DNA from: Fuerstiella sp.
GTDB lineage: Bacteria; Planctomycetota; Planctomycetia; Planctomycetales; Planctomycetaceae
DNA length: 64,000 nt
Assembly: GCA_029247265.1 (NCBI GenBank)
Contig: JAQWLN010000045.1
Location: forward strand, 16,501-80,500
Reading direction: 5' to 3'
The notes below the pieces were generated by a model. That model was not told where the DNA came from. It searched no databases and saw only the letters and a list, made by a program, of their open reading frames with translations. This document shows positions 1-64,000 of this stretch, in pieces. Position numbers and translations under genes: made by a program. Position 1 is the stretch's first letter; every line of letters starts with the position of its first letter.

Positions 1-1224
1 GGCATCGGCTTTCCCCAGGACAGACGTGACTTCATTCTCAGTCCACACATAGTACTCGCCTTCAATTGCATTCGTTTCTGCGTCCAGAGCAGAACAGAAG
101 GCACCTTCCGTCGTCGTCATTTCGTTGTGAATGAATTCCGCGATGCCGACAGCGACGTCCCGGTAAACTTCGTTGTCCGTCCTGGCAGCCATTCGCGTGT
201 AAATGCTCAGCATCATCGCCTGGTCATACAGCATCTTTTCGAAGTGCGGAACGTGCCAGCGACGATCTGTGCTGTAGCGATGGAACCCGCCGCCCAAATG
301 ATCGTGGATGCCGCCCTGAGCCATTCGGGTAAGAGAATGCTCCACGATCTTCAGCAACTCGTCATCATCAATGGATTCATATAAGTCGAGCACCAGTTCC
401 AAACGCGGAACGTTCGGGAAACGGGGTTTTGTCGGCCGCCTTTTGTCGAAGTCAACACCGCCCCATACCGGATCGTACATTTCCTTTATGGGAGCAACAG
501 CACTGTTGAGAAGCTTTGCCTCCAGCTCCACTTGCTCCAGTTGTACTCCGGGCTGGCCCATTCTCTGAACCTGATTGGCGATCATGGACGCTGTGCGTTC
601 CAGGTCATTCCTGCGGCTCTGCCATAGTTCATCAATCCGATTGGCCACCGTCGAAAAACCACTACGACCATCCGGAGAATCGTGCGGCGGTAAATAGGTT
701 GCCCCCGCAATCGGATTCCCTTCCGGAGTCAGAAACATAGACAGCGGCCATCCACCACCGCCGGCAGAACCGACCATTTGCTGATAAACCAACAGGCTGG
801 TCATGTAGATATCGTCAACATCCGGACGTTCTTCGCGATCCACCTTGATGTTGACAAAGTGATCGTTCATCCAGGCCGCGATGACCTTGTCGGAAAACAC
901 CTTCCGTTCCATCACATGACACCAGTAACAGCTGCTGTAGCCGATGGAGAGGAAAATCGGTTTATTCTCCTTCTTTGCCTTTTCGAAGGCTTCCGGGCCC
1001 CACGAGTACCAGTCCACAGGATTGTGGGCATGCAACAGAAGGTAGGGACTGGACTCCCTGCTGAGACGGTTCGCCGGTCCGGCATGTTCTGCCGAACGGG
1101 CAGCTGTCTTTGTGTCGGTGGCTTGTTTCGGCCCCTCATCTGCCTGCAGACCTGCCAGGACGACCGTGCTGCACAGACAGACACAAAACCAGGGGAGCGT
1201 TTCGGTGAAACGTGTTATTTTCAT
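1..1224 (-). CDS. DUF255/thioredoxin-domain protein (YyaL/spermatogenesis-associated protein 20-like), C-terminal part beyond left edge
   Basis: Reverse-strand translation from ATG at 1224 (or 1233) reads [13 protein letters not shown]...[53 protein letters not shown]...[28 protein letters not shown] and GEYYVWT are hallmarks of the family. Open to the window edge, so absent from the ORF track. Confidence 0.93.
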
Positions 1225-1775
1225 CAGACTCATCCGCGTTCGTATCAACTGCAATCCCGCACAAGAGGCAACTGACTGACTCTCACCAGGCTGCCGTTTT
1301 CCAACGAAAACAATGGCCAGCAGCCAGCCGGAATTGCGGCCAACTATTCTAACGACCACGCAGTGAACAGATAGTCCACAGGTTCATTGCCCCTGTTTTC
1401 CGGGCCAAATCCGGGCGACATCAGCACCAAAGTGTAAAGAAACTAACAGTTCAGGAGATGACAGCTGGCCGACCGGGGGCGACCACCGTGCGATTGCCGG
1501 AGTGTGCAGGCAGACATCGAGGCTGATAATTCGTCTTTGACGATTGAATTGACAGAATCGATGGGGCGGGTGTTAGGAATTCGTGAATCTTTGCCAAACG
1601 TGCCGCCGATGAAACTCATGGGTGATTGTCACCCGTTGCGCGCTGGTCGTTTCGTTTCAGGAACTCCAGCATTTTCCGTCGGTAGCCGCACGCAACGGAC
1701 CTGTTGCATCTACGGACGTACATACGCCGCCGACGGAGTCCTGAATAAGAAGCGGGGCAGGGAGGCTTTCGGACA

Positions 1776-3272
1776 ATGAACCCAACACTGGCAACTAATC
1801 TGCTTGACCAGCTGTCGCATGGATACCGAATCGATAACAGATTCGGACCGGTCTACGACCACGCGCCAGCGGAAGCAGACAATCTCTGCGTGATACAGGG
1901 CATCGACGCAAGTGAAGCAGTCACGCTCAACAGACTGGGTGTTTACTTCGTGCGGCAAATCGCACTCTGGGAACAGGGTGAAGTCTGCGAGTTTGCCGAC
2001 GAGTTGGGTATAACATCGTCAGCACTAACGGACGAACAATGGGTCGACCAGGCAAGAAAATTCTGCCGCCCGCGATCGTTCCGACCGTCCAGTAATCTAC
2101 GTCACCTGCCCGCGTCACTCGTACGCACCGTGACACTGCTGGGTTGTGCACTGCTTGTAGGCTGCCTGTTCGTCTACTGGCTGGGCATACAGTCCAGTCA
2201 GCCAATTCGCGGCATGCTGGCAGCCGACATCACTTCGTTGCGAGTTCCCACAGAGTCCCGGCTTTTGAAATCTCACGTGCGCCCGGGCGACGAAGTATTC
2301 TCGGGGGACAGCCTGCTGCTTCTGGAAAAGACGGAACATCTGGCAACGATCTCTGTGCATGAGCAGCGGGTACGCGAACTGGAGCAACGACTGCAGCAGG
2401 CCGATGCTCAGGCAGCGTTGGATCTGGAATGGCGCACGCGCGAACTGAACCATGAACTTTCTGAAGTCCGTACACGAGCACACCTGATTCAGGAAGTGAA
2501 GCGGACGCCGGCTGAACATTTTCGATCAGCATCTCTGACAAATCGGAGACGTATCGCAACCGGACACGGAGTATACGCAGTATCAAATGCCCGCACACTG
2601 CGAGCCAGCGATGGATTCCCCAACCCAATGATCTTCATCAGCGGTGAGTCCGGCGAATCGTCGGTCGATGTTCCCAGACCGCCGCGCCTGCCTGGCCCGA
2701 CGCGATCACGCACAGTCCTGGCATCTGAAGCCAGTGGAGACAGCATCCTCAGCATTGAAGCCCGCAGCGTCGAAATGCGATTACAGAATCTGGAAGAACT
2801 GAGAGAAGTCCTTCCGCAGCAGGTTCGCCGAGCCGCCGGAGTGGAAAGCATTCGCGTTCAGTATGACGAAGCTGCTCAGCGACTTGCGGACCTGATGACT
2901 CTCAGCTGCGAAGTAGACGTCGTCTGCCCCGCGTACGGCAAGATTGGGCAGGTGCGGTATAAGGTGGGTGACACGATGTCCACCGGCGAAATCATGCTGA
3001 AGATTCTGCACACAGACCGACGTTACGTGCTGCTGAACGTACCCACATATCGAGTACACGAAATCGAACCAGGCACATCAGTTGTCCTGATCTTCCCAGG
3101 TAACGAACGATACCGCGGAACGGTTTCCAATCTGCCCATGCTGGCCGATGCGGTTGCCCTGGATGGTCAAAGTGTGGCGACTGTGCGCGTGGAGCCATCG
3201 GATAAGCTGTGGCCGGAGATCCCAATCGGCAGTCAGATTAATGTGCTGCTGAACGACGACCGGGTTTTTTAA
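1776..3272 (+). CDS. HlyD-like membrane fusion/secretion protein with N-terminal helix-hairpin-helix-like domain
   Basis: N-term DNLCVIQGIDASEAVTLNRLGVYFVRQIALWEQGEVCEFADELGI resembles an HhH module; one TM (TLLGCALLVGCLFVYWLGI), then biotinyl-lipoyl-like halves (VPTESRLLKSHVRPGDEVFSGDSLLLLE ... VDVVCPAYGKIGQVRYKVGDTMSTGEIMLKIL) around a coiled coil. Confidence 0.75.
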   Translation: MNPTLATNLLDQLSHGYRIDNRFGPVYDHAPAEADNLCVIQGIDASEAVTLNRLGVYFVRQIALWEQGEVCEFADELGITSSALTDEQWVDQARKFCRPRSFRPSSNLRHLPASLVRTVTLLGCALLVGCLFVYWLGIQSSQPIRGMLAADITSLRVPTESRLLKSHVRPGDEVFSGDSLLLLEKTEHLATISVHEQRVRELEQRLQQADAQAALDLEWRTRELNHELSEVRTRAHLIQEVKRTPAEHFRSASLTNRRRIATGHGVYAVSNARTLRASDGFPNPMIFISGESGESSVDVPRPPRLPGPTRSRTVLASEASGDSILSIEARSVEMRLQNLEELREVLPQQVRRAAGVESIRVQYDEAAQRLADLMTLSCEVDVVCPAYGKIGQVRYKVGDTMSTGEIMLKILHTDRRYVLLNVPTYRVHEIEPGTSVVLIFPGNERYRGTVSNLPMLADAVALDGQSVATVRVEPSDKLWPEIPIGSQINVLLNDDRVF

Positions 3273-3368
3273 CACTTCGGCAAACGGAGGTCGCGACGAA
3301 AAAACAGAGGCGGACCGGACTAATAGAAACGCCCGTGCTGCCTGTCGTTATTTCCAGGAACGATTGTC

Positions 3369-3932
3369 CTACAACAGTTCAATATCCGCTTCATCGATAG
3401 TGATGGATGCCCCCTGCTGCAGAAAATTGACCATAATGGTCAGCCGATGCTGGCTCTTCACTTTGGTAATGGTGCCGGTCAGTTCCCGCTCCTTGAGCGG
3501 ACCACGAATGAGTCTCGCACGCTGGCCGACGACGGGACGAACTTCGGCCTGAAAATCATCACCATGCTCTTCCAGCAGGCGAACCTGACGCAGATCTGTG
3601 ACCAGTTGGTCCGCATCGTTGACGGCAATAACCTTCGAAATGCATCCGGTGGCCACTGTGTTGTAGCGGTCTTCTTCCGTGCCAAACACAAAAACGTAGC
3701 CTGCGAACAGAGGCACATAGCTGGTACGAATGCGACCTTGAGGGGACCTCGTTCGATTGGCTACCATGGGGCCGTAATGGGGGATATTCTGGGTTCGCAG
3801 CCGTCGCATCAGGTCTTTTTCCCGTCGCGAAAGCGTATACACTGCAAACCACTCACCGTCGGCGCTTACCGCCGTGGTGTCGTCGAGGAGTTGTTCCGGG
3901 TAGAGGTCCGGTTCCTTTTTCAGGATTGGCAT
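3369..3932 (-). CDS. NusG-like transcription antitermination protein (RfaH/UpxY-type paralog)
   Basis: EWFAVYTLSRREKDLMRRLRTQNIPHYGPMV...SYVPLFAGYVFVFG (NGN domain), then KOW-like GQRARLIRGPLKERELTGTITKV. Confidence 0.85.
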   Translation of the reverse strand: MPILKKEPDLYPEQLLDDTTAVSADGEWFAVYTLSRREKDLMRRLRTQNIPHYGPMVANRTRSPQGRIRTSYVPLFAGYVFVFGTEEDRYNTVATGCISKVIAVNDADQLVTDLRQVRLLEEHGDDFQAEVRPVVGQRARLIRGPLKERELTGTITKVKSQHRLTIMVNFLQQGASITIDEADIELL

Positions 3933-4092
3933 CTTCAGCTACGTCCGTGGCCTTGAATAGATAACGTGAAGCAGCATCGCCGAGTTACGAGCGATTTTTA
4001 ACGTGAATTCCGGGTTTGTACATAACACGTTCGGATTAACAAGTCGATCTTCGAATTGGTTCTGTTGTTGTAAGCTACAGAGGTTTTCGTGA

Positions 4093-4962
4093 ATGTTTGT
4101 TATTCTGGGAGGAAACGGGTATGTCGGAAATGCTTTTCAACGAGCATTGTCGGCAGAGCGGCAGGATTTCAGGGTAGTGTCCCGTGAGCAGCTTGATTAT
4201 TCCCGCCCCGATACATTGCTGCGTTTGCTTCGAGAAACCCGTGCCACGTTTGTGATTAACGCTGCCGGATATACGGGACGGCCGAATGTCGATGCATGTG
4301 AATTGCACAAGGCAGAATGCCTTGCGGGGAATGCCGTATTGCCTGGCATCATCAGGGAAGTGTGTGAGCACCTGAAATTGCCGTGGGGACACGTGTCATC
4401 GGGTTGTATCTACACCGGGGCCAAACCCGACGGAACCGGTTTTACAGAGCAAGACCCTCCTAATTTCTCTTTTCGACAGAACAACTGCAGCTTCTATTCC
4501 GGGTGCAAAGCTCTGGGCGAAAAAGTGCTGTTGGGAGCCGAACGGTGTTATGTCTGGCGGCTTCGGATACCGTTTGATGAAAATGATTCGCCGCGAAACT
4601 ATATCTCCAAAATGGTCAGATACGACCGGCTGCTGAATGCGACCAACAGCCTGTCGCAACTTACTGAGTTCGCAAACGCCAGCCTTGCCTGCTGGACGAA
4701 CCAGGTTGATTTCGGAATATACAATTTGACGAACCCCGGCAGCGTTACGACGCTCGAAGTGGTAGACATGATTACCCGACACGGCTTGTCGAATAAGCGG
4801 TTTTCCTTCTTCGAGTCGGAAGAGCAATTCATGCAACAGGCCGCGTCGGCGCCGCGATCCAATTGCGTTCTCGATGTCAGCAAGGCTGTGGCAGCGGGTT
4901 TGCCTTTAAGCCCGGTTCACGAGGCGCTTGAACGAGCGCTGTGTAACTGGAATCCTGTCTGA
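4093..4962 (+). CDS. NAD(P)-dependent sugar-nucleotide reductase, similar to plant UER1-type 3,5-epimerase/4-reductase
   Basis: Rossmann start FVILGGNGYVGNAF; AGYTGRPNVDACELHK, SSGCIYTG, SFYSGCKALGEKVL, RLRIPFDENDSPRNYISKMVRYDRLL, GIYNLTNPGSVTTLEVV, APRSNCVLDVSK match the UER/NRS-ER pattern. Confidence 0.8.
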   Translation: MFVILGGNGYVGNAFQRALSAERQDFRVVSREQLDYSRPDTLLRLLRETRATFVINAAGYTGRPNVDACELHKAECLAGNAVLPGIIREVCEHLKLPWGHVSSGCIYTGAKPDGTGFTEQDPPNFSFRQNNCSFYSGCKALGEKVLLGAERCYVWRLRIPFDENDSPRNYISKMVRYDRLLNATNSLSQLTEFANASLACWTNQVDFGIYNLTNPGSVTTLEVVDMITRHGLSNKRFSFFESEEQFMQQAASAPRSNCVLDVSKAVAAGLPLSPVHEALERALCNWNPV

Positions 4963-5110
4963 AATTATTCACTTTGTCCTCGACACCTGCGTATGCTCAG
5001 ATATTCAGCTTCTGAGCAAAGTGAAGGAACGGGGTGGGAATATCACTGGAGCGGACCGCTGAAGACAGATCGAACTGAACTGCGGCGCTGCCGCGTTGAA
5101 GGCTGGGAAC

Positions 5111-6169
5111 ATGAAAACACTTTTGGTCACCGGAGGCGCGGGGTTTATCGGCAGCTGTTTTATACGAAGAGCTGTCCGACGCGGTGACACGGCGATCATC
5201 AATCTCGACAAACTGACGTACGCCGGCAATCCGGATTCGCTGCCACGCTCCGACAGCCAGCAACATCGACTGGTGCAGGGCGACATCGGTGACCGAGCAC
5301 TTGTGAAATCGCTGCTCTCTGAGTATCAGCCGGTGGCCATCATCAACTTTGCCGCCGAATCTCATGTGGACAGGTCCATCGACGGCCCACTGGAGTTCGT
5401 GGAAACGAATGTTGTGGCTACATGCCGACTGCTTGAAGAAGTCCGCGCTCACCTGGCGACACTCGATGATGATGCAAGACGGGCGTTTCGGTTTCTGCAC
5501 GTCTCTACCGATGAAGTCTACGGCTCGCTGGGCGCCACAGGGTCGTTCACAGAAACGACAGCATATTCGCCGAACAGCCCGTATTCTGCGTCAAAAGCGG
5601 CTTCCGACCATTTTGTCCGAGCATACCTGCATACTTACGGTCTGCCGACAGTGATGACCAACTGCAGCAACAACTATGGCCCGTATCAGTTTCCGGAGAA
5701 GCTCATTCCACTGATGATTCTGAACGCTGTGGAGGGCAGGCCACTTCCGATTTACGGTGACGGGCTGAACGTGCGCGACTGGCTGTTTGTCGAAGATCAT
5801 TGCGCGGCCATCGAAGCAGTTCTCAGGAACGGTCGGGTCGGTGAGTGCTACAACGTTGGCGGCAACAACGAACAGACGAATATCGACATCGTCAGAACAA
5901 TCTGCCGAACGGTCGACAGGTTATGTCCGAAGCTGCAACATGCTCCCTGCGAATCGCTCATCACGTACGTGACAGATCGGCCAGGCCACGACCGCCGCTA
6001 CGCAGTCGATGCATCCAAACTCAGGGACGAACTTGACTGGCGGCCCGAGCAGGATTTCGCCAGCGGCATCGACCAGACCGTGCAATGGTATGTCGACAAT
6101 CCGAACTGGGTACAACGTGTTCAAAGCGGCGAATATCGTCGCGAACGACTGGGACTGGAATCCAAATGA
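5111..6169 (+). CDS. rfbB: dTDP-glucose 4,6-dehydratase
   Basis: [20 protein letters not shown]...[15 protein letters not shown]...[12 protein letters not shown]...[22 protein letters not shown]...[21 protein letters not shown] at 5111 preferred over the ORF start at 5096. Confidence 0.95.
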
Positions 6170-7050
6170 ACTATTTCAAAAAAGGCATTGTCCTTGCCGG
6201 CGGCACGGGATCGCGTCTGTTTCCGTTGACGCTGGGTATCAGCAAACAGATGGCCCCGGTTTACGACAAACCGATGATCTATTACCCACTGTCCACGCTG
6301 ATGCTGGCAGGTATCCGGGACGTGCTGATCATTTCCTCACCCAGAGACCTCAACGCTTTCAAGAAGTTACTTGGCGATGGTTCACAGTGGGGGATGACGT
6401 TTTCGTATATTGAACAGGCAAAACCGGAAGGCCTCGCTCAGGCCTTTATTCTGGGCGCGGATTTTGTCGGCGAAGACCACGTTGCGCTGGTGCTGGGCGA
6501 TAACATTTTCTACGGACGTGGCTTTCAGGAAATCCTTAACAGTGCCGCTTCGCTGCAGGACGGCGCGACGATTTTCGGCTATGAGGTTCGTGATCCCGAA
6601 CGTTATGGCGTTGTCGAGTTCGACCAAGACGGAAAAGCCATTTCACTGGACGAAAAGCCCGACAAGCCAAGATCCAATTTCGCCGTACCCGGCCTCTACT
6701 TTTATGACAACGATGTTATTGAAATCTCTCGTGGTCTGCAGCCGTCGCCTCGCGGTGAACTGGAGATCACGGATGTGAATCGAGAGTACATGCGTCGCGG
6801 GCGTCTGTGCGTGGAAACGTTGTCTCGAGGATTTGCGTGGCTGGACACTGGTACTCACGACTCCCTGCTGGACGCCGGAAACTTTGTGGCGGCGATCGAA
6901 AAACGAATGGGACTGAAGATCTCCTGCCCGGAAGAAATCGCCCTGCATCGCGGGTTTATTGACAGCAACCAACTGCTGAGTCTGGCCTCAGACTATAAGA
7001 ACGAATACGGCGAATATCTGCAACATGTAGCCAGTCGGCCGACAAACTGA
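6166..7050 (+). CDS. rfbA: glucose-1-phosphate thymidylyltransferase
   Basis: [59 protein letters not shown]; the ATG at 6166 overlaps the rfbB stop (ATGA), indicating coupling. Confidence 0.96.
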
Positions 7051-7198
7051 GACTTCGTTACCGCAACGGCTCAAATATCGAACGGGGCAGGGCGGGCATC
7101 AAGAACCGATACCGTCGTTGATAAACTGTGCAAACGAAAAGCAGAGTTGTGTCCGGGAGAGCAGGGGCCTTCCTATTCGGTCAAAGGCAGCAACGCTC

Positions 7199-8518
7199 TC
7201 ATTTATTGTCCGCTGCTCGAATTTGACTGACCAGGACGTCATCCAGTTCTTTCAAACCCTGTTGGCGGTCAATTTCATAGAAGCCACTGTGATAGTGAGT
7301 AATCTTTCCTTCCGGAGAAAGTACAACCCACAACGGCAGCTGACCATCAGAGTCACGTGGATCACCAAGCTCACGGAGCAATGAGCCATCGTCGTAGCCG
7401 ATCTGATAGCTCAGGTTCATAAATTCCGCCAGCTTTCTCGCTGTTCGCTGACCAAGCCGAGCGGTATCGCTTTGCTGCAGCATGGGATTCATGGCCACTC
7501 CGACAACTTCCACCTTCAACTGCTTATATCTGTTGTACAAAAACTCCAGGTAGCCAACCTGACCGTACGGTTCAGACAGCGGCTTTTCCGCATACTTCCA
7601 GAAGTGCAGCACCACAACTTTTCCTCGCAGCGACGATGACGAAAAGTCACCGCCACCAATCAGGTTCAACGAGAACTCCGGCGAGTCACGGCCCAGCAAC
7701 TGGTTCTGCCGCTTCATGGTCTGCGAGATTCTTCGAGCCTGTTGTTCGACATTTCTTCGAATTCGCAGAACGGATTCCTGAAGTGGCGTGTCCGCAGCAA
7801 GAGTCGTTAACGATGTCAGCTGCGATTTCGAGTCGTCGACCTGCCGAGGAGACAATTCCAGGAGCTGCGTGTCCGGCCTGCGTTTCAACGCCGACTGAAG
7901 TGTCAGGAGCTCCGACCGCAGCTGATCAACGCGGTCCGAAATATCATCGCCCAGTGTTTCGGAGGACGTCTGTTTTAAATTGAGTTCGAAGCGAACGCCC
8001 TGTCCCATGAAGACATCCTGAGTCGCTCTGATCAGCGATCCGGAGTCTCGGGAAACCTGCATCGACTGCCGCCGTCCCCGTCGTTCACGTGCTTCAATCG
8101 TCCAGGCAGCGTTGTCACCTGACGAAGTGGCTGTAATTTCGTAACTCCAGCCGCCAACACTCCATTCACTGCCGACAGCAGCATCGTCTGGAATGCCCAG
8201 AGCAAGCGAAGGCAGCGGCAGCGTGTACTTGCTTCCGTCGTAGTCATAAATCAGATGCGGCGAAACACCGTTCGCGGCCATCTGTCCGAAACTTTCCGGC
8301 CAGGGGCATCCGTCACGCTCGTCATCCAGTACGGCGAAGAAAGGTACAGCTCCGTCGTCCAGCAGTAATGCCTCAAAACGCCTCAGTATCTGAGACTCAC
8401 CTCGAGTCTGTTGGGATAGTGCCCCGGAAAATCGCACGACGTTCAGGCTGGCAGCCTGAACATTCATAATGTGAATGAGTGATGTCACTGACAGGATCAG
8501 AGCACGGAAACAAGTCAT
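7199..8518 (-). CDS. secreted protein with C-terminal TlpA/thioredoxin-like domain lacking the CxxC motif
   Basis: Signal-like N-terminus; C-term PEFSLNLIGGGDFSSSSLRGKVVVLHFWKYAEKPLSEPYGQVGYLEFLYNRYKQLKVEVVGVAMNP has TlpA layout; AGGAG upstream of the ATG. Confidence 0.75.
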   Translation of the reverse strand: MTCFRALILSVTSLIHIMNVQAASLNVVRFSGALSQQTRGESQILRRFEALLLDDGAVPFFAVLDDERDGCPWPESFGQMAANGVSPHLIYDYDGSKYTLPLPSLALGIPDDAAVGSEWSVGGWSYEITATSSGDNAAWTIEARERRGRRQSMQVSRDSGSLIRATQDVFMGQGVRFELNLKQTSSETLGDDISDRVDQLRSELLTLQSALKRRPDTQLLELSPRQVDDSKSQLTSLTTLAADTPLQESVLRIRRNVEQQARRISQTMKRQNQLLGRDSPEFSLNLIGGGDFSSSSLRGKVVVLHFWKYAEKPLSEPYGQVGYLEFLYNRYKQLKVEVVGVAMNPMLQQSDTARLGQRTARKLAEFMNLSYQIGYDDGSLLRELGDPRDSDGQLPLWVVLSPEGKITHYHSGFYEIDRQQGLKELDDVLVSQIRAADNK

Positions 8519-8865
8519 AATCTGCTCCTAGAGGGAGGTTTTTAAGGGCGGGGCGGCGACTGACCGGGAAAAGTCCATCAATCCGTGGCGGAACTATGTC
8601 AGAAATGAAACGTATTGGCAACGGGTTCCCGCGCTCTGAAATTAACATATATCAACGAACCGATTAGGCTTCGCATCGATTCCCGGTGTCCGTTTATAAT
8701 GCGAATTGCATGCGTCAGTGCCGAATTTTGAGGATCGGCGACTGCTTCTCGTCGTCTTGTGTTTATTATTACACGCATTAACGAATCAATTTCTTCCCAA
8801 AGATCATGCTGCTGTGCGGTCCGAACCGGACGTGAATCAGCGGCTCAATATCAGGAGTGGGTGTA

Positions 8866-10275
8866 GTGAGTGAAGGACAAATGACTGTCGGCAACTACGA
8901 ACTGCGCAACTGCGTCGCGTCGGGCACGTCAACTCAGATCTGGGAAGTGGTTGAAGCCGGCACCCCTATGCAGCTGGCGATGAAACTGATGCTGGATGAC
9001 GCCCGTAAGGAATCAGCGGAAAAAGCAGTTCTGAAGCACGAATTCAAGGTCGGAAAATCTTTGGAGCATCCGGCCTTTCTTCAGTTCCGCCAACTTGAGA
9101 TGAATCGTGATCACGCTTTCTTCGTCATGGACTTCTTTCGATCACCCAGCCTGAAGACTCACATCACGTCCAATCTTGCGGCCATTCAGTCCGTATTTCC
9201 GAAGATGGCGGAATCGCTGATTCCAGCTTTTCAATATATGCACGAAACCGGCTGGCTGCATCGCGACATCAAGCCCGACAACATTCTTGTCAATAAGGCA
9301 GGGGAAGTCCGCATCATCGACTTTTCGCTATCGTCAAAAGTTATGGGGACTATGGGAAAAATATTGTCCGGCAAGCAAAAAGCGATTCAGGGAACCCGGA
9401 CATATATCGCCCCGGAAACGATTCTGAAAAAACCACCCACGGAACAGACAGACATGTACAGTCTGGGTGTTAGTTTCTTCGAAGTACTGACCGGGCAGCC
9501 ACCGTTTGCAGGGGACTCACCCAACGACCTGCTGAAGAAACACCTGTCGGAAGAACCTGTACCACCGTCTGTCTTCAACCCGAACGTCACGAAAGAGCTG
9601 GACAGAATAATTCTGCAGATGCTGCAGAAGAATCCCGCCAAGCGACTGCCCGGCATGCAGGAACTCGCTAGTGCCTTCAGAACGGTGAATTGCTTCGAAG
9701 TCGATCCGGCCGAATTACACGAACGGAATCAGAAGGAACTCAAAGAACAACAGGCGGACTCTGTTGATAAGCGACTGGATAGTCGCGCTGACGCAGATCG
9801 GATCGCAAAAGGAATTGTCGCTCCGGTCAAGCATAAGAAAAAAATCAAGGTGAGCGAGAAGTTGTTGCGAGAGGAAGAACAACGCAAGGCAGCTGAGGCC
9901 GCCAAAAAGCAAGGGGGCATGCCACAACAGCCGATGTACCAGCCACAGATGCCGATGCAGCCGGGAATGTATCCCGGGCAACCAATGCAGCCGGGAATGT
10001 ATCCGGGCATGCCAGGGCAGCCACATCCGGGGTACGCCCAGATGCCACCGCAGCAGATGCCACCGCAGCAAATGCCACCACAGCAAATGCCACCGCAGCA
10101 AATGCCACCGCAGCAAATGCCACCGCAGCAGATGCCACCACAGCAAATGCCGGCACAAGAGCCGGGGCAAACGGTCAATGCACCTCCGCCCGCTGGCCAG
10201 GTCGCGGCCAATGACTCTGAAGAGGTCACGACTGAAGACCTGATGGATTTGATGTCAGAACTCAAAATCGAGTAG
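8866..10275 (+). CDS. serine/threonine protein kinase with Met/Pro/Gln-rich repetitive C-terminal region
   Basis: LAMKLMLDD, HRDIKPDNILVNKAGEVRIIDFS, GTRTYIAPETILKKPPTEQTDMYSLGVSFFEVLTGQPPF. GTG at 8866 has AGGAG at 8853-8857, so the listed start 8857 overlaps the likely ribosome-binding site. Confidence 0.92.
   Translation: MSEGQMTVGNYELRNCVASGTSTQIWEVVEAGTPMQLAMKLMLDDARKESAEKAVLKHEFKVGKSLEHPAFLQFRQLEMNRDHAFFVMDFFRSPSLKTHITSNLAAIQSVFPKMAESLIPAFQYMHETGWLHRDIKPDNILVNKAGEVRIIDFSLSSKVMGTMGKILSGKQKAIQGTRTYIAPETILKKPPTEQTDMYSLGVSFFEVLTGQPPFAGDSPNDLLKKHLSEEPVPPSVFNPNVTKELDRIILQMLQKNPAKRLPGMQELASAFRTVNCFEVDPAELHERNQKELKEQQADSVDKRLDSRADADRIAKGIVAPVKHKKKIKVSEKLLREEEQRKAAEAAKKQGGMPQQPMYQPQMPMQPGMYPGQPMQPGMYPGMPGQPHPGYAQMPPQQMPPQQMPPQQMPPQQMPPQQMPPQQMPPQQMPAQEPGQTVNAPPPAGQVAANDSEEVTTEDLMDLMSELKIE
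10042..10146 (+). repeat. 15-bp tandem repeat x7 encoding MPPQQ
   Basis: ATGCCACCGCAGCAG and synonymous variants, 7 consecutive units, followed by a degenerate unit encoding MPAQE. Confidence 0.95.
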
Positions 10276-10430
10276 CGTCTGACAATTAGTGCCAGGCGAA
10301 GTGTTGCTGAGATTCCGGTGCTCGGCGTTTCCTGTATCTATCGAAGGTCGCCGGGACCTTGTTTGGGTGATGGCCAGTCGTTGGTCGGGCCTGTTCACAA
10401 TTCGCGTTAAAAAAAGCTGCAACACTTATC

Positions 10431-11399
10431 ATGGCCCCACAGCATCAGCTTCCCTTCGAAAAACCAATTTACGAGCTCGAAGCACAGCTTTCCAAATTGG
10501 AAGGAGAACCCAATCCTCCCCCTGCCGTGCAGGAGAGCATTCGCAAAATGCGCGTCGAACTCACGCAAATGACTCGTGAGCGATACGAAAACCTCGACCC
10601 CTGGGATACTGTCCAGGTGTCGCGCCACCCGGAACGACCTCAGACGCCTGACTATATCGAATTGGTCTTCGATGAATTTGTTGAACTCCATGGTGATAAG
10701 TCGTTCGGTGATGACCGGGCCATCGTCACGGGATTCGCCAAACTCGACGGCCACAAGGTTATGCTTGTGGGCCACCAAAAGGGACGCACACTGAAAGAGC
10801 GTAACGAATGCCTGTATGGCTGTGCTCATCCGGAAGGCTACAGAAAGGCGATGTCCAAAATGGAGATGGCATCGCGTTTCGGAATTCCCATCATCTGCCT
10901 GATTGACACGCCAGGTGCGTACCCGGGCGTCGGAGCGGAAGAACGAGGCCAGGCCTATAACATCGCGGTCAACCTTCGTGACATGTCGACACTGGAAGTG
11001 CCGATCGTGTGTGTAGTGATCGGTGAAGGCGGATCCGGTGGTGCTCTGGGCATCGGGATTGGAGACCATGTCGCGGTTCTGGAGCATGCGTACTATTCGG
11101 TAATCAGTCCGGAAGGTTGTGCGGGCATTCTGTGGAAACACTCCAAACACGCTGACAAAGCTGCCCGGGCGTTGCGCTTCACCAGCAAGGATCTGGTGGA
11201 ACTGGGCATTGTCGATGAAGTCGTCTCAGAACCGCTTGGAGGTGCTCATCGCAACCACCGCCAGATGGCCATGACGCTGAAGGCCACGCTGGTCGAGGCG
11301 CTTCAATCGCTGGACGGGCTGCCCAAAGACGAGCTGCTTGATCGCCGCTACGATCGATTTCGAAAAATCGGCGTATTTGAGGAAGGTGCTGTGGCCTAG
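10431..11399 (+). CDS. accA: acetyl-CoA carboxylase carboxyltransferase subunit alpha
   Basis: LPFEKPIYELEAQLSKLE...RHPERPQTPDYIELVFDEFVELHGDKSFGDDRAIVTGFAKLDGHKVMLVGHQKGR...GGSGGALGIGIGDHVAVLEHAYYSVISPEGCAGILWK. Confidence 0.97.
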   Translation: MAPQHQLPFEKPIYELEAQLSKLEGEPNPPPAVQESIRKMRVELTQMTRERYENLDPWDTVQVSRHPERPQTPDYIELVFDEFVELHGDKSFGDDRAIVTGFAKLDGHKVMLVGHQKGRTLKERNECLYGCAHPEGYRKAMSKMEMASRFGIPIICLIDTPGAYPGVGAEERGQAYNIAVNLRDMSTLEVPIVCVVIGEGGSGGALGIGIGDHVAVLEHAYYSVISPEGCAGILWKHSKHADKAARALRFTSKDLVELGIVDEVVSEPLGGAHRNHRQMAMTLKATLVEALQSLDGLPKDELLDRRYDRFRKIGVFEEGAVA

Positions 11400-11721
11400 G
11401 CCAGACCTCAGCGGAACACCGCCCAGCCGTATTGCCATCGAACGAAACCCATCGGCCACATAGGTGGGTGCGTGCACGCTAATTGCGGTATGGCTTAGTG
11501 CGGGGCAGTCCTGCGGCACAGGTCGCTCTGAAATGGTATATGGGTGTTCAGAAAATGCCGAGGGCTTAGCGACAGCCCCGCGTCACCAATCTGCATAGAA
11601 CCCATTTTCAGGCAACACCCAACGTCCGATAATGTCCGTTATGTTAAGTTAATCCCGAATAGCAGCGGTTTCTATAGACCCAGAAAACGCCCTGCCTGAA
11701 TCGGCGATCGACCACAGACGA

Positions 11722-12933
11722 TCATCTCAATGACTGATTCAGACGCTGTTGAAGGTCAAAGCTCAGGCTGTTCCACGACACACGAGCTTTTTCCAACTGG
11801 CGAACAATCCGTTCATCCAGGCGGGTTGAGACAGTAGTCTGAGGATCGGGATCGTGTGCTTCCATACGCAGATCAGCCGACCAGTCTTCGATTACAGCCT
11901 GCTGAACCTGAGGGGGAACCCCCATTAAATGCTCCCTGGTTCGCTGGGTGATCATCTGGCGATCCTGGTAGATGTCGCCGATTTCGTCCAGGAGTTCAGA
12001 ACAACTTCGCTGGCCCGCCCTGCTCCGAGATGTTGGGCCGCTTTCAGCACCAACCACATTCAGAAAATCAGAGACCACATTCGACACTTCAACGGGCAAG
12101 GACCGGCTGACATCAAATGCCAGATTCTGCTTCTGACGAGCTGTCGCAGAATTCCAATATTGCTGCAATTGAGGGGCAAATTCCTGTCGCAGCCTCTGTG
12201 GCAATCGCCTCAGCATTTCATCCAGCGACAACCCATTCCCTGTGTTCGACGGATCCGAAATCCCCGAAGAACCAATTCCCGTCGCGCCAACGATTCCATC
12301 AAGCAGATCGGGCAATCGAAATTCATCGCCCAATTCCCGACTTTCGCTCTCACGTGACGGTTCCGAATGATCGTCTCCCCACAGGTCAGGCAATGAAGTT
12401 TCATGCCCCAGATTCTCATGCAGGGGGGTCAATTCACTTTTGTACTTCGCGAGATATTCGTGAAAGTATTCGGGGGTCAATGGTTCTATGTGATCCAGAA
12501 TGTAGCAGGCGGCCTCGCCACTTTTGGACTCAAGTACGGTCGACTTCAGAGAATCAGAAAGCGTCACCGCAAAAAAAGTTCCCACCAGACAGATCACAGC
12601 ACCTTTTAAAAATCCAAACAAGCCGCCCAAATGACGATCAAAGTCTTTGAATTTCGCTTTCTCAAGCCAGCTGTTCAGAATACGAGCCATCATAAATGAC
12701 CCCAGCGAAAAGCCGAGGTACAAAATGAACATCGAAATCCAGTGCTTCAACGGCTGCTCAACGTTGATCATCGGTTCGATCGCCGGAGCCAGCTTGTCAG
12801 CAAACTTGAAACACAACACGAGCGCAGCAATCCAGGCCAGCTGAGTCAGCAGCCCGCGCTGAGCCCCCTGCCACGCAGTGTAAAACAAAATCGCCAGAAC
12901 GACGAAGTCGTACCAACTCACCATAACCAGCAC
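11722..12933 (-). CDS. CvpA-like membrane protein with long C-terminal extension
   Basis: N-term WYDFVVLAILFYTAWQGAQRGLLTQLAWIAALVLCFKFADKLAP and multiple TM segments match CvpA; C-terminal ~230 aa hydrophilic. Confidence 0.7.
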   Translation of the reverse strand: MLVMVSWYDFVVLAILFYTAWQGAQRGLLTQLAWIAALVLCFKFADKLAPAIEPMINVEQPLKHWISMFILYLGFSLGSFMMARILNSWLEKAKFKDFDRHLGGLFGFLKGAVICLVGTFFAVTLSDSLKSTVLESKSGEAACYILDHIEPLTPEYFHEYLAKYKSELTPLHENLGHETSLPDLWGDDHSEPSRESESRELGDEFRLPDLLDGIVGATGIGSSGISDPSNTGNGLSLDEMLRRLPQRLRQEFAPQLQQYWNSATARQKQNLAFDVSRSLPVEVSNVVSDFLNVVGAESGPTSRSRAGQRSCSELLDEIGDIYQDRQMITQRTREHLMGVPPQVQQAVIEDWSADLRMEAHDPDPQTTVSTRLDERIVRQLEKARVSWNSLSFDLQQRLNQSLR

Positions 12934-13014
12934 CCGACAATCAATTCAGAATTTGTGCCAAGTCCACACCCGTCGCAGTATAGGCGGTTTGAGCGATACG
13001 CGGAAAGATGGAAT

Positions 13015-13464
13015 TCAGAACGTCTTTCGACTGTCCAGTAGCAGCGTTACGGGACCGTCGTTGACCAGTTCCACATCCATCTGAGCCTGAAAGGTGCCCG
13101 TTTCGACCACGACGCCTCGCCCTCGCAGTTCAGCAACGAAGCTTTGATAAAGACTGTCAGCGAGTTCCGGACGAGCTGCGGAGACAAACGCCGGCCGACG
13201 CCCTTTGCGACAGTCTCCTAACAACGTGAACTGGCTGACAACCAGAGCGGATCCAGCCACGTCCGTCAGGTCGAGATTCATCTTACCGTCGCCGTCCTCG
13301 AACACGCGCAGTCCTGCAACCTTGCCCGCCAGCCAGACAACGTCTTCCTGAGCATCGTCTGCCGCGACCCCCAGCAGGATCAACAACCCCTGCTGAATGG
13401 CCCCGACAACTTCTGCATCAACCGTTACGGACGCTCTGGAAACTCGTTGAACAACGGCACGCAT
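13015..13464 (-). CDS. dtd: D-aminoacyl-tRNA deacylase
   Basis: [37 protein letters not shown]...[27 protein letters not shown]. Confidence 0.95.
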
Positions 13465-13602
13465 AGGGAAGACTCTTGAGAACCTGCAGCGGAAGACTCA
13501 CCACGGGAAAAATGAAACACGTTAATGCCAAGGAACCGTATCCGATTTCTGCGCCGCCTCAAGCGTGCCGAAATTCCCGACGCCTCGGCAATCATCAGTC
13601 AT

Positions 13603-14427
13603 TCAGAATTTTCCGACCCGTCGTTCGCGAGACGGCAGAATTTCCAGGCACGTTGTCCACCAGCCGGTCATCACCGTCTGAATAAACTCGTCCGGCAGCT
13701 TCTCGCGACGCATCTCGTTCGCCAGTAATTCGTAATCGTAGGCCACGGGAACAAAGTCGACTGACACCGGAATGGCCCCGCCGTTCGCAGTGCAGGGAAG
13801 GGCGTCCGAATCGGCATCGGACCCAGTACGCAGAACGGTGTACCAGACATTCGTACTGCCGTCGTTCTCGGGGCGTCCCAGGACACCAACGTTCACATAA
13901 CGACGAAGATCTCTCAGTTCCCGCTGCCAGTGAATTCCGGTATGAGTTCCGATAATCAGATCTGCTGATCGTTCGTCGGCCAGCCGGTTCAAAAATGCAG
14001 TGCTGGTGGTTGACTGCCAGAGAAACTCGTTGGTCCGGCGCGGGCTGCCATGACAGAGTAACAGGCGAAGGCCGTCAACAGTCAATCCTAGTTCCTTTGG
14101 CAAACCACGGAGCCAGGCTTTGTTATCTGCGCAGGTGTTTTGCAGCGTGTAGTCGTAGCTAACCTGTGCGAAGTGGTTGTCATCGGGGTCCGTGTAGCCG
14201 CACTGACAATCGTTCAGTTCGTTTCCGATACTGTCGTCGTAGTTGCCCTGCACGCAAATAATTTCATGTTGACGCAGCAACGGGAAAACGCGATCGGGAT
14301 AAGGCCCGAACGCACCAAGATCTCCCAGACAGTACATCGCATCAACATTGCGCTGCTGCGCATCAGCGATGGCAACCTCCAGAGCCAGGTAGTTGCTGTA
14401 TAGTCCACCAAACAGTGCAAGCTTCAT
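13603..14427 (-). CDS. metallophosphoesterase family protein
   Basis: MKLALFGGLYSNYLALEVAIADAQ...AMYCLGDLGAFGPYPD...CVQGNYDDSIG...LLLCHGSPR...IIGTHTGIHW. Confidence 0.9.
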   Translation of the reverse strand: MKLALFGGLYSNYLALEVAIADAQQRNVDAMYCLGDLGAFGPYPDRVFPLLRQHEIICVQGNYDDSIGNELNDCQCGYTDPDDNHFAQVSYDYTLQNTCADNKAWLRGLPKELGLTVDGLRLLLCHGSPRRTNEFLWQSTTSTAFLNRLADERSADLIIGTHTGIHWQRELRDLRRYVNVGVLGRPENDGSTNVWYTVLRTGSDADSDALPCTANGGAIPVSVDFVPVAYDYELLANEMRREKLPDEFIQTVMTGWWTTCLEILPSRERRVGKF

Positions 14428-14433
14428 GGTGAC

Positions 14434-15339
14434 TCAGTCAGATTCCCGCGGGCGCAGCGTTGTGTTGGTGCAGATGGCTCCAAACTGATAACACGTATAG
14501 CAGGCGCCATAATTCAGAGGAAAAGGATGCAGTGACTCGGCCAGTGTGTCTCCCATCTTTCCGTCGCTGGCTTCCAGCAAAATCGGGCAAACGTAGACGC
14601 CTCGATTAGTGATCACGCGACTGTGATGGCACAACAGCTGATTTCTGTCAAAGCCCTCCATCATCTGATGTGTGATACGTTCTGTTTCAGCGTATCCTTC
14701 CATCCGGTTTTCTTCGGCGCCGATCTTCAGACGAGGCAGAATTTTCAGACGAGGTCGGTGGCACCCAAGTTGTCGCAGCACATCTCGAAACTGCTGCAGG
14801 ATCTCAGCGTTGCGGGAATCGTCCCATGTTTGAGTCATCGTAATGATGGGCAAAAAGTCGTGTTCGCACAGCAAAGCAACCCCCTTGATGGCTCGTTCAA
14901 AGGTGCCGTCACCGCGGATAGGGTCGTTAATTTCGGCAGCTGGCCCGTCAACTGAAACGCGAAATTCAAGACTGAATCCGGACTGCTCTTCAGCTGCACG
15001 TAATTCGCTCAGCCACTCCGGCTTCAACACGGTTCCATTTGTCAGGACGGTCGCTGGTCCAAAATCCAGCGTACGCTTCAACATGGGTACCAGATTTCTG
15101 TTCAGAAACGGTTCACCACCCGTGAAGTAATATTCGCGCACCCCCTGTTCAACAGACTCCAACAATGCCGTTTCGACCTGTTCAAAACTCAGAAACTCGA
15201 AACTGTGATTGTTGGGACTACAGCTGATGAAGCAGTGTCGGCAAGTCAGATTGCAGATCGTTCCAGCGACCTGAAACCAGAGTTCGTCAAGCGACGTCAG
15301 TTCAATACGTGGCGTGTCCATGACTTCCGGATTACTCAC
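14434..15339 (-). CDS. radical SAM protein with C-terminal cysteine-rich region
   Basis: LWFQVAGTICNLTCRHCFISCSPN (CxxxCxxC), EYYFTGGEPFLNRNLVPML, C-term CHHSRVITNRGVYVCPILLEASDGKMGDTL...CYTCYQFGAICTN (auxiliary cluster-like). Confidence 0.92.
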   Translation of the reverse strand: MSNPEVMDTPRIELTSLDELWFQVAGTICNLTCRHCFISCSPNNHSFEFLSFEQVETALLESVEQGVREYYFTGGEPFLNRNLVPMLKRTLDFGPATVLTNGTVLKPEWLSELRAAEEQSGFSLEFRVSVDGPAAEINDPIRGDGTFERAIKGVALLCEHDFLPIITMTQTWDDSRNAEILQQFRDVLRQLGCHRPRLKILPRLKIGAEENRMEGYAETERITHQMMEGFDRNQLLCHHSRVITNRGVYVCPILLEASDGKMGDTLAESLHPFPLNYGACYTCYQFGAICTNTTLRPRESD

Positions 15340-16667
15340 GGTGCGATTCCTTCCGTGACCGTCACCTGTTCGGTCAGCGCAATGTGATCAAACAGTGTGT
15401 CAATCTGTTTCAAACCGTTCTGCAGCAAGAATCGTGAATCGCGGCCGTAACTGGCAGCACCAAGAATAAAGAAGTTGGGTTCCGGGTTCTGCAACAGCTC
15501 CGGCCCGCCGACACTTTGTTGCAGGCAGTCGCCCGAAGATTCACCCAGCAGGTGAGCGGACAGTTTCATCGGACCGTCCGTGGCGTAGCATCGATGAACC
15601 TGCAGCTCTCGAAAAGCGTCTGTGTTCGGTCGAAACCCGGCATTCGCAACAATGCGGTCCACGACAACCTGCTCCCTGCCCTTCTCTGCAGATTCGTCCT
15701 CTTCCGGCCACGTCAAACCTACCCGAATTCTGGCAGCCGTGCGACTCAGCTGATCGATCAGCGGTCCCGCCAGCCACTCCACGCACGAATCCGCTTGCAG
15801 CGCCAGTCGATTGGCATTCTCCGTCAGCGTCGTCCGTTCCACCAGTACATCGTTGTCGGCCAGCGGTATGGGGGCATTGCGGTTGCCGCGAGTGACCCAG
15901 GTGATCCGCGTCGCTGGTACAGAAGTCTGAAGTTCCGCCAGGAGACAAACCGATGTGGCTGCTGAGTAGCCACTGCCGACAACCAGAGTGTGGCGACCTG
16001 CAAATTGCTCACGATCATCACCGGAAATCTCGGGGATCCGATAGTCTGCATCAGACAATACAGTCGACTCTCCCGGGCACGGCATCCCGCCGGCCCCAAT
16101 AAACCGGTGCCCGGACACAAAGCCGGTGCAATCCACCAGCACATCTGACTCAAATACTTTTTCAAATCCGGCGGCTTCAACTGAACGCTCAGATCCACCG
16201 CTGGATGACTCAAGATCAAAATCCTCAATGCCGTCCGAATCAGAGCATTCAGAATGCACCCGGCACAGGATCCGAAACGGTTTGGTTCCTCGCACAGGCT
16301 GACCGATAAGGTCTGACTTACCACATGTCGATCGGCTGACAGCAACCACTTCATGCTGTTCCAGCACGCTGACATCCGAGCGGATTCCTTCAGCCAATGG
16401 TTCCAGGTAACTCATCACGTACTCATTGCCAGAAAGTATCGAATCGTCCCCCGGCAGAAGTGCCCTGGCCGCAACGGCCGTTCTGCCAGCGAACGAACTG
16501 TTCATTTTGAAGGGCGTAAACAGACGCACATGCCCCCAGCGCCTGACAGCATCGCCGACGCATCCCTTCTCCAGAATCGTAACATCGAATCCATCAGCAC
16601 TCGCGCGAAGCGCCGTTTCCAGTCCAATCGGACCGCCACCCACAATGATAAGTCTTCGTTTGCTCAT
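15336..16667 (-). CDS. FAD/NAD(P)-binding oxidoreductase
   Basis: MSKRRLIIVGGGPIGLETALRASADGFDVTILEKG...LVVGSGYSAATSVCLLAEL; 4-nt overlap with the downstream radical SAM gene (15336-15339). Confidence 0.9.
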   Translation of the reverse strand: MSKRRLIIVGGGPIGLETALRASADGFDVTILEKGCVGDAVRRWGHVRLFTPFKMNSSFAGRTAVAARALLPGDDSILSGNEYVMSYLEPLAEGIRSDVSVLEQHEVVAVSRSTCGKSDLIGQPVRGTKPFRILCRVHSECSDSDGIEDFDLESSSGGSERSVEAAGFEKVFESDVLVDCTGFVSGHRFIGAGGMPCPGESTVLSDADYRIPEISGDDREQFAGRHTLVVGSGYSAATSVCLLAELQTSVPATRITWVTRGNRNAPIPLADNDVLVERTTLTENANRLALQADSCVEWLAGPLIDQLSRTAARIRVGLTWPEEDESAEKGREQVVVDRIVANAGFRPNTDAFRELQVHRCYATDGPMKLSAHLLGESSGDCLQQSVGGPELLQNPEPNFFILGAASYGRDSRFLLQNGLKQIDTLFDHIALTEQVTVTEGIAP

Positions 16668-16673
16668 GTTTAT

Positions 16674-17789
16674 TCAGACAACGGAAGGCATTGTGATGCG
16701 AGTCGGGCTCAGACCATCCAGACTGATGGCTGGAGTGCGGTCCATCATCAAGTCTGCCAGAATACCGGCCGTGGCGGGGGACATCTGTAACCCAGACCGG
16801 AAATGCCCTGCCCCGACAAACACGTTGTCATATCCGGGCACAGGTCCCAGAAACGGCAACTCGTCCGGAGACCCCGGCCGCAGTCCCGCCCAGCAGCGAA
16901 CGACTTCAGCGGCTCCCAATTCCGGCACAATGGATTCAGCGAAACCAAGCAATCCGGAAATGCCCTCGGTCGTATTTCTCTTTTCAAAACCAACATGCTC
17001 CTGCGTTGAGCCGACAAGAATCAGCCCATCAGCCCGCGGCACCAGATAACGGCGGCCCAGTTCGATGACGCACTGAAACGGCAACTGACCGACTCGTAAC
17101 TGAGCGATCTGTCCGCGTACCGGAGCCACTGGAAGTTTAACACCCAGCGGCTTCATCAGTTGCCCCGTCCATGCCCCCGCAGTCAGACACAACCGGTCTG
17201 CTCCAAAGCGCCGTGACGGCGAATTCACTTCAACTGTCCTGCCCTGCGCACGAATGGTCAAGGAGTCCACATCTTCCACGATTTCCACTCCCAGCCCCTG
17301 ACAGGCCGTCGTCAAGGCTTTCAGGTGCCGAGGGTTCCTGACCTGAGCAAATTCCGGCAGAAATGCGCCGCGTTGAAACTGGGTATGCAGGCCCGGCACG
17401 TATCGCTCAAGCGCTGCACGATCGAGTGTGTCACAGTCCAGACCTTCAGCACGCCACTGTTTAATCTGTGAATCAACGGCCGGACCGTCGAGTCCCACTT
17501 CCACGGCTCCACATTTTCTGTAGCCGTTATCGATCCCGCTCAGCTCTCTCAGTTGAGCGGAAAATTGTTCCCACAGATCATAGCTGCAGGAACGCAAACG
17601 GGCTTCGGGAGTTGCAGCGGTCGCCGCATGCCCGGGAGGCAACATCCCGGCACCAGCCCATGATGCTTCCGTACCGACACGTTGCCGGTCCACGACGATC
17701 ACCGAAACGCCCTGCCCTGCCAACTGGAAGGCCGTAGTGAGCCCGATGACTCCGCCGCCGATGATCAAAATATCCGATCCGTATTGCAT
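16674..17789 (-). CDS. FAD-dependent glycine/D-amino-acid oxidase (ThiO-like)
   Basis: DILIIGGGVIGLTTAFQLAGQGVSVIVVDRQRVGTEASWAGAGMLPPG...GLRPGSPDELPFLGPVPGYDNVFVGAGHFRSGLQMSPATAGILADL. Confidence 0.88.
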   Translation of the reverse strand: MQYGSDILIIGGGVIGLTTAFQLAGQGVSVIVVDRQRVGTEASWAGAGMLPPGHAATAATPEARLRSCSYDLWEQFSAQLRELSGIDNGYRKCGAVEVGLDGPAVDSQIKQWRAEGLDCDTLDRAALERYVPGLHTQFQRGAFLPEFAQVRNPRHLKALTTACQGLGVEIVEDVDSLTIRAQGRTVEVNSPSRRFGADRLCLTAGAWTGQLMKPLGVKLPVAPVRGQIAQLRVGQLPFQCVIELGRRYLVPRADGLILVGSTQEHVGFEKRNTTEGISGLLGFAESIVPELGAAEVVRCWAGLRPGSPDELPFLGPVPGYDNVFVGAGHFRSGLQMSPATAGILADLMMDRTPAISLDGLSPTRITMPSVV

Positions 17790-18203
17790 CGTTGTGTTCT
17801 CAACTTGCTGAAGCGATCAGCGGCGTCTTCACAAATTCCGTCTCTACTCGTGAACCGTCATTTTTATCAAAACTCGACGACATTTGCGGCACTCACCGGA
17901 ATCGAAACTCAGAATTCCGTGTCCGCGGCCCAAAAGTGTGAAGTTCATTACCAACGAATCGCTCTGGTTCGAGCGTTGACCAACGTCCCGCGCTCGCCGT
18001 CGGACTGCAGCAGCGGCAGATTACGGTGTGTCAGCGCCACGATGACTGTACGGTGAGCGTATTCTGCATGCGGATTCGGGTGGCCATCCATTGATTTGAT
18101 CTGGTCGAATTCGGCCACAAACGGTATATCTCAGCAGCGGGTTCACGATGGATGTGGACGCCCCTGAAGAACGTCACTGTTGCGATGCATGGAGGCACCG
18201 ACA

Positions 18204-19376
18204 ATGCGAGACACATTCCTGCCGTTCGCTCCACCACTGATCGGTGAAGCTGAAATTGAAGAAGTCATCGACACGCTGCGTTCAGGCTGGCTGACGACTG
18301 GCCCGAAAACACGGAAGTTCGCCGACGAATTTGCGGCGTATACTCAAGCGCCAGCAGCCCTGACGTTAAGCTCGTGCACGGCGGCGCTGCACCTGTCACT
18401 GGTCGCGCTGGAAATCGGTCCGGGCGATGAAGTCATTACCACTCCGCTGACCTTTGCCGCGTCCGTCAACGTCATCGAACACGCCGGTGCGCGGCCGGTG
18501 CTGGTTGATGTGGAACCGGACACACTGAACATAGACCCTGAGAAAATCGAGCAGGCTATTACTCCGAACACGAAGGCGATCATTGCGGTTCACTATGCCG
18601 GACACCCGGTCGAGCTGGATGTGATTCGTGATATTGCCCGACGTCACGACCTGCATCTGATCGAAGACGCAGCACACGCAATCGGAGCGGCATGGAAAGG
18701 CCAACCAGTCGGCACCGGTGACAACCCCACATGCTTCAGTTTCTACGCCACCAAGAATCTGACGACCGGAGAAGGCGGAATGCTGACGGGCGACCAGGAC
18801 CTGATTGATCGGGCAAGGACGCTGAGTCTGCACGGCATGAGTCGCGAAGCGTGGAGCCGTTATACAGCCGGAGGGAAATGGGCTTATGACGTGGTTGCTC
18901 CCGGATTCAAATACAACATGACCGATATTCAGGCCGCACTCGGTCTGCAACAGTTGCGAGGTTTTGAATCCATGCAGCAGCGGCGACGCGATATCGTGCA
19001 ACAGTACGATGCTGCCTTTACAGACGTCCCGGCGTTTCAGACTCCAGTGACACGGCCGCATGTGACGCATGCATGGCACCTTTACGTGCTGCGGCTGAAC
19101 GAAGATGAACTGACGATCAACCGAAACCAGTTCATTGAACAACTCAACGAACGCAACATTGGCACATCCGTACACTTCATTCCCATCCACCTTCATTCAC
19201 ACTACGCTAAGAAGTACGGCTGGCACGCCGAGGATTTTCCCGCCGCGCTGAGCAACTATAACCGCATGCTCAGCCTGCCGCTGTCACCGAAGATGACCGA
19301 TCAGGATGTGGCCGACGTTATCGAAGCAGTGACGGATATCGCCGCACAGACCAAACAACAGCAATTGGCTGCCTAA
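18204..19376 (+). CDS. DegT/DnrJ/EryC1/StrS family PLP aminotransferase
   Basis: GWLTTGPKTRKFADEFAAY...LTLSSCTAALHLSLVAL...GPGDEVITTPLTFAASVNVIEHAGARPVLVDVEPDTLNIDP...FSFYATKNLTTGEGGML; GGAGG about 9 nt upstream of ATG 18204. Confidence 0.95.
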   Translation: MRDTFLPFAPPLIGEAEIEEVIDTLRSGWLTTGPKTRKFADEFAAYTQAPAALTLSSCTAALHLSLVALEIGPGDEVITTPLTFAASVNVIEHAGARPVLVDVEPDTLNIDPEKIEQAITPNTKAIIAVHYAGHPVELDVIRDIARRHDLHLIEDAAHAIGAAWKGQPVGTGDNPTCFSFYATKNLTTGEGGMLTGDQDLIDRARTLSLHGMSREAWSRYTAGGKWAYDVVAPGFKYNMTDIQAALGLQQLRGFESMQQRRRDIVQQYDAAFTDVPAFQTPVTRPHVTHAWHLYVLRLNEDELTINRNQFIEQLNERNIGTSVHFIPIHLHSHYAKKYGWHAEDFPAALSNYNRMLSLPLSPKMTDQDVADVIEAVTDIAAQTKQQQLAA

Positions 19377-19392
19377 TTCAGGGGGCGATAAC

Positions 19393-20610
19393 ATGGACGG
19401 ACTTTCGTCTGACAGTCGCGGAATCGAACGCAACGTCCCCCGGGGACAACGGCCTGTTTCTCACGTGCGCAAGTTGTTGTTCAGCGCGGCGACCGTGGCT
19501 GCAGTACTGTTGCTGCTTGAAGCCGGTGCGCGTGTCGTCAGTCCGGGGGCGCAGAATCAGCGATTCCGGCAGATCAATCAGATTGTCATGTTTCTGGGAA
19601 CACAACCGTCCGATCTGATGCTGGATTTTGACTCAGAACGATTCTGGAAGCTGAAGCCGAATATCACGATCAATGATCCTGACAACACGTTCTGGCAGGG
19701 AACGGTTTCGAATGCACAGGGATTTCGCTGTTCGGATTTCGATCTAAAGAAAACCCCCGGAACGCTGCGAATCGTGTGCTTCGGTGACAGCAGTACGTTT
19801 GGCATCGGGGCTCGCATGGAAGACACCTGGCCGGCTCAGCTGCAACAGCTGCTGGCCGACGGAATTGCCACGGGAAGTTCAACCTCAGTGGACACCCGAG
19901 ATGTACGGCGAGTGGAAGTGATCAACGCGGGCGTGCCCGGATACACATCGCATCAGGGTGTGCAGCACATGCGGCAGAAACTGGACGATCTTGATCCGGA
20001 CATCGTCATGGCTTCCTATGCCAACAATGATTTCTGGCACTGGGACGACCAAACGGATGCTCAACATGCAGCACGACTGAATTGCGACGGCGATCTTCGT
20101 AGTATGCTGATGCACAGTCGGATCATGCAGTTGATGGATGACTTGTGTTCCCGAGTGCAAAGCCCCCCTGCCCCGGAAACTGTTGCCACGGCCTCTCCCA
20201 ACCAGCATTGGGCCGAAGCCGCCACCGTTAACTACTTCGCTCCCAACGATAAATGGACACGTCGAGTTCCGTTGGATTCCTTTCGAGACAACGTGAATCG
20301 GATGGCCGACATGTGCGAACAGCGAAGTCTGCCATTGATTCTGGTGAAGTGGCCCGATCAGCCTCAGGCTGCCGGAAACTGGAGTCCTCGTATCGCCTAC
20401 CAGAATGTGCTTGAAGAAGTTGCTGCAGAACGCGCGCTGCAAATCGCTGATGTCGTGAGACTGTTTCAGGAAAACCGAGGCTGGTCCGTCGGCACTTATG
20501 TGCCAAATGACATTGTCCACGTCAATCGCGATGGAAACAGCCTTGCAGCCATCGCCGCCAGAGAGGCTATTGAACTGGCTCGGTCGCAATCAAAGTTGAT
20601 GACGAACTAG
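19393..20610 (+). CDS. membrane-anchored SGNH/GDSL hydrolase family protein
   Basis: N-terminal TM (LLFSAATVAAVLLLLEAGARVV); RIVCFGDSSTFGIGARMEDTWPAQLQ (block I), GVPGYTSHQG; C-term NDIVHVNRDGNSLAA. Confidence 0.85.
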   Translation: MDGLSSDSRGIERNVPRGQRPVSHVRKLLFSAATVAAVLLLLEAGARVVSPGAQNQRFRQINQIVMFLGTQPSDLMLDFDSERFWKLKPNITINDPDNTFWQGTVSNAQGFRCSDFDLKKTPGTLRIVCFGDSSTFGIGARMEDTWPAQLQQLLADGIATGSSTSVDTRDVRRVEVINAGVPGYTSHQGVQHMRQKLDDLDPDIVMASYANNDFWHWDDQTDAQHAARLNCDGDLRSMLMHSRIMQLMDDLCSRVQSPPAPETVATASPNQHWAEAATVNYFAPNDKWTRRVPLDSFRDNVNRMADMCEQRSLPLILVKWPDQPQAAGNWSPRIAYQNVLEEVAAERALQIADVVRLFQENRGWSVGTYVPNDIVHVNRDGNSLAAIAAREAIELARSQSKLMTN

Positions 20611-20615
20611 AGCAG

Positions 20616-20700
20616 TTTTCGAAAACATGTAGCACGTTCGGGCTCGTGGGAAGCCCACATGGCAGGCGGGAAAGCGTCATTCGCGGCCACAAGCCAGCGT
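20616..20700 (+). repeat. dispersed intergenic repeat, copy A
   Basis: ttttcgaaaacatgtagcacgttcgggctcgtggg... matches 51781-51864 (32/35 over the first 35 nt, weaker after). Confidence 0.75.
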
Positions 20701-20731
20701 AAAACGCTGCAGGCGAACGGAACCTGTCGAC

Positions 20732-21704
20732 TCACGAAGTCGCGACGTCCACCACGATGCGGCCTTTCGTATTTCCATCGAGCAATTCTGTAGCCGTCGG
20801 AATAACATCCTTCAAGGGAATGTGCGACGTAATGCGGTCGAGAGCGTCCACGGAAAGTCCCGATGCAAACCGTTGCCACGCCCTGTCCCTTAAATCTGGC
20901 GGACACATCACCGAATCGATGCCGATCAGTCGAACACCTCTCAGAATGAACGGCGCCACGGTGGTGGGCAGGTCCATGCCGTGAGCCAGTCCGCAGGCAG
21001 GAACGACGCCGCCACGGTTCATCTGCGACAACACATTCGCCAATGTCAATGAGCCAGCGACGTCGATCGCAGCAGCCCATCGAGATCGAGCCAGCGGTCG
21101 GGGTGCTTCGGCGAATTCAGCACGATCAATAACGTCGGTCGCACCCAATTCCCGCAGCAGCGAAGCTTCTTCGACTCGCCCGGTGCAGGCTGTCACAGAG
21201 TACCCTGCCCCGCTGAGCAGCATGACAGCAATACCGCCAACGCCGCCTGACGCTCCCGTCACCAGTACATTGCCGGAATCGGGACCCACGCCGTTTTCTT
21301 CCAATGCCAGCACGCAAAGCATCGCCGTAAAGCCAGCCGTGCCGATCGACATTGCCGTAGAAACCGTTAGGCCGGTCGGCACAGGAATCAGCCAATCGCT
21401 GTTCACTCGAGCGTATTCGGCAAAGCCTCCATCGTGACTTTCACCGACACCCCACCCAGTCAGTATAACGTCGTCTCCGACAGCAAATGCCGTCGCTGCA
21501 GACTCCACGACGGTACCGGAAAAATCGATCCCTGGCACCAACGGTGACCGCCAGCGCATCCTTGTAGTTCAGACTGGAATGCTGCACCTGCACGACGACG
21601 TCACCCGGCATCAGATCGTCGAGCGATAATGTCGCCATCTCAGCGTGATGCTCGTCTTTCACAGCAGTCACCCGGATCGCACGGAATTCTGAATCAGTCG
21701 GCAT
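20732..21704 (-). pseudogene. MDR-family oxidoreductase (acrylyl-CoA reductase AcuI/YhdH-like), frameshifted
   Basis: 21441..21704 gives N-term MPTDSEFRAIRVTAVKD...VQHSSLNYKDALAVT; 20732..21559 in another frame gives PLVPGIDFSGTVVES...GASGGVGGIAVMLLSGAGYSVTACTGR. Together one AcuI-like protein missing ~8-9 residues at the junction (~21550-21560). Confidence 0.85.
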
Positions 21705-21712
21705 GGGGCGCC

Positions 21713-22801
21713 TTAGTTAAACAGGAAGTGACAGATATCCCCGTCCTGCATGACGTATTCTTTTCCTTCGACACGCAGCTTACCGGCACTGCGGATGTCT
21801 TTTTCGTTCTTGTATTCGACCAGATCATCCAGTGTATAGACCTCGCAGCGGATGAAGCCTTTTTCGAAGTCCGTATGAATCACGCCTGCCCCCTGAGGTG
21901 CTGTTGCGCCAACGGGAACGGTCCACGCGCGAACCTCTTTTTCTCCGGCTGTGAAGTAACTCTGCAAGCCGAGAGTCCGGTAGGCTGCTCGTGCCACGCT
22001 GCCCAGAGCCGGCTCTTCCAGCCCCACGGATTCCAGCATCTCAGCACGGTCATCTTCGTCGAGTTCCGCGAGTTCCGCTTCAAACTTGGCGCAGACCGGG
22101 ACAACCTCGGCACCGATCTTCGCGACATGTTCCCGAACTTTCTGTACGTGAACACTTTCGCCTGTCACGTCGTTTTCGTCAACGTTGGCGATGTACAGAA
22201 TCGGCTTGGCCGTCATCAGCCCCAGACCGCGAACGATTTTGGCTTCATCATCGGTGAACTCCAGCGTTCGCAGTGGATGTTCTTCATTCGCATGAGTGCT
22301 GCAGCGTTCGATCACGTCAACGCGCAGCTGCGCTTCTTTATCCCCACCACGAGCCGCCCGAGCCGACTTCGGCAACGCGTTGCTCAGCGTTTCGAGATCG
22401 GCCAGCAGCAACTCTGTTTCGATGACTTCGATGTCAGAGATGGGATTCACATCGCCGGTCACGTGAGTCACATCTTCGTCCTCAAAGCATCGTACGACCT
22501 GCAGAATCGCGTCGACTTCCCGAATATGACTCAGGAATTTGTTGCCCAGTCCTTCTCCCTTGCTGGCGCCTTCCACGATGCCGGCAATGTCTACCAGCTT
22601 TAGAAATGCTGGAATGACTTTTTGTGGCGGAATGTATTTCGTGATCGTATCCAGGCGGCTGTCAGGGACACTGACAATGCCTTCGTTCGGCTCAATTGTG
22701 CAGAACGGGTAGTTCGCACTCTGAGCCGCCTCTGAGCACGTCAGCGCGTTAAACAAAGTGCTTTTCCCAACGTTCGGGAGACCAACAATCCCCGCTTCCA
22801 T
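21713..22801 (-). CDS. ychF: redox-regulated ATPase YchF (Obg-family GTPase)
   Basis: [47 protein letters not shown]...[31 protein letters not shown]...[33 protein letters not shown]. Confidence 0.98.
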
Positions 22802-23075
22802 TTTTCTACTTTCCCAAACGATTACTATATGTGTGTCCGGACTGACTACAGTCGGGGCGAGGATTCTAGCGAAAAGACGTCACATGCCAATTCGTAAAGC
22901 ATAGGGGCTGTGTACCAGCAACATGTCGATTCACTCGGCGGTAGCCGGATTTTCTCAGGCTTGGATTCGAAAATGATGTGATACTTTTTCACCTGGCAGC
23001 TACGTACCGGGGCGTACTGATCCGGAACGTGATTCGTGGACAAAACCACAGGTCGTGACGTGACGCCACACCACA

Positions 23076-24167
23076 TCATTTCCACAAACCAAGATCTTCG
23101 TAGACGGCTTCGTTGATCGCTCGATTCCGACGTTGGTGCTGCGGCTCACTGCAGAAGCCGTTGGCAGCCCACGCGACAACAAGCTTATGGACGGGATCAC
23201 AGAACGCCATTGCGCATCTGGCCCCGCCGTGACCAAATGTGTCGGGAGAACAATGCTTGCCAAAACCGTACGGAACCGTTCCTGTTCCGTACCGGTTTGA
23301 ATCAAGAAACAGTCCCAGTCCCAGGTCGATAACATGTTGCATCGTATCGTCAAATCTGCCAGTGCGGTGGGGAGACGTCATGTTCGCAACCGTTTCAGCA
23401 CGTAGTACCGTCTCACCAGATGAAGTCACTCCTTCGTCAAGCAACATTTCGTAGAAGCGTCCCAGTTCCCGCACCGGTCCTCGAAAGTTGCCTCCCGGTG
23501 ATGGCCGAGTCAGCCACGGTTCTGCGGAGTAGTCGCTCGTGGCGACGGCGCCCCGCTCTGTGACCGTAAACTCCGGAAGCCGACCGCTCAGCGTAGTCGC
23601 GTGATCGCCCGCAAGTCCACACCAGACGTCATCGATTCCCAACGGCGCCAGCAGATCTTCTGTAAGAATCGTGTCGAAGGAACGTTGACCGGAGTCCAGA
23701 CGCTGCAGAATTTCTCCCAGCAAAAACCATGTGCTCTGCGGCTGATAGGCACTGCCTAGATTGAGTGTCCCGATCGCACAGATCCGATCCAGAGTGTCAT
23801 TCCACGTGCAATGTGGCCATCCTGTTTCGATCAGTGGCATACCAGATGTATGGATGAGCAACTGTCGAGTTGTCACCTCTGAAATCGCGGAATACCGACT
23901 CTCAGGAATCAGTTCCGCAAGTGTCATGTCCAGCTGTACCCTGCCCAGCTCGCACAGCCTAAGAATAGCGGCGGCCGTAAGTGGCTTGGCGGCAGATCGC
24001 CACAACATCACTGTGGACGCCGTCATGCGATGTTTTGCTGTCGCCATGCCGAAGCCTGTGTCCAGAACACAGTGCCCCGCAATCGAAACATAGACCTGCA
24101 CCCCGGTATGCAGACTACGGTCGATCCCGTGCTGAACAGCAGAGGTCGTCTTCGAAAAGTCGCTCAC
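23076..24167 (-). CDS. beta-lactamase-fold serine hydrolase
   Basis: STVMLWRSAAKPLTAAAILRLCELGRVQLDMTLAELIPE...TTRQLLIHTSGMPLIETGWP; SxxK is SAAK. Confidence 0.88.
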   Translation of the reverse strand: MSDFSKTTSAVQHGIDRSLHTGVQVYVSIAGHCVLDTGFGMATAKHRMTASTVMLWRSAAKPLTAAAILRLCELGRVQLDMTLAELIPESRYSAISEVTTRQLLIHTSGMPLIETGWPHCTWNDTLDRICAIGTLNLGSAYQPQSTWFLLGEILQRLDSGQRSFDTILTEDLLAPLGIDDVWCGLAGDHATTLSGRLPEFTVTERGAVATSDYSAEPWLTRPSPGGNFRGPVRELGRFYEMLLDEGVTSSGETVLRAETVANMTSPHRTGRFDDTMQHVIDLGLGLFLDSNRYGTGTVPYGFGKHCSPDTFGHGGARCAMAFCDPVHKLVVAWAANGFCSEPQHQRRNRAINEAVYEDLGLWK

Positions 24168-24179
24168 TATTTCAGTGCT

Positions 24180-24773
24180 TCAAACAGGGAGACCACGATC
24201 TTTCCGAATCCGACCCACCTCAGCAAGAACACCATCGACAAGGATTGAATTTCTGGAAATCGCCACCAACTGCGTAAAGTTTGTCAGCACGTTGATGATG
24301 ACTGTCAGAATTGCCGCAAAAAAATGAATCTGTGCGCTCGTCATCCCCAGAGTTCCATCCAGAGACATCGGTGTCGCCGGATCTGCGACCGCCCCGAATG
24401 CGCCAACACTAATCAGCGACACGACACATAGAACCATTCCGCCCACCGTTCCATATTTGATCCGCTGATTCCGATCGTACCACGACGGATCCAGCGAATA
24501 GGCATTGCTGGTTTCCTCAATCCATCGCCCCGTACCCATGAAGTAAGTCAGACAAATGGCATGAACCAGCGTTGCGAACGTCAGCGCTCCCAGGCCGACA
24601 AGCATGTGCATGCTGACCTGTGATTGAGTGACCGTGTCAGGACTCCTGGCGTCGCCGATATTCAGTCCGAGCGTAACCGCCACCAGAAGGAAAATGATTG
24701 ACACGACCACAAGACTAAGAAAAATTCGTTTCACGAGCTGAACAGTGACTTCGAAGCGACTACGGATTGACAA
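24180..24773 (-). CDS. hypothetical membrane protein (about 4 TM segments)
   Basis: Several hydrophobic helices; overlaps the end of the upstream gene by 14 nt. Confidence 0.65.
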   Translation of the reverse strand: MSIRSRFEVTVQLVKRIFLSLVVVSIIFLLVAVTLGLNIGDARSPDTVTQSQVSMHMLVGLGALTFATLVHAICLTYFMGTGRWIEETSNAYSLDPSWYDRNQRIKYGTVGGMVLCVVSLISVGAFGAVADPATPMSLDGTLGMTSAQIHFFAAILTVIINVLTNFTQLVAISRNSILVDGVLAEVGRIRKDRGLPV

Positions 24774-25650
24774 GAGTCATCATGGTGACCTGCTTGATAC
24801 TCTGCTGAAAGGTCTGGCCATTGGATTCGATTGTCATTGCCATATCCAGGTCCAGTTGCGACTTGGCCACTCGCCCCATATCAATATTGAAAGCGACTTC
24901 GCCCTGTCCCGACGAACTGGTGAGCGTCATTTGAATCGGGGCGTCAGCCCTGGGAACGACTTCGATCTTCGGAATCACCTTGATTATCGCATTTCCTGCC
25001 CCGTCTACTTCCATGAACGTCATCTCTGATTTGATGTTCATGGTGCCAAAACCCAGTTGTACTGACTGCTGGCTGGTCCATGTATTTTGCAGAGCAACCG
25101 GCTGCCCCGGCAGCATGACGGCTGACTGCTTCATCATCTGTTCCAGAGACTTTTCATCCAGTGCCCCGGGGTTGCCCGCAGCCGACGTGCGTAGTGCATC
25201 CAGCAGCTGTGCGGGTACCTGAACGTCTGTAATTTTTCCGGTGGGATTCATCGTCACCTGGAACTTCTGGTTGACGATTTGTCGAAACATTTCGCCCATC
25301 GAATTGATGATGGGATTGTCGGATTTAACGTTGACGCTCGTGTCAAACTCGACCGGCCCCGCTGGCCCTCCCTCCATTTTCATAGAAATGCGGTCCACCA
25401 CCTGGTTCATCACAGTTTCACCGGCCGCCGAAGTACTCTGCACATGCCATGACATGTCCATCGTCTGATCCATCGACTGATTCACATCGTTGTCACCGAT
25501 CTTCATCTTGGTCTGCATTTTCTGCTGAACTTTGTACCTGACCACTTCCTGGGCACGAAATTTCCAACGCAGGTTCTCTTGCGCAGATGCATGATCGGGC
25601 TGCATTGATAAAGCAAGGAATGCCAGAGTCGCAGCGATGCGAAAGAACAT
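24760..25650 (-). CDS. secreted hypothetical protein (DUF6263-like)
   Basis: Signal peptide MFFRIAATLAFLALSMQPDHASA; WKFRAQEVVRYKVQQKMQTKMKIGDNDVNQSMDQTMDMSWHV...NPTGKITDVQVP. Confidence 0.7.
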   Translation of the reverse strand: MFFRIAATLAFLALSMQPDHASAQENLRWKFRAQEVVRYKVQQKMQTKMKIGDNDVNQSMDQTMDMSWHVQSTSAAGETVMNQVVDRISMKMEGGPAGPVEFDTSVNVKSDNPIINSMGEMFRQIVNQKFQVTMNPTGKITDVQVPAQLLDALRTSAAGNPGALDEKSLEQMMKQSAVMLPGQPVALQNTWTSQQSVQLGFGTMNIKSEMTFMEVDGAGNAIIKVIPKIEVVPRADAPIQMTLTSSSGQGEVAFNIDMGRVAKSQLDLDMAMTIESNGQTFQQSIKQVTMMTLVNP

Positions 25651-25795
25651 GGGTAACTCCGTTAAGACAGCGAACGTTTAGTTGAGGTGAAAGATGCGAA
25701 GTCGTTTGCTCCCTGGCAGCCATGGCAAAATCGCTCTCCGCGTTCCCCCCCAAAGTGTACAACAGAACAGCAAGACGGCTCAAAGCCAGAAAATG

Positions 25796-26248
25796 CTACT
25801 CACCTGCCTGCCGTACACCCACTGTTAACAACAGGTTTGCCCAAAGCGCCTGATCCCCCGTTTGTATTGTCAGAACATGGTCCCGGGAGGCCACAGCATC
25901 GTAGAAATCCCAGCGTTCGATCGGCTTCAGTTCAATCTTTGATTCTGCCGCAGACAGGATCCCGCGATACTCATTCCATGCAGGTGGATCTTCGTCCAGC
26001 TTGTAAGGATCATCATCTGGCATCCCCATCGTATTGACCGCCTCGATGGGAACGGCGCTCAGGAAAACTTTGAAAACCTGTGCAACGGTCACCAATCCGG
26101 GCGCCAAATTCAGGCTGACAAGTTTTGCGCCTGGCCCAATTGCAGATGAAGCCGGATAATTTCCGTCGGCAATCAGGATTTTTGAACTGTGACCGGCCTG
26201 GGCAACGATCGATGAAATTTCGGGATGTATCAGTTCTGATTTAAGCAT
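25796..26248 (-). CDS. RbsD/FucU family sugar mutarotase/pyranase
   Basis: MLKSELIHPEISSIVAQAGHSSKILIADGNYPASSAIGPGAKLVSLNLAPGLVTVAQVF. Confidence 0.9.
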   Translation of the reverse strand: MLKSELIHPEISSIVAQAGHSSKILIADGNYPASSAIGPGAKLVSLNLAPGLVTVAQVFKVFLSAVPIEAVNTMGMPDDDPYKLDEDPPAWNEYRGILSAAESKIELKPIERWDFYDAVASRDHVLTIQTGDQALWANLLLTVGVRQAGE

Positions 26249-26260
26249 TCGGAGTTCCTG

Positions 26261-26299
26261 TGCGGGACGGCCCGTAGGCCGATTCGAGCTGACGCTCGG
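26261..26299 (+). repeat. REP-like palindromic intergenic repeat, copy 1
   Basis: tgcgggacggcccgtaggccgattcgagctgacgctcgg; 36/39 identical to the reverse complement of 52066-52104; contains CGGG-ACGG-CCCG and CGAGC-TGAC-GCTCG. Confidence 0.8.
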
Positions 26300-26426
26300 A
26301 AGCTATTGGTCCTCGTCCATCGGTCACTGCAAAAATCGTGCAGGACATGCTGTCGAGACAAGAGTCTATCTTAAGGATATGGCGTCACGTTGAGAATCCT
26401 CAGGCGACGTTGATCCGCAACGCGTT

Positions 26427-27245
26427 CTATGACCGAAATACAGCCTTAAACGTTTCGATCGTCTGGCGAGCAGTTTCGTCGGAATCGGGTATCGGAAAGG
26501 CTTCGGCACAGGCGTACCCGTCGTATCCGATTTCCTGCAGAGCGGCGGCAATGGGTCCATAGTCCATGTGACCACGACCGGCGGCCTGACGATTGGAATC
26601 GACGAAATGGACATGGCCGATGTGTTTTCCCCCGTCGCGAATCCCATCAGCGATGTTGGCCTCTTCGATGTTCATGTGGAACAGGTCGGCCAGCAACACA
26701 ACATTGCTGGTGCTTAGTGGTGCCAGCAGTTCCACGCCCTCGGCCATTGTCGTCGCAAGGTTGGTCTCGTAACGATTCAGAGGTTCGTAGACCAGCGGTA
26801 CCCCATGACCGGCGGCGTGTTCACCCAGATCATTCAGGTTGTCTCTCAGATAGCCAAGGGCCGTGTCTTTGTCTGTGGTCGCATCCCATCGCCCCTGCAT
26901 GGAACCGATAATCGCAGGAGCCTTAAACGGGGCACCTGCGTCAATGATGCCTCGAATAAAGTCGCATGCCTGCGAGCGGCGACCTGCGTCAGCATCACAA
27001 AGGTTCAGACCATGAATCACCATGCCAGCGCCGGTGCCAACAGCAGCGAGGCTGAGGCTGTGTTTTTCCAGCAGCTCGGCGAGCGGTTGAGCGTTGATTG
27101 CCGCAGCCGACGGTGCAAACAACTCAACGGCGTCGAAACCAAGTGCAGCAGCTTTTTCGCAACCCGCGGCAACGTCGGCGTGAAAAACAAATGGCCCTTT
27201 TCGAGCTTCCTCGACGATGCTGATCGTCACAGCAGACTTGATCAT
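26427..27245 (-). CDS. TIM-barrel sugar isomerase (hydroxypyruvate isomerase/xylose isomerase-like)
   Basis: EKAAALGFDAVELFAPS...YEPLNRYETNLATTMAEGVELL...LADLFHMNIEEANIADGIRDGGKHIGHVHFVDSNRQAAGRGHMDYG. Confidence 0.9.
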   Translation of the reverse strand: MIKSAVTISIVEEARKGPFVFHADVAAGCEKAAALGFDAVELFAPSAAAINAQPLAELLEKHSLSLAAVGTGAGMVIHGLNLCDADAGRRSQACDFIRGIIDAGAPFKAPAIIGSMQGRWDATTDKDTALGYLRDNLNDLGEHAAGHGVPLVYEPLNRYETNLATTMAEGVELLAPLSTSNVVLLADLFHMNIEEANIADGIRDGGKHIGHVHFVDSNRQAAGRGHMDYGPIAAALQEIGYDGYACAEAFPIPDSDETARQTIETFKAVFRS

Positions 27246-27437
27246 AAAAAGAACTCTCAGCTAAGACTTTTTCAAGGTTCGTTCGAGTACTCTTGGTTGC
27301 AGGAGTCAGAATATTTCACAGCAGCCCCGGCCTTAGCGTGTTCTATTCCACTCTATTACACTGAACATGCAGTTCAATGTGACAAGCCACCGCTTCATCC
27401 ACCGACTTATGCGTGGTGGACTGGCGATGTGCCGGCA

Positions 27438-28760
27438 TCATTCATAAATCGGCAGGAACGTATTGAAGGCCGCTTCGCCGAAATCGCCGGGGTCATTGAA
27501 CCGCCGTTGCTGATCCAGTGATGAGATCGCTTTCGCCTGAGCGTCCGTCAGCTCAAAATCGAACACGTTGATATTCTCTTCCATGCGATCGCGACTGGAC
27601 GTTTTGGGAATCACAGCGGTGCCTCGTTGTACGCCCCATCGCAGCAGTACCTGAGCAGGCGTCCGTCCGACAGCGGTGGCAATATCCTTGACAACGGCAT
27701 GCTCCAGAACTGCCTCGGATGGGTCTGCCATGCCAAGACTGAAATAGCTTTGAGCCCCGAGCGGCGAAAAGGCCGTGTACGCAATTCTTTCCTGATCGCA
27801 GAATCGCAATAGTTTTTCCTGAGTCAGATACGGATGTGTTTCCACCTGCAGAACGCTCGGGCGAATTTTCGCATAGGACAGCAAATCCCGAAGTTGACTG
27901 GTGCCAAAGTTGCAAATACCGATATTTCGCACCAGACCGGACTTGGCAAGTTCCTCCATCGCCTGCCATGTGTCACTGACCGGAACACGGACTTCTTCGA
28001 TAGACGGTTCCTGAGCATCGGGATCAAAAAACCAACCCGGTGGGTAGGACTTTTCGAAAGGCACGAACCTTTGAGCGATGGGGAAGTGAATCAGGTACAA
28101 GTCCAGATAATCCAGTCCCAGATCTTCCAGTGATTTTTCACAGGCCGCCTGAACGTGTTCCGGAGCATGGTAGGTATTCCAGAGCTTGGAAGTGACCCAC
28201 AGGTCTTCTCGATCACAGACACCATCGCTGACCGCCTGAGCGATGCCCTGCCCAACTTCGGTTTCGTTTCCGTAATCACAGGCGCAATCGAGATGGCGAT
28301 AACCAACTTCGATCGCAGTACGGCACACTTCTGCAGTCTGGTCTTTTTCAACCTTCCAGAATCCGAACCCAACCTTGGGGAGTCTCGCCCCCCATTTCAG
28401 ATCAATTGTTTCCATAGCTTCGTGATAATCTCGTCTTTGTTCAATTGCGTTGGTTGAGCCGACAGCCTCCTGCGACAAGATCTCCGTTTTTGTGTCAGAC
28501 GATATGGAAGTGACCACGTCACCTTCCACGGAAACATCCTCTGGCACAGGTGCGTCAGTCTTCTCGGCAGGGGTGTCGGCAGCTGCGGGACTGGTCTTCC
28601 GGGCAACTGTCGCTTTTCGGGCTGCCGACTTCAGCTTCTGTTTCTTTCCTGCAGTTTTCTGTTTTGGCTGCCCCTTCTTCCTGGGAGCCGTTGCCTCAGT
28701 AGCCTGAGACGTCTTCCTGGACTTTTTGTTGGGCTTGGCAGCTTTTTTTTTCATGCTCAT
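27438..28760 (-). CDS. aldo/keto reductase with Lys/Ala-rich N-terminal extension
   Basis: Core LPKVGFGFWKVEKDQTAEVCRTAIEVGYRHLDCACDYGNETEVGQGIAQAV...DYLDLYLIHFP...RNIGICNFG...LLRWGVQRGTAVIPKTSSRDRMEENINVFDFEL. ATG at 28760 overlaps the upstream stop (ATGA). Confidence 0.88.
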   Translation of the reverse strand: MSMKKKAAKPNKKSRKTSQATEATAPRKKGQPKQKTAGKKQKLKSAARKATVARKTSPAAADTPAEKTDAPVPEDVSVEGDVVTSISSDTKTEILSQEAVGSTNAIEQRRDYHEAMETIDLKWGARLPKVGFGFWKVEKDQTAEVCRTAIEVGYRHLDCACDYGNETEVGQGIAQAVSDGVCDREDLWVTSKLWNTYHAPEHVQAACEKSLEDLGLDYLDLYLIHFPIAQRFVPFEKSYPPGWFFDPDAQEPSIEEVRVPVSDTWQAMEELAKSGLVRNIGICNFGTSQLRDLLSYAKIRPSVLQVETHPYLTQEKLLRFCDQERIAYTAFSPLGAQSYFSLGMADPSEAVLEHAVVKDIATAVGRTPAQVLLRWGVQRGTAVIPKTSSRDRMEENINVFDFELTDAQAKAISSLDQQRRFNDPGDFGEAAFNTFLPIYE

Positions 28761-30382
28761 CTTGCTCGAAATATCATCTTCAGATGGGTTGCGTTCATGC
28801 TTCGTCGTACTGGAATCCGTTTCCGGACCCCAGTGGAACTGCATCTGACCGGGAAGGACAACTGATTCATCCACAATTCACTGCCTGGATTACAAAAAAC
28901 GTAGGAAAAAGTGAATTGTAACGCCGACTTCTCAGTTTCCGAGCGGACAGGCCGTGCAACACGAAAACAGTTCGGATTCCAAGCGACCATTGGTCCGGTA
29001 AGGGCACTATTCGCCCGTATCACCCTGCCAGTACCACCCCGCCAATTGTCAGTCTGGAAGGGCGAGGCTGGCAGCCCGGCACCGTTGATCAGATTGGGAT
29101 TTGCCAGTTTGTGCCAGCCAAAACGCACCTGTGTGGGCGTCGCCACAGACTCGGCAGACACAACGATCACATTGCCATCGATCTCTGCCGTTGCATCAAC
29201 AAATTCCCCGGATTCGCCGGCAATCTGGAATTCCCTGAGCGGATTGCCGTCCCGGGAGTTCATACCGTCGGCGTGGGCAAACGTTAACCGTGCCGTGCTG
29301 CCGTCGATTTTCAGCGACTTATACAACGGACCAGAATAGGTCATGCCGCGTCGACCGTACGTCCCGGCCAGTGCCCATAGCGCCAGCCGATTGCCAACGT
29401 CCAGTTTGTTCCGCGGGTGAATGTCGGCAATGTTGTCCACGAGGTCGGTGGTTACGGCCATGCCGGTGTGAGGTATCTTCAGAGTGGCCACCTGAGCCTC
29501 CCACAACGCCGGTAGCTGGCCGGGCTCGTATCGTTCGCCGGACCAGGGTGCAATCTGTACAAAGTGAAAAGCCAGTTCGTCGTTGCGGAATTCTTTTCGC
29601 CAGCCTTCGATCAGATCTTTCATCTTGTCCGCATAAGTCAGCTTGTTCTTGCGAATGACGTTGGTTTCGCCCTGATACCAAATCGCCCCCTTCACGGCCA
29701 CGTTCGTCAGCGGAGCGATCATCCCGTTGTACATACCGCCCGAATTCCCGCCTTTGATTGTCCATGGTTCGATTGGCGAGCCACCCCACGAACTGTTGAT
29801 CAGCCCAATGGGTACGTTCAGATCATCGTGCAATCGTTTTCCGAAATAATATAGCACCGCCGAGAATGTTGGCACATTCTCGGGTGTGCAGGCTTTCCAC
29901 TTCGCGTTCACATCATCCGCAATCTTGTCTGCCTGAACCTTGGGCACGTGAAACAATCGCACGTCAGCATGATCGGCAGCTGCGATGGCCTCAGCGGATC
30001 CCGTGGTGTTCTTCAACTGCCATTCCATGTTGGACTGACCAGAACCGATCCAGACTTCGCCGACCAGTACGTCTTCCAGATCAATCGTATTCTTCCCGAC
30101 AACTCTGATCTGTCGGGGCTTTCCGTCCGCTTCCTGTGCCTTCAGTTCCACCAGCCACCGCCCTGCCCCGTCGGCAACAGTCTTCTGCGTCTCCTCAGCC
30201 AGCGTCACCGTGACTTCTTCACCTGCCTCTGCCCAACCCCAGATGCGCACGGGCTGATCGCGCTGAACAACCATGTGGCTGTCCAGCACGGCTGGCAATT
30301 TGACGTCACCTCTGACGGCACATGTGTTGATAAACGATGCAGCAAGCAGGGAAAATGCAGTTGGCAGGAAGTAACATTTCAT
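28757..30382 (-). CDS. sialate O-acetylesterase
   Basis: Signal peptide; VKLPAVLDSHMVVQRDQPVRIWGWAEAGEEVTVTLAEE...GEVWIGSGQSNMEWQL...GLINSSWGGSPIEPWT...GAIWYQGETNV...NLINGAGLPASPFQTD. Confidence 0.93.
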   Translation of the reverse strand: MKCYFLPTAFSLLAASFINTCAVRGDVKLPAVLDSHMVVQRDQPVRIWGWAEAGEEVTVTLAEETQKTVADGAGRWLVELKAQEADGKPRQIRVVGKNTIDLEDVLVGEVWIGSGQSNMEWQLKNTTGSAEAIAAADHADVRLFHVPKVQADKIADDVNAKWKACTPENVPTFSAVLYYFGKRLHDDLNVPIGLINSSWGGSPIEPWTIKGGNSGGMYNGMIAPLTNVAVKGAIWYQGETNVIRKNKLTYADKMKDLIEGWRKEFRNDELAFHFVQIAPWSGERYEPGQLPALWEAQVATLKIPHTGMAVTTDLVDNIADIHPRNKLDVGNRLALWALAGTYGRRGMTYSGPLYKSLKIDGSTARLTFAHADGMNSRDGNPLREFQIAGESGEFVDATAEIDGNVIVVSAESVATPTQVRFGWHKLANPNLINGAGLPASPFQTDNWRGGTGRVIRANSALTGPMVAWNPNCFRVARPVRSETEKSALQFTFSYVFCNPGSELWMNQLSFPVRCSSTGVRKRIPVRRSMNATHLKMIFRAR

Positions 30383-30651
30383 CGGTGGGTCTCGGTTGGG
30401 GGATGGAAGAACAGATAGTGGACGATAAAACGGACAACGTCATCGCAGATTCGACGCTGAAGTCAACTCATCACGTTGTCAAAACAGCCAGGACCGACAC
30501 ATGGCTGCACGACCAGACTCAGCTCAGCAACTGCCGGCACAGAGTGCGATGATCGTTGGCGATGATCCGGGGACAAGCTGAGAGCGTGAATGGGATTCGC
30601 CTGTCCGCGGGGCGTCTGCAGCCTGCCACCTGCTCTTCGTTTGGCACGCCT

Positions 30652-31422
30652 TCAGCCCTTTTTAAGTTCTGTAAATGCGTCAGCCATGGCGTTCTTCATA
30701 ATCAGAGCATCGTTGGAGTAAACAACCAGCCTCGCTCCCTGGCGGATGGTTCGCACGGCCTGCTCGGTCGTTCCGAACCAGCACCCGGCAGCAACGTGAT
30801 GACGATCTGCTGTATCGATAATTTTTTGCAGCATGGCAATCGTGTCCGGGTGATCGTATTTATTGGGAATGCCCATGTTCACCGTCAAGTCGTTGGGACC
30901 GACAAAGACCGCATGGACGCCTGGTATCGAACAGATCCGGTCGAGGTTTTCAACGCCCTCGACAGACTCGATCATGGGCATAAAGACGGTGTCCGCGCAC
31001 TTGGATTCGGTAATGTATTTCCGAGTAGCTTCGCTGGGCCAGGCGCCGCCCGCCAGCACCCGCTCAAGAGCCTTCCCCTTGAGCGGACGATACACGGCCG
31101 CGGCCGCGAGCCGCTTTGCCTGTTCATAGTCCTCCATGTACGGCACAACAACTCCGTCAAAGCTGTCACAGACTTTGGAAACATCATCGGGTTCACGACT
31201 GTGAGTTCTGGCCAGGCAGGCGATTCCTTTTGCCGCCAGCGCGTACCGCAGGGGAAGAAATTCGGCCAGATCCAGTGCGTTGTGCTCGGCCGTCACAATC
31301 ACAAAGTCCAGCGCGTTCGGTGGCAGGAAGTCCACCATCGCCGGATTGACGGCATGCTGGACCAACGTGCCATAGACGGTTTCACCTTTGAGTAATTTGT
31401 TCTTCAGCATACGTCCGCTCAT
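30652..31422 (-). CDS. HpcH/HpaI aldolase/citrate lyase family protein
   Basis: MLKNKLLKGETVYGTLVQHAVNPAMVDFLPPNALDFVIVTAEHNALDLAE...FMPMIESVEGVENLDRICSIPGVHAVFVGPNDLTVNMGIP. Confidence 0.93.
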   Translation of the reverse strand: MSGRMLKNKLLKGETVYGTLVQHAVNPAMVDFLPPNALDFVIVTAEHNALDLAEFLPLRYALAAKGIACLARTHSREPDDVSKVCDSFDGVVVPYMEDYEQAKRLAAAAVYRPLKGKALERVLAGGAWPSEATRKYITESKCADTVFMPMIESVEGVENLDRICSIPGVHAVFVGPNDLTVNMGIPNKYDHPDTIAMLQKIIDTADRHHVAAGCWFGTTEQAVRTIRQGARLVVYSNDALIMKNAMADAFTELKKG

Positions 31423-31530
31423 TGTTGGATCCTTGTTCGTGGAAGCAAAGGGGTCGGGAGTCTTTCTTGGGTCAGTGATATTTGAGTCAAATCGTCCTCC
31501 GCTCGAAAAGACTCCCGCCTTCTGGTAAAA

Positions 31531-32640
31531 TTACTGCAGCAATGACAGCGGATTGTCACGCGTAATTAATGGAAGATCGATCGGGCCGCAGACACGATGG
31601 GATTCAAAGACAGCGGCAATCATTTCCACGATGGCACGGCTGTCTTCGGCCGAACATTTCGTTGGTCGTTCCTGTTCAACACTGTCGATCAGGTCGGTAA
31701 TGGCCGCCACGTGACCACCTTCATAGGTACCGTCTGTCCGAGCCTCCGGCTTACCAATGCCGGAGGACGTGATTGTTTCCCATGTTTTGCCCGTTCGCCC
31801 CGGTGACCAGCTGCTGTCACGGAGAATAAACGCAGGTTTCAGATAACCGCTCTGCATTTCAATAATGCCTCGCGAGCCCATGATTTGAAGTCCGAATCGC
31901 GTCGGACTGCCGCCCACGCCTCGCTTTGAGGCAAAGTGGCCATAGACGCCTTTGGAAAACGCATATCGAGCCTGCACGTGATCACCAGCCAGCAGGCCGA
32001 TGCCTTCAGGGCCGTCGAACACATCCGCTTTCGCAACGGTGCGGCCTTTGCTGGCCACGGTCGCGGTACATGAGTGAGCACTCCCTCCGGCAATACTCCG
32101 CATCAGGCCGAAGACGTGGGCCCCGAGCACCCAAAGGTCTTCTCCACCGCCACGACGATCTTCCTTACCACGACCTCGCAGCTCCAGAACCTCACCAATT
32201 TCGCCGTGCTGAATCAGCGACAGCACTGTGTCCAGAACCGGAGAATATTGTGTCACGTGGGCGATACCGAGTTTCAGGTGCCGCATTTCCATGGCACGCA
32301 CAACTTCGTCGCTTTCCGTCAACGTGCGGCAGAATGGTTTCTCCATGTACACATGACAACCGGCCGCTGCGGCAGCCAGTAACATGTCGTGATGCTGGTC
32401 AATCCAGCGGGGGCAGACACCGACAATATCCAGTTTTTCCCTGTTGAGCATGTGGCGGTAATCAGCGTAGGCCTGCGGTGCGGCCGTTCGCTTCTGAGCC
32501 GCCGCGCGGCCACCCTCGTGTGGATCCGCGACGGCTGCGACTTCAACGTTGGCCAGCTTTGTGAACGCAACATCGACCCCGTGCCCATAGTCGCCGCGAC
32601 CTGTGCTGCCGATGATTCCGACTCGATACGTTTTCGACAT
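31531..32640 (-). CDS. Gfo/Idh/MocA family oxidoreductase
   Basis: KTYRVGIIGSTGRGDYGHGVDVAFTKLANVEVAAVADPHEGGRAAA...CHVYMEKPFCRTLTESDEVV. Confidence 0.93.
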   Translation of the reverse strand: MSKTYRVGIIGSTGRGDYGHGVDVAFTKLANVEVAAVADPHEGGRAAAQKRTAAPQAYADYRHMLNREKLDIVGVCPRWIDQHHDMLLAAAAAGCHVYMEKPFCRTLTESDEVVRAMEMRHLKLGIAHVTQYSPVLDTVLSLIQHGEIGEVLELRGRGKEDRRGGGEDLWVLGAHVFGLMRSIAGGSAHSCTATVASKGRTVAKADVFDGPEGIGLLAGDHVQARYAFSKGVYGHFASKRGVGGSPTRFGLQIMGSRGIIEMQSGYLKPAFILRDSSWSPGRTGKTWETITSSGIGKPEARTDGTYEGGHVAAITDLIDSVEQERPTKCSAEDSRAIVEMIAAVFESHRVCGPIDLPLITRDNPLSLLQ

Positions 32641-32722
32641 TGGTCACCCCTTCCTGAAGACTTTCGACTGCGTGCCCGTTCGGTTTCTCCGTCGCTGAGT
32701 TATTCCTGTACGTCGTGCACGC

Positions 32723-34057
32723 TCAAACTTCCGGAAGGACCCACGGCTTCCGATACTCCGACCGCGTACGCAGCGCATTGGCTTCGTCATCGTCGACAAA
32801 AGTTTCTAACTCGGGATCAAGGATCAGCGTCCTGCCGACTCGCGCGGCGATGTTACCCGCGTGGCAGAGAACCGACGCGGGGTGACCGACGGTTTCCAGA
32901 TCGCAGTACGGCTTCTCCCTAGATTTAACGCAGTCAATAAAGTTCTGCACATGTGGCCCCTCATGACTGTCGCCTTCGCCCTGCCCCAGAACCTGACCAC
33001 CACGACCATACGCCACCCAATTGGAATTGCCCATGACGATGTATCCCCTGTCACCAAAAACGGCAGCTCCTTCTGAATGTCCGAGATAGCGATACGGCGT
33101 CCAGACGCGCATTTCGTACGTCAGCATTTTCGGTTGCACGCTGTCACCGTATTCATAGGTGACCTGCATCGTGTCAGGAAACTGCTGTGCATCGTCGAAA
33201 TACCACTTGCCCCCGTGAGCCGAAATCGAGGACGGCAGACCGACCTGTGCGTCTCCCTGAGCTTCGCAGGCGGCGTTCAGCAGAGCCACGGCCATATCCA
33301 GCCGATGCACGCCATCGTTGCCTAGGTCCCCGGTACCATAGTCATAAAGCCAGCGCCAGCGTCCGTGAAAACGGTTGACGTTAAACGGTCGTTTCGGTGC
33401 CGGCCCCATCCACATTTCGTAGTCGACGCCAGCGGGGGGCGTACCGTCAGACGGAAATCCGATCGCGCCCTGTTTCGAACTTTCCCATGCCTTGGCAACG
33501 ACACAGCGCCCCAGTTTCCCGCTCTTCACAAATTCGATCGCCGACTGCAGTCGTTTCGTTGACCGATGCTGTGATCCCATCTGCACGATGCGTTTATGTT
33601 TACGCATTGCAGCGACCATCTGCATGCCTTCGACGATGTTGTGACCATCCGGTTTTTCAACGTACACATCCTTGCCCGCCTGACACGCAAGTATTGTGGG
33701 AATGGCGTGCCAGTGATCGGGTGTTCCGGCAACGATCACGTCGAGAGTGTCGTCGTCAATGAGCCGCCGAAAGTCGCTTTCGCCTCGAGGACGGCGACTC
33801 TGATTTTTCTCGGCTGTCGCCAGGCCTTTGGGAAGGCGGTTGGCATCCAGATCCGCGATCGCGACAACGTCAACGGACGCATTTGAGGAAAACGAGTTAA
33901 TCAGCGACAGCGCGCGACCGCCGGCACCAATAATGCCGACGCGAACACGATCGCCGGGCTGCACCGAAGCGGCCTGCGTGGATTGGGCAGAAATAAGACT
34001 GCCCAATGTCGCAGCGGAAGACCGCTGAACAAAGTTTCGGCGAGAAGGTTCAGCCAT
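32723..34057 (-). CDS. Gfo/Idh/MocA family oxidoreductase with Tat-type signal
   Basis: MAEPSRRNFVQRSSAATLGSLISAQSTQAA leader; VRVGIIGAGGRALSLINSF...DVYVEKPDGHNIVEGMQMV...VQMGSQHRS. Start at 34057 preferred over ORF start 34084. Confidence 0.93.
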   Translation of the reverse strand: MAEPSRRNFVQRSSAATLGSLISAQSTQAASVQPGDRVRVGIIGAGGRALSLINSFSSNASVDVVAIADLDANRLPKGLATAEKNQSRRPRGESDFRRLIDDDTLDVIVAGTPDHWHAIPTILACQAGKDVYVEKPDGHNIVEGMQMVAAMRKHKRIVQMGSQHRSTKRLQSAIEFVKSGKLGRCVVAKAWESSKQGAIGFPSDGTPPAGVDYEMWMGPAPKRPFNVNRFHGRWRWLYDYGTGDLGNDGVHRLDMAVALLNAACEAQGDAQVGLPSSISAHGGKWYFDDAQQFPDTMQVTYEYGDSVQPKMLTYEMRVWTPYRYLGHSEGAAVFGDRGYIVMGNSNWVAYGRGGQVLGQGEGDSHEGPHVQNFIDCVKSREKPYCDLETVGHPASVLCHAGNIAARVGRTLILDPELETFVDDDEANALRTRSEYRKPWVLPEV

Positions 34058-34317
34058 AGCACCCTCCAAACGCAGGATGACCACAATTATCGATTGCGGT
34101 ACAGAAATGAGGAACGATTCTTCAAGGTGACGATCTTCGCAGATTGGTGATCGACATCAAATCAGTTGACGGCATAGCCTGGCAATTAGAAAGAACAGGT
34201 GGAACAATGCTGGCCTTTCACCATGGAGTGTCACCGCCACCCGAATTTATGTCCGCAGACCAGCATCTCCGCAGGTGAGCAACGCTGCGACTCCACCCAC
34301 TGCATGACCAGACGGAT

Positions 34318-34854
34318 ATGAACGACAACGACATTCCCGACATCGCTGCCGCTGCGTCCATTCTGGCCGGTACGATCGGACAGATTGAATTCGCGCGACA
34401 GTACACCGAGGAACTGTTGGAAGCAACTCCGCGTGAGCATTGGTTCGAGAAGCCGGAGGGGCTTCCGACACACATCGCGTGGCAGGTGGGACACCTGACA
34501 GTCAGTCAATACGGATTGCTGATGTTTCGGATGCGTGGACGCCGTCCGGAAGACCTGACTCTGATTCCCGGAAAATTCCGGAAGGCCTACAGCCGACAGT
34601 CCGTTCCAAACTCAGACGGGACGATTCAGCCATCGGCCGACGAATTGCTGGACCGCCTGAACCGTGTTCACGAACTGGCAATGACAGAAGTCGAAGCGAT
34701 CGAACCATCGGTACTGCTGGAACCGGTGGACATGCCTTATGCTGCCTATCCGATCAAGCTGGGAGCCATCATGTTCTGCCCGATGCATGAACAGATTCAC
34801 GCGGGACAGATTGGATTAGTGCGCCGCGCGCTCGGACTGTCGCCAGTGAGGTGA
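34318..34854 (+). CDS. DinB family protein
   Basis: EFARQYTEELLEATPREHWFEKPEGLPTHIAWQVGHLTVSQYGLL...MFCPMHEQIHAGQIGLVRRALGLSPV; His pattern of DinB four-helix proteins. Confidence 0.85.
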   Translation: MNDNDIPDIAAAASILAGTIGQIEFARQYTEELLEATPREHWFEKPEGLPTHIAWQVGHLTVSQYGLLMFRMRGRRPEDLTLIPGKFRKAYSRQSVPNSDGTIQPSADELLDRLNRVHELAMTEVEAIEPSVLLEPVDMPYAAYPIKLGAIMFCPMHEQIHAGQIGLVRRALGLSPVR

Positions 34855-34884
34855 ACAACCTCCCGCCAACAACTGCGACAGCTG

Positions 34885-36000
34885 TTATTGCGCGGCCGTG
34901 AACTGAATGTCCGCCGGAAGTGTGGCGGATTTCTGGGGCGAGATATTTACGGATTCCACCGCGAGTCGTCCGAGAATGTGGTTCGTGGAGTCGAACCAGG
35001 ATTCGAGAACATGCACGACGGACGGCGAGACCGGTAGGTCGGCCGGTCGTTCCAGGTGTTTCGAAACAACGACAACGGTGCAGTCTGCCGTCGTCTCAGA
35101 TGTCAGTTGGTATTTTCCATCCATGTCGGACACCCCGACCGCTCCGCCAAGAGCAGACAAGGCGGCGACCGTAGCAGCAAGATCCGGATTCTCTGCCGGC
35201 CGTTGCAAACTTCGCGCGTTCAATTTGATGGTGCCCTGCCTGTTGACCGGCAGCAACAGAACCATGGCACCGGAATCCGGAAGCATGCGGCCCGATGCAT
35301 CCTGATACTCAATCGTGCCCTGAACGATGACGGCGTCCTCTGCGGGAACTGCTTTAACCCGCGGACCCACTTCCCGCACCCGCTGCTCATCCACACGTGA
35401 TTCGACAGAGTCCACAGTGCCGGATGTTCGGTGTCCAACCCACCACCCAAGACAAACTCCCAGCAGCAACATGGCAAGACCACTCGCCAGCAGTCCTATT
35501 GTTCGGTGCTGACCACGACTGACTTCACGCATGTCACGCAGTACATGTTCCGACACCTGACCGTCTGGTGACTGTTGCTCCAGCGAAGCGAGTTCGTTCA
35601 GAGATTCAGCGATGGCAACGGGGTCGCCGGACTCAAAACTGACTTCCTGAGCGGCGACGTGAGAGATTTCAACGTCGATTGGTTCCGACGCCGCAATTGG
35701 TTCCGGAGAGACAACTCTGTCGGTCACTCCACCTGTGCCCTGCCCCGCCGCCGGCCTCGGCTCGTCAGGCGCAGATTCCAAGTGGTCGTCGTCGAGCACG
35801 GACAGTTCAGTCAGCGCGGATAATAGCGCCGAATCGCTTTTAACCGCGGACTGCGGATCCGGAATCCGGCGCGTGCGACCATCAAGTTCCGGAACTCGCA
35901 ATGATCGGCCGCATTGCGGACAGTCCACGACAGCGCTTGCGCGGGACCGCGAGATGCCCAGCAGTTGACTGCAGTGTTGACAACGAAACTTAATCGGCAT
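34885..36000 (-). CDS. hypothetical membrane protein with N-terminal zinc ribbon
   Basis: MPIKFRCQHCSQLLGISRSRASAVVDCPQCGRSLRVPEL (CxxC...CxxC), TM TIGLLASGLAMLLLGVCLGWWVG. ATG at 36000 preferred. Confidence 0.75.
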   Translation of the reverse strand: MPIKFRCQHCSQLLGISRSRASAVVDCPQCGRSLRVPELDGRTRRIPDPQSAVKSDSALLSALTELSVLDDDHLESAPDEPRPAAGQGTGGVTDRVVSPEPIAASEPIDVEISHVAAQEVSFESGDPVAIAESLNELASLEQQSPDGQVSEHVLRDMREVSRGQHRTIGLLASGLAMLLLGVCLGWWVGHRTSGTVDSVESRVDEQRVREVGPRVKAVPAEDAVIVQGTIEYQDASGRMLPDSGAMVLLLPVNRQGTIKLNARSLQRPAENPDLAATVAALSALGGAVGVSDMDGKYQLTSETTADCTVVVVSKHLERPADLPVSPSVVHVLESWFDSTNHILGRLAVESVNISPQKSATLPADIQFTAAQ

Positions 36001-36049
36001 GACAGCAGCTGAATGAGACAATGAGATGAGATACCAGGTTGAGGGTATC

Positions 36050-36845
36050 CTACACATTCGAATTCGACGGTTCAGCTATGGCAGGACATCTGTCAATCAG
36101 TTTGCGTCCGGAAACCGCTACAGGTTGCCGATCAAGAGACTGTACGGCGTCGTCGCGGCCCTGTGTCAGTGTGCCGGCGGTATTGTCGAAGAAGTCATTC
36201 ATATCCACGATGGCGGGCCCCAGCAAAAACAGGAAGACTGATGGCATCAGGCACAACGTCGTTGGAAACAGCAATTTGAACGAAGCTGCATTTGCACGTG
36301 CGTCTGCCCGTTCCCGCAGACTGTTCCGCATGCTGTCACTGTAATCCTTCAATGCCTGAGCAATACTGGTGCCGGTCGTTTCAGACTGCGTCAACAGCGC
36401 CGTAAAGGACGTGACTTCCGGCGAATCGATTCGCTGTGAGAACCCACGCAGTGCGTAGTTCAGCGAACCGAGCCGGTGTCACACTTCCAAAAACCATGTC
36501 GTCTTCCGACATGGGCAGTTCTTCAGGTCGCGGCGGCGTCAGAACGCTGCTGGCATCGCCGCCCAGAATGCTGTCGAAGTCTGAGAAGAGTCCGCCCTGA
36601 TGCTGCTGAGCGGTGGCTGGAACAGATCCATCTACTGCAGCATCAACCACCCGGGGAACCAACGGTTTCGGCAACCCGGCGTCGTTCACTGAGGAGTCAG
36701 CGTTTCTGGAATTCGCAACCGCCCCAGTCTCTTCGTTACTCGTCGTCGACACGTCACCGGATACGCCAGGTGCGCCCCGGAATATTTTATAGAGGCCGAA
36801 TACGCATCCAATAACGACCAGAACAATTCCAACCCAGGTGAGCAT
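36050..36845 (-). pseudogene. TadC-like type II secretion system F protein, internally deleted and frameshifted
   Basis: N-term frame (ORF 36381..36845) MLTWVGIVLVVIGCVFGLYKIF...SEDDMVFGSVTPA; the other frame gives RLGSLNYALRGFSQRIDSPEVTSFTALLTQSETTGTSIAQALKDYSDSMRNSLRERADARANAASFKLLFPTTLCLMPSVFLFLLGPAIVDMNDFFDN. The expected middle with its TM helices is absent. Confidence 0.8.
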
Positions 36846-36934
36846 AATTTTTCTCCGACCACTTCAGCAGGACGAAAAGATTCCACGTTCCATGACACCG
36901 GGCATAATCCCGCTGGCCGGTACGGCATCTTGTT

Positions 36935-37631
36935 TTAAAAACGAGCACTGCGTCTGAGAATCCGAAACACGATAAGGCCGCCAACAATCTGCAATGTGAC
37001 TGCCAATCCCAACGACGGGCGGCCCCAAAATGATCCGAGCAGGTCGGCGACATATTTTTCGCGACTCATCGTAAAAAACAGAACGACCAGAGGTGGAACG
37101 ACCAGCATCATAATGGCCCCCAGACGGCTCGCGACTGTTGCTGCGCGCATTCGATTCACGAAATGAAGTCGGTCGCGGACGGCAGTCGCCAGTCGTTCCA
37201 GCACCTGAATCAGGTCACCGCCGGTATCCTGGTGAACTCCAACAGCAGAGCTGAACATCGTCAGGGTGGTCACACCAGTTCGCTCGGTCAGATCTCGAAC
37301 CGCCGTTCCAAGGTCCATCCCCATCTCTGTACGTCGAACAACAAGCCGCAGTTCATCTCCCAGCGGCGCCGGCGTGTCGGCAGCGACCGCGCGGAAAGAA
37401 TGTGCTACGTTTCTTCCGGTCCGTGCGGCACGAGCAAGAGATTCGGCCATGCCTGGCATTTGCTCCATGATCTGCGTTTGCCGTCGGGTTCGCAGCCCCA
37501 TGGCAACGGCAATCGGTACGACCATGCCGATGAAGAATCCAGCTGCGGTCGCCAGCAGATTCTCTGAGAAAACGAATATGATGCCGCCAAACGTGACGCC
37601 GGCCAGCAGGCATCCAGGGAGTAAGTTTCAC
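36935..37631 (-). pseudogene. TadB-like type II secretion system F protein with apparent 1-nt frameshift near the start
   Basis: ORF 36935..37525 ...MEQMPGMAESLARAARTGRNVAHSFRAVAADTP...GVHQDTGGDLIQVLERLATAVRDRLHFVNRMRA; the frame stays open upstream as PGCLLAGVTFGGIIFVFSENLLATAAGFFIG until a TGA that overlaps a GTG (37631) preceded by CAGGAGACACAAAC in another frame. Confidence 0.7.
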
Positions 37632-37824
37632 GTTTGTGTCTCCTGCGACTTTTGATTTATGGTGTGTAGTCGCGAACACAACAACGCGCGGGAAACGCAT
37701 GCAGAACAAGAGTTTTCATCACCCTGTCAGGCAAACCTGCCTGAACAGAGTCCGCAGAAATCACCGTCCTGTAGTCGTGAACGGCTGAATCTAACTTTTG
37801 AATTCAGTGTTTGTGGTGCACACG

Positions 37825-38268
37825 TCACAGTCGTTGCTGATCGGCAGAAACAGTATCATGCTCACCAACCATTAAAGCGTCAGCCACAAGAGATCGCCCG
37901 CGCACGGAAAATCCGGTCGGCCAGAGCAGATCCGGTGTGGCATTCTTCATGGGTACTCGAATACGGACAATGATCCGTTCGCCAGGCATCTGTAAACCAG
38001 CCACTTCAATGGCGGCGTCGCGAGACAGTTTCCTGCCCAGCATCTGTTTCACTTCGTCACGAATATCCTCTGCGCGGGTGTCAGTCAGACATCGCCTGCG
38101 GGCGCCGGCGTGTGCAGCATCTGAAATGCGAATCGGTGCGGTGGTCAGAAGTGAAAATTCAACGATGGCAAACAGCAGCAGCAGAAAAGTCGGCAGAACC
38201 AGAACCAGTTCCATCGACAGAATCACTCCTGATCGGGAATGCTGGCGTTGTGGCCTGAATCGATGCAT
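37825..38268 (-). CDS. TadE-like pilus assembly protein
   Basis: HSRSGVILSMELVLVLPTFLLLLFAIVEFSLLTTAPIRISDAAHAGARRR. Internal ATG at 38268 preferred. Confidence 0.82.
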   Translation of the reverse strand: MHRFRPQRQHSRSGVILSMELVLVLPTFLLLLFAIVEFSLLTTAPIRISDAAHAGARRRCLTDTRAEDIRDEVKQMLGRKLSRDAAIEVAGLQMPGERIIVRIRVPMKNATPDLLWPTGFSVRGRSLVADALMVGEHDTVSADQQRL

Positions 38269-38466
38269 TGTTATTCCCCGTTCCCCTGCAAATCCCCGGT
38301 CGGACAATTGACTCTGGCGGGTCAGCAACGTCTCAGTCGCACTGGGCAACAGGACATCACGTATGAACGGACAGTGCTGAACTCAGATGACCAAGAGGGA
38401 GGCAGCTGTTCGACTGACTTCGGCAGAATCGGCCGGCAGCCATCAATGATTCAAAACATGACGTTA

Positions 38467-39018
38467 TTACCATTGATTCTGAAACAACAGTAACACGCAC
38501 CACGTCGCCAGCGCGACGGGCATCGCAAAGGCCATGACCCGTCGGTCTGATTTTTGAGCGTTAGATTCTCCAGGTACGTTTCGACCACGTGACGTATTCG
38601 ACGACTTGCGTCGGTAACGATCTCGTGTTTTCCGCCAGCCGCGTTTGAAAACCCCCGCGACCAGAACTCCGAATGTGCCCAGCACGACCAATATCAGGCT
38701 CGCAAAGACCACTTTGAGAGTCAGTCCGGCACCCAGCCACACGCTCAGTCCGCCCAACAATTTTACGTCACCACCTCCTGCGCTGCCAACCATCCACAGC
38801 ACAAACAGGAACCCGAAGCCAACGCCGAAACCACAAAGACCGTCAAGAATGCCATCCCACTGGTGAAAGGTCGCCTGATAAAACCAGCCAGCCACCCACA
38901 TGGGCACGGTGACATTATTGTATATTTTCCGCAGTCGAAGATCGGTCCACGCTGTGATCAGGGTGTAGGCGGCAATGCAGACAACGAAGACCGTCTTATC
39001 CAATGGCAAATCGAACAT
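38467..39018 (-). CDS. prepilin peptidase (A24 family, TadV/CpaA-like)
   Basis: AAYTLITAWTDLRLRKIYNNVTVPMWVAGWFYQ...[28 protein letters not shown]; catalytic D(L)RxRKI and GGGD motifs. Confidence 0.88.
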   Translation of the reverse strand: MFDLPLDKTVFVVCIAAYTLITAWTDLRLRKIYNNVTVPMWVAGWFYQATFHQWDGILDGLCGFGVGFGFLFVLWMVGSAGGGDVKLLGGLSVWLGAGLTLKVVFASLILVVLGTFGVLVAGVFKRGWRKTRDRYRRKSSNTSRGRNVPGESNAQKSDRRVMAFAMPVALATWCVLLLFQNQW

Positions 39019-39331
39019 CGTGGGGTATACCTACTGCGGGAACTGTAGGAGACAGGCTCTGGCAAGCCGATTATCTTTTGATGAGACCTGAGGCCGAATA
39101 TCAACAATTGTTGACCGCGTTTTCGCAATTACTGCTGCCTTTTCCCGGCATTCTCTACCACACCGTGTTGTCTTCTGCAGTCAACTCGAAACAATCGTCA
39201 AAACAGGAACAGGTGGTACGCGGGTGGATCCTCGCGCGGCCGCAAAATTCAGCATGGTCGCGAATCCAACGCACATTTTCGACCACCTGTTCAACTCACG
39301 GAAGTTCAGCAGAGCAGAGATCAGGAACACG

Positions 39332-40120
39332 ATGCCCACACCCGAACCAACAACCACCGCGATTCTTGCAACTGCCACTGAAGCAGCACATCTCGGAGGA
39401 AAAGTCCTGCAGGACTGGGTGGGGCGTTTCTCGGTCAGCGAAAAAAGTCGCGCCAATCTGGTAACGGAAGCCGACCACGCATCACAGGAACTCATACATC
39501 AGACGATCGTTGCACAGTTCAGTGATCATGGATTCCTCGGCGAAGAAGGCCTGTGCCATGAATCAGCCACGTCCGACTATCGCTGGGTGATTGACCCGCT
39601 GGATGGCACGTCAAACTACGTCCACGGATTTCCGTACTATGCGGTGTCAATTGGCGTGGAAAAAGCGGGACAACTTGTAGCTGCGGTTATTTTCGATCCC
39701 AATCGGGATGAGACGTTTGCGGCAACGCTTGATGGTGGTGCCACACTCAACGGACAGCCCATCAACACCAGCGGCCAGACCGATGTCTCTGCGGCGATGG
39801 CCATGGCCAGCCTTCCCGTTGGCGGAGACGAACACGATCCGGCTGTTAACCGTTTTCTCAGGTCTCTCAAACACCTGCAAACCGTCCAGAGAAGCGGATC
39901 GGCAGCATTAAATCTTGCCTGTGTGGCCTGCGGAAGAATTGACGCCTTCTGGTCCAGCAGTCTGAAGCCATGGGATGTCGCTGCCGGCGTGTTGATCGTC
40001 AAAGAAGCCGGAGGAGCTGTTACGAATCTGGAAGGCGGCAGAATTGATATAATGATTCCAGACATACTCGCCACAAGCAGCGGGAAAATCGGACAGGACC
40101 TCACAGGCATTCTGAATTGA
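39332..40120 (+). CDS. inositol monophosphatase family protein
   Basis: NLVTEADHASQELIHQTI...HGFLGEEG...YRWVIDPLDGTSNYVHGFPYYAVSIGV...RSGSAALNLACVACGRIDAFWSSSLKPWDVAAGVLIVKEAGG. Start 39332. Confidence 0.95.
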   Translation: MPTPEPTTTAILATATEAAHLGGKVLQDWVGRFSVSEKSRANLVTEADHASQELIHQTIVAQFSDHGFLGEEGLCHESATSDYRWVIDPLDGTSNYVHGFPYYAVSIGVEKAGQLVAAVIFDPNRDETFAATLDGGATLNGQPINTSGQTDVSAAMAMASLPVGGDEHDPAVNRFLRSLKHLQTVQRSGSAALNLACVACGRIDAFWSSSLKPWDVAAGVLIVKEAGGAVTNLEGGRIDIMIPDILATSSGKIGQDLTGILN

Positions 40121-40216
40121 CGCACCCGCAGGATACGAAACACTTCACTCAGCTGTAATTCCGGCGTAGGATGACGTAGTGGATACTGGGTCATTATTCC
40201 GGCAGCTGCCCACCGT

Positions 40217-43200
40217 TTGACGACGATGGCAGACACTCGCGTTCCTTCGAAGCAAACACACATGTTCGCTCGGCCAGCCGATTTCATTGCTGCGGCCATT
40301 TCAGCGGCTATCCGCTGGATGGTTGTCGCCTCGTGTCTGGCGGGGTCAGTTGCACTGGCTCAGGAACCTGAGGCAACGGAATCTGAAGCAACGGTCAAAT
40401 CGACAGACCTTGACACGCTGGAACCCGGGGTACATGTCATTCAAAAGATGGCCTCCGGAAGAATTTATGCGTTGCCCGGCTTCGACCTGTTGATGAAGGA
40501 GTTTCTGGAGCGGGCACGGCTGCAGGCCTTTCCTCCCGTCCATCGAATTGCTGACGTTCAGATCTCAGGCGTGGTGGGACAGGAGCTTGCTGAGTTGAAG
40601 GCGGATATAACCGTCGATATTTTTCGGGACGGCGAACGGGTGTCTGTTCCGGTCGGATTTGATGACCTGCAGCTTAAGGAGCATTCTCACAGCTCTACGC
40701 TGCCGGACCTGTCTGCACTTCCGATTGAGACGAAACTTCCTCGCAAAGAGTGGATCTTTCAAGGTCTTGGGCGGCACAAGTTGCAACTGTCGCTGATCGG
40801 CCCGATTCGGACCGCCACCAACGGCACTCGTCGCCTGAAAGTATCGGCGCCAAAGTCGGGCCAGAGCGGCCTGAGGTTGCATTTTTCCGAAACCGTCGCC
40901 GACGCTGAACTGTCGACGGAGGGACCGTTTCAGCTGATAACAGACGATGCCACCGGAAAGTCTGAACTCGTCACATGGGGACTGACTGAAGATACTGAGA
41001 TCACATGGACTCCTGCCTCGGCCGTCGAGAACCAGATCGCAACGGTCCAGGCAACGTCACCTGCGCAAATGACGCTGGATCTGACCACAGAACCCGCTTC
41101 TTTCCGCGGCACTCAGGCATTGACAGTGTCCGGTGGTTCAATCAGCGAATTGCAGATTCATCTGCCCAATGGATTTGAGCCGGTCACAATGACCGCCACA
41201 GACGCAGACGGAAACTCAATCAGTGACCCCACAGCAACAGTCGCTGAGACGGACGATGGGGTCCTGGTGCTCCGGCTGGAATCACCGGCAACGGGCGCAG
41301 TGATCCTGAACTACGATTTCAATCTGAAAGACACCGCTTATCCACAGAACATTTCGGTTCGCATGCCGGATATTTCGAGCGTGTCCAATGAATCGGCAGA
41401 TGTGGATATCTTTGTTTCGGGAGGATTGGACATTGAACGTCCAAAGGAGATCAACGTTCGGCGAAGTCGAGTCGAATCGACGCGAGTCGGGCGCACCCCG
41501 GCGCTGGCATATCGATTGCTTTCCAGTGAGTCGCAGGTCACGTTAAGAATCAGTGAAAGCGAGGCGTTTTTTGCCGTTGCCCCACATATCAACTTTACGA
41601 CCGAGCAGGACAACGTACATCTAAAGGCCCGTTTCTCCGTCAATATGGTTCGCGGCTCGCTGAATCAGCTTGAAATTGTCTGGCCCAATCACATTCGGGA
41701 TGGCTGGCAGATCCTGGACGGGTCCACATCACTGGTCTCTGAAACCGGGCCGGCGTTTGTGTCAGGTTTCGGGGCAGACGATGACGTGGATAAATATACG
41801 CTGGTGTTTCAGGAGCGGCAATCGGGACAGTTCGATATCGAAGTACAGGCATTTCGCGACCTGGCAGGCTTCAAGGATGGTGAAGGACTGATGTTTCTTC
41901 CTGATATCAAATCGTCAGCACCACACTCCACGATCGTTTCACTGGTTGAGTCCGATGCGTATTCCATGTTTCTCAGCCCGCAGAATGAACAGGCTGCGTT
42001 TCCGGCGCTGCCATCCAATCGATGGCCCCTGGAACTGCAGAATCAGACGCGCCCCGAAGCATGGTTACTTGACAATTCGGACGAGGCTGTGCGGTTGCGT
42101 ATCACCCAGCAAAAACCGGAAGTTCGAACTTCATTACTGACGTCCATTTCCGTCGCCAACGAGAGCCTGCATGTTCGAGAAGTTCTATCCTACGACGTTC
42201 GGTTTCGTGACCTTTCCGATATCAGGCTCCAGTTGCCGGACGTGGTGCCGACGGTCCGTCTGAGCGGTTTCGATGATCCGCTGATACCATCGCGAACGGA
42301 AGGTCGCACTGTTACATATGGCCTGCCTAAAGCGATGCGGGGGAAGTTTGATCTGACAATCGCTTACAACTGGCTGCCGAAGGAGACCGGAAGCCCTAAT
42401 GAACTACAGAATTTGAATCTCCCGCTTGTCCTGCCTGCAACATCAGGTGAACTGCTGGAGCATGCGACGGTGGCGACCAATTTCCCACAAACACTTGTTC
42501 TGCACCAGGCAGAAGACTGGGCACCTGTCTACTCAGAACAGTACGCAGCGGCGTGGCGGTCTGAAACTGTGCCGGACACGCTGCCGATCGTCCTTAAGCA
42601 ACCGCTGACGACACGTTCCGAAAATGCTCCACAGTTCATGGTTGCAACAACCTTCTTTCAGGCACCTGACGCTCTGATCACGAATGTGACAGCGGTTTTT
42701 ACTCACCCTTCTGACACCGTCTGGTTTGTGATCGACAAAACCGTGAAACCACTACAGGGCGCTATGAACAACAGGCCCGCAGCGGTGAAGTGTCTGTTTC
42801 CTCTGGATGACGCGAAGCAATGGGTGCAGTTGCGGGCTCCGAATGACGCAGCACTGGATTCTCCGGCAACCGTGACCCTGATGGTTCGGCATGTTGTCGA
42901 CAAACCAGACTTCGGTGCCCTGAGCGAAGTCACCCTGCCCTACATTGCCGGACATTCCGACTGTAACGCGATCTGGATTCTTCGACAAACCGAAGGCCAT
43001 GCACTGGTTGGCCTGGAAAGCACTCTGACAGCTCTTAACAGTAACGTCATTTCCAGGCTATTCCCCGGTTCGGCCACTGATTTCGTAACGGCAACGGCGA
43101 CGATTCTATCGCCGTGTGAGCAGTCCGTCCGTGAAAAAGTGACCGATCTGCTGAACCGTTCGATTGAACCCAATGCCCGCCACGAACTCCTCGCAGGATC

Positions 43201-43600
43201 AGTCGGGGGACCCAAACGACTGCTGACGGTCACCAGCAGCGCCGTCCTCCTGGGAGCGGCTCTGTTGTGTGTACTGCTCTATTTTCTGTTACTCAGGCTG
43301 CACAATGTACCGTTAACGACAGTCCTGACGTGCCTGGCGGTTGCTGTCACCACGATCGTGTCACTCACACCGGTGGGACTGCACGGAATCATGCTGAACC
43401 TCCTGCCGATGTGCGTGATCGGGGTCGTTGCGGCCGCCATACAGCGTTTCGTCGGCAGAACCCGGCCCTCCCTCGAGAGCATCAGTGCTGCCGATGGCAG
43501 TACGATATTTGCAATCGAAAAACCATCCTTTGTCGAAGAACAAGGGGTCGCGCCAGTCAGCCATTCCACCATCCCGTCTTCAAAACTCAGTGTTACCTGA
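40217..43600 (+). CDS. large secreted/membrane-anchored hypothetical protein (1127 aa)
   Basis: Signal-like IRWMVVASCLAGSVALAQE; long beta-rich low-Cys region; C-terminal TM cluster (AVLLGAALLCVLLYFLLL ... TTVLTCLAVAVTTIVSLTPVGLHGIMLNLLPMCVIGVVAA). Confidence 0.85.
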   Translation: MTTMADTRVPSKQTHMFARPADFIAAAISAAIRWMVVASCLAGSVALAQEPEATESEATVKSTDLDTLEPGVHVIQKMASGRIYALPGFDLLMKEFLERARLQAFPPVHRIADVQISGVVGQELAELKADITVDIFRDGERVSVPVGFDDLQLKEHSHSSTLPDLSALPIETKLPRKEWIFQGLGRHKLQLSLIGPIRTATNGTRRLKVSAPKSGQSGLRLHFSETVADAELSTEGPFQLITDDATGKSELVTWGLTEDTEITWTPASAVENQIATVQATSPAQMTLDLTTEPASFRGTQALTVSGGSISELQIHLPNGFEPVTMTATDADGNSISDPTATVAETDDGVLVLRLESPATGAVILNYDFNLKDTAYPQNISVRMPDISSVSNESADVDIFVSGGLDIERPKEINVRRSRVESTRVGRTPALAYRLLSSESQVTLRISESEAFFAVAPHINFTTEQDNVHLKARFSVNMVRGSLNQLEIVWPNHIRDGWQILDGSTSLVSETGPAFVSGFGADDDVDKYTLVFQERQSGQFDIEVQAFRDLAGFKDGEGLMFLPDIKSSAPHSTIVSLVESDAYSMFLSPQNEQAAFPALPSNRWPLELQNQTRPEAWLLDNSDEAVRLRITQQKPEVRTSLLTSISVANESLHVREVLSYDVRFRDLSDIRLQLPDVVPTVRLSGFDDPLIPSRTEGRTVTYGLPKAMRGKFDLTIAYNWLPKETGSPNELQNLNLPLVLPATSGELLEHATVATNFPQTLVLHQAEDWAPVYSEQYAAAWRSETVPDTLPIVLKQPLTTRSENAPQFMVATTFFQAPDALITNVTAVFTHPSDTVWFVIDKTVKPLQGAMNNRPAAVKCLFPLDDAKQWVQLRAPNDAALDSPATVTLMVRHVVDKPDFGALSEVTLPYIAGHSDCNAIWILRQTEGHALVGLESTLTALNSNVISRLFPGSATDFVTATATILSPCEQSVREKVTDLLNRSIEPNARHELLAGSVGGPKRLLTVTSSAVLLGAALLCVLLYFLLLRLHNVPLTTVLTCLAVAVTTIVSLTPVGLHGIMLNLLPMCVIGVVAAAIQRFVGRTRPSLESISAADGSTIFAIEKPSFVEEQGVAPVSHSTIPSSKLSVT

Positions 43601-43632
43601 CTGCGGCGTAGTGCCGCATCGTTGCGTTTGTA

Positions 43633-46600
43633 TGTCACGTTCTGTTTTCATTGGCACCATGTTAATGCTGGCTCCGCTCGCCGATGCCCAGCCATCGGTC
43701 TCTGCGCCGACAGATGTTGCGATCCCAATGAACGACAAGTCGGTCAGGGTCATCGATCCGGCTGAGTTTGGTCAGCTCCCGGATGCGAATCGATTTGTGC
43801 CTGTGCCTAGGGAGCAGCTTGCTGAGCTGCTGCGACTCAGACACGAACTTGCACTGCAGCCGGAGCCGGCGTCGCCTGTCAGAAAAGCCGAGCTGTCCGC
43901 AACTCTGGAGGGAATGACTCTTCGTGACGGTCGACTTAAACTGCAACTTTACCCGCCATCGTCTGCGCCACGTCAGCACAGGCCACTCAGGATCGCCGCG
44001 ACGAATCTGCAGGAACTGGAACTTCGTTCGGCTGGACATCCGGTTGTCATCGCCAGCGACCACATGGGCGACCTGGTCATCCTGAACAATACGGCCGACG
44101 TGCTCGACGGGACCTGGACAGCCCATGGAGACATGATCGGTTCGGATCTGGTGTTTCAACTGGCGCTGCCATCGGCATCGGTCTGTCAGTTCGTCCTGAC
44201 GACCGACGCTGACGTTCATGTTGCCAGCCCCGACGCTTTGGTACTGCCGAAGGCGGGGCCGCAGGGAAAGCGTTCCTGGGAACTCCACCCTCGGTCCCCT
44301 GACGCTTTAACGGTCAAATGTTCCCGCGACAGGAGTTCCGATGACAACGAGACGACTACGATCGATACCGTGGCCAGCATTCGACCTGGCCCCCATACAG
44401 CAGATGCGGAATGGGTAATCACTCTTCCTTCCCGGCTGAGCGGCGCGCTCATGGTGCTCGCTCTGAACGCGCCGTGTACGGTCACGGGAGTCGATCTCAG
44501 CACTGGCCGGCCGTTACCTTTCGATGCAAAATCGCACCCCCAAGGTACTGATTTGCGAATTCAGTTGCCGGTACTCACGGCGAGTGCGGTAATAAAAATC
44601 CAGGGACGCTTCGCAACCGAAATTGACACTGACGCGCGTCTTCCCGTTTTATCTCCAAAAACCTGGATCACTGGCTCCGCCACAAACGAACTTGCACTGA
44701 AATCTTCCTCCATACGCATCAGTGTTCCTCCCGAGCTGGATGTGCGCAGCCTGAATCTTACTGGTCTTCGGGAAAGGGATGTCGCATACCAGGCAGATGG
44801 AAGTCAAAGACTCGATCTCAGTCAGTTTTCGAAAACAGCATCGGCTGACATCCGCCTTTCAGCATCGCGGGCCGTCGTAAACGATGCCATTTTTATGCAG
44901 GCAGACTCGACAGAGAAAGAAGCCACTGCGTATGTCCGTGTCGAAGTTGTCTCCGGATTCCTGAGTGAAGTTTCGTGGACGACACCGGCATCCTGGCGTG
45001 TGACGGGTGTCCACGAAGCGGATTCTCAACGGCCTCTGCTGTTTCAGATGGCGGACGAAGGTGTAAACGGAGCACCGTCCCGTATCACCGCGTATCTGAG
45101 AGCTCCCCTGACCTCACTACCGCCGGACAACAGCCAAATTCTGGTCATCAATCTTCAGTCCACAGGGAGCGTATTTCCGAGACAATGGGTGGCACCGCGT
45201 TTGCAGAACCCTGACTACAACATGGGCCCTGAACTGCAGTCAATCGAAACACAGGAGGCTGACATTCCGACGATCAGTCCAGTGGCCGCATTCCTGACGG
45301 CTGACGACGTCAGGAATCTTCTGCCGTGGCTTCCGGAACAGGTATTGGAATCGGTCGTCAACGCTCAACGTACGCCCTCGACGTCCGGGCCACCCCCGTC
45401 ACTGACATCGACCATCGGGCCAACGTCAGCAACAATCGACTACGCGGTGGCCATGGAGCAGGATTCTGTCCGGGAAACACTACGCGTTCGGCTCAGATCA
45501 ACTGACGCGTTGCCAAAACGAATTCCGTTGCGCGTGACACCGGGTGTCGATGTGCAGATTTCCGACGAATCCGTCACTCAGCCCGTCCCGAGTCTTACCC
45601 GTCAGAATTCCGGCGGGACCGAGGAAATTTTTCTCGAAATCCCCGCCGGCGTAGACACGAGCAATACGCTGGACATTCTGCTCGTATCATTGCGTCCTCT
45701 GGCGGCAGAAATGCCTGCCGCCTTGATTTCATTGCCCGATGCCGACCACACCGTTGGCGCGCTGCAGCCACCACTTGTTGAATCCAATCTGTCAATTTCG
45801 TTCACGAACGATGACGTCGCAGGAGACGTGACCGAGCCAATTCCTTATCCCACGGAACCGTTCGCCAATGCGATCACAATTCGCAACCTGGCCGAACGCA
45901 CTTCACGGCAGGAAGTCTCCGGGCTCGCCATGGCACTGGTCGAACGAAACCACGGTGGTTTTACGGTTGAAATCGCGCACCGTCTTCTGGTTCGCAGTGT
46001 CGGAAATCGCGATGAACTGATAATTCAGCAACCGACCACCGGCCTGTTTATTGTCTTCGTCGATGGACGACCGGCATTTCCCGATCAATCGCAGGACCGA
46101 TACAGAATTGCACTGCCAACAGACCGTGAATATGCCGTTGTTGACGTCTACCTTGCCTGTGAGTTGCCCAACGTGCAGCAGGAGACGAACGTACTGCATC
46201 TGCCAATGCTGGCGTTCCCTGCAACGGAATCCGGCAACGTCACCTGTTCCATTCTGCCCCCCCGACAGCACACTCTAACGCTCGCGAACAATGCGATGTG
46301 CTCCGACACCAGATCCGCCGATTTCATCAGCCGGACGTTCACGGAACGCTACTCACTTCAGACGAACCCGGAACTTTCCGAAAGATTTCGGCCAATGCTG
46401 ACGCGGTGCCAACTACGTAAGGTGGGAATGAACTCAGTCACAGTTCTGGAAAGCTCTCTCGATTCCAATATTGTCGAACTGCAGTTCGAAGAAACGGGAG
46501 GTCGCGTCCCGCAGACGATCATGCTGGCTTCTGTCGCATTCCTCATCTGGCTGGCATTACGGAGAATGAGTCCGGTGCCACTCTGGTCAATCGGAGTCGT

Positions 46601-49600
46601 CCTGTTGGCGATACTTGCGGCGTATCACATGGGCGGATACAGCTCAACGGTTGTCCTGAATGGCCTGTCGATCGGCACACTCTGTTTCGCTGCGCTTTCC
46701 GCCGGGCGCAGGGTCAGGAAACGTCTGCATCGTGGACCGGTGACCGGACCACCGAATTCTCAGTTCCAATCCTCGACTGCCGTTATGCTGCTGTGTCTGG
46801 CTTTTGCATCTACGCCAGCCAGGGCAGATGAATCGCGCGAACAGATACTGGTCCCCGTACAACAGGAAGAGGCATTCCCCTATATCTACGTCGACAGCGA
46901 ACTTCTTTCACAACTCAACTCTGTGAAGATGCAAATGAGTACGCTGGCATATGTCATCCAGACTGACGTGAGCATAGAGGTCGAAGCAGCGGATTCCGTA
47001 ACCGCGACGATGCAGTGCCTGGTGGCTTCGCCTCCACACAGTTCGTCGCAGCTGAACATCCCGTTTGATGGGGTAACGCTGGTCGACTGTTTGCTTGATG
47101 GAGTAAGAGTCTTTCCCTCCGTTGAACAGACCGACAACGGGCAAATTGAGATACCACAGCGCTCACTGCTGCCGTCGTCTCCACTGGGGTCGTCTGAGAC
47201 AAGTCCTTCGACACAGGGACGTGACGCTTTGGGAGGGTGGAACCTGCGAACCATTCGCTACTCCGTTCGATGCACACGCAAATTGCTGACGGCAACGGAA
47301 TTCCGCATCAGCATTCCGCACAGCCGTTCCCCGGTCACGCGAGTCAGCCTGTCAGATCCATCGCAAATCGTCGCGACTGCCAGTCATGGAGATGCGGAGA
47401 AGTCCGGCACATCGATCCGCGAAGATGATCTGATCAGCTTTCCGACCGTGTATAACGACGAACGCATCATCGTCGACATCGCGCTCCGATCGGCGGCGGA
47501 GACAGCCGCGAGCACCAGCCAATCCGTCCGCGTTGTCTGTACTGCCGATATTTCGCACTTGAATCAGCGACTCAACTCCGAATATTCGGTCACTGAAACA
47601 GGAAACAGGTCCACGTCCGTCAACCTGGGCGTTACGCCAGGCCATCAGATAACACGTATTGAGTCACTGACAGGAGAAGAGCTGCCCTGGTCTATTAACA
47701 ACGGCAAACTGACTGTTGTCGTCCCGGCCAACAGTGAGGGACTCCAGCAATTTATCGTGCAACAGGTTCAGGAATCCCCCATCAGTCTGCATCACTCAAT
47801 ACCTGTTGGCGCCATCGCCATGGTAAACGGTCACCGGGCAGCCGATGTGATTATTGCTGCCGGAACGTCGGATGAATTTTTCATCTCGTCAATTCAGGCT
47901 CCGGATGCAGACCTGCACGAACCGGAACAGAACCGAATTGAACAGCTTCCCGAACGTCTGCAGAATTCACAATGGATTGTTGCTGTCCCGGAAACGACAA
48001 CTCGGGTGAATGTCGAACTTGTCGCACGCATCACGGCCAAAGAGGCAGAGTTGTCGCAGGAAGTAGTCGTCTTCGACGATCGTATTGAGTGGAAAGCACA
48101 ATGCCGGATCCAGGTACTTGGAAACCCCACATTCCGTCAGACATTCATCGTGTCTCCGGATGTCCGCATCGAAGACGTTTCCGCAAGTGTCGGCGCCACG
48201 GCGAGGCTGCAGTCATGGACCAGAGACAAAGAATCCGTCATTGTCTCATTCCGCGAAGCAACTCGCGGACTCGTCGTCGTCGACTTCTCGGGACATGTCA
48301 TCCGCGAACCCGGAAAGCCTACTGTACTGCCAGTGTTCGCTCTGCCGGCCCCCATTGCAACGCTGGAGTCAACTCTGGTGATATCCTCCACTACATCATC
48401 GGACACTTTCATTAAAGACCTGCAAAGTGCAGTGCCGCTCACCAGAATTGATACTGCCAGGTATGTGCTTTCCGAAACTCCGCTGCAGACGGATTTGACT
48501 GATGATTCCCGCCCCCCCATCATTCGCCCCAGTGAAGACCAGATTCTGCGTGCCGAAATTGTCGCCGTGCTCCACAACGCCGAAGGCAAGACTCAAATCA
48601 CCGAATTCATTTATCTCGAACCCCAGCGCAGCGGGTTTGACATTCACTGCAGACCGCCTTCCGGACTGGATGTGAACAACCTGACTGTCGCGATCGACGG
48701 TCAGCAGGTGCCGGTCATGCAGGAATCCGGCGGAATTGTCATCGCGCGTGAAGCACGTGGGGCGCCTGATACGCGCACTGTGCTTATCGTTGCGGACGTA
48801 CCGACCACCGCACGTGATGGACTGCTCACCGCAGCCCTGCCGGCTTTCGAAGCTGACCTGAAGATCAGTTCCTGCGAAGTTTACGATGCACGCGACCTGC
48901 CATCTGCCACCGAGGACTCGAATAACGTGCCGGCATGGGTAGCCGAAGCTGCAAATACACGGGGGCTATCAGCGTTTCCGCCGAACCTTCATAAACCTCG
49001 ATGCGACGCGACCGTACCGGAGAACCTGATTACGGTTTATCTGTCCGAACAGCAAAGGAAATCCCAACCCGTCGAACCGGTCAGTGGCGTCGCGTATGTC
49101 CACGCACTCCACGACGTACAACTGGGCGTCGCCACGACAATCGGACGTTCGGAATTCATGGTCTTTGCCACACACAAGGACGCAATGATTGAAGTGGACG
49201 TGCCGCTTAGAACCAGGATCGTTGATGTGAAGCACAACGGCTTCCCGGTTCCATTTTCGCTGACGGACAACGTCATCTACCTTCATGGTACGGCGGCGGT
49301 GGGACGCTTCGAAATCCAGTGGCGGCGCCAGTCGGAAACGTCGATGTTTCAGCACGAGTTCCTGTTGCCTTCCGTCGCCGCACCGGACCAGCGCGGTCTG
49401 ATCAGACTGGCCGCGATCGATGAAACACTCTGGTGGTCATCAAGCAACAAAACCGAAGATTTGCAACAATGGCAAATTGACAGCCAGTCATCCATAGCAC
49501 AGGGATTTTCACGCATCGAACAGCCGGCAGCGGTGCCCGAAACTGCCGTACCGGAGAATCTGCCGACCATCATCGCAGCGCCTGAATGGCAGCAACTTGT

Positions 49601-49868
49601 GGTCGCCTCCAGAGAAGCGGCCGAATCACTGCTGCATACCATCGCCAACGAATCGGCCGCGTCAGAATACCGATATTTTTCAACGCGCCTCAGGCCCGAA
49701 ATAGCGGTCACACTGGTACCAACACCCGGCAGAATAAGTCTCCTGGTCGGCATATGTGCGATTGCAATGATTGCCGTGCCGCCCGGATTGCGATGGCGAT
49801 GGAACCGTGCAAGACAGCAACAGTCGGAGCCGGAGTCACGTCAGACTCAGCAATCTGACGCGTCCTGA
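43633..49868 (+). CDS. giant secreted/membrane hypothetical protein (~2078 aa from MSRSVFIGT)
   Basis: ORF 43428..49868; internal ATG at 43633 gives signal peptide MSRSVFIGTMLMLAPLADAQPS and avoids overlap with the preceding CDS. Internal TM cluster then MLLCLAFASTPARADES at ~46516-46840; C-term TM ISLLVGICAIAMIAVPPGLRW. Confidence 0.85.
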
Positions 49869-50113
49869 ATCATCGGATTGGTCAACTGTCCGGTGAGATT
49901 GGCATACGACAGTAGTGCTGCGTTCCCTGATTACGCATCATTCCTGGTCAATCGCTGCCATAGTGTTGCACCGCTCATCGGACCGGATAGGATCGGAAGC
50001 TTTCTGTATAACTCGCGTCGGACCGAACGAGAGTGAACACTCGCATGACTGCATTCGCGAGGCGTCTCGCGCCGTCACCATAACCCACCGCAACTAATTC
50101 TGGAGCCCTCATC

Positions 50114-50575
50114 ATGAGCATCGAAGCTCGTATCCTGGAACTTGGCCTGACACTTCCCACCGCGCCCGCCGCCGCCGGGACGTATAGTCCCGTCGTGATT
50201 ATCGACAAGATGGCATATGTTTCCGGACAGGGGCCCGTGGGTCCGGAAGGCACACTTCTGCGAGGTCGCGTCGGGGAGGACCTAACTGAAGAGGAAGGTG
50301 TTTTCGCAGCCCGCACCGTCGGCCTGACGATGCTGGCAACGCTTAAGGCTCAGTTGGGCACTCTTGACCGAGTGAAGCGAATCGTCAAAGTTCTGGGGAT
50401 GGTGAACAGCTCCGCCGACTTCCAGAATCACCCCAAGGTGATCAACGGTTTCAGTGACTTGATGGTCGAAATCTGGGGTGAAGAAGGCCGCGCCGCCCGA
50501 AGTGCCGTGGGCATGGGTTCTTTGCCGGGAAACATCACCGTAGAAATCGAAGCCATTCTGGAGCTCACTGAATAG
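50114..50575 (+). CDS. RidA family protein (YjgF/Rid)
   Basis: GTYSPVVIIDKMAYVSGQGPVGPEGTLLRGRVGEDLTEEEGVFAARTVGLTMLATLKAQLGTLDRVKRIVKVLGMVNS...RSAVGMGSLPGNITVEIEAI. Confidence 0.93.
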   Translation: MSIEARILELGLTLPTAPAAAGTYSPVVIIDKMAYVSGQGPVGPEGTLLRGRVGEDLTEEEGVFAARTVGLTMLATLKAQLGTLDRVKRIVKVLGMVNSSADFQNHPKVINGFSDLMVEIWGEEGRAARSAVGMGSLPGNITVEIEAILELTE

Positions 50576-50667
50576 AACATCCGTCCCCGCTGCACTCTTC
50601 GAGCTGGTTCAATAGAAGTGACAATCGCCGGGCGGCTTCTGCACGTATACGGAAGCCGCCCGGTGAC

Positions 50668-51714
50668 CTATTGTTCGTCACGGATCCGAACAACGAATCG
50701 GCCGTCGGAATCAGCGGCCGCTCGGAACATGCCGGGACTGGTGTAGACCCACTCAATATTGCCATGCAGATCAACGGCGATCACACCGCCGTCGCCTTTG
50801 TTCAGGCGTTCGTGCAGGACATATTCCGCCGCCTGTTTCAGAGTCCAGCTGCGGTGTCGCATTAGCTGCGAAATCTGGCCGGCCACTGTGTGCCGAATGA
50901 ACTGTTCGCCGGTGCCCGTTGCAGAAACAGCACAGGTCTCGTTGTCGGCGTAGGTACCGGCTCCCAGAATCGGACTGTCGCCCACCCGCCCAAATTTCTT
51001 GTTGGTCAGTCCGCCAGTGGACGTCCCTGCCGCCAGATTGCCGTGCGAATCCAGCACGACGCAGCCAACCGTTCCGTACTGCCACGGCTGCGCAGGACCA
51101 ACACGACTGACCGGTTGTTTCGCTTCGCGTTCACGTACACGGTCCCAGCTCGCGCGCCGCCGTTCGGTCGAGAAGTGCGTGTTCTTAACACGGTCGACCT
51201 TCTGTTCTGTCGCAAACTGTTCGGCACCGGGTCCCGCCAGCAGAACATGGCGAGTCTTATCCATCACTCGACGAGCCAGACTGATGGGGTTCTTAACCGT
51301 TGTGACGCCAGCCACCGCTCCGCCGTCCAGGGTCCGCCCGTCCATAATCGACGAGTCCAGTTCGTGCCCCCCGGCACTATTGAAGACGGCCCCTTTTCCT
51401 GCGTTGAACAGCGGATTATCTTCCAAACTTCGAATCGTGGCCTCGACGGCGTCCAGACTCGTCCCGCCATCGGCAACGACCGACTTGCCCTTTTCCAATG
51501 CCACACGAAGCCCATCCCGCCAGGCCTGAACAGTTTCGGCAGAAGCATCGTTCGCGACTGTCCCTGCACCACCATGCACAACAATCGCCCAATCCTTACG
51601 TTGTGAATCCTCACCTGACCACGCAAATGGCATGAACACGACAGCAGCGATGCAGGCACAAGCCAGTCCCGGAACACTTTTCCATACGCGATCAATCATG
51701 TACATCCCTCCCAT
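50668..51714 (-). CDS. isoaspartyl peptidase/L-asparaginase (Ntn-hydrolase)
   Basis: WAIVVHGGAGT...SLDAVEATIRSLEDNPLFNAGKGAVFNSAGGHELDSSIMDG...YGTVGCVVLDSHGNLAAGTSTGGLTNKKFGRVGDSPILGAGTYAD. Confidence 0.95.
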   Translation of the reverse strand: MGGMYMIDRVWKSVPGLACACIAAVVFMPFAWSGEDSQRKDWAIVVHGGAGTVANDASAETVQAWRDGLRVALEKGKSVVADGGTSLDAVEATIRSLEDNPLFNAGKGAVFNSAGGHELDSSIMDGRTLDGGAVAGVTTVKNPISLARRVMDKTRHVLLAGPGAEQFATEQKVDRVKNTHFSTERRRASWDRVREREAKQPVSRVGPAQPWQYGTVGCVVLDSHGNLAAGTSTGGLTNKKFGRVGDSPILGAGTYADNETCAVSATGTGEQFIRHTVAGQISQLMRHRSWTLKQAAEYVLHERLNKGDGGVIAVDLHGNIEWVYTSPGMFRAAADSDGRFVVRIRDEQ

Positions 51715-51780
51715 ATCTGACGTCCCCAGGGTACTGGCTGGCTGCGTAGAAACCAGTCAGCGAGAAACGCTGTACATCAA

Positions 51781-51864
51781 TTTTCGAAAACATGCAGCAC
51801 ATTCGGGCTCGCGGGCCCCCTTGTGGCAGGACAGACAACGATTTTCGCGGCCATGAATCAGCGT
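51781..51864 (+). repeat. dispersed intergenic repeat, copy B
   Basis: ttttcgaaaacatgcagcacattcgggctcgcggg...ttcgcggccatgaatcagcgt, direct-orientation counterpart of 20616-20700. Confidence 0.75.
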
Positions 51865-52065
51865 CATAGGCTGTATAACAGCGCCGTAACACCCGCACAT
51901 TGCATCGACACGAATGAAATTCACTTTCACCAATGGCGGACCAGGCAGAAATCGCAATGTTGCTTCTTGATTGCCGAGCCCAGATGATTACAGTCACTCC
52001 AACCTGACGAGTTCTTCTGCGCACATGTCGTCTGTGTAGCGTTCAAAGAAGCAGCTCAACATCCA

Positions 52066-52104
52066 CCGAGCGTCAGCTCGATTCGGCATGCGGGCCGTCC
52101 CGCA
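52066..52104 (-). repeat. REP-like palindromic intergenic repeat, copy 2 (inverted)
   Basis: ccgagcgtcagctcgattcggcatgcgggccgtcccgca; reverse complement 36/39 identical to 26261-26299. Confidence 0.8.
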
Positions 52105-52118
52105 CGAGTCATTCAAAC

Positions 52119-52451
52119 ATGCCTACATACGTTTACGAAGTCATCCGTGAGGACGGAGAACCCGGAGCTCAGTTCGAAATTGTTCAGCCGATCAAGGATC
52201 CGCCACTCAAGAAACATCCGGAAACGGGTGAACCAGTGCAGCGAGTCATCCAGCCGGTGTTCATGGGAGGCACATGGACAGAATCGTCGATGAGCCGTCG
52301 TCTGAAGGACGACAAGAAACTCGACAAGCTCGGCCTGACAAAATATGTTAAAGCCGGCGACGGTATGTACGAGAAACGCTCGGGCAAAGGCCCTGATCTG
52401 ATTTCGCGGGATCAGGCTCTCAAAGGCAGTGACTTCAAACACCTCGACTGA
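52119..52451 (+). CDS. FmdB-type small protein lacking zinc-ribbon cysteines
   Basis: MPTYVYEVIREDGEPGAQFEIVQPIKDPPLKKHPETGEPVQRVI follows MPTYEYxCxxCGxxFExxQxxxDPPLxxCPxCGxxVxRxI with each Cys replaced. Confidence 0.75.
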   Translation: MPTYVYEVIREDGEPGAQFEIVQPIKDPPLKKHPETGEPVQRVIQPVFMGGTWTESSMSRRLKDDKKLDKLGLTKYVKAGDGMYEKRSGKGPDLISRDQALKGSDFKHLD

Positions 52452-52481
52452 AGTGCTCGCCGGACGTTCACTGCACTGCGT

Positions 52482-53855
52482 TCAGAACGAGTCTTCCCAG
52501 CCACGGAACGTCTTGGTGAGTTCCGAAACTTTCAACGAATGCCGCGCCGCCAGATTCTCCGACTCAGCCGGATCATGCTGCAGATCAAACAGCTGCCAGG
52601 CCTGATCAGGTTTCGCTCGAACGATCTTCCAGTCGCCGGAACGAACAGCGGCGTGATTTCGGAACTTGAAGTAAAAGGATTCGTGCGGCGACTTCGCTCC
52701 GTCGGTCAGCAGCGGTAGCGGATTCTTTCCATCAAGAACGACCTCGTCCGGCAAGCGTGCCTCTGCTAGCTCAGCGCAGGCAACCATCAGATCGGGCGAC
52801 CAGAACGGTTCTGATATTTTGGTCCCGGCTTTGATGTGTCCCGGCCAGCGAGCCAGTGCGGCAACTCGCAGCCCGCCTTCCCAGCACGTCACGCCGCCCG
52901 ACCGCAGCGGATCATTTGAACCGATATCGATGCCGTCTCGCCCCAGCAGAAATGCGCCATTGTCTGAGTAGAAGAAAACGAATGTGTTGTCGCTGACAGC
53001 CGCGTCTTTCAGTGCATTCAGCACTCGGCCGATGGCAGAGTCCAGTGCTGTCACCACAGCGCAATATCGTTTGTACGGATCCGTCTCGTCCGACGAAAAA
53101 TCGTATTCTTCAAAAGCCCGGTCCGGCGCCTGCCAGCGATTGGGCTGCCCGGGTTTCTTATTTCGTGCACTGGGAAAATGTGGAGCGTTAAACGGCAGAT
53201 AGCAGAACCACGGCCGCTGTGCCGCAGACTGCCTGCCGATAAAATCAATTGCCGCATCGGCAAAAAGATCGGTTGAATACGTGCCATCTGCATGCAGCTC
53301 GTCAACGCCTTTAAACAGATCGTGTTTGCCGCTGTAGATGTGATGGTAATAGTCGATATTGCCGGATGCATGTCCAATGAACTCATCAAATCCGCGTTCT
53401 GTCGGTCGCGAGCCTTCTGCGAATCCGATGTTCCACTTGCCGAAACATCCAGTGACGTACGGCACGGGCGCCGACTTCAGCACTTGCGGAATGAGGGTTT
53501 CCTGTGGATTGAGCCCGACTCCGTAGTTTCCTTTCAGCCCGGGCAATTGGTTGATGAGTCCGTGACGCTGAGGAACTCGTCCGGTCAGCAGGCAGGCCCG
53601 CGACACGGTGCAGGTGGGCGACGCGGTGTAAAAGCCCGTCAGTTTTGCACTTTCAGTCGCAAGTTGATCAAGCCTGGGTGCAATAATCGGAGACTTCGGA
53701 TTGAAGCACGGCAGATCTCCGTAGCCCAGATTATCTGCGGTAATCAGCAAAATGTTGGGCGGCGGCTCGGCGACCGCAGGCTGACAGGCGGTCACAAAGA
53801 CACACAGCAATATCCATCGAATGTGATTCAACCTGTCTGATCCTCTGCTTGGCAA
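52482..53855 (-). CDS. sulfatase (arylsulfatase family)
   Basis: NILLITADNLGYGDLPCFNPKSPIIAPRLDQLATESAKLTGFYTASPTCTVSRACLLTGRVPQRHGL...FFYSDNGAFLLG. Confidence 0.95.
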   Translation of the reverse strand: MPSRGSDRLNHIRWILLCVFVTACQPAVAEPPPNILLITADNLGYGDLPCFNPKSPIIAPRLDQLATESAKLTGFYTASPTCTVSRACLLTGRVPQRHGLINQLPGLKGNYGVGLNPQETLIPQVLKSAPVPYVTGCFGKWNIGFAEGSRPTERGFDEFIGHASGNIDYYHHIYSGKHDLFKGVDELHADGTYSTDLFADAAIDFIGRQSAAQRPWFCYLPFNAPHFPSARNKKPGQPNRWQAPDRAFEEYDFSSDETDPYKRYCAVVTALDSAIGRVLNALKDAAVSDNTFVFFYSDNGAFLLGRDGIDIGSNDPLRSGGVTCWEGGLRVAALARWPGHIKAGTKISEPFWSPDLMVACAELAEARLPDEVVLDGKNPLPLLTDGAKSPHESFYFKFRNHAAVRSGDWKIVRAKPDQAWQLFDLQHDPAESENLAARHSLKVSELTKTFRGWEDSF

Positions 53856-53885
53856 TCGCGGGTATCACGCCATGAAACCAGGGTA

Positions 53886-55262
53886 CTACGCATAGAGTTC
53901 ACGGATCACTTCGCCTCGTTCCACCAGATGCATCGGACGGCCTGTCCGGTCCTTAAGTGTTGTTTTCTGTGCGTCGATGCCGAGATGATGGTAGACCGTT
54001 GCAGCAACGTCTTCCGGATGGACGGGACGATCCTTGACGTACGCTCCATGTTTGTCTGATTCACCCACAACGACGCCGCCACGCAGGTCGCCGCCGGACA
54101 TCATGACACTGAATGAGTGGCCCCAGTGATCGCGCCCACCCGCTGAATTCATCTTCGGAGTTCGTCCGAATTCACCCATTGCAACAACCAGCGTCTTCTT
54201 ATGAAGTCCCCGATCAATAAGGTCGCGAATCAGCCCGGCGATGGCCCGGTCTGTGGGAGGAATCAATTGTTTCGCCCCTTTTTCCGTCGGCAGGCGATTC
54301 GCAGTGCCATGATGATCCCATGGCTGAGTGTTCACCGTGACAAATGTTACGCCCCGTTCGACCAGCCGTCGCGCCAGCAAAGCACTCTGGCCAAATGTAT
54401 GGCGGCCATAGCTGTCACGAGTCCTGTCCGACTCCGCCGAAATATCAAATGCCTCTCGCACCGACTTGCTGGTCAACAACCCAAAGGCAGACCGCTGGTG
54501 ATCGCTCATGTCAATCATTTGCCGGTCCGTCGTTCGACGAACATCGTCAACAGCGTTCAACAGAAGGCGTCTTTCGTTTAAGCGATCAAATGTCAGGCCC
54601 TTCTGCAGCATCAGATTGTTGACGCGGAAGTGCTTGTCATTGGGGTCAGAGTTCACCACAAAAGGATTGTGAACTCCACCCAGATAAGTGGCGTAATGAA
54701 ACAGGTTATCCGTGCCGCCGCGCAGATGAGGCGCTCCGACGTACGGGGGCATACCCGCCACATTGGATCCGCGCACAGCAGCCGCGACCGATCCTAGACT
54801 CGGACGGCGCTGAATCTTGTTGTCAGAGGCATTGAAATCCGGCCCTTCAAAGCCAGTCAGCATCCAGTGATTGCCTTTGGTATGATCACCGGTTCCGTGA
54901 CTTACGGTGCGAACCACCGACAGATGTTCAGCGATTTTTGCCTGTTCCGGCAACGTCTCGCTGAACTGCACACCAGGGGCAGTCGTGGAAATGGCACCAA
55001 ACGGGCCACGGTATTCAGCGACCGCCTGCGGCTTCGGGTCCCATGTTTCATGATGCCCCGGCCCGCCACTCATCCAGATCAATATGACGCTGGTATCTGA
55101 CTGATGTGGGCGAATTGCCGGGCTATTGTCCGCTGAGGCTGTTTTCAGCTTCAGAAAATCAGCCAGCGTCAGGCCACCCAGTCCCAGTACGCCAGCCTGC
55201 ACAAAGCTGCGTCGGACCAGACCTTCACAGTCTCTTGAAGCGGAACCAGTGACTTTAAACAT
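53886..55262 (-). CDS. DUF1501 domain-containing protein
   Basis: RRSFVQAGVLGLGGLTLADFLKLK leader; VILIWMSGGPGHHETWDPKPQAVAEYRGPFGAISTTAPGVQFSETLPEQAKIAEHLSVVRTVSHG...VVAMGEFGRTPKMNSAGGRDHWGHSFSVMMSGGDLRGG. Start 55262 preferred. Confidence 0.95.
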   Translation of the reverse strand: MFKVTGSASRDCEGLVRRSFVQAGVLGLGGLTLADFLKLKTASADNSPAIRPHQSDTSVILIWMSGGPGHHETWDPKPQAVAEYRGPFGAISTTAPGVQFSETLPEQAKIAEHLSVVRTVSHGTGDHTKGNHWMLTGFEGPDFNASDNKIQRRPSLGSVAAAVRGSNVAGMPPYVGAPHLRGGTDNLFHYATYLGGVHNPFVVNSDPNDKHFRVNNLMLQKGLTFDRLNERRLLLNAVDDVRRTTDRQMIDMSDHQRSAFGLLTSKSVREAFDISAESDRTRDSYGRHTFGQSALLARRLVERGVTFVTVNTQPWDHHGTANRLPTEKGAKQLIPPTDRAIAGLIRDLIDRGLHKKTLVVAMGEFGRTPKMNSAGGRDHWGHSFSVMMSGGDLRGGVVVGESDKHGAYVKDRPVHPEDVAATVYHHLGIDAQKTTLKDRTGRPMHLVERGEVIRELYA

Positions 55263-55629
55263 GGTTTGCCCTTGTGAATAACTCAGCTCAACACCGCAAT
55301 TCTCTCGGACAGTTCCGAAGAAGGCTGCCCCGAACGCCATCCTCCTCTGTCCGCCTGCCACGCAGTCAATCGTCTAATACACGCGTAGCCCGGCGTGATG
55401 GCTCATGTCCTTCGATTAAGGCTATCGCGATCGCTGAGCGGGCACCTTGATTTTGCAGTAATTTTCAGTATTTTCTCGTTACAGCCGGACCAAAGTCTGT
55501 ACAACGAATTCGGTGTTCTGCAGCGTGAGAGACTGGACAATGACTGTGAGTGGTTAAGGAAACGTGCGTCTGAACAGTCGTGCACGCAACACGTCGGTAG
55601 CGAAAACAGGTGGCTGATGTTCCATTTTT

Positions 55630-55704
55630 CAGGGCCCTGACTGGTCACGCCACCCAACGAACGATGAAGTGGCCCGAGACCCCATTTTTCCCGTCCAGGA
55701 CGGG
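55630..55704. repeat. pair of palindromes each preceded by CCATTTTT
   Basis: ccatttTTCAGGGCCCTGAc (TCAGGGCCCTGA 55630-55641) and ccatttttCCCGTCCAGGACGGGA (TCCCGTCC-A-GGACGGGA 55688-55704). Confidence 0.65.
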
Positions 55705-56010
55705 ACATCCAGAGTGGATATCGAGACACGTCCCCAAACAAGGGGCGGATGCGTCAACTGGCTCGAATTTCTTCAGCCCCGGCTGCAGAGTGTGTCGAAG
55801 GAAGCTATTGGCGATGGGATGTTCCCGGTATCGGCATACCATCGGCACTCGAACGAAAAACTTGAATTTCTCCTCATTTTCTGGGGAATCACTGCCTTGC
55901 TAAGGGTTCATTTTCGTTCAACACGTTGTAAGAATGCCGACGCGCTCGGCCCAACATAACATTACAGATTCCCCCCTCACTTTTGCAGACCATCCACCGG
56001 AGCCCTCCGA

Positions 56011-57882
56011 ATGTCCGTCGCCGACCCTCCCGCCTCGCCTGAAGGCCGCAGCAAAGAGGCCCTCGATACCGTCGTCATCCGATTTTGCGGTGACAGTGGC
56101 GATGGCATGCAGCTGGCGGGAACTCAATTCACAAACGTCTCTGCCGTGTTCGGCAATGACGTGAGCACTCTGCCTGACTTCCCGGCCGAGATTCGCGCTC
56201 CTATCGGAACGGTAGCCGGAGTCAGCGGTTTTCAGATCTGCTTTTCCAGCAAAGACATTTTCACACCGGGTGATGAAGTGGACACGCTGGTCGCGATGAA
56301 CCCGGCCGCTCTGAAGTCCAACGTAGCCGATCTTAAACGCGGCGGCACGCTGATCGTTAACGAAGACGCCTTCGAAGCGTCCAACCTGAAGAAGGCGGGC
56401 TACGATCACAACCCGCTGGACGGTGACGAAGCACTGGCGGCATACCGAGTTCACAAAGTTCCGATGACCCGTCTGACGCGAGATTCCGTCGAAGGCCTCG
56501 GGCTGTCGCAAAGCGAAGCCGATCGATCGAAGAACTTCTTCGCCCTGGGTTTGGTTTACTGGCTGTACGATCGCGACTCCAAGCCAACCGAAGACTGGGT
56601 GCAAACGAAGTTCGCCAAGAAACCGGAAATTGCAGAAGCCAACATTCGAGCACTCAAGGGTGGCTCTAACTTTGGATTCTCAACCGAAGCGTTCACCGTT
56701 CACTACGAAGTACCACCAGCCAAACTGGCCCCCGGTAAGTATCGCAAGATCACGGGCAACGAAGCTGTGGCGATGGGGCTGGCAACTGCCGCTCGATTAT
56801 CCAATGCGGACGTCGTGTTCTCGGGTTATCCCATTACGCCAGCCAGTGACATTCTGCATGAACTGTCTAAGTTCAAGCACTTCGGCGTCACAACGTTTCA
56901 GGCAGAAGATGAAATCGCTGCGATGTCCGCCACGTGCGGCGCTGCGTTTGGAGGCGCGATGGCGGTTACGGCCAGTAGCGGTCCCGGCATCTGCCTGAAG
57001 GGCGAAGCCATGGGGCTGGGGATGATCACCGAACTACCGATGGTGATCATCGATGTGCAGCGTGGTGGTCCCAGCACCGGGCTGCCCACCAAGACTGAAC
57101 AGTCTGATCTTCTGCTGGCAATGTTTGGCCGCAACGGAGAGTCTCCTCTGCCAGTAATCGCCCCGCAAACGCCAGGTGATTGTTTCTGGGCGATTCAGGA
57201 AGCCATGCGGGTTGCCGTTGAATTCATGACGCCTGTATTGCTGCTGTCCGACGGTTACATCGCAAATGGTGCAGAACCGTGGATGGTACCGAAAGCCAGT
57301 GACATCGAACCGATCAAAGTGGATTTTCTGACCGGTCCAAATGTCGGCGAGGAGTTCCACCCGTACCTTCGAGACGAACGACTGGTTCGGCCATGGGCAG
57401 CACCTGGAACACCGGGACTTGAACATCGCGTTGGCGGGCTGGAGAAAAAAGACGGCACCGGTAACGTGGAATACAGCCCCGAAAATCATCAGCACATGTC
57501 TGACATACGTGCGCGAAAGATTGCCAACGTCGCGGAGTTCATCCCTGAACAGGAAATCGATGGCCCAGAATCGGGCGACCTGCTGGTACTCAGCTGGGGC
57601 GGAACGTTTGGTTCGTGTCGCACAGCCGTCCGACAGGCACAGGAAGACGGAAAATCCGTTACCCATGCACACCTGAGATATCTGAATCCGTTCCCACGCA
57701 ACCTGGAAACGATCATTCGAAACTTCAAGAAGGTACTGATTCCTGAGCTGAATCTGGGACAGCTGTCGTTGATGATTCGCAGCAAGTATCTTGTCGACGC
57801 CGTGTCGTATAACAAGATTCAGGGCAAGCCCTTCAAGGTGGTTGAAGTCCTCAACAAGATTAATGACGTATTGAAAAGCTAG
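56011..57882 (+). CDS. korA: 2-oxoacid:acceptor oxidoreductase subunit alpha
   Basis: [21 protein letters not shown]...[23 protein letters not shown]...[66 protein letters not shown]...[19 protein letters not shown]. Confidence 0.95.
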
Positions 57883-57975
57883 ACAGTTCGCGACACACGA
57901 CGGCCTCTGACTGTTCTGTGACCGATCTGGACGTCTCGAGAAAACATCAAATCGAATCCATCAGGATCCATTCCA

Positions 57976-58995
57976 ATGTCAACTTTGCTGCCTCAGCTCA
58001 CCGCTAAGGATTTTGCTAGCGATCAGGAGATTCGCTGGTGCCCGCGATGTGGGGACTATTCCATTCTGGCTCAGATGAAGAAGGTCCTGCCGGAACTGGG
58101 GATCCCTCGGGAACAGTTTTGCTTCGTGTCAGGTATTGGCTGCTCCAGCCGCTTTCCGTACTACATGAACACTTATGGATTTCACAGTATTCATGGTCGA
58201 GCCCCTGCTGTGGCTTCAGGTGTCAAACTCGCAAACCCGGATCTCCAGGTCTGGGTCATCACCGGCGACGGCGATGCCCTGTCCATCGGCGGCAATCACC
58301 TGATGCACGCCATCCGCCGCAATCTGGACATCAACATCGTTCTGTTCAACAATCAGATTTACGGTTTGACCAAGGGACAATACTCACCAACCAGCCCACT
58401 CGGGTCAAAAACCAAGAGCACGCCGTATGGTTCGGTCGATAATCCGCTGAACCCGCTCTCCGTCGCGATCGGCTGCGAAGCAACGTTTGTGGCCAGAGCT
58501 GTGGACGTCGACACCAGACACCTCGCCGCCACACTGCGTCGAGCGGCCAACCATAAGGGCACCTCATTCGTTGAAGTCTATCAGGACTGCAACGTCTTCA
58601 ACTCCGGAGCGTTTTACTACGCATCCAAGAAGGGTGAGAAGGAAGAAAACATCATCTACCTGGAACATGGCAAGCCGTTAATCTTCGGCAAGCAGCGTGA
58701 CAAGGGCGTACGACTGAATGCTCACGGTCGCCCCGAAGTCGTAGACCTCAGCGGCATCTCTGAAGACGACCTGCTGTTCCACGACGAAGAGGCAGAAGAT
58801 CCAAGTCTGGCGTTTCTGCTGGCACAAATGCGGCATCCTGAGTTTCCGGAACCGCTGGGCGTGCTCAGAAATGTATCCAGAACGGTCTATGATCAGGCCG
58901 TAAGAGACCAGGTCTCACACGCCAAAGAGACTTTGGGCGAAGGTGACCTTGAAAAACTGTTCAACAGCGGTGACACATGGGTTGTTGAAGAATAA
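57976..58995 (+). CDS. korB: 2-oxoacid:ferredoxin oxidoreductase subunit beta
   Basis: RWCPRCGDYSILAQMKKVLPELGIPREQFCFVSGIGCSSRFPYYMNTYGFHSIHGRAPAVASGVKLANPDLQVWVITGDGDALSIGGNHLMHAIRRNLDINIVLFNNQIYGLTKGQYSPTSP. Confidence 0.96.
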   Translation: MSTLLPQLTAKDFASDQEIRWCPRCGDYSILAQMKKVLPELGIPREQFCFVSGIGCSSRFPYYMNTYGFHSIHGRAPAVASGVKLANPDLQVWVITGDGDALSIGGNHLMHAIRRNLDINIVLFNNQIYGLTKGQYSPTSPLGSKTKSTPYGSVDNPLNPLSVAIGCEATFVARAVDVDTRHLAATLRRAANHKGTSFVEVYQDCNVFNSGAFYYASKKGEKEENIIYLEHGKPLIFGKQRDKGVRLNAHGRPEVVDLSGISEDDLLFHDEEAEDPSLAFLLAQMRHPEFPEPLGVLRNVSRTVYDQAVRDQVSHAKETLGEGDLEKLFNSGDTWVVEE

Positions 58996-59033
58996 CTCAA
59001 CCCCTGCAACGGTCCCACAATTACAAATTTGAT

Positions 59034-59065
59034 CACCCCGGCTGGCCCACCAGCCGGGGTGTTTT
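59034..59065 (+). terminator. rho-independent terminator downstream of korB
   Basis: Perfect 12-bp stem CACCCCGGCTGG-ccca-CCAGCCGGGGTG followed by TTTT. Confidence 0.9.
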
Positions 59066-59227
59066 CGTACCGATCGCGGCAGGCAACTGCGTCCGGTAAC
59101 ATCGCCCGCGATTAAGCGTTACGCGCCGCGCAGTCGTCACTCAGAAGAAGCAACTGAAGAAACGATGTCACCACCGCCCAGGACGTGATAGACTGCGCGA
59201 ACGCATCTCGTTCAAATGGAGCTTCTC

Positions 59228-61054
59228 ATGTGTCGTCTGATCCTGACTTTCCTGTTTGTCATCGGCCTCGCTCAGCCGACCGTGCCTGCTGCAGACAGTC
59301 AGCGAACATCCTCACTGACCGAGGGGCTGGCACCGTTTCTCAACGCCCTTTCCGGATCGGTTCCCCGGTTTCAGCTGTCGGGAAAAATCCAGGTCGCGAT
59401 TGACGGAACGCCACATTCGATCGATATCAGCATTACTCGCTTCGACGACGAATCCTTCGACCTTGCTCTGACACACCCGGACTACGCCGTCGAAATCCGT
59501 CGCCGAGCAGGTTCGACGGCCTTGATTCTGCCTCTGCACAGCATCGCGTTTGTCGGCAAAGGCGATGTGCCCGGCGAATTCTCTTTGGTGCCAAAGGGTA
59601 TCGTGTCTCGTCTTGTGAGTCCTCAGTCTATGGCAGCACCGTTAGATCTGTTGCTGGGACCGCAGGCTGTTGGTCCGCTGGTGGCCTTGGGAAATTCAAC
59701 ACTGCAGGTCGAACAGGATCGCAAATCCGGTGAATGGTTACTGACCGGTGACAGCCCGCTCCAATTTCCGCAGCTGGGGTCTCTGACCGCCAGCATCGCT
59801 CAGACGAGTGTCGAGTTGACGGTGACTGAAAACGTAACTGCCGCATCAACGATGCTGCCGAATTACCGAGTCGTCGGAATTCCGCGATCGGAACTGGAAG
59901 AAACACTGCTGCGTGGCGTCCGCCGCGCCACCGAGATACTGTTCCCCGGGCCAGCTCTGAAGAATCCTGAGCAAAGACAGCGGAAGACAGCTCACGGTGA
60001 ATTGCGCTGAATTGGTGGACATCGAGTCGCGCTACTCGACGGCACACCGGAACAAATCGGAACGGCTCACGGTCAACTGTTGAAGGCTGAAGCCACGCGC
60101 TGTATCGAATCCGTCCTGTACACGTTCGGGACGGCTCACGCGATTCGAACGGGACACTGGTTCCGCCATGATCTGGAACAGGCCTACGCTCGCCTGGCTC
60201 CTCACATTCCGGACCGGCACAAACGAGAGACCACTGCTCTGGCTTCGTCGCTGGGCATGAGCGACAGCACACTGCAGATCCTGAACGTGTTTCCGGAAAT
60301 GTTTCACTGCTCGGGATTTGCCGTATTCAACAGCGCCACCAAAGATGGCAAACTGTATCACGGTCGAGTTCTGGATTACATGACAACGATCGGTCTGCAG
60401 GATGCTGCAACAACGTTCATCGTAAAACCAGATGGCTATATCCCCTTTGCCAACGTCGGCTACGCATCGTTCATCGGCAGGGTCAGCGGCATGAATGCAG
60501 AAGCCGTTTCACTTGGAGAAATGGGAGGCAAAGGCGAAGGCAACTGGGACGGCGTCCCCATGGCCACGCTGATGCGGCGAGCCCTGGAAGAATGCACAAC
60601 GCTGGACGAAGTGATGCGGCTGTGGTCCGAAAGCCCTCGGACGTGCGAGTATTACTACGTCTTCGCTGACGGCAAGTCCAATACCGCCGTGGGAGTAGCC
60701 GCCCTGCCCGAATCCATCGAGTTCATTCATCCCGGCCAGACGCACGAACGACTGGGTAAAGGCATTCCGGATGCCGTGGTCCTGTCCGCTGGCAGCCGCC
60801 TGGAAACACTGCGCAACCGAGTCATCGAAAAACACGGACAGATCGATGCAGAGATCGGCAAGTGGCTGATGAGTCGCCCTGTGGTCATGGAGTCCAATTT
60901 ACACAACGTGCTGTTCATCCCGGCAGACGGCGTTCTGCATGTCGCCAACGCCAGTCATACCCATCCCGCGGCCGAACAGCCATACGTCGAACTAAATCTG
61001 TCGGAACTGCTCGGTTCGATAAGGCCGTCCCCACTGCAGACGACGCAGCGGTAA
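59228..61054 (+). pseudogene. C45-type autoproteolytic acyltransferase/hydrolase with N-terminal secreted domain, interrupted by in-frame TGA at 60008-60010
   Basis: 59216..60010 and 60080..61054 share one frame; between them ...KTAHGELR*IGGHRVALLDGTPEQIGTAHGQLLKAEATRCIESV. LLDGTPEQIGTAHGQLL is a C45 N-terminal motif; HCSGFAVFNSATKDGKLYHGRVLDY carries the expected nucleophile Cys. GGAG precedes ATG 59228. Confidence 0.8.
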
Positions 61055-61165
61055 TGCGGATCGTTTAGAGAAAAACGCAATTCGTCCATTGTGATGAAGC
61101 ACGATTCATCGTCAGGCGCAGAAGTAGAAACAGTCGCCTGCGTCCCGATCGATCCCCGAAGAGGC

Positions 61166-64000
61166 CTACTCCTTTGTCAGGGCTTCATCCAGATTCAACA
61201 GCACGTTGCACAGAATCGTGTTGCCCGCCAGTTCTGCCTGATCAAGATCATTGTTCACCGCAGATTCACCGACCTTCAATAGTTCAACCGCACGGGCGGG
61301 GTCGACTTTGAACTCGGCAACATAGCTTTTCCGAGCCGTTTCCAGGGCTGCAAGTTCAGTGACCGACGGTCGTCGGCTGGTCACACTTCGAAAAGCGAAT
61401 ACAACCGGCTGCTCCCTGCCTTCTGTCATCATTCTCGCCGCCAGATGTCGGGCGGCTTCGACAAACGTTGTCTCATTCAACAAGGTCAGTGCCTGCAAAG
61501 GTGTATTCGTGAGTTTGGGGCGTACCGTGCAGGATTCACGATCGGCTGCGTCCAGAATTGCCAGACTGGGAGGTGCAACCGTACGTTTCCAAATGGTGTA
61601 CAGGCCTCGGCGGTACAGGTCCTTTCCTTTGGACTGCTTGTATTTCATGTTGGACATTTCGTCCCACAGTTTCGCCGGCTGATACGGACTGACGGAAGGA
61701 CCGCCGATATCTGCCGTCATCAGGCCGGAAACGAACAGAGCCTGATCTCGAAGTTGTCGAGCCGTCAGTCGTTGACGGGGGCCGCGTGACAGCAGGCGGT
61801 TGTCGGCATCGACGTTATTGTCATCAGAAAGTCGGCGGCTGCTTTGGCGGTAAGTCGCACTCAGCGCGATCATTTTGTGAAGTGCCTTAATGTTCCACCC
61901 GGACTCCACAAATTCCACGGCCAGCCAGTCAAGCAGTTCCGGATGACTGGGAAGTTCTCCCTGCAATCCAAAGTCTCCGGCTGTTCGCACCAGTCCCGTG
62001 CCGAAGAAATTTTGCCAATATCGATTGACGATCACTCGCGCTGTCAGTGGATGAGAACCGCTGACCAGCCAGTTTGCGAAATCCACACGATTCGCTGGTC
62101 CGTCGACGTGCATGGCGGGAAAGACAGTCGGTGTACCGGATTCGACCACGTCTCCATAATTGTCATAGACCCCGCGAACGCGAACATGAGTCTGCTTCGG
62201 TGTCTCATGTTCCATCATCACCATTGTCGTTGGGTATGAGTCCAGCAGTTTGACTCGCCGTTCACGCAATTGAGCGATCGACTCCAGCAGGGCCAACGGA
62301 TCATCCGTCTTTTTTGATGTGTCACCGTCAGCCGTTGCTCGTGCCGCCAGCCACGCAACCAGCTTCTCCTGCTGAATCCTCCTGCGTTCATCCGCGCCCG
62401 TAGCCAGAATCGCTGCCACTGTACTGCGCTCAGCCAGCTGGCGAATTTCATCTTCAAACAGCGTACGTTTGTAGAATCGCAGCTCGTCGACCTGCCCTTT
62501 GAATTTGTCTCCGTATACTCCGCCGCCAATGCGCAGAGTCGCGTTCTTGCTGGTGCCCCCCGTGTTGCTGTTGGTGTTGTACAGGGTCCGAGTTTCCGCC
62601 AGCTTCCCGTTGATCCAGATCTGCTGCCCACTTGCTCTCTGAGAACCATCGTTTGTCAAAGCGACGTGAACCCATTCGTCGGCCTTCAGCGGCGTATGTG
62701 TCTCGACGGCTCCTACACCGGCGATCCAGCGAGTGATGATGTAGAACTGCAGGTGTCCGTCTCGTAACTCCACGCTGAATCCAGGGCGGGTCGTGCTGGG
62801 CGACTGGCGCGACAGAACAACACCACTGTCCAGCTCCTCCGGCTTCAGCCAGAAGCTGATGGATGACCGAGTGTGACACGCAACATCGCCGACTTTCCCC
62901 AGGGCCAGCACGCCATTCCCTCCGACAGTTGCCGACTTGCCGATCAGTCCCTCTCGCAGGACGGGCTGTCCGGCTTCAACAGTAACGCCCTCCGCTTCCA
63001 TGTCTTCGAATCGAAAATGGTGAGCCAACCCTCGTGACACAATGGAAGTGCCGTCGATTTCCGTGTCAGTGATGCCCGAATTTTGCACAACCATCCGAAA
63101 GTTGTCGACTTCCTCCTGAATCACTGGTCCCGCCTGCTTCAATTCCTGGCGCAGGTCAGTAATTTCCAGGTCGATTTTTTGCAGCTGCTTCTGCTGGTCG
63201 TTCGTTGGCGCCACAATCCATGGCTCACTGTTGCCAAACTTGATGGCTCGCCCGGACTCCGCATTGTTGTCGAAAAACGAAATCAACTGGTAGTACTCGC
63301 GCTGGGCGAGCGGATCGTATTTGTGATCGTGACAGCGAGCACAGCCCATCGTGAGCCCCATCCAGACAGTGCTGACGGTATCGACTCGATCGACGGCATT
63401 TTCCAGCAGGAATTCTTCCAGTACCAGCCCCGCTTCTGAGTTATACCGGTGATTGCGATTGAAACCGGTCGCAATTTGCTGAGGCAGTGATGCGTTCGGC
63501 AGTAGGTCACCGGCCAGCTGTTCGACGGTAAACCGATTAAAAGGCATGTTGTCATTAAACGCGTCAATCACCCAGTCCCGCCAGCGAAACATCGTGCGCG
63601 GCCCGTCGTTCTGGTAGCCGTCAGTATCTGCGTAGCGAGCAGCGTCCAACCATGTCGCCGCCATGTGTTCGCCGTAGCGTGGCGACTTCAGCAGACGGTC
63701 AACAACGCGTTCGTAAGCCTCGTTCGAAACGTCCGCCGCAAACACATCAACTTCCTCCAGTGTGGGAGGCAGCCCGGTCAGGTCGAAACTGACTCGCCGA
63801 ATCCATGTCGTCTTCGCCGCTTCGTCAGTCGGTTGTCGACCAGCTGACTCGAGGCCACGCAGAATGAAAGAGTCAACCGCGTTTCGTTGCCAGACTGCGT
63901 TCTTCGTGTTCGGCAGGGGTGGACGTTTTGGTGCCACGAACGACCAGTGCCCTTCCCATTGAGCGCCGCTCTCAATCCACTCAATCAGGATCTGTTTTTG
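61166..64000 (-). CDS. PSD1/DUF1549-LamG-DUF1553 protein, 5' end beyond right edge
   Basis: Frame open to the right edge ([30 protein letters not shown]...); [85 protein letters not shown], LamG-like middle, [36 protein letters not shown]. Confidence 0.95.

Follow-up and report, generated by a model that had tools for sequence, protein, structure and literature searches.

Two radical SAM routes leading to carbon-arsenic (C-As) bonds have been described in bacteria, namely that of the arsenosugar radical SAM enzyme ArsS and that of the arsinothricin enzyme ArsL (PMC12159101, where the chemistry of ArsS is also treated). In the arsinothricin cluster, arsQML (PMC8552651), such bonds are made by a radical SAM enzyme together with ArsM. 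A connection to arsenic is also known for Car1 of Rufibacter tibetensis (Shen et al. 2024), which is quoted in PMC12124457 as an arsenate reductase with essential Cys74 and Cys76; in the same 2025 paper the metallophosphoesterase of Paraclostridium ars operons is described as resembling Car1.

In this article we compare these systems with a planctomycete locus encoding a flavoprotein (FLAV), a radical SAM enzyme (rSAM) and a metallophosphoesterase (MPE), which probably take part in organoarsenical metabolism. A literature search on this set of three genes found no paper.

Organization of the locus

The window, that is the whole stretch of 64,000 nucleotides that was analysed, lies on contig C228 of its genome, and the closest named relatives of its rSAM belong to Fuerstiella MAGs, which are planctomycetes. 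The following features are considered here.

ThiO, 16674-17789, minus strand: 371 aa; ThiO-type glycine oxidase (TIGR02352); probably an optional neighbour.
FLAV, 15336-16667, minus strand: 443 aa; NAD(P)/FAD oxidoreductase, Pyr_redox_3; core member.
rSAM, 14434-15339, minus strand: 301 aa, GTG start; Radical_SAM, with SPASM/twitch-like C-terminal cysteines; core member.
CNLTCRHC motif of rSAM (C29, C33, C36), 15232-15255, minus strand: radical SAM cluster-binding motif, invariant in 37 homologues.
MPE, 13603-14427, minus strand: 274 aa; Metallophos_2, Car1-like CxC family; core member.
DCQCGYTDPDD insert of MPE (C74, C76), 14179-14211, minus strand: both cysteines invariant in 40 homologues.

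The four reading frames are tightly packed, just as the first-pass annotation had described: 6 nt separate ThiO from FLAV, FLAV and rSAM overlap by 4 nt, and a further 6 nt lie between rSAM and MPE. The extra C-terminal cysteines that it had pointed out in rSAM are likewise present (C237, C251, C280, C283 and C290, invariant in 37 homologues); they are five of the six invariant cysteines found in addition to the CX3CX2C motif, in a SPASM/twitch-like arrangement. The predicted model of rSAM resembles BlsE, SkfB and anSME, and no NCBIfam equivalog cut-off was reached by the protein; as the earlier reading requires, it stands outside the characterized subfamilies.

FLAV is a two-Rossmann FAD/NAD(P) protein which, like rSAM and MPE, matches only general families. 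Its predicted model (pLDDT 86.9) is alike in overall fold to YpdA, the bacillithiol disulfide reductase, and to thioredoxin reductase, the nearest solved folds, but the identity amounts to only 13-16% and the score is far below the YpdA cut-off (TIGR04018, 35.6 bits against 339.9), so that an assignment as YpdA was rejected. An assignment as the flavin monooxygenase ArsO was rejected as well (NF040505, 34 bits against a cut-off of 425). ThiO scores above the curated cut-off of its model (277.6 against 250.8 bits). No ars resistance genes were found in the neighbourhood of the locus within the window.

Conservation of the gene set in Planctomycetota

Two samples were used, a class sample of 398 Planctomycetia genomes and the best 80 rSAM loci from a scan of GTDB genomes, those of the latter whose titles name a group being labelled as planctomycetes. 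One of the loci with rSAM and MPE is that of Thalassoglobus neptunius KOR42, a culturable planctomycete. Among the loci with enough sequence, rSAM is immediately preceded by FLAV in 52 of 69 and immediately followed by MPE in 53 of 67, and all three are joint neighbours on one strand in 38 of the 60 loci with enough flanking sequence. This exceeds what chance would give, and such a shared neighbourhood is what the earlier proposal of a joint system requires. ThiO had been counted as an integral member as well; since only 24 of 61 loci have it as a neighbour, it should rather be regarded as optional. Dtd, encoded downstream, was dropped as a candidate member (19 of 65 loci). The gene of a TIGR04282 protein (T4282) was seen just upstream of ThiO in 8 of the 80 loci, and in three Planctomicrobium-type loci (L045, L047, L057) a 3-dehydroquinate-synthase-like gene occupies the position of FLAV.

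In the class sample rSAM was found in 80 genomes and MPE in 81, 79 of which carry both (Fisher p = 4e-80 over the 398 genomes, with ancestry ignored); in 14 of these 79 the two genes are not adjacent. In the sole rSAM-positive genome without MPE (G342; loci L004/L033) the contig stops just past rSAM. All 30 FLAV-positive genomes of the organism's own family within the class sample carry rSAM, and because FLAV is kept far from rSAM in six of these (G002, G025, G037, G235, G288, G300), a locus without FLAV need not come from a genome that has lost it. Judged by the adjacency counts together with the co-occurrence at a distance, FLAV, rSAM and MPE act like a single functional unit, to which ThiO is optional.

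Association with ArsM

The nearest relatives of rSAM outside the clade of the triad (39-40% identity), which come from another family (f64) within the phylum, are rSAM-ArsM fusions encoded by single ORFs. The top scores of the fused ArsM domain are with arsenite and arsinothricin methyltransferases, the best model being that of arsenite methyltransferase at 241.6 bits, just below the cut-off of 263. For the more distant rSAM relatives, too, most of the deeper loci examined show ArsM next to the enzyme or fused with it, in some cases together with the TIGR04282 transferase and DUF547. By eye, the N-terminal stretch of two distant fusions (L161, L164) resembles PqqD-type domains.

An orthologous operon containing the triad and ArsM was found in another lineage of the phylum (L168), in the order DUF547-VTT-T4282-FLAV-rSAM-MPE-ArsM, with identities to the window proteins of 38% for FLAV, 53% for rSAM and 56% for MPE. 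Its T4282 protein scores below the model cut-off (99.7 bits against 134), and its ArsM fits best the model of the arsinothricin ArsM (349 bits against a cut-off of 500). At a further locus (L175) the order is T4282-ThiO-FLAV-rSAM-MPE, with an ArsM gene facing it about 1.9 kb away. A Roseomonas plasmid carries T4282, two rSAMs (one of them 33% identical to the window rSAM), an MPE of the ligand-less subtype to which the window MPE belongs and DUF547; ArsM was not found on this plasmid record.

ArsM lies away from the triad in the majority of the triad-bearing genomes that were inspected. The genome of the window itself has its ArsM on another contig (C202:745-1890), 56% identical to the ArsM of L168. 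ArsM of the L168 type is absent from 28 of the 80 rSAM-positive genomes; four of these were tested again, one of which has a different ArsM and three gave weak matches only.

Relation to ArsS

As an ArsS the window rSAM was rejected, since it scores 40.6 bits against a cut-off of 300 (TIGR04167) and falls into a clade separate from ArsS. The two pathways are alike in the pairing of a radical SAM enzyme with ArsM and in the presence of TIGR04282 nearby in several operons; in the ArsS loci examined ArsM adjoins ArsS, several of them with T4282. They differ in FLAV and MPE, neither of which was found next to ArsS in the loci examined. Compared with arsQML, the likeness likewise lies in the radical SAM enzyme and ArsM, but no ArsQ-type gene was recognized among the conserved neighbours, and the window rSAM comes with FLAV and MPE.

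The distribution of the two enzymes was followed in the 398 genomes, of which 115 carry ArsS, 128 the L168-type ArsM and 80 rSAM. Of the 128 genomes with this planctomycete ArsM, 126 have ArsS or rSAM: 74 have ArsS only and 49 rSAM only, while both are present in 3 and neither in 2. ArsS and rSAM occur together in 3 genomes where 23 would be expected, statistics on genome counts which ignore ancestry, and each of these 3 genomes has two ArsM copies.

The ArsM proteins are largely divided accordingly. A tree of 59 of them contains a split (support 100/99) between a clade with 25 of 28 rows of the rSAM type and one with 28 of 31 rows of the ArsS type; each side has its exceptions, three rows and two rows, of which one sits on a long branch. 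Two genomes having both systems (G117, G314) place one ArsM in each clade, the ArsS-linked copy in the ArsS clade, and this control within single genomes speaks against the split being a mere reflection of species relatedness. The ArsM of the window's own genome falls in the rSAM clade, and no match to ArsS was found in that genome.

The metallophosphoesterase and Car1

Searching plasmid records with MPE revealed relatives within ars operons: ArsR-MPE-ACR3-ArsM in Paraclostridium, ACR3-MPE-MPE in Mucilaginibacter and ArsM-ArsR-ArsH-MPE-ArsC in Rubrobacter. The CxC insert is common to most of them, the second Mucilaginibacter copy being without it. Relatives with CxC occur outside ars operons too, e.g. 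in Picosynechococcus beside folE and hemB.

The window MPE shares with Car1 the metallophosphoesterase fold and a pair of cysteines at exactly positions 74 and 76, those which are essential in Car1. It differs in two respects: it sits in a biosynthetic-looking operon, and the complete two-metal site kept by the ars-operon relatives is not found in it. D36, N62, H126 and H162 are retained, but at one metal site three ligands (D, H and H) have given way to G8, Y10 and G164 in 40 of 40 homologues. Owing to the loss of these ligands the protein may not be active as an arsenate reductase; taken together with the kept CxC, the loss marks MPE as a derived subfamily (GGxYSN plus DCxCG), which is more likely a thiol/arsenic protein than a phosphoesterase. 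The first-pass annotation had read it as a phosphoesterase with an unusual insert; the insert is there, and it is of the Car1 type in a protein that lacks part of its metal site.

Discussion

The same annotation had described the genes as a candidate undescribed system and left them without an assignment. Conserved and unassigned they are indeed, but the related genomes now point to organoarsenical metabolism, through the Car1-type CxC of MPE, the fusions and operons of rSAM with ArsM and the mutual exclusion of rSAM and ArsS. The gene contexts argue with reasonable probability for a planctomycete organoarsenical (arsenosugar-like) pathway in which FLAV, rSAM and MPE work with an ArsM usually encoded elsewhere in the genome, and in which rSAM would be the non-orthologous, C-As bond-forming counterpart of ArsS. 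Against this reading stand the 28 rSAM-positive genomes without an ArsM of the L168 type, the distance between ArsM and the triad in most genomes, the incomplete metal site of MPE and the absence of ars resistance genes around the locus.

In this pathway the CxC thiols of MPE would first bind or reduce the arsenical, holding the arsenic trivalent. FLAV, as an NADPH flavoprotein, might deliver reducing equivalents or adjust the oxidation state of the arsenic. Once FLAV has passed on the electrons of NADPH, ArsM would carry out the methylation, and rSAM would then link the arsenic of the (methylated) ArsM product to a carbon group; most simply this could be the 5'-deoxyadenosyl group, as moved by ArsS. 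The TIGR04282 protein may take a later step after rSAM. It should be emphasized that what was observed here are the genetic links, and that we infer the substrate, the order of the steps, the transferred group, the electron route and every chemical step. It is conceivable, if on the unlikely side, that the C-As bond formed lies outside the repertoire of ArsS and ArsL, with a group other than 5'-deoxyadenosyl or aminocarboxypropyl or with another arsenic acceptor, and with MPE as an arsenic-thiol helper, in which case the products would be a new planctomycete class of organoarsenicals.

The triad might instead act on arsenic in a detoxifying or degrading sense, MPE reducing arsenate or pentavalent organoarsenicals, FLAV re-reducing MPE and rSAM cleaving C-As bonds. 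We consider this unlikely, even though the MPE relatives of ars operons serve resistance and the fold of FLAV is disulfide-reductase-like, since a step that follows methylation would agree with the fusion of rSAM relatives to ArsM and with the way rSAM alternates with ArsS, and TIGR04282 accompanies both systems. Another element handled by ArsM-like enzymes, e.g. selenium or antimony, seems an improbable substrate. The tie of ArsM and MPE to arsenic is one of homology, and the CxC relatives outside ars operons would suit this possibility, but arsenite and arsinothricin methyltransferases give the best scores with the fused ArsM domain, and ACR3, ArsC and ArsH are accompanied by relatives of MPE.

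We give slightly less credit still to a SPASM- or RiPP-like rSAM whose target for modification is a peptide or else a conventional cofactor, with a secondary association to ArsM. The nearest solved folds of rSAM are SPASM peptide enzymes and BlsE, and the PqqD-like stretch of the two distant fusions would agree with such a role; no conserved precursor was found, however, among the clustered neighbouring ORFs of at least 80 aa, and the mutual exclusion with ArsS would be left unexplained. A thiamine-related operon built around ThiO is very hard to credit in spite of the score of ThiO and its 6-nt distance from FLAV, since rSAM and MPE persist without ThiO, which is missing beside them at most loci.

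If the proposed organoarsenical pathway is true, a third, non-orthologous enzyme alternates with ArsS across a phylum, which would mean that the synthesis of organoarsenicals evolved more than once. The known range of bacteria that make compounds like arsenosugars or arsenolipids would be wider, a group of proteins now annotated only generically would receive a function, and it becomes testable what CxC metallophosphoesterases do when they are not part of a resistance operon.

Fusions of related radical SAM enzymes with ArsM

In loci L150-L154, from family f64 of the same phylum, a radical SAM (rSAM) enzyme and an arsenite methyltransferase (ArsM) domain were found in a single ORF; the rSAM part is 39-40% identical to the window rSAM, and a cysteine-rich tail (CGPKCC or similar) closes the ArsM domain. 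Two distant rSAM relatives are triple fusions, listed from N- to C-terminus:

L161:7632-10238, PqqD-like stretch, rSAM/SPASM, ArsM
L164:5878-9891, PqqD-like stretch, rSAM/SPASM, ArsM

Judged by eye, their N-terminal stretch resembles a PqqD-type domain; an arsenic enzyme would then carry a domain akin to those that recognise peptides.

Gene neighbourhood

The position of the flavoprotein directly before the rSAM and metallophosphoesterase (MPE) genes is taken by a 3-dehydroquinate-synthase-like gene in Planctomicrobium-type loci (L045, L047, L057), and a Gfo/Idh-type oxidoreductase follows. The window also carries:

8857-10275, plus strand, ORF resembling a protein kinase, with QQMPP units repeated in tandem at its C-terminus
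13015-13464, minus strand, Dtd (D-aminoacyl-tRNA deacylase), directly downstream of the operon
40217-43600, plus strand, very long ORF, 1127 aa
43428-49868, plus strand, very long ORF, 2146 aa, slightly overlapping the preceding one

Dtd is kept at the same downstream place in 19 of the 65 related loci. Kinase genes like the one at 8857-10275 turn up repeatedly close to the triad of other planctomycetes.

CxC metallophosphoesterases outside the triad

In Picosynechococcus (L117:5124-9508) two genes adjoin folE and hemB, one for a CxC metallophosphoesterase and the other for a further metallophosphatase; this setting suggests zinc limitation rather than arsenic. Outside Planctomycetota, a cluster on a Roseomonas plasmid (L112) combines two rSAMs, the transferase TIGR04282, DUF547, a phosphonate-type ABC transporter and a CxC MPE of the ligand-less subtype; this cluster is possibly another organoarsenical system.
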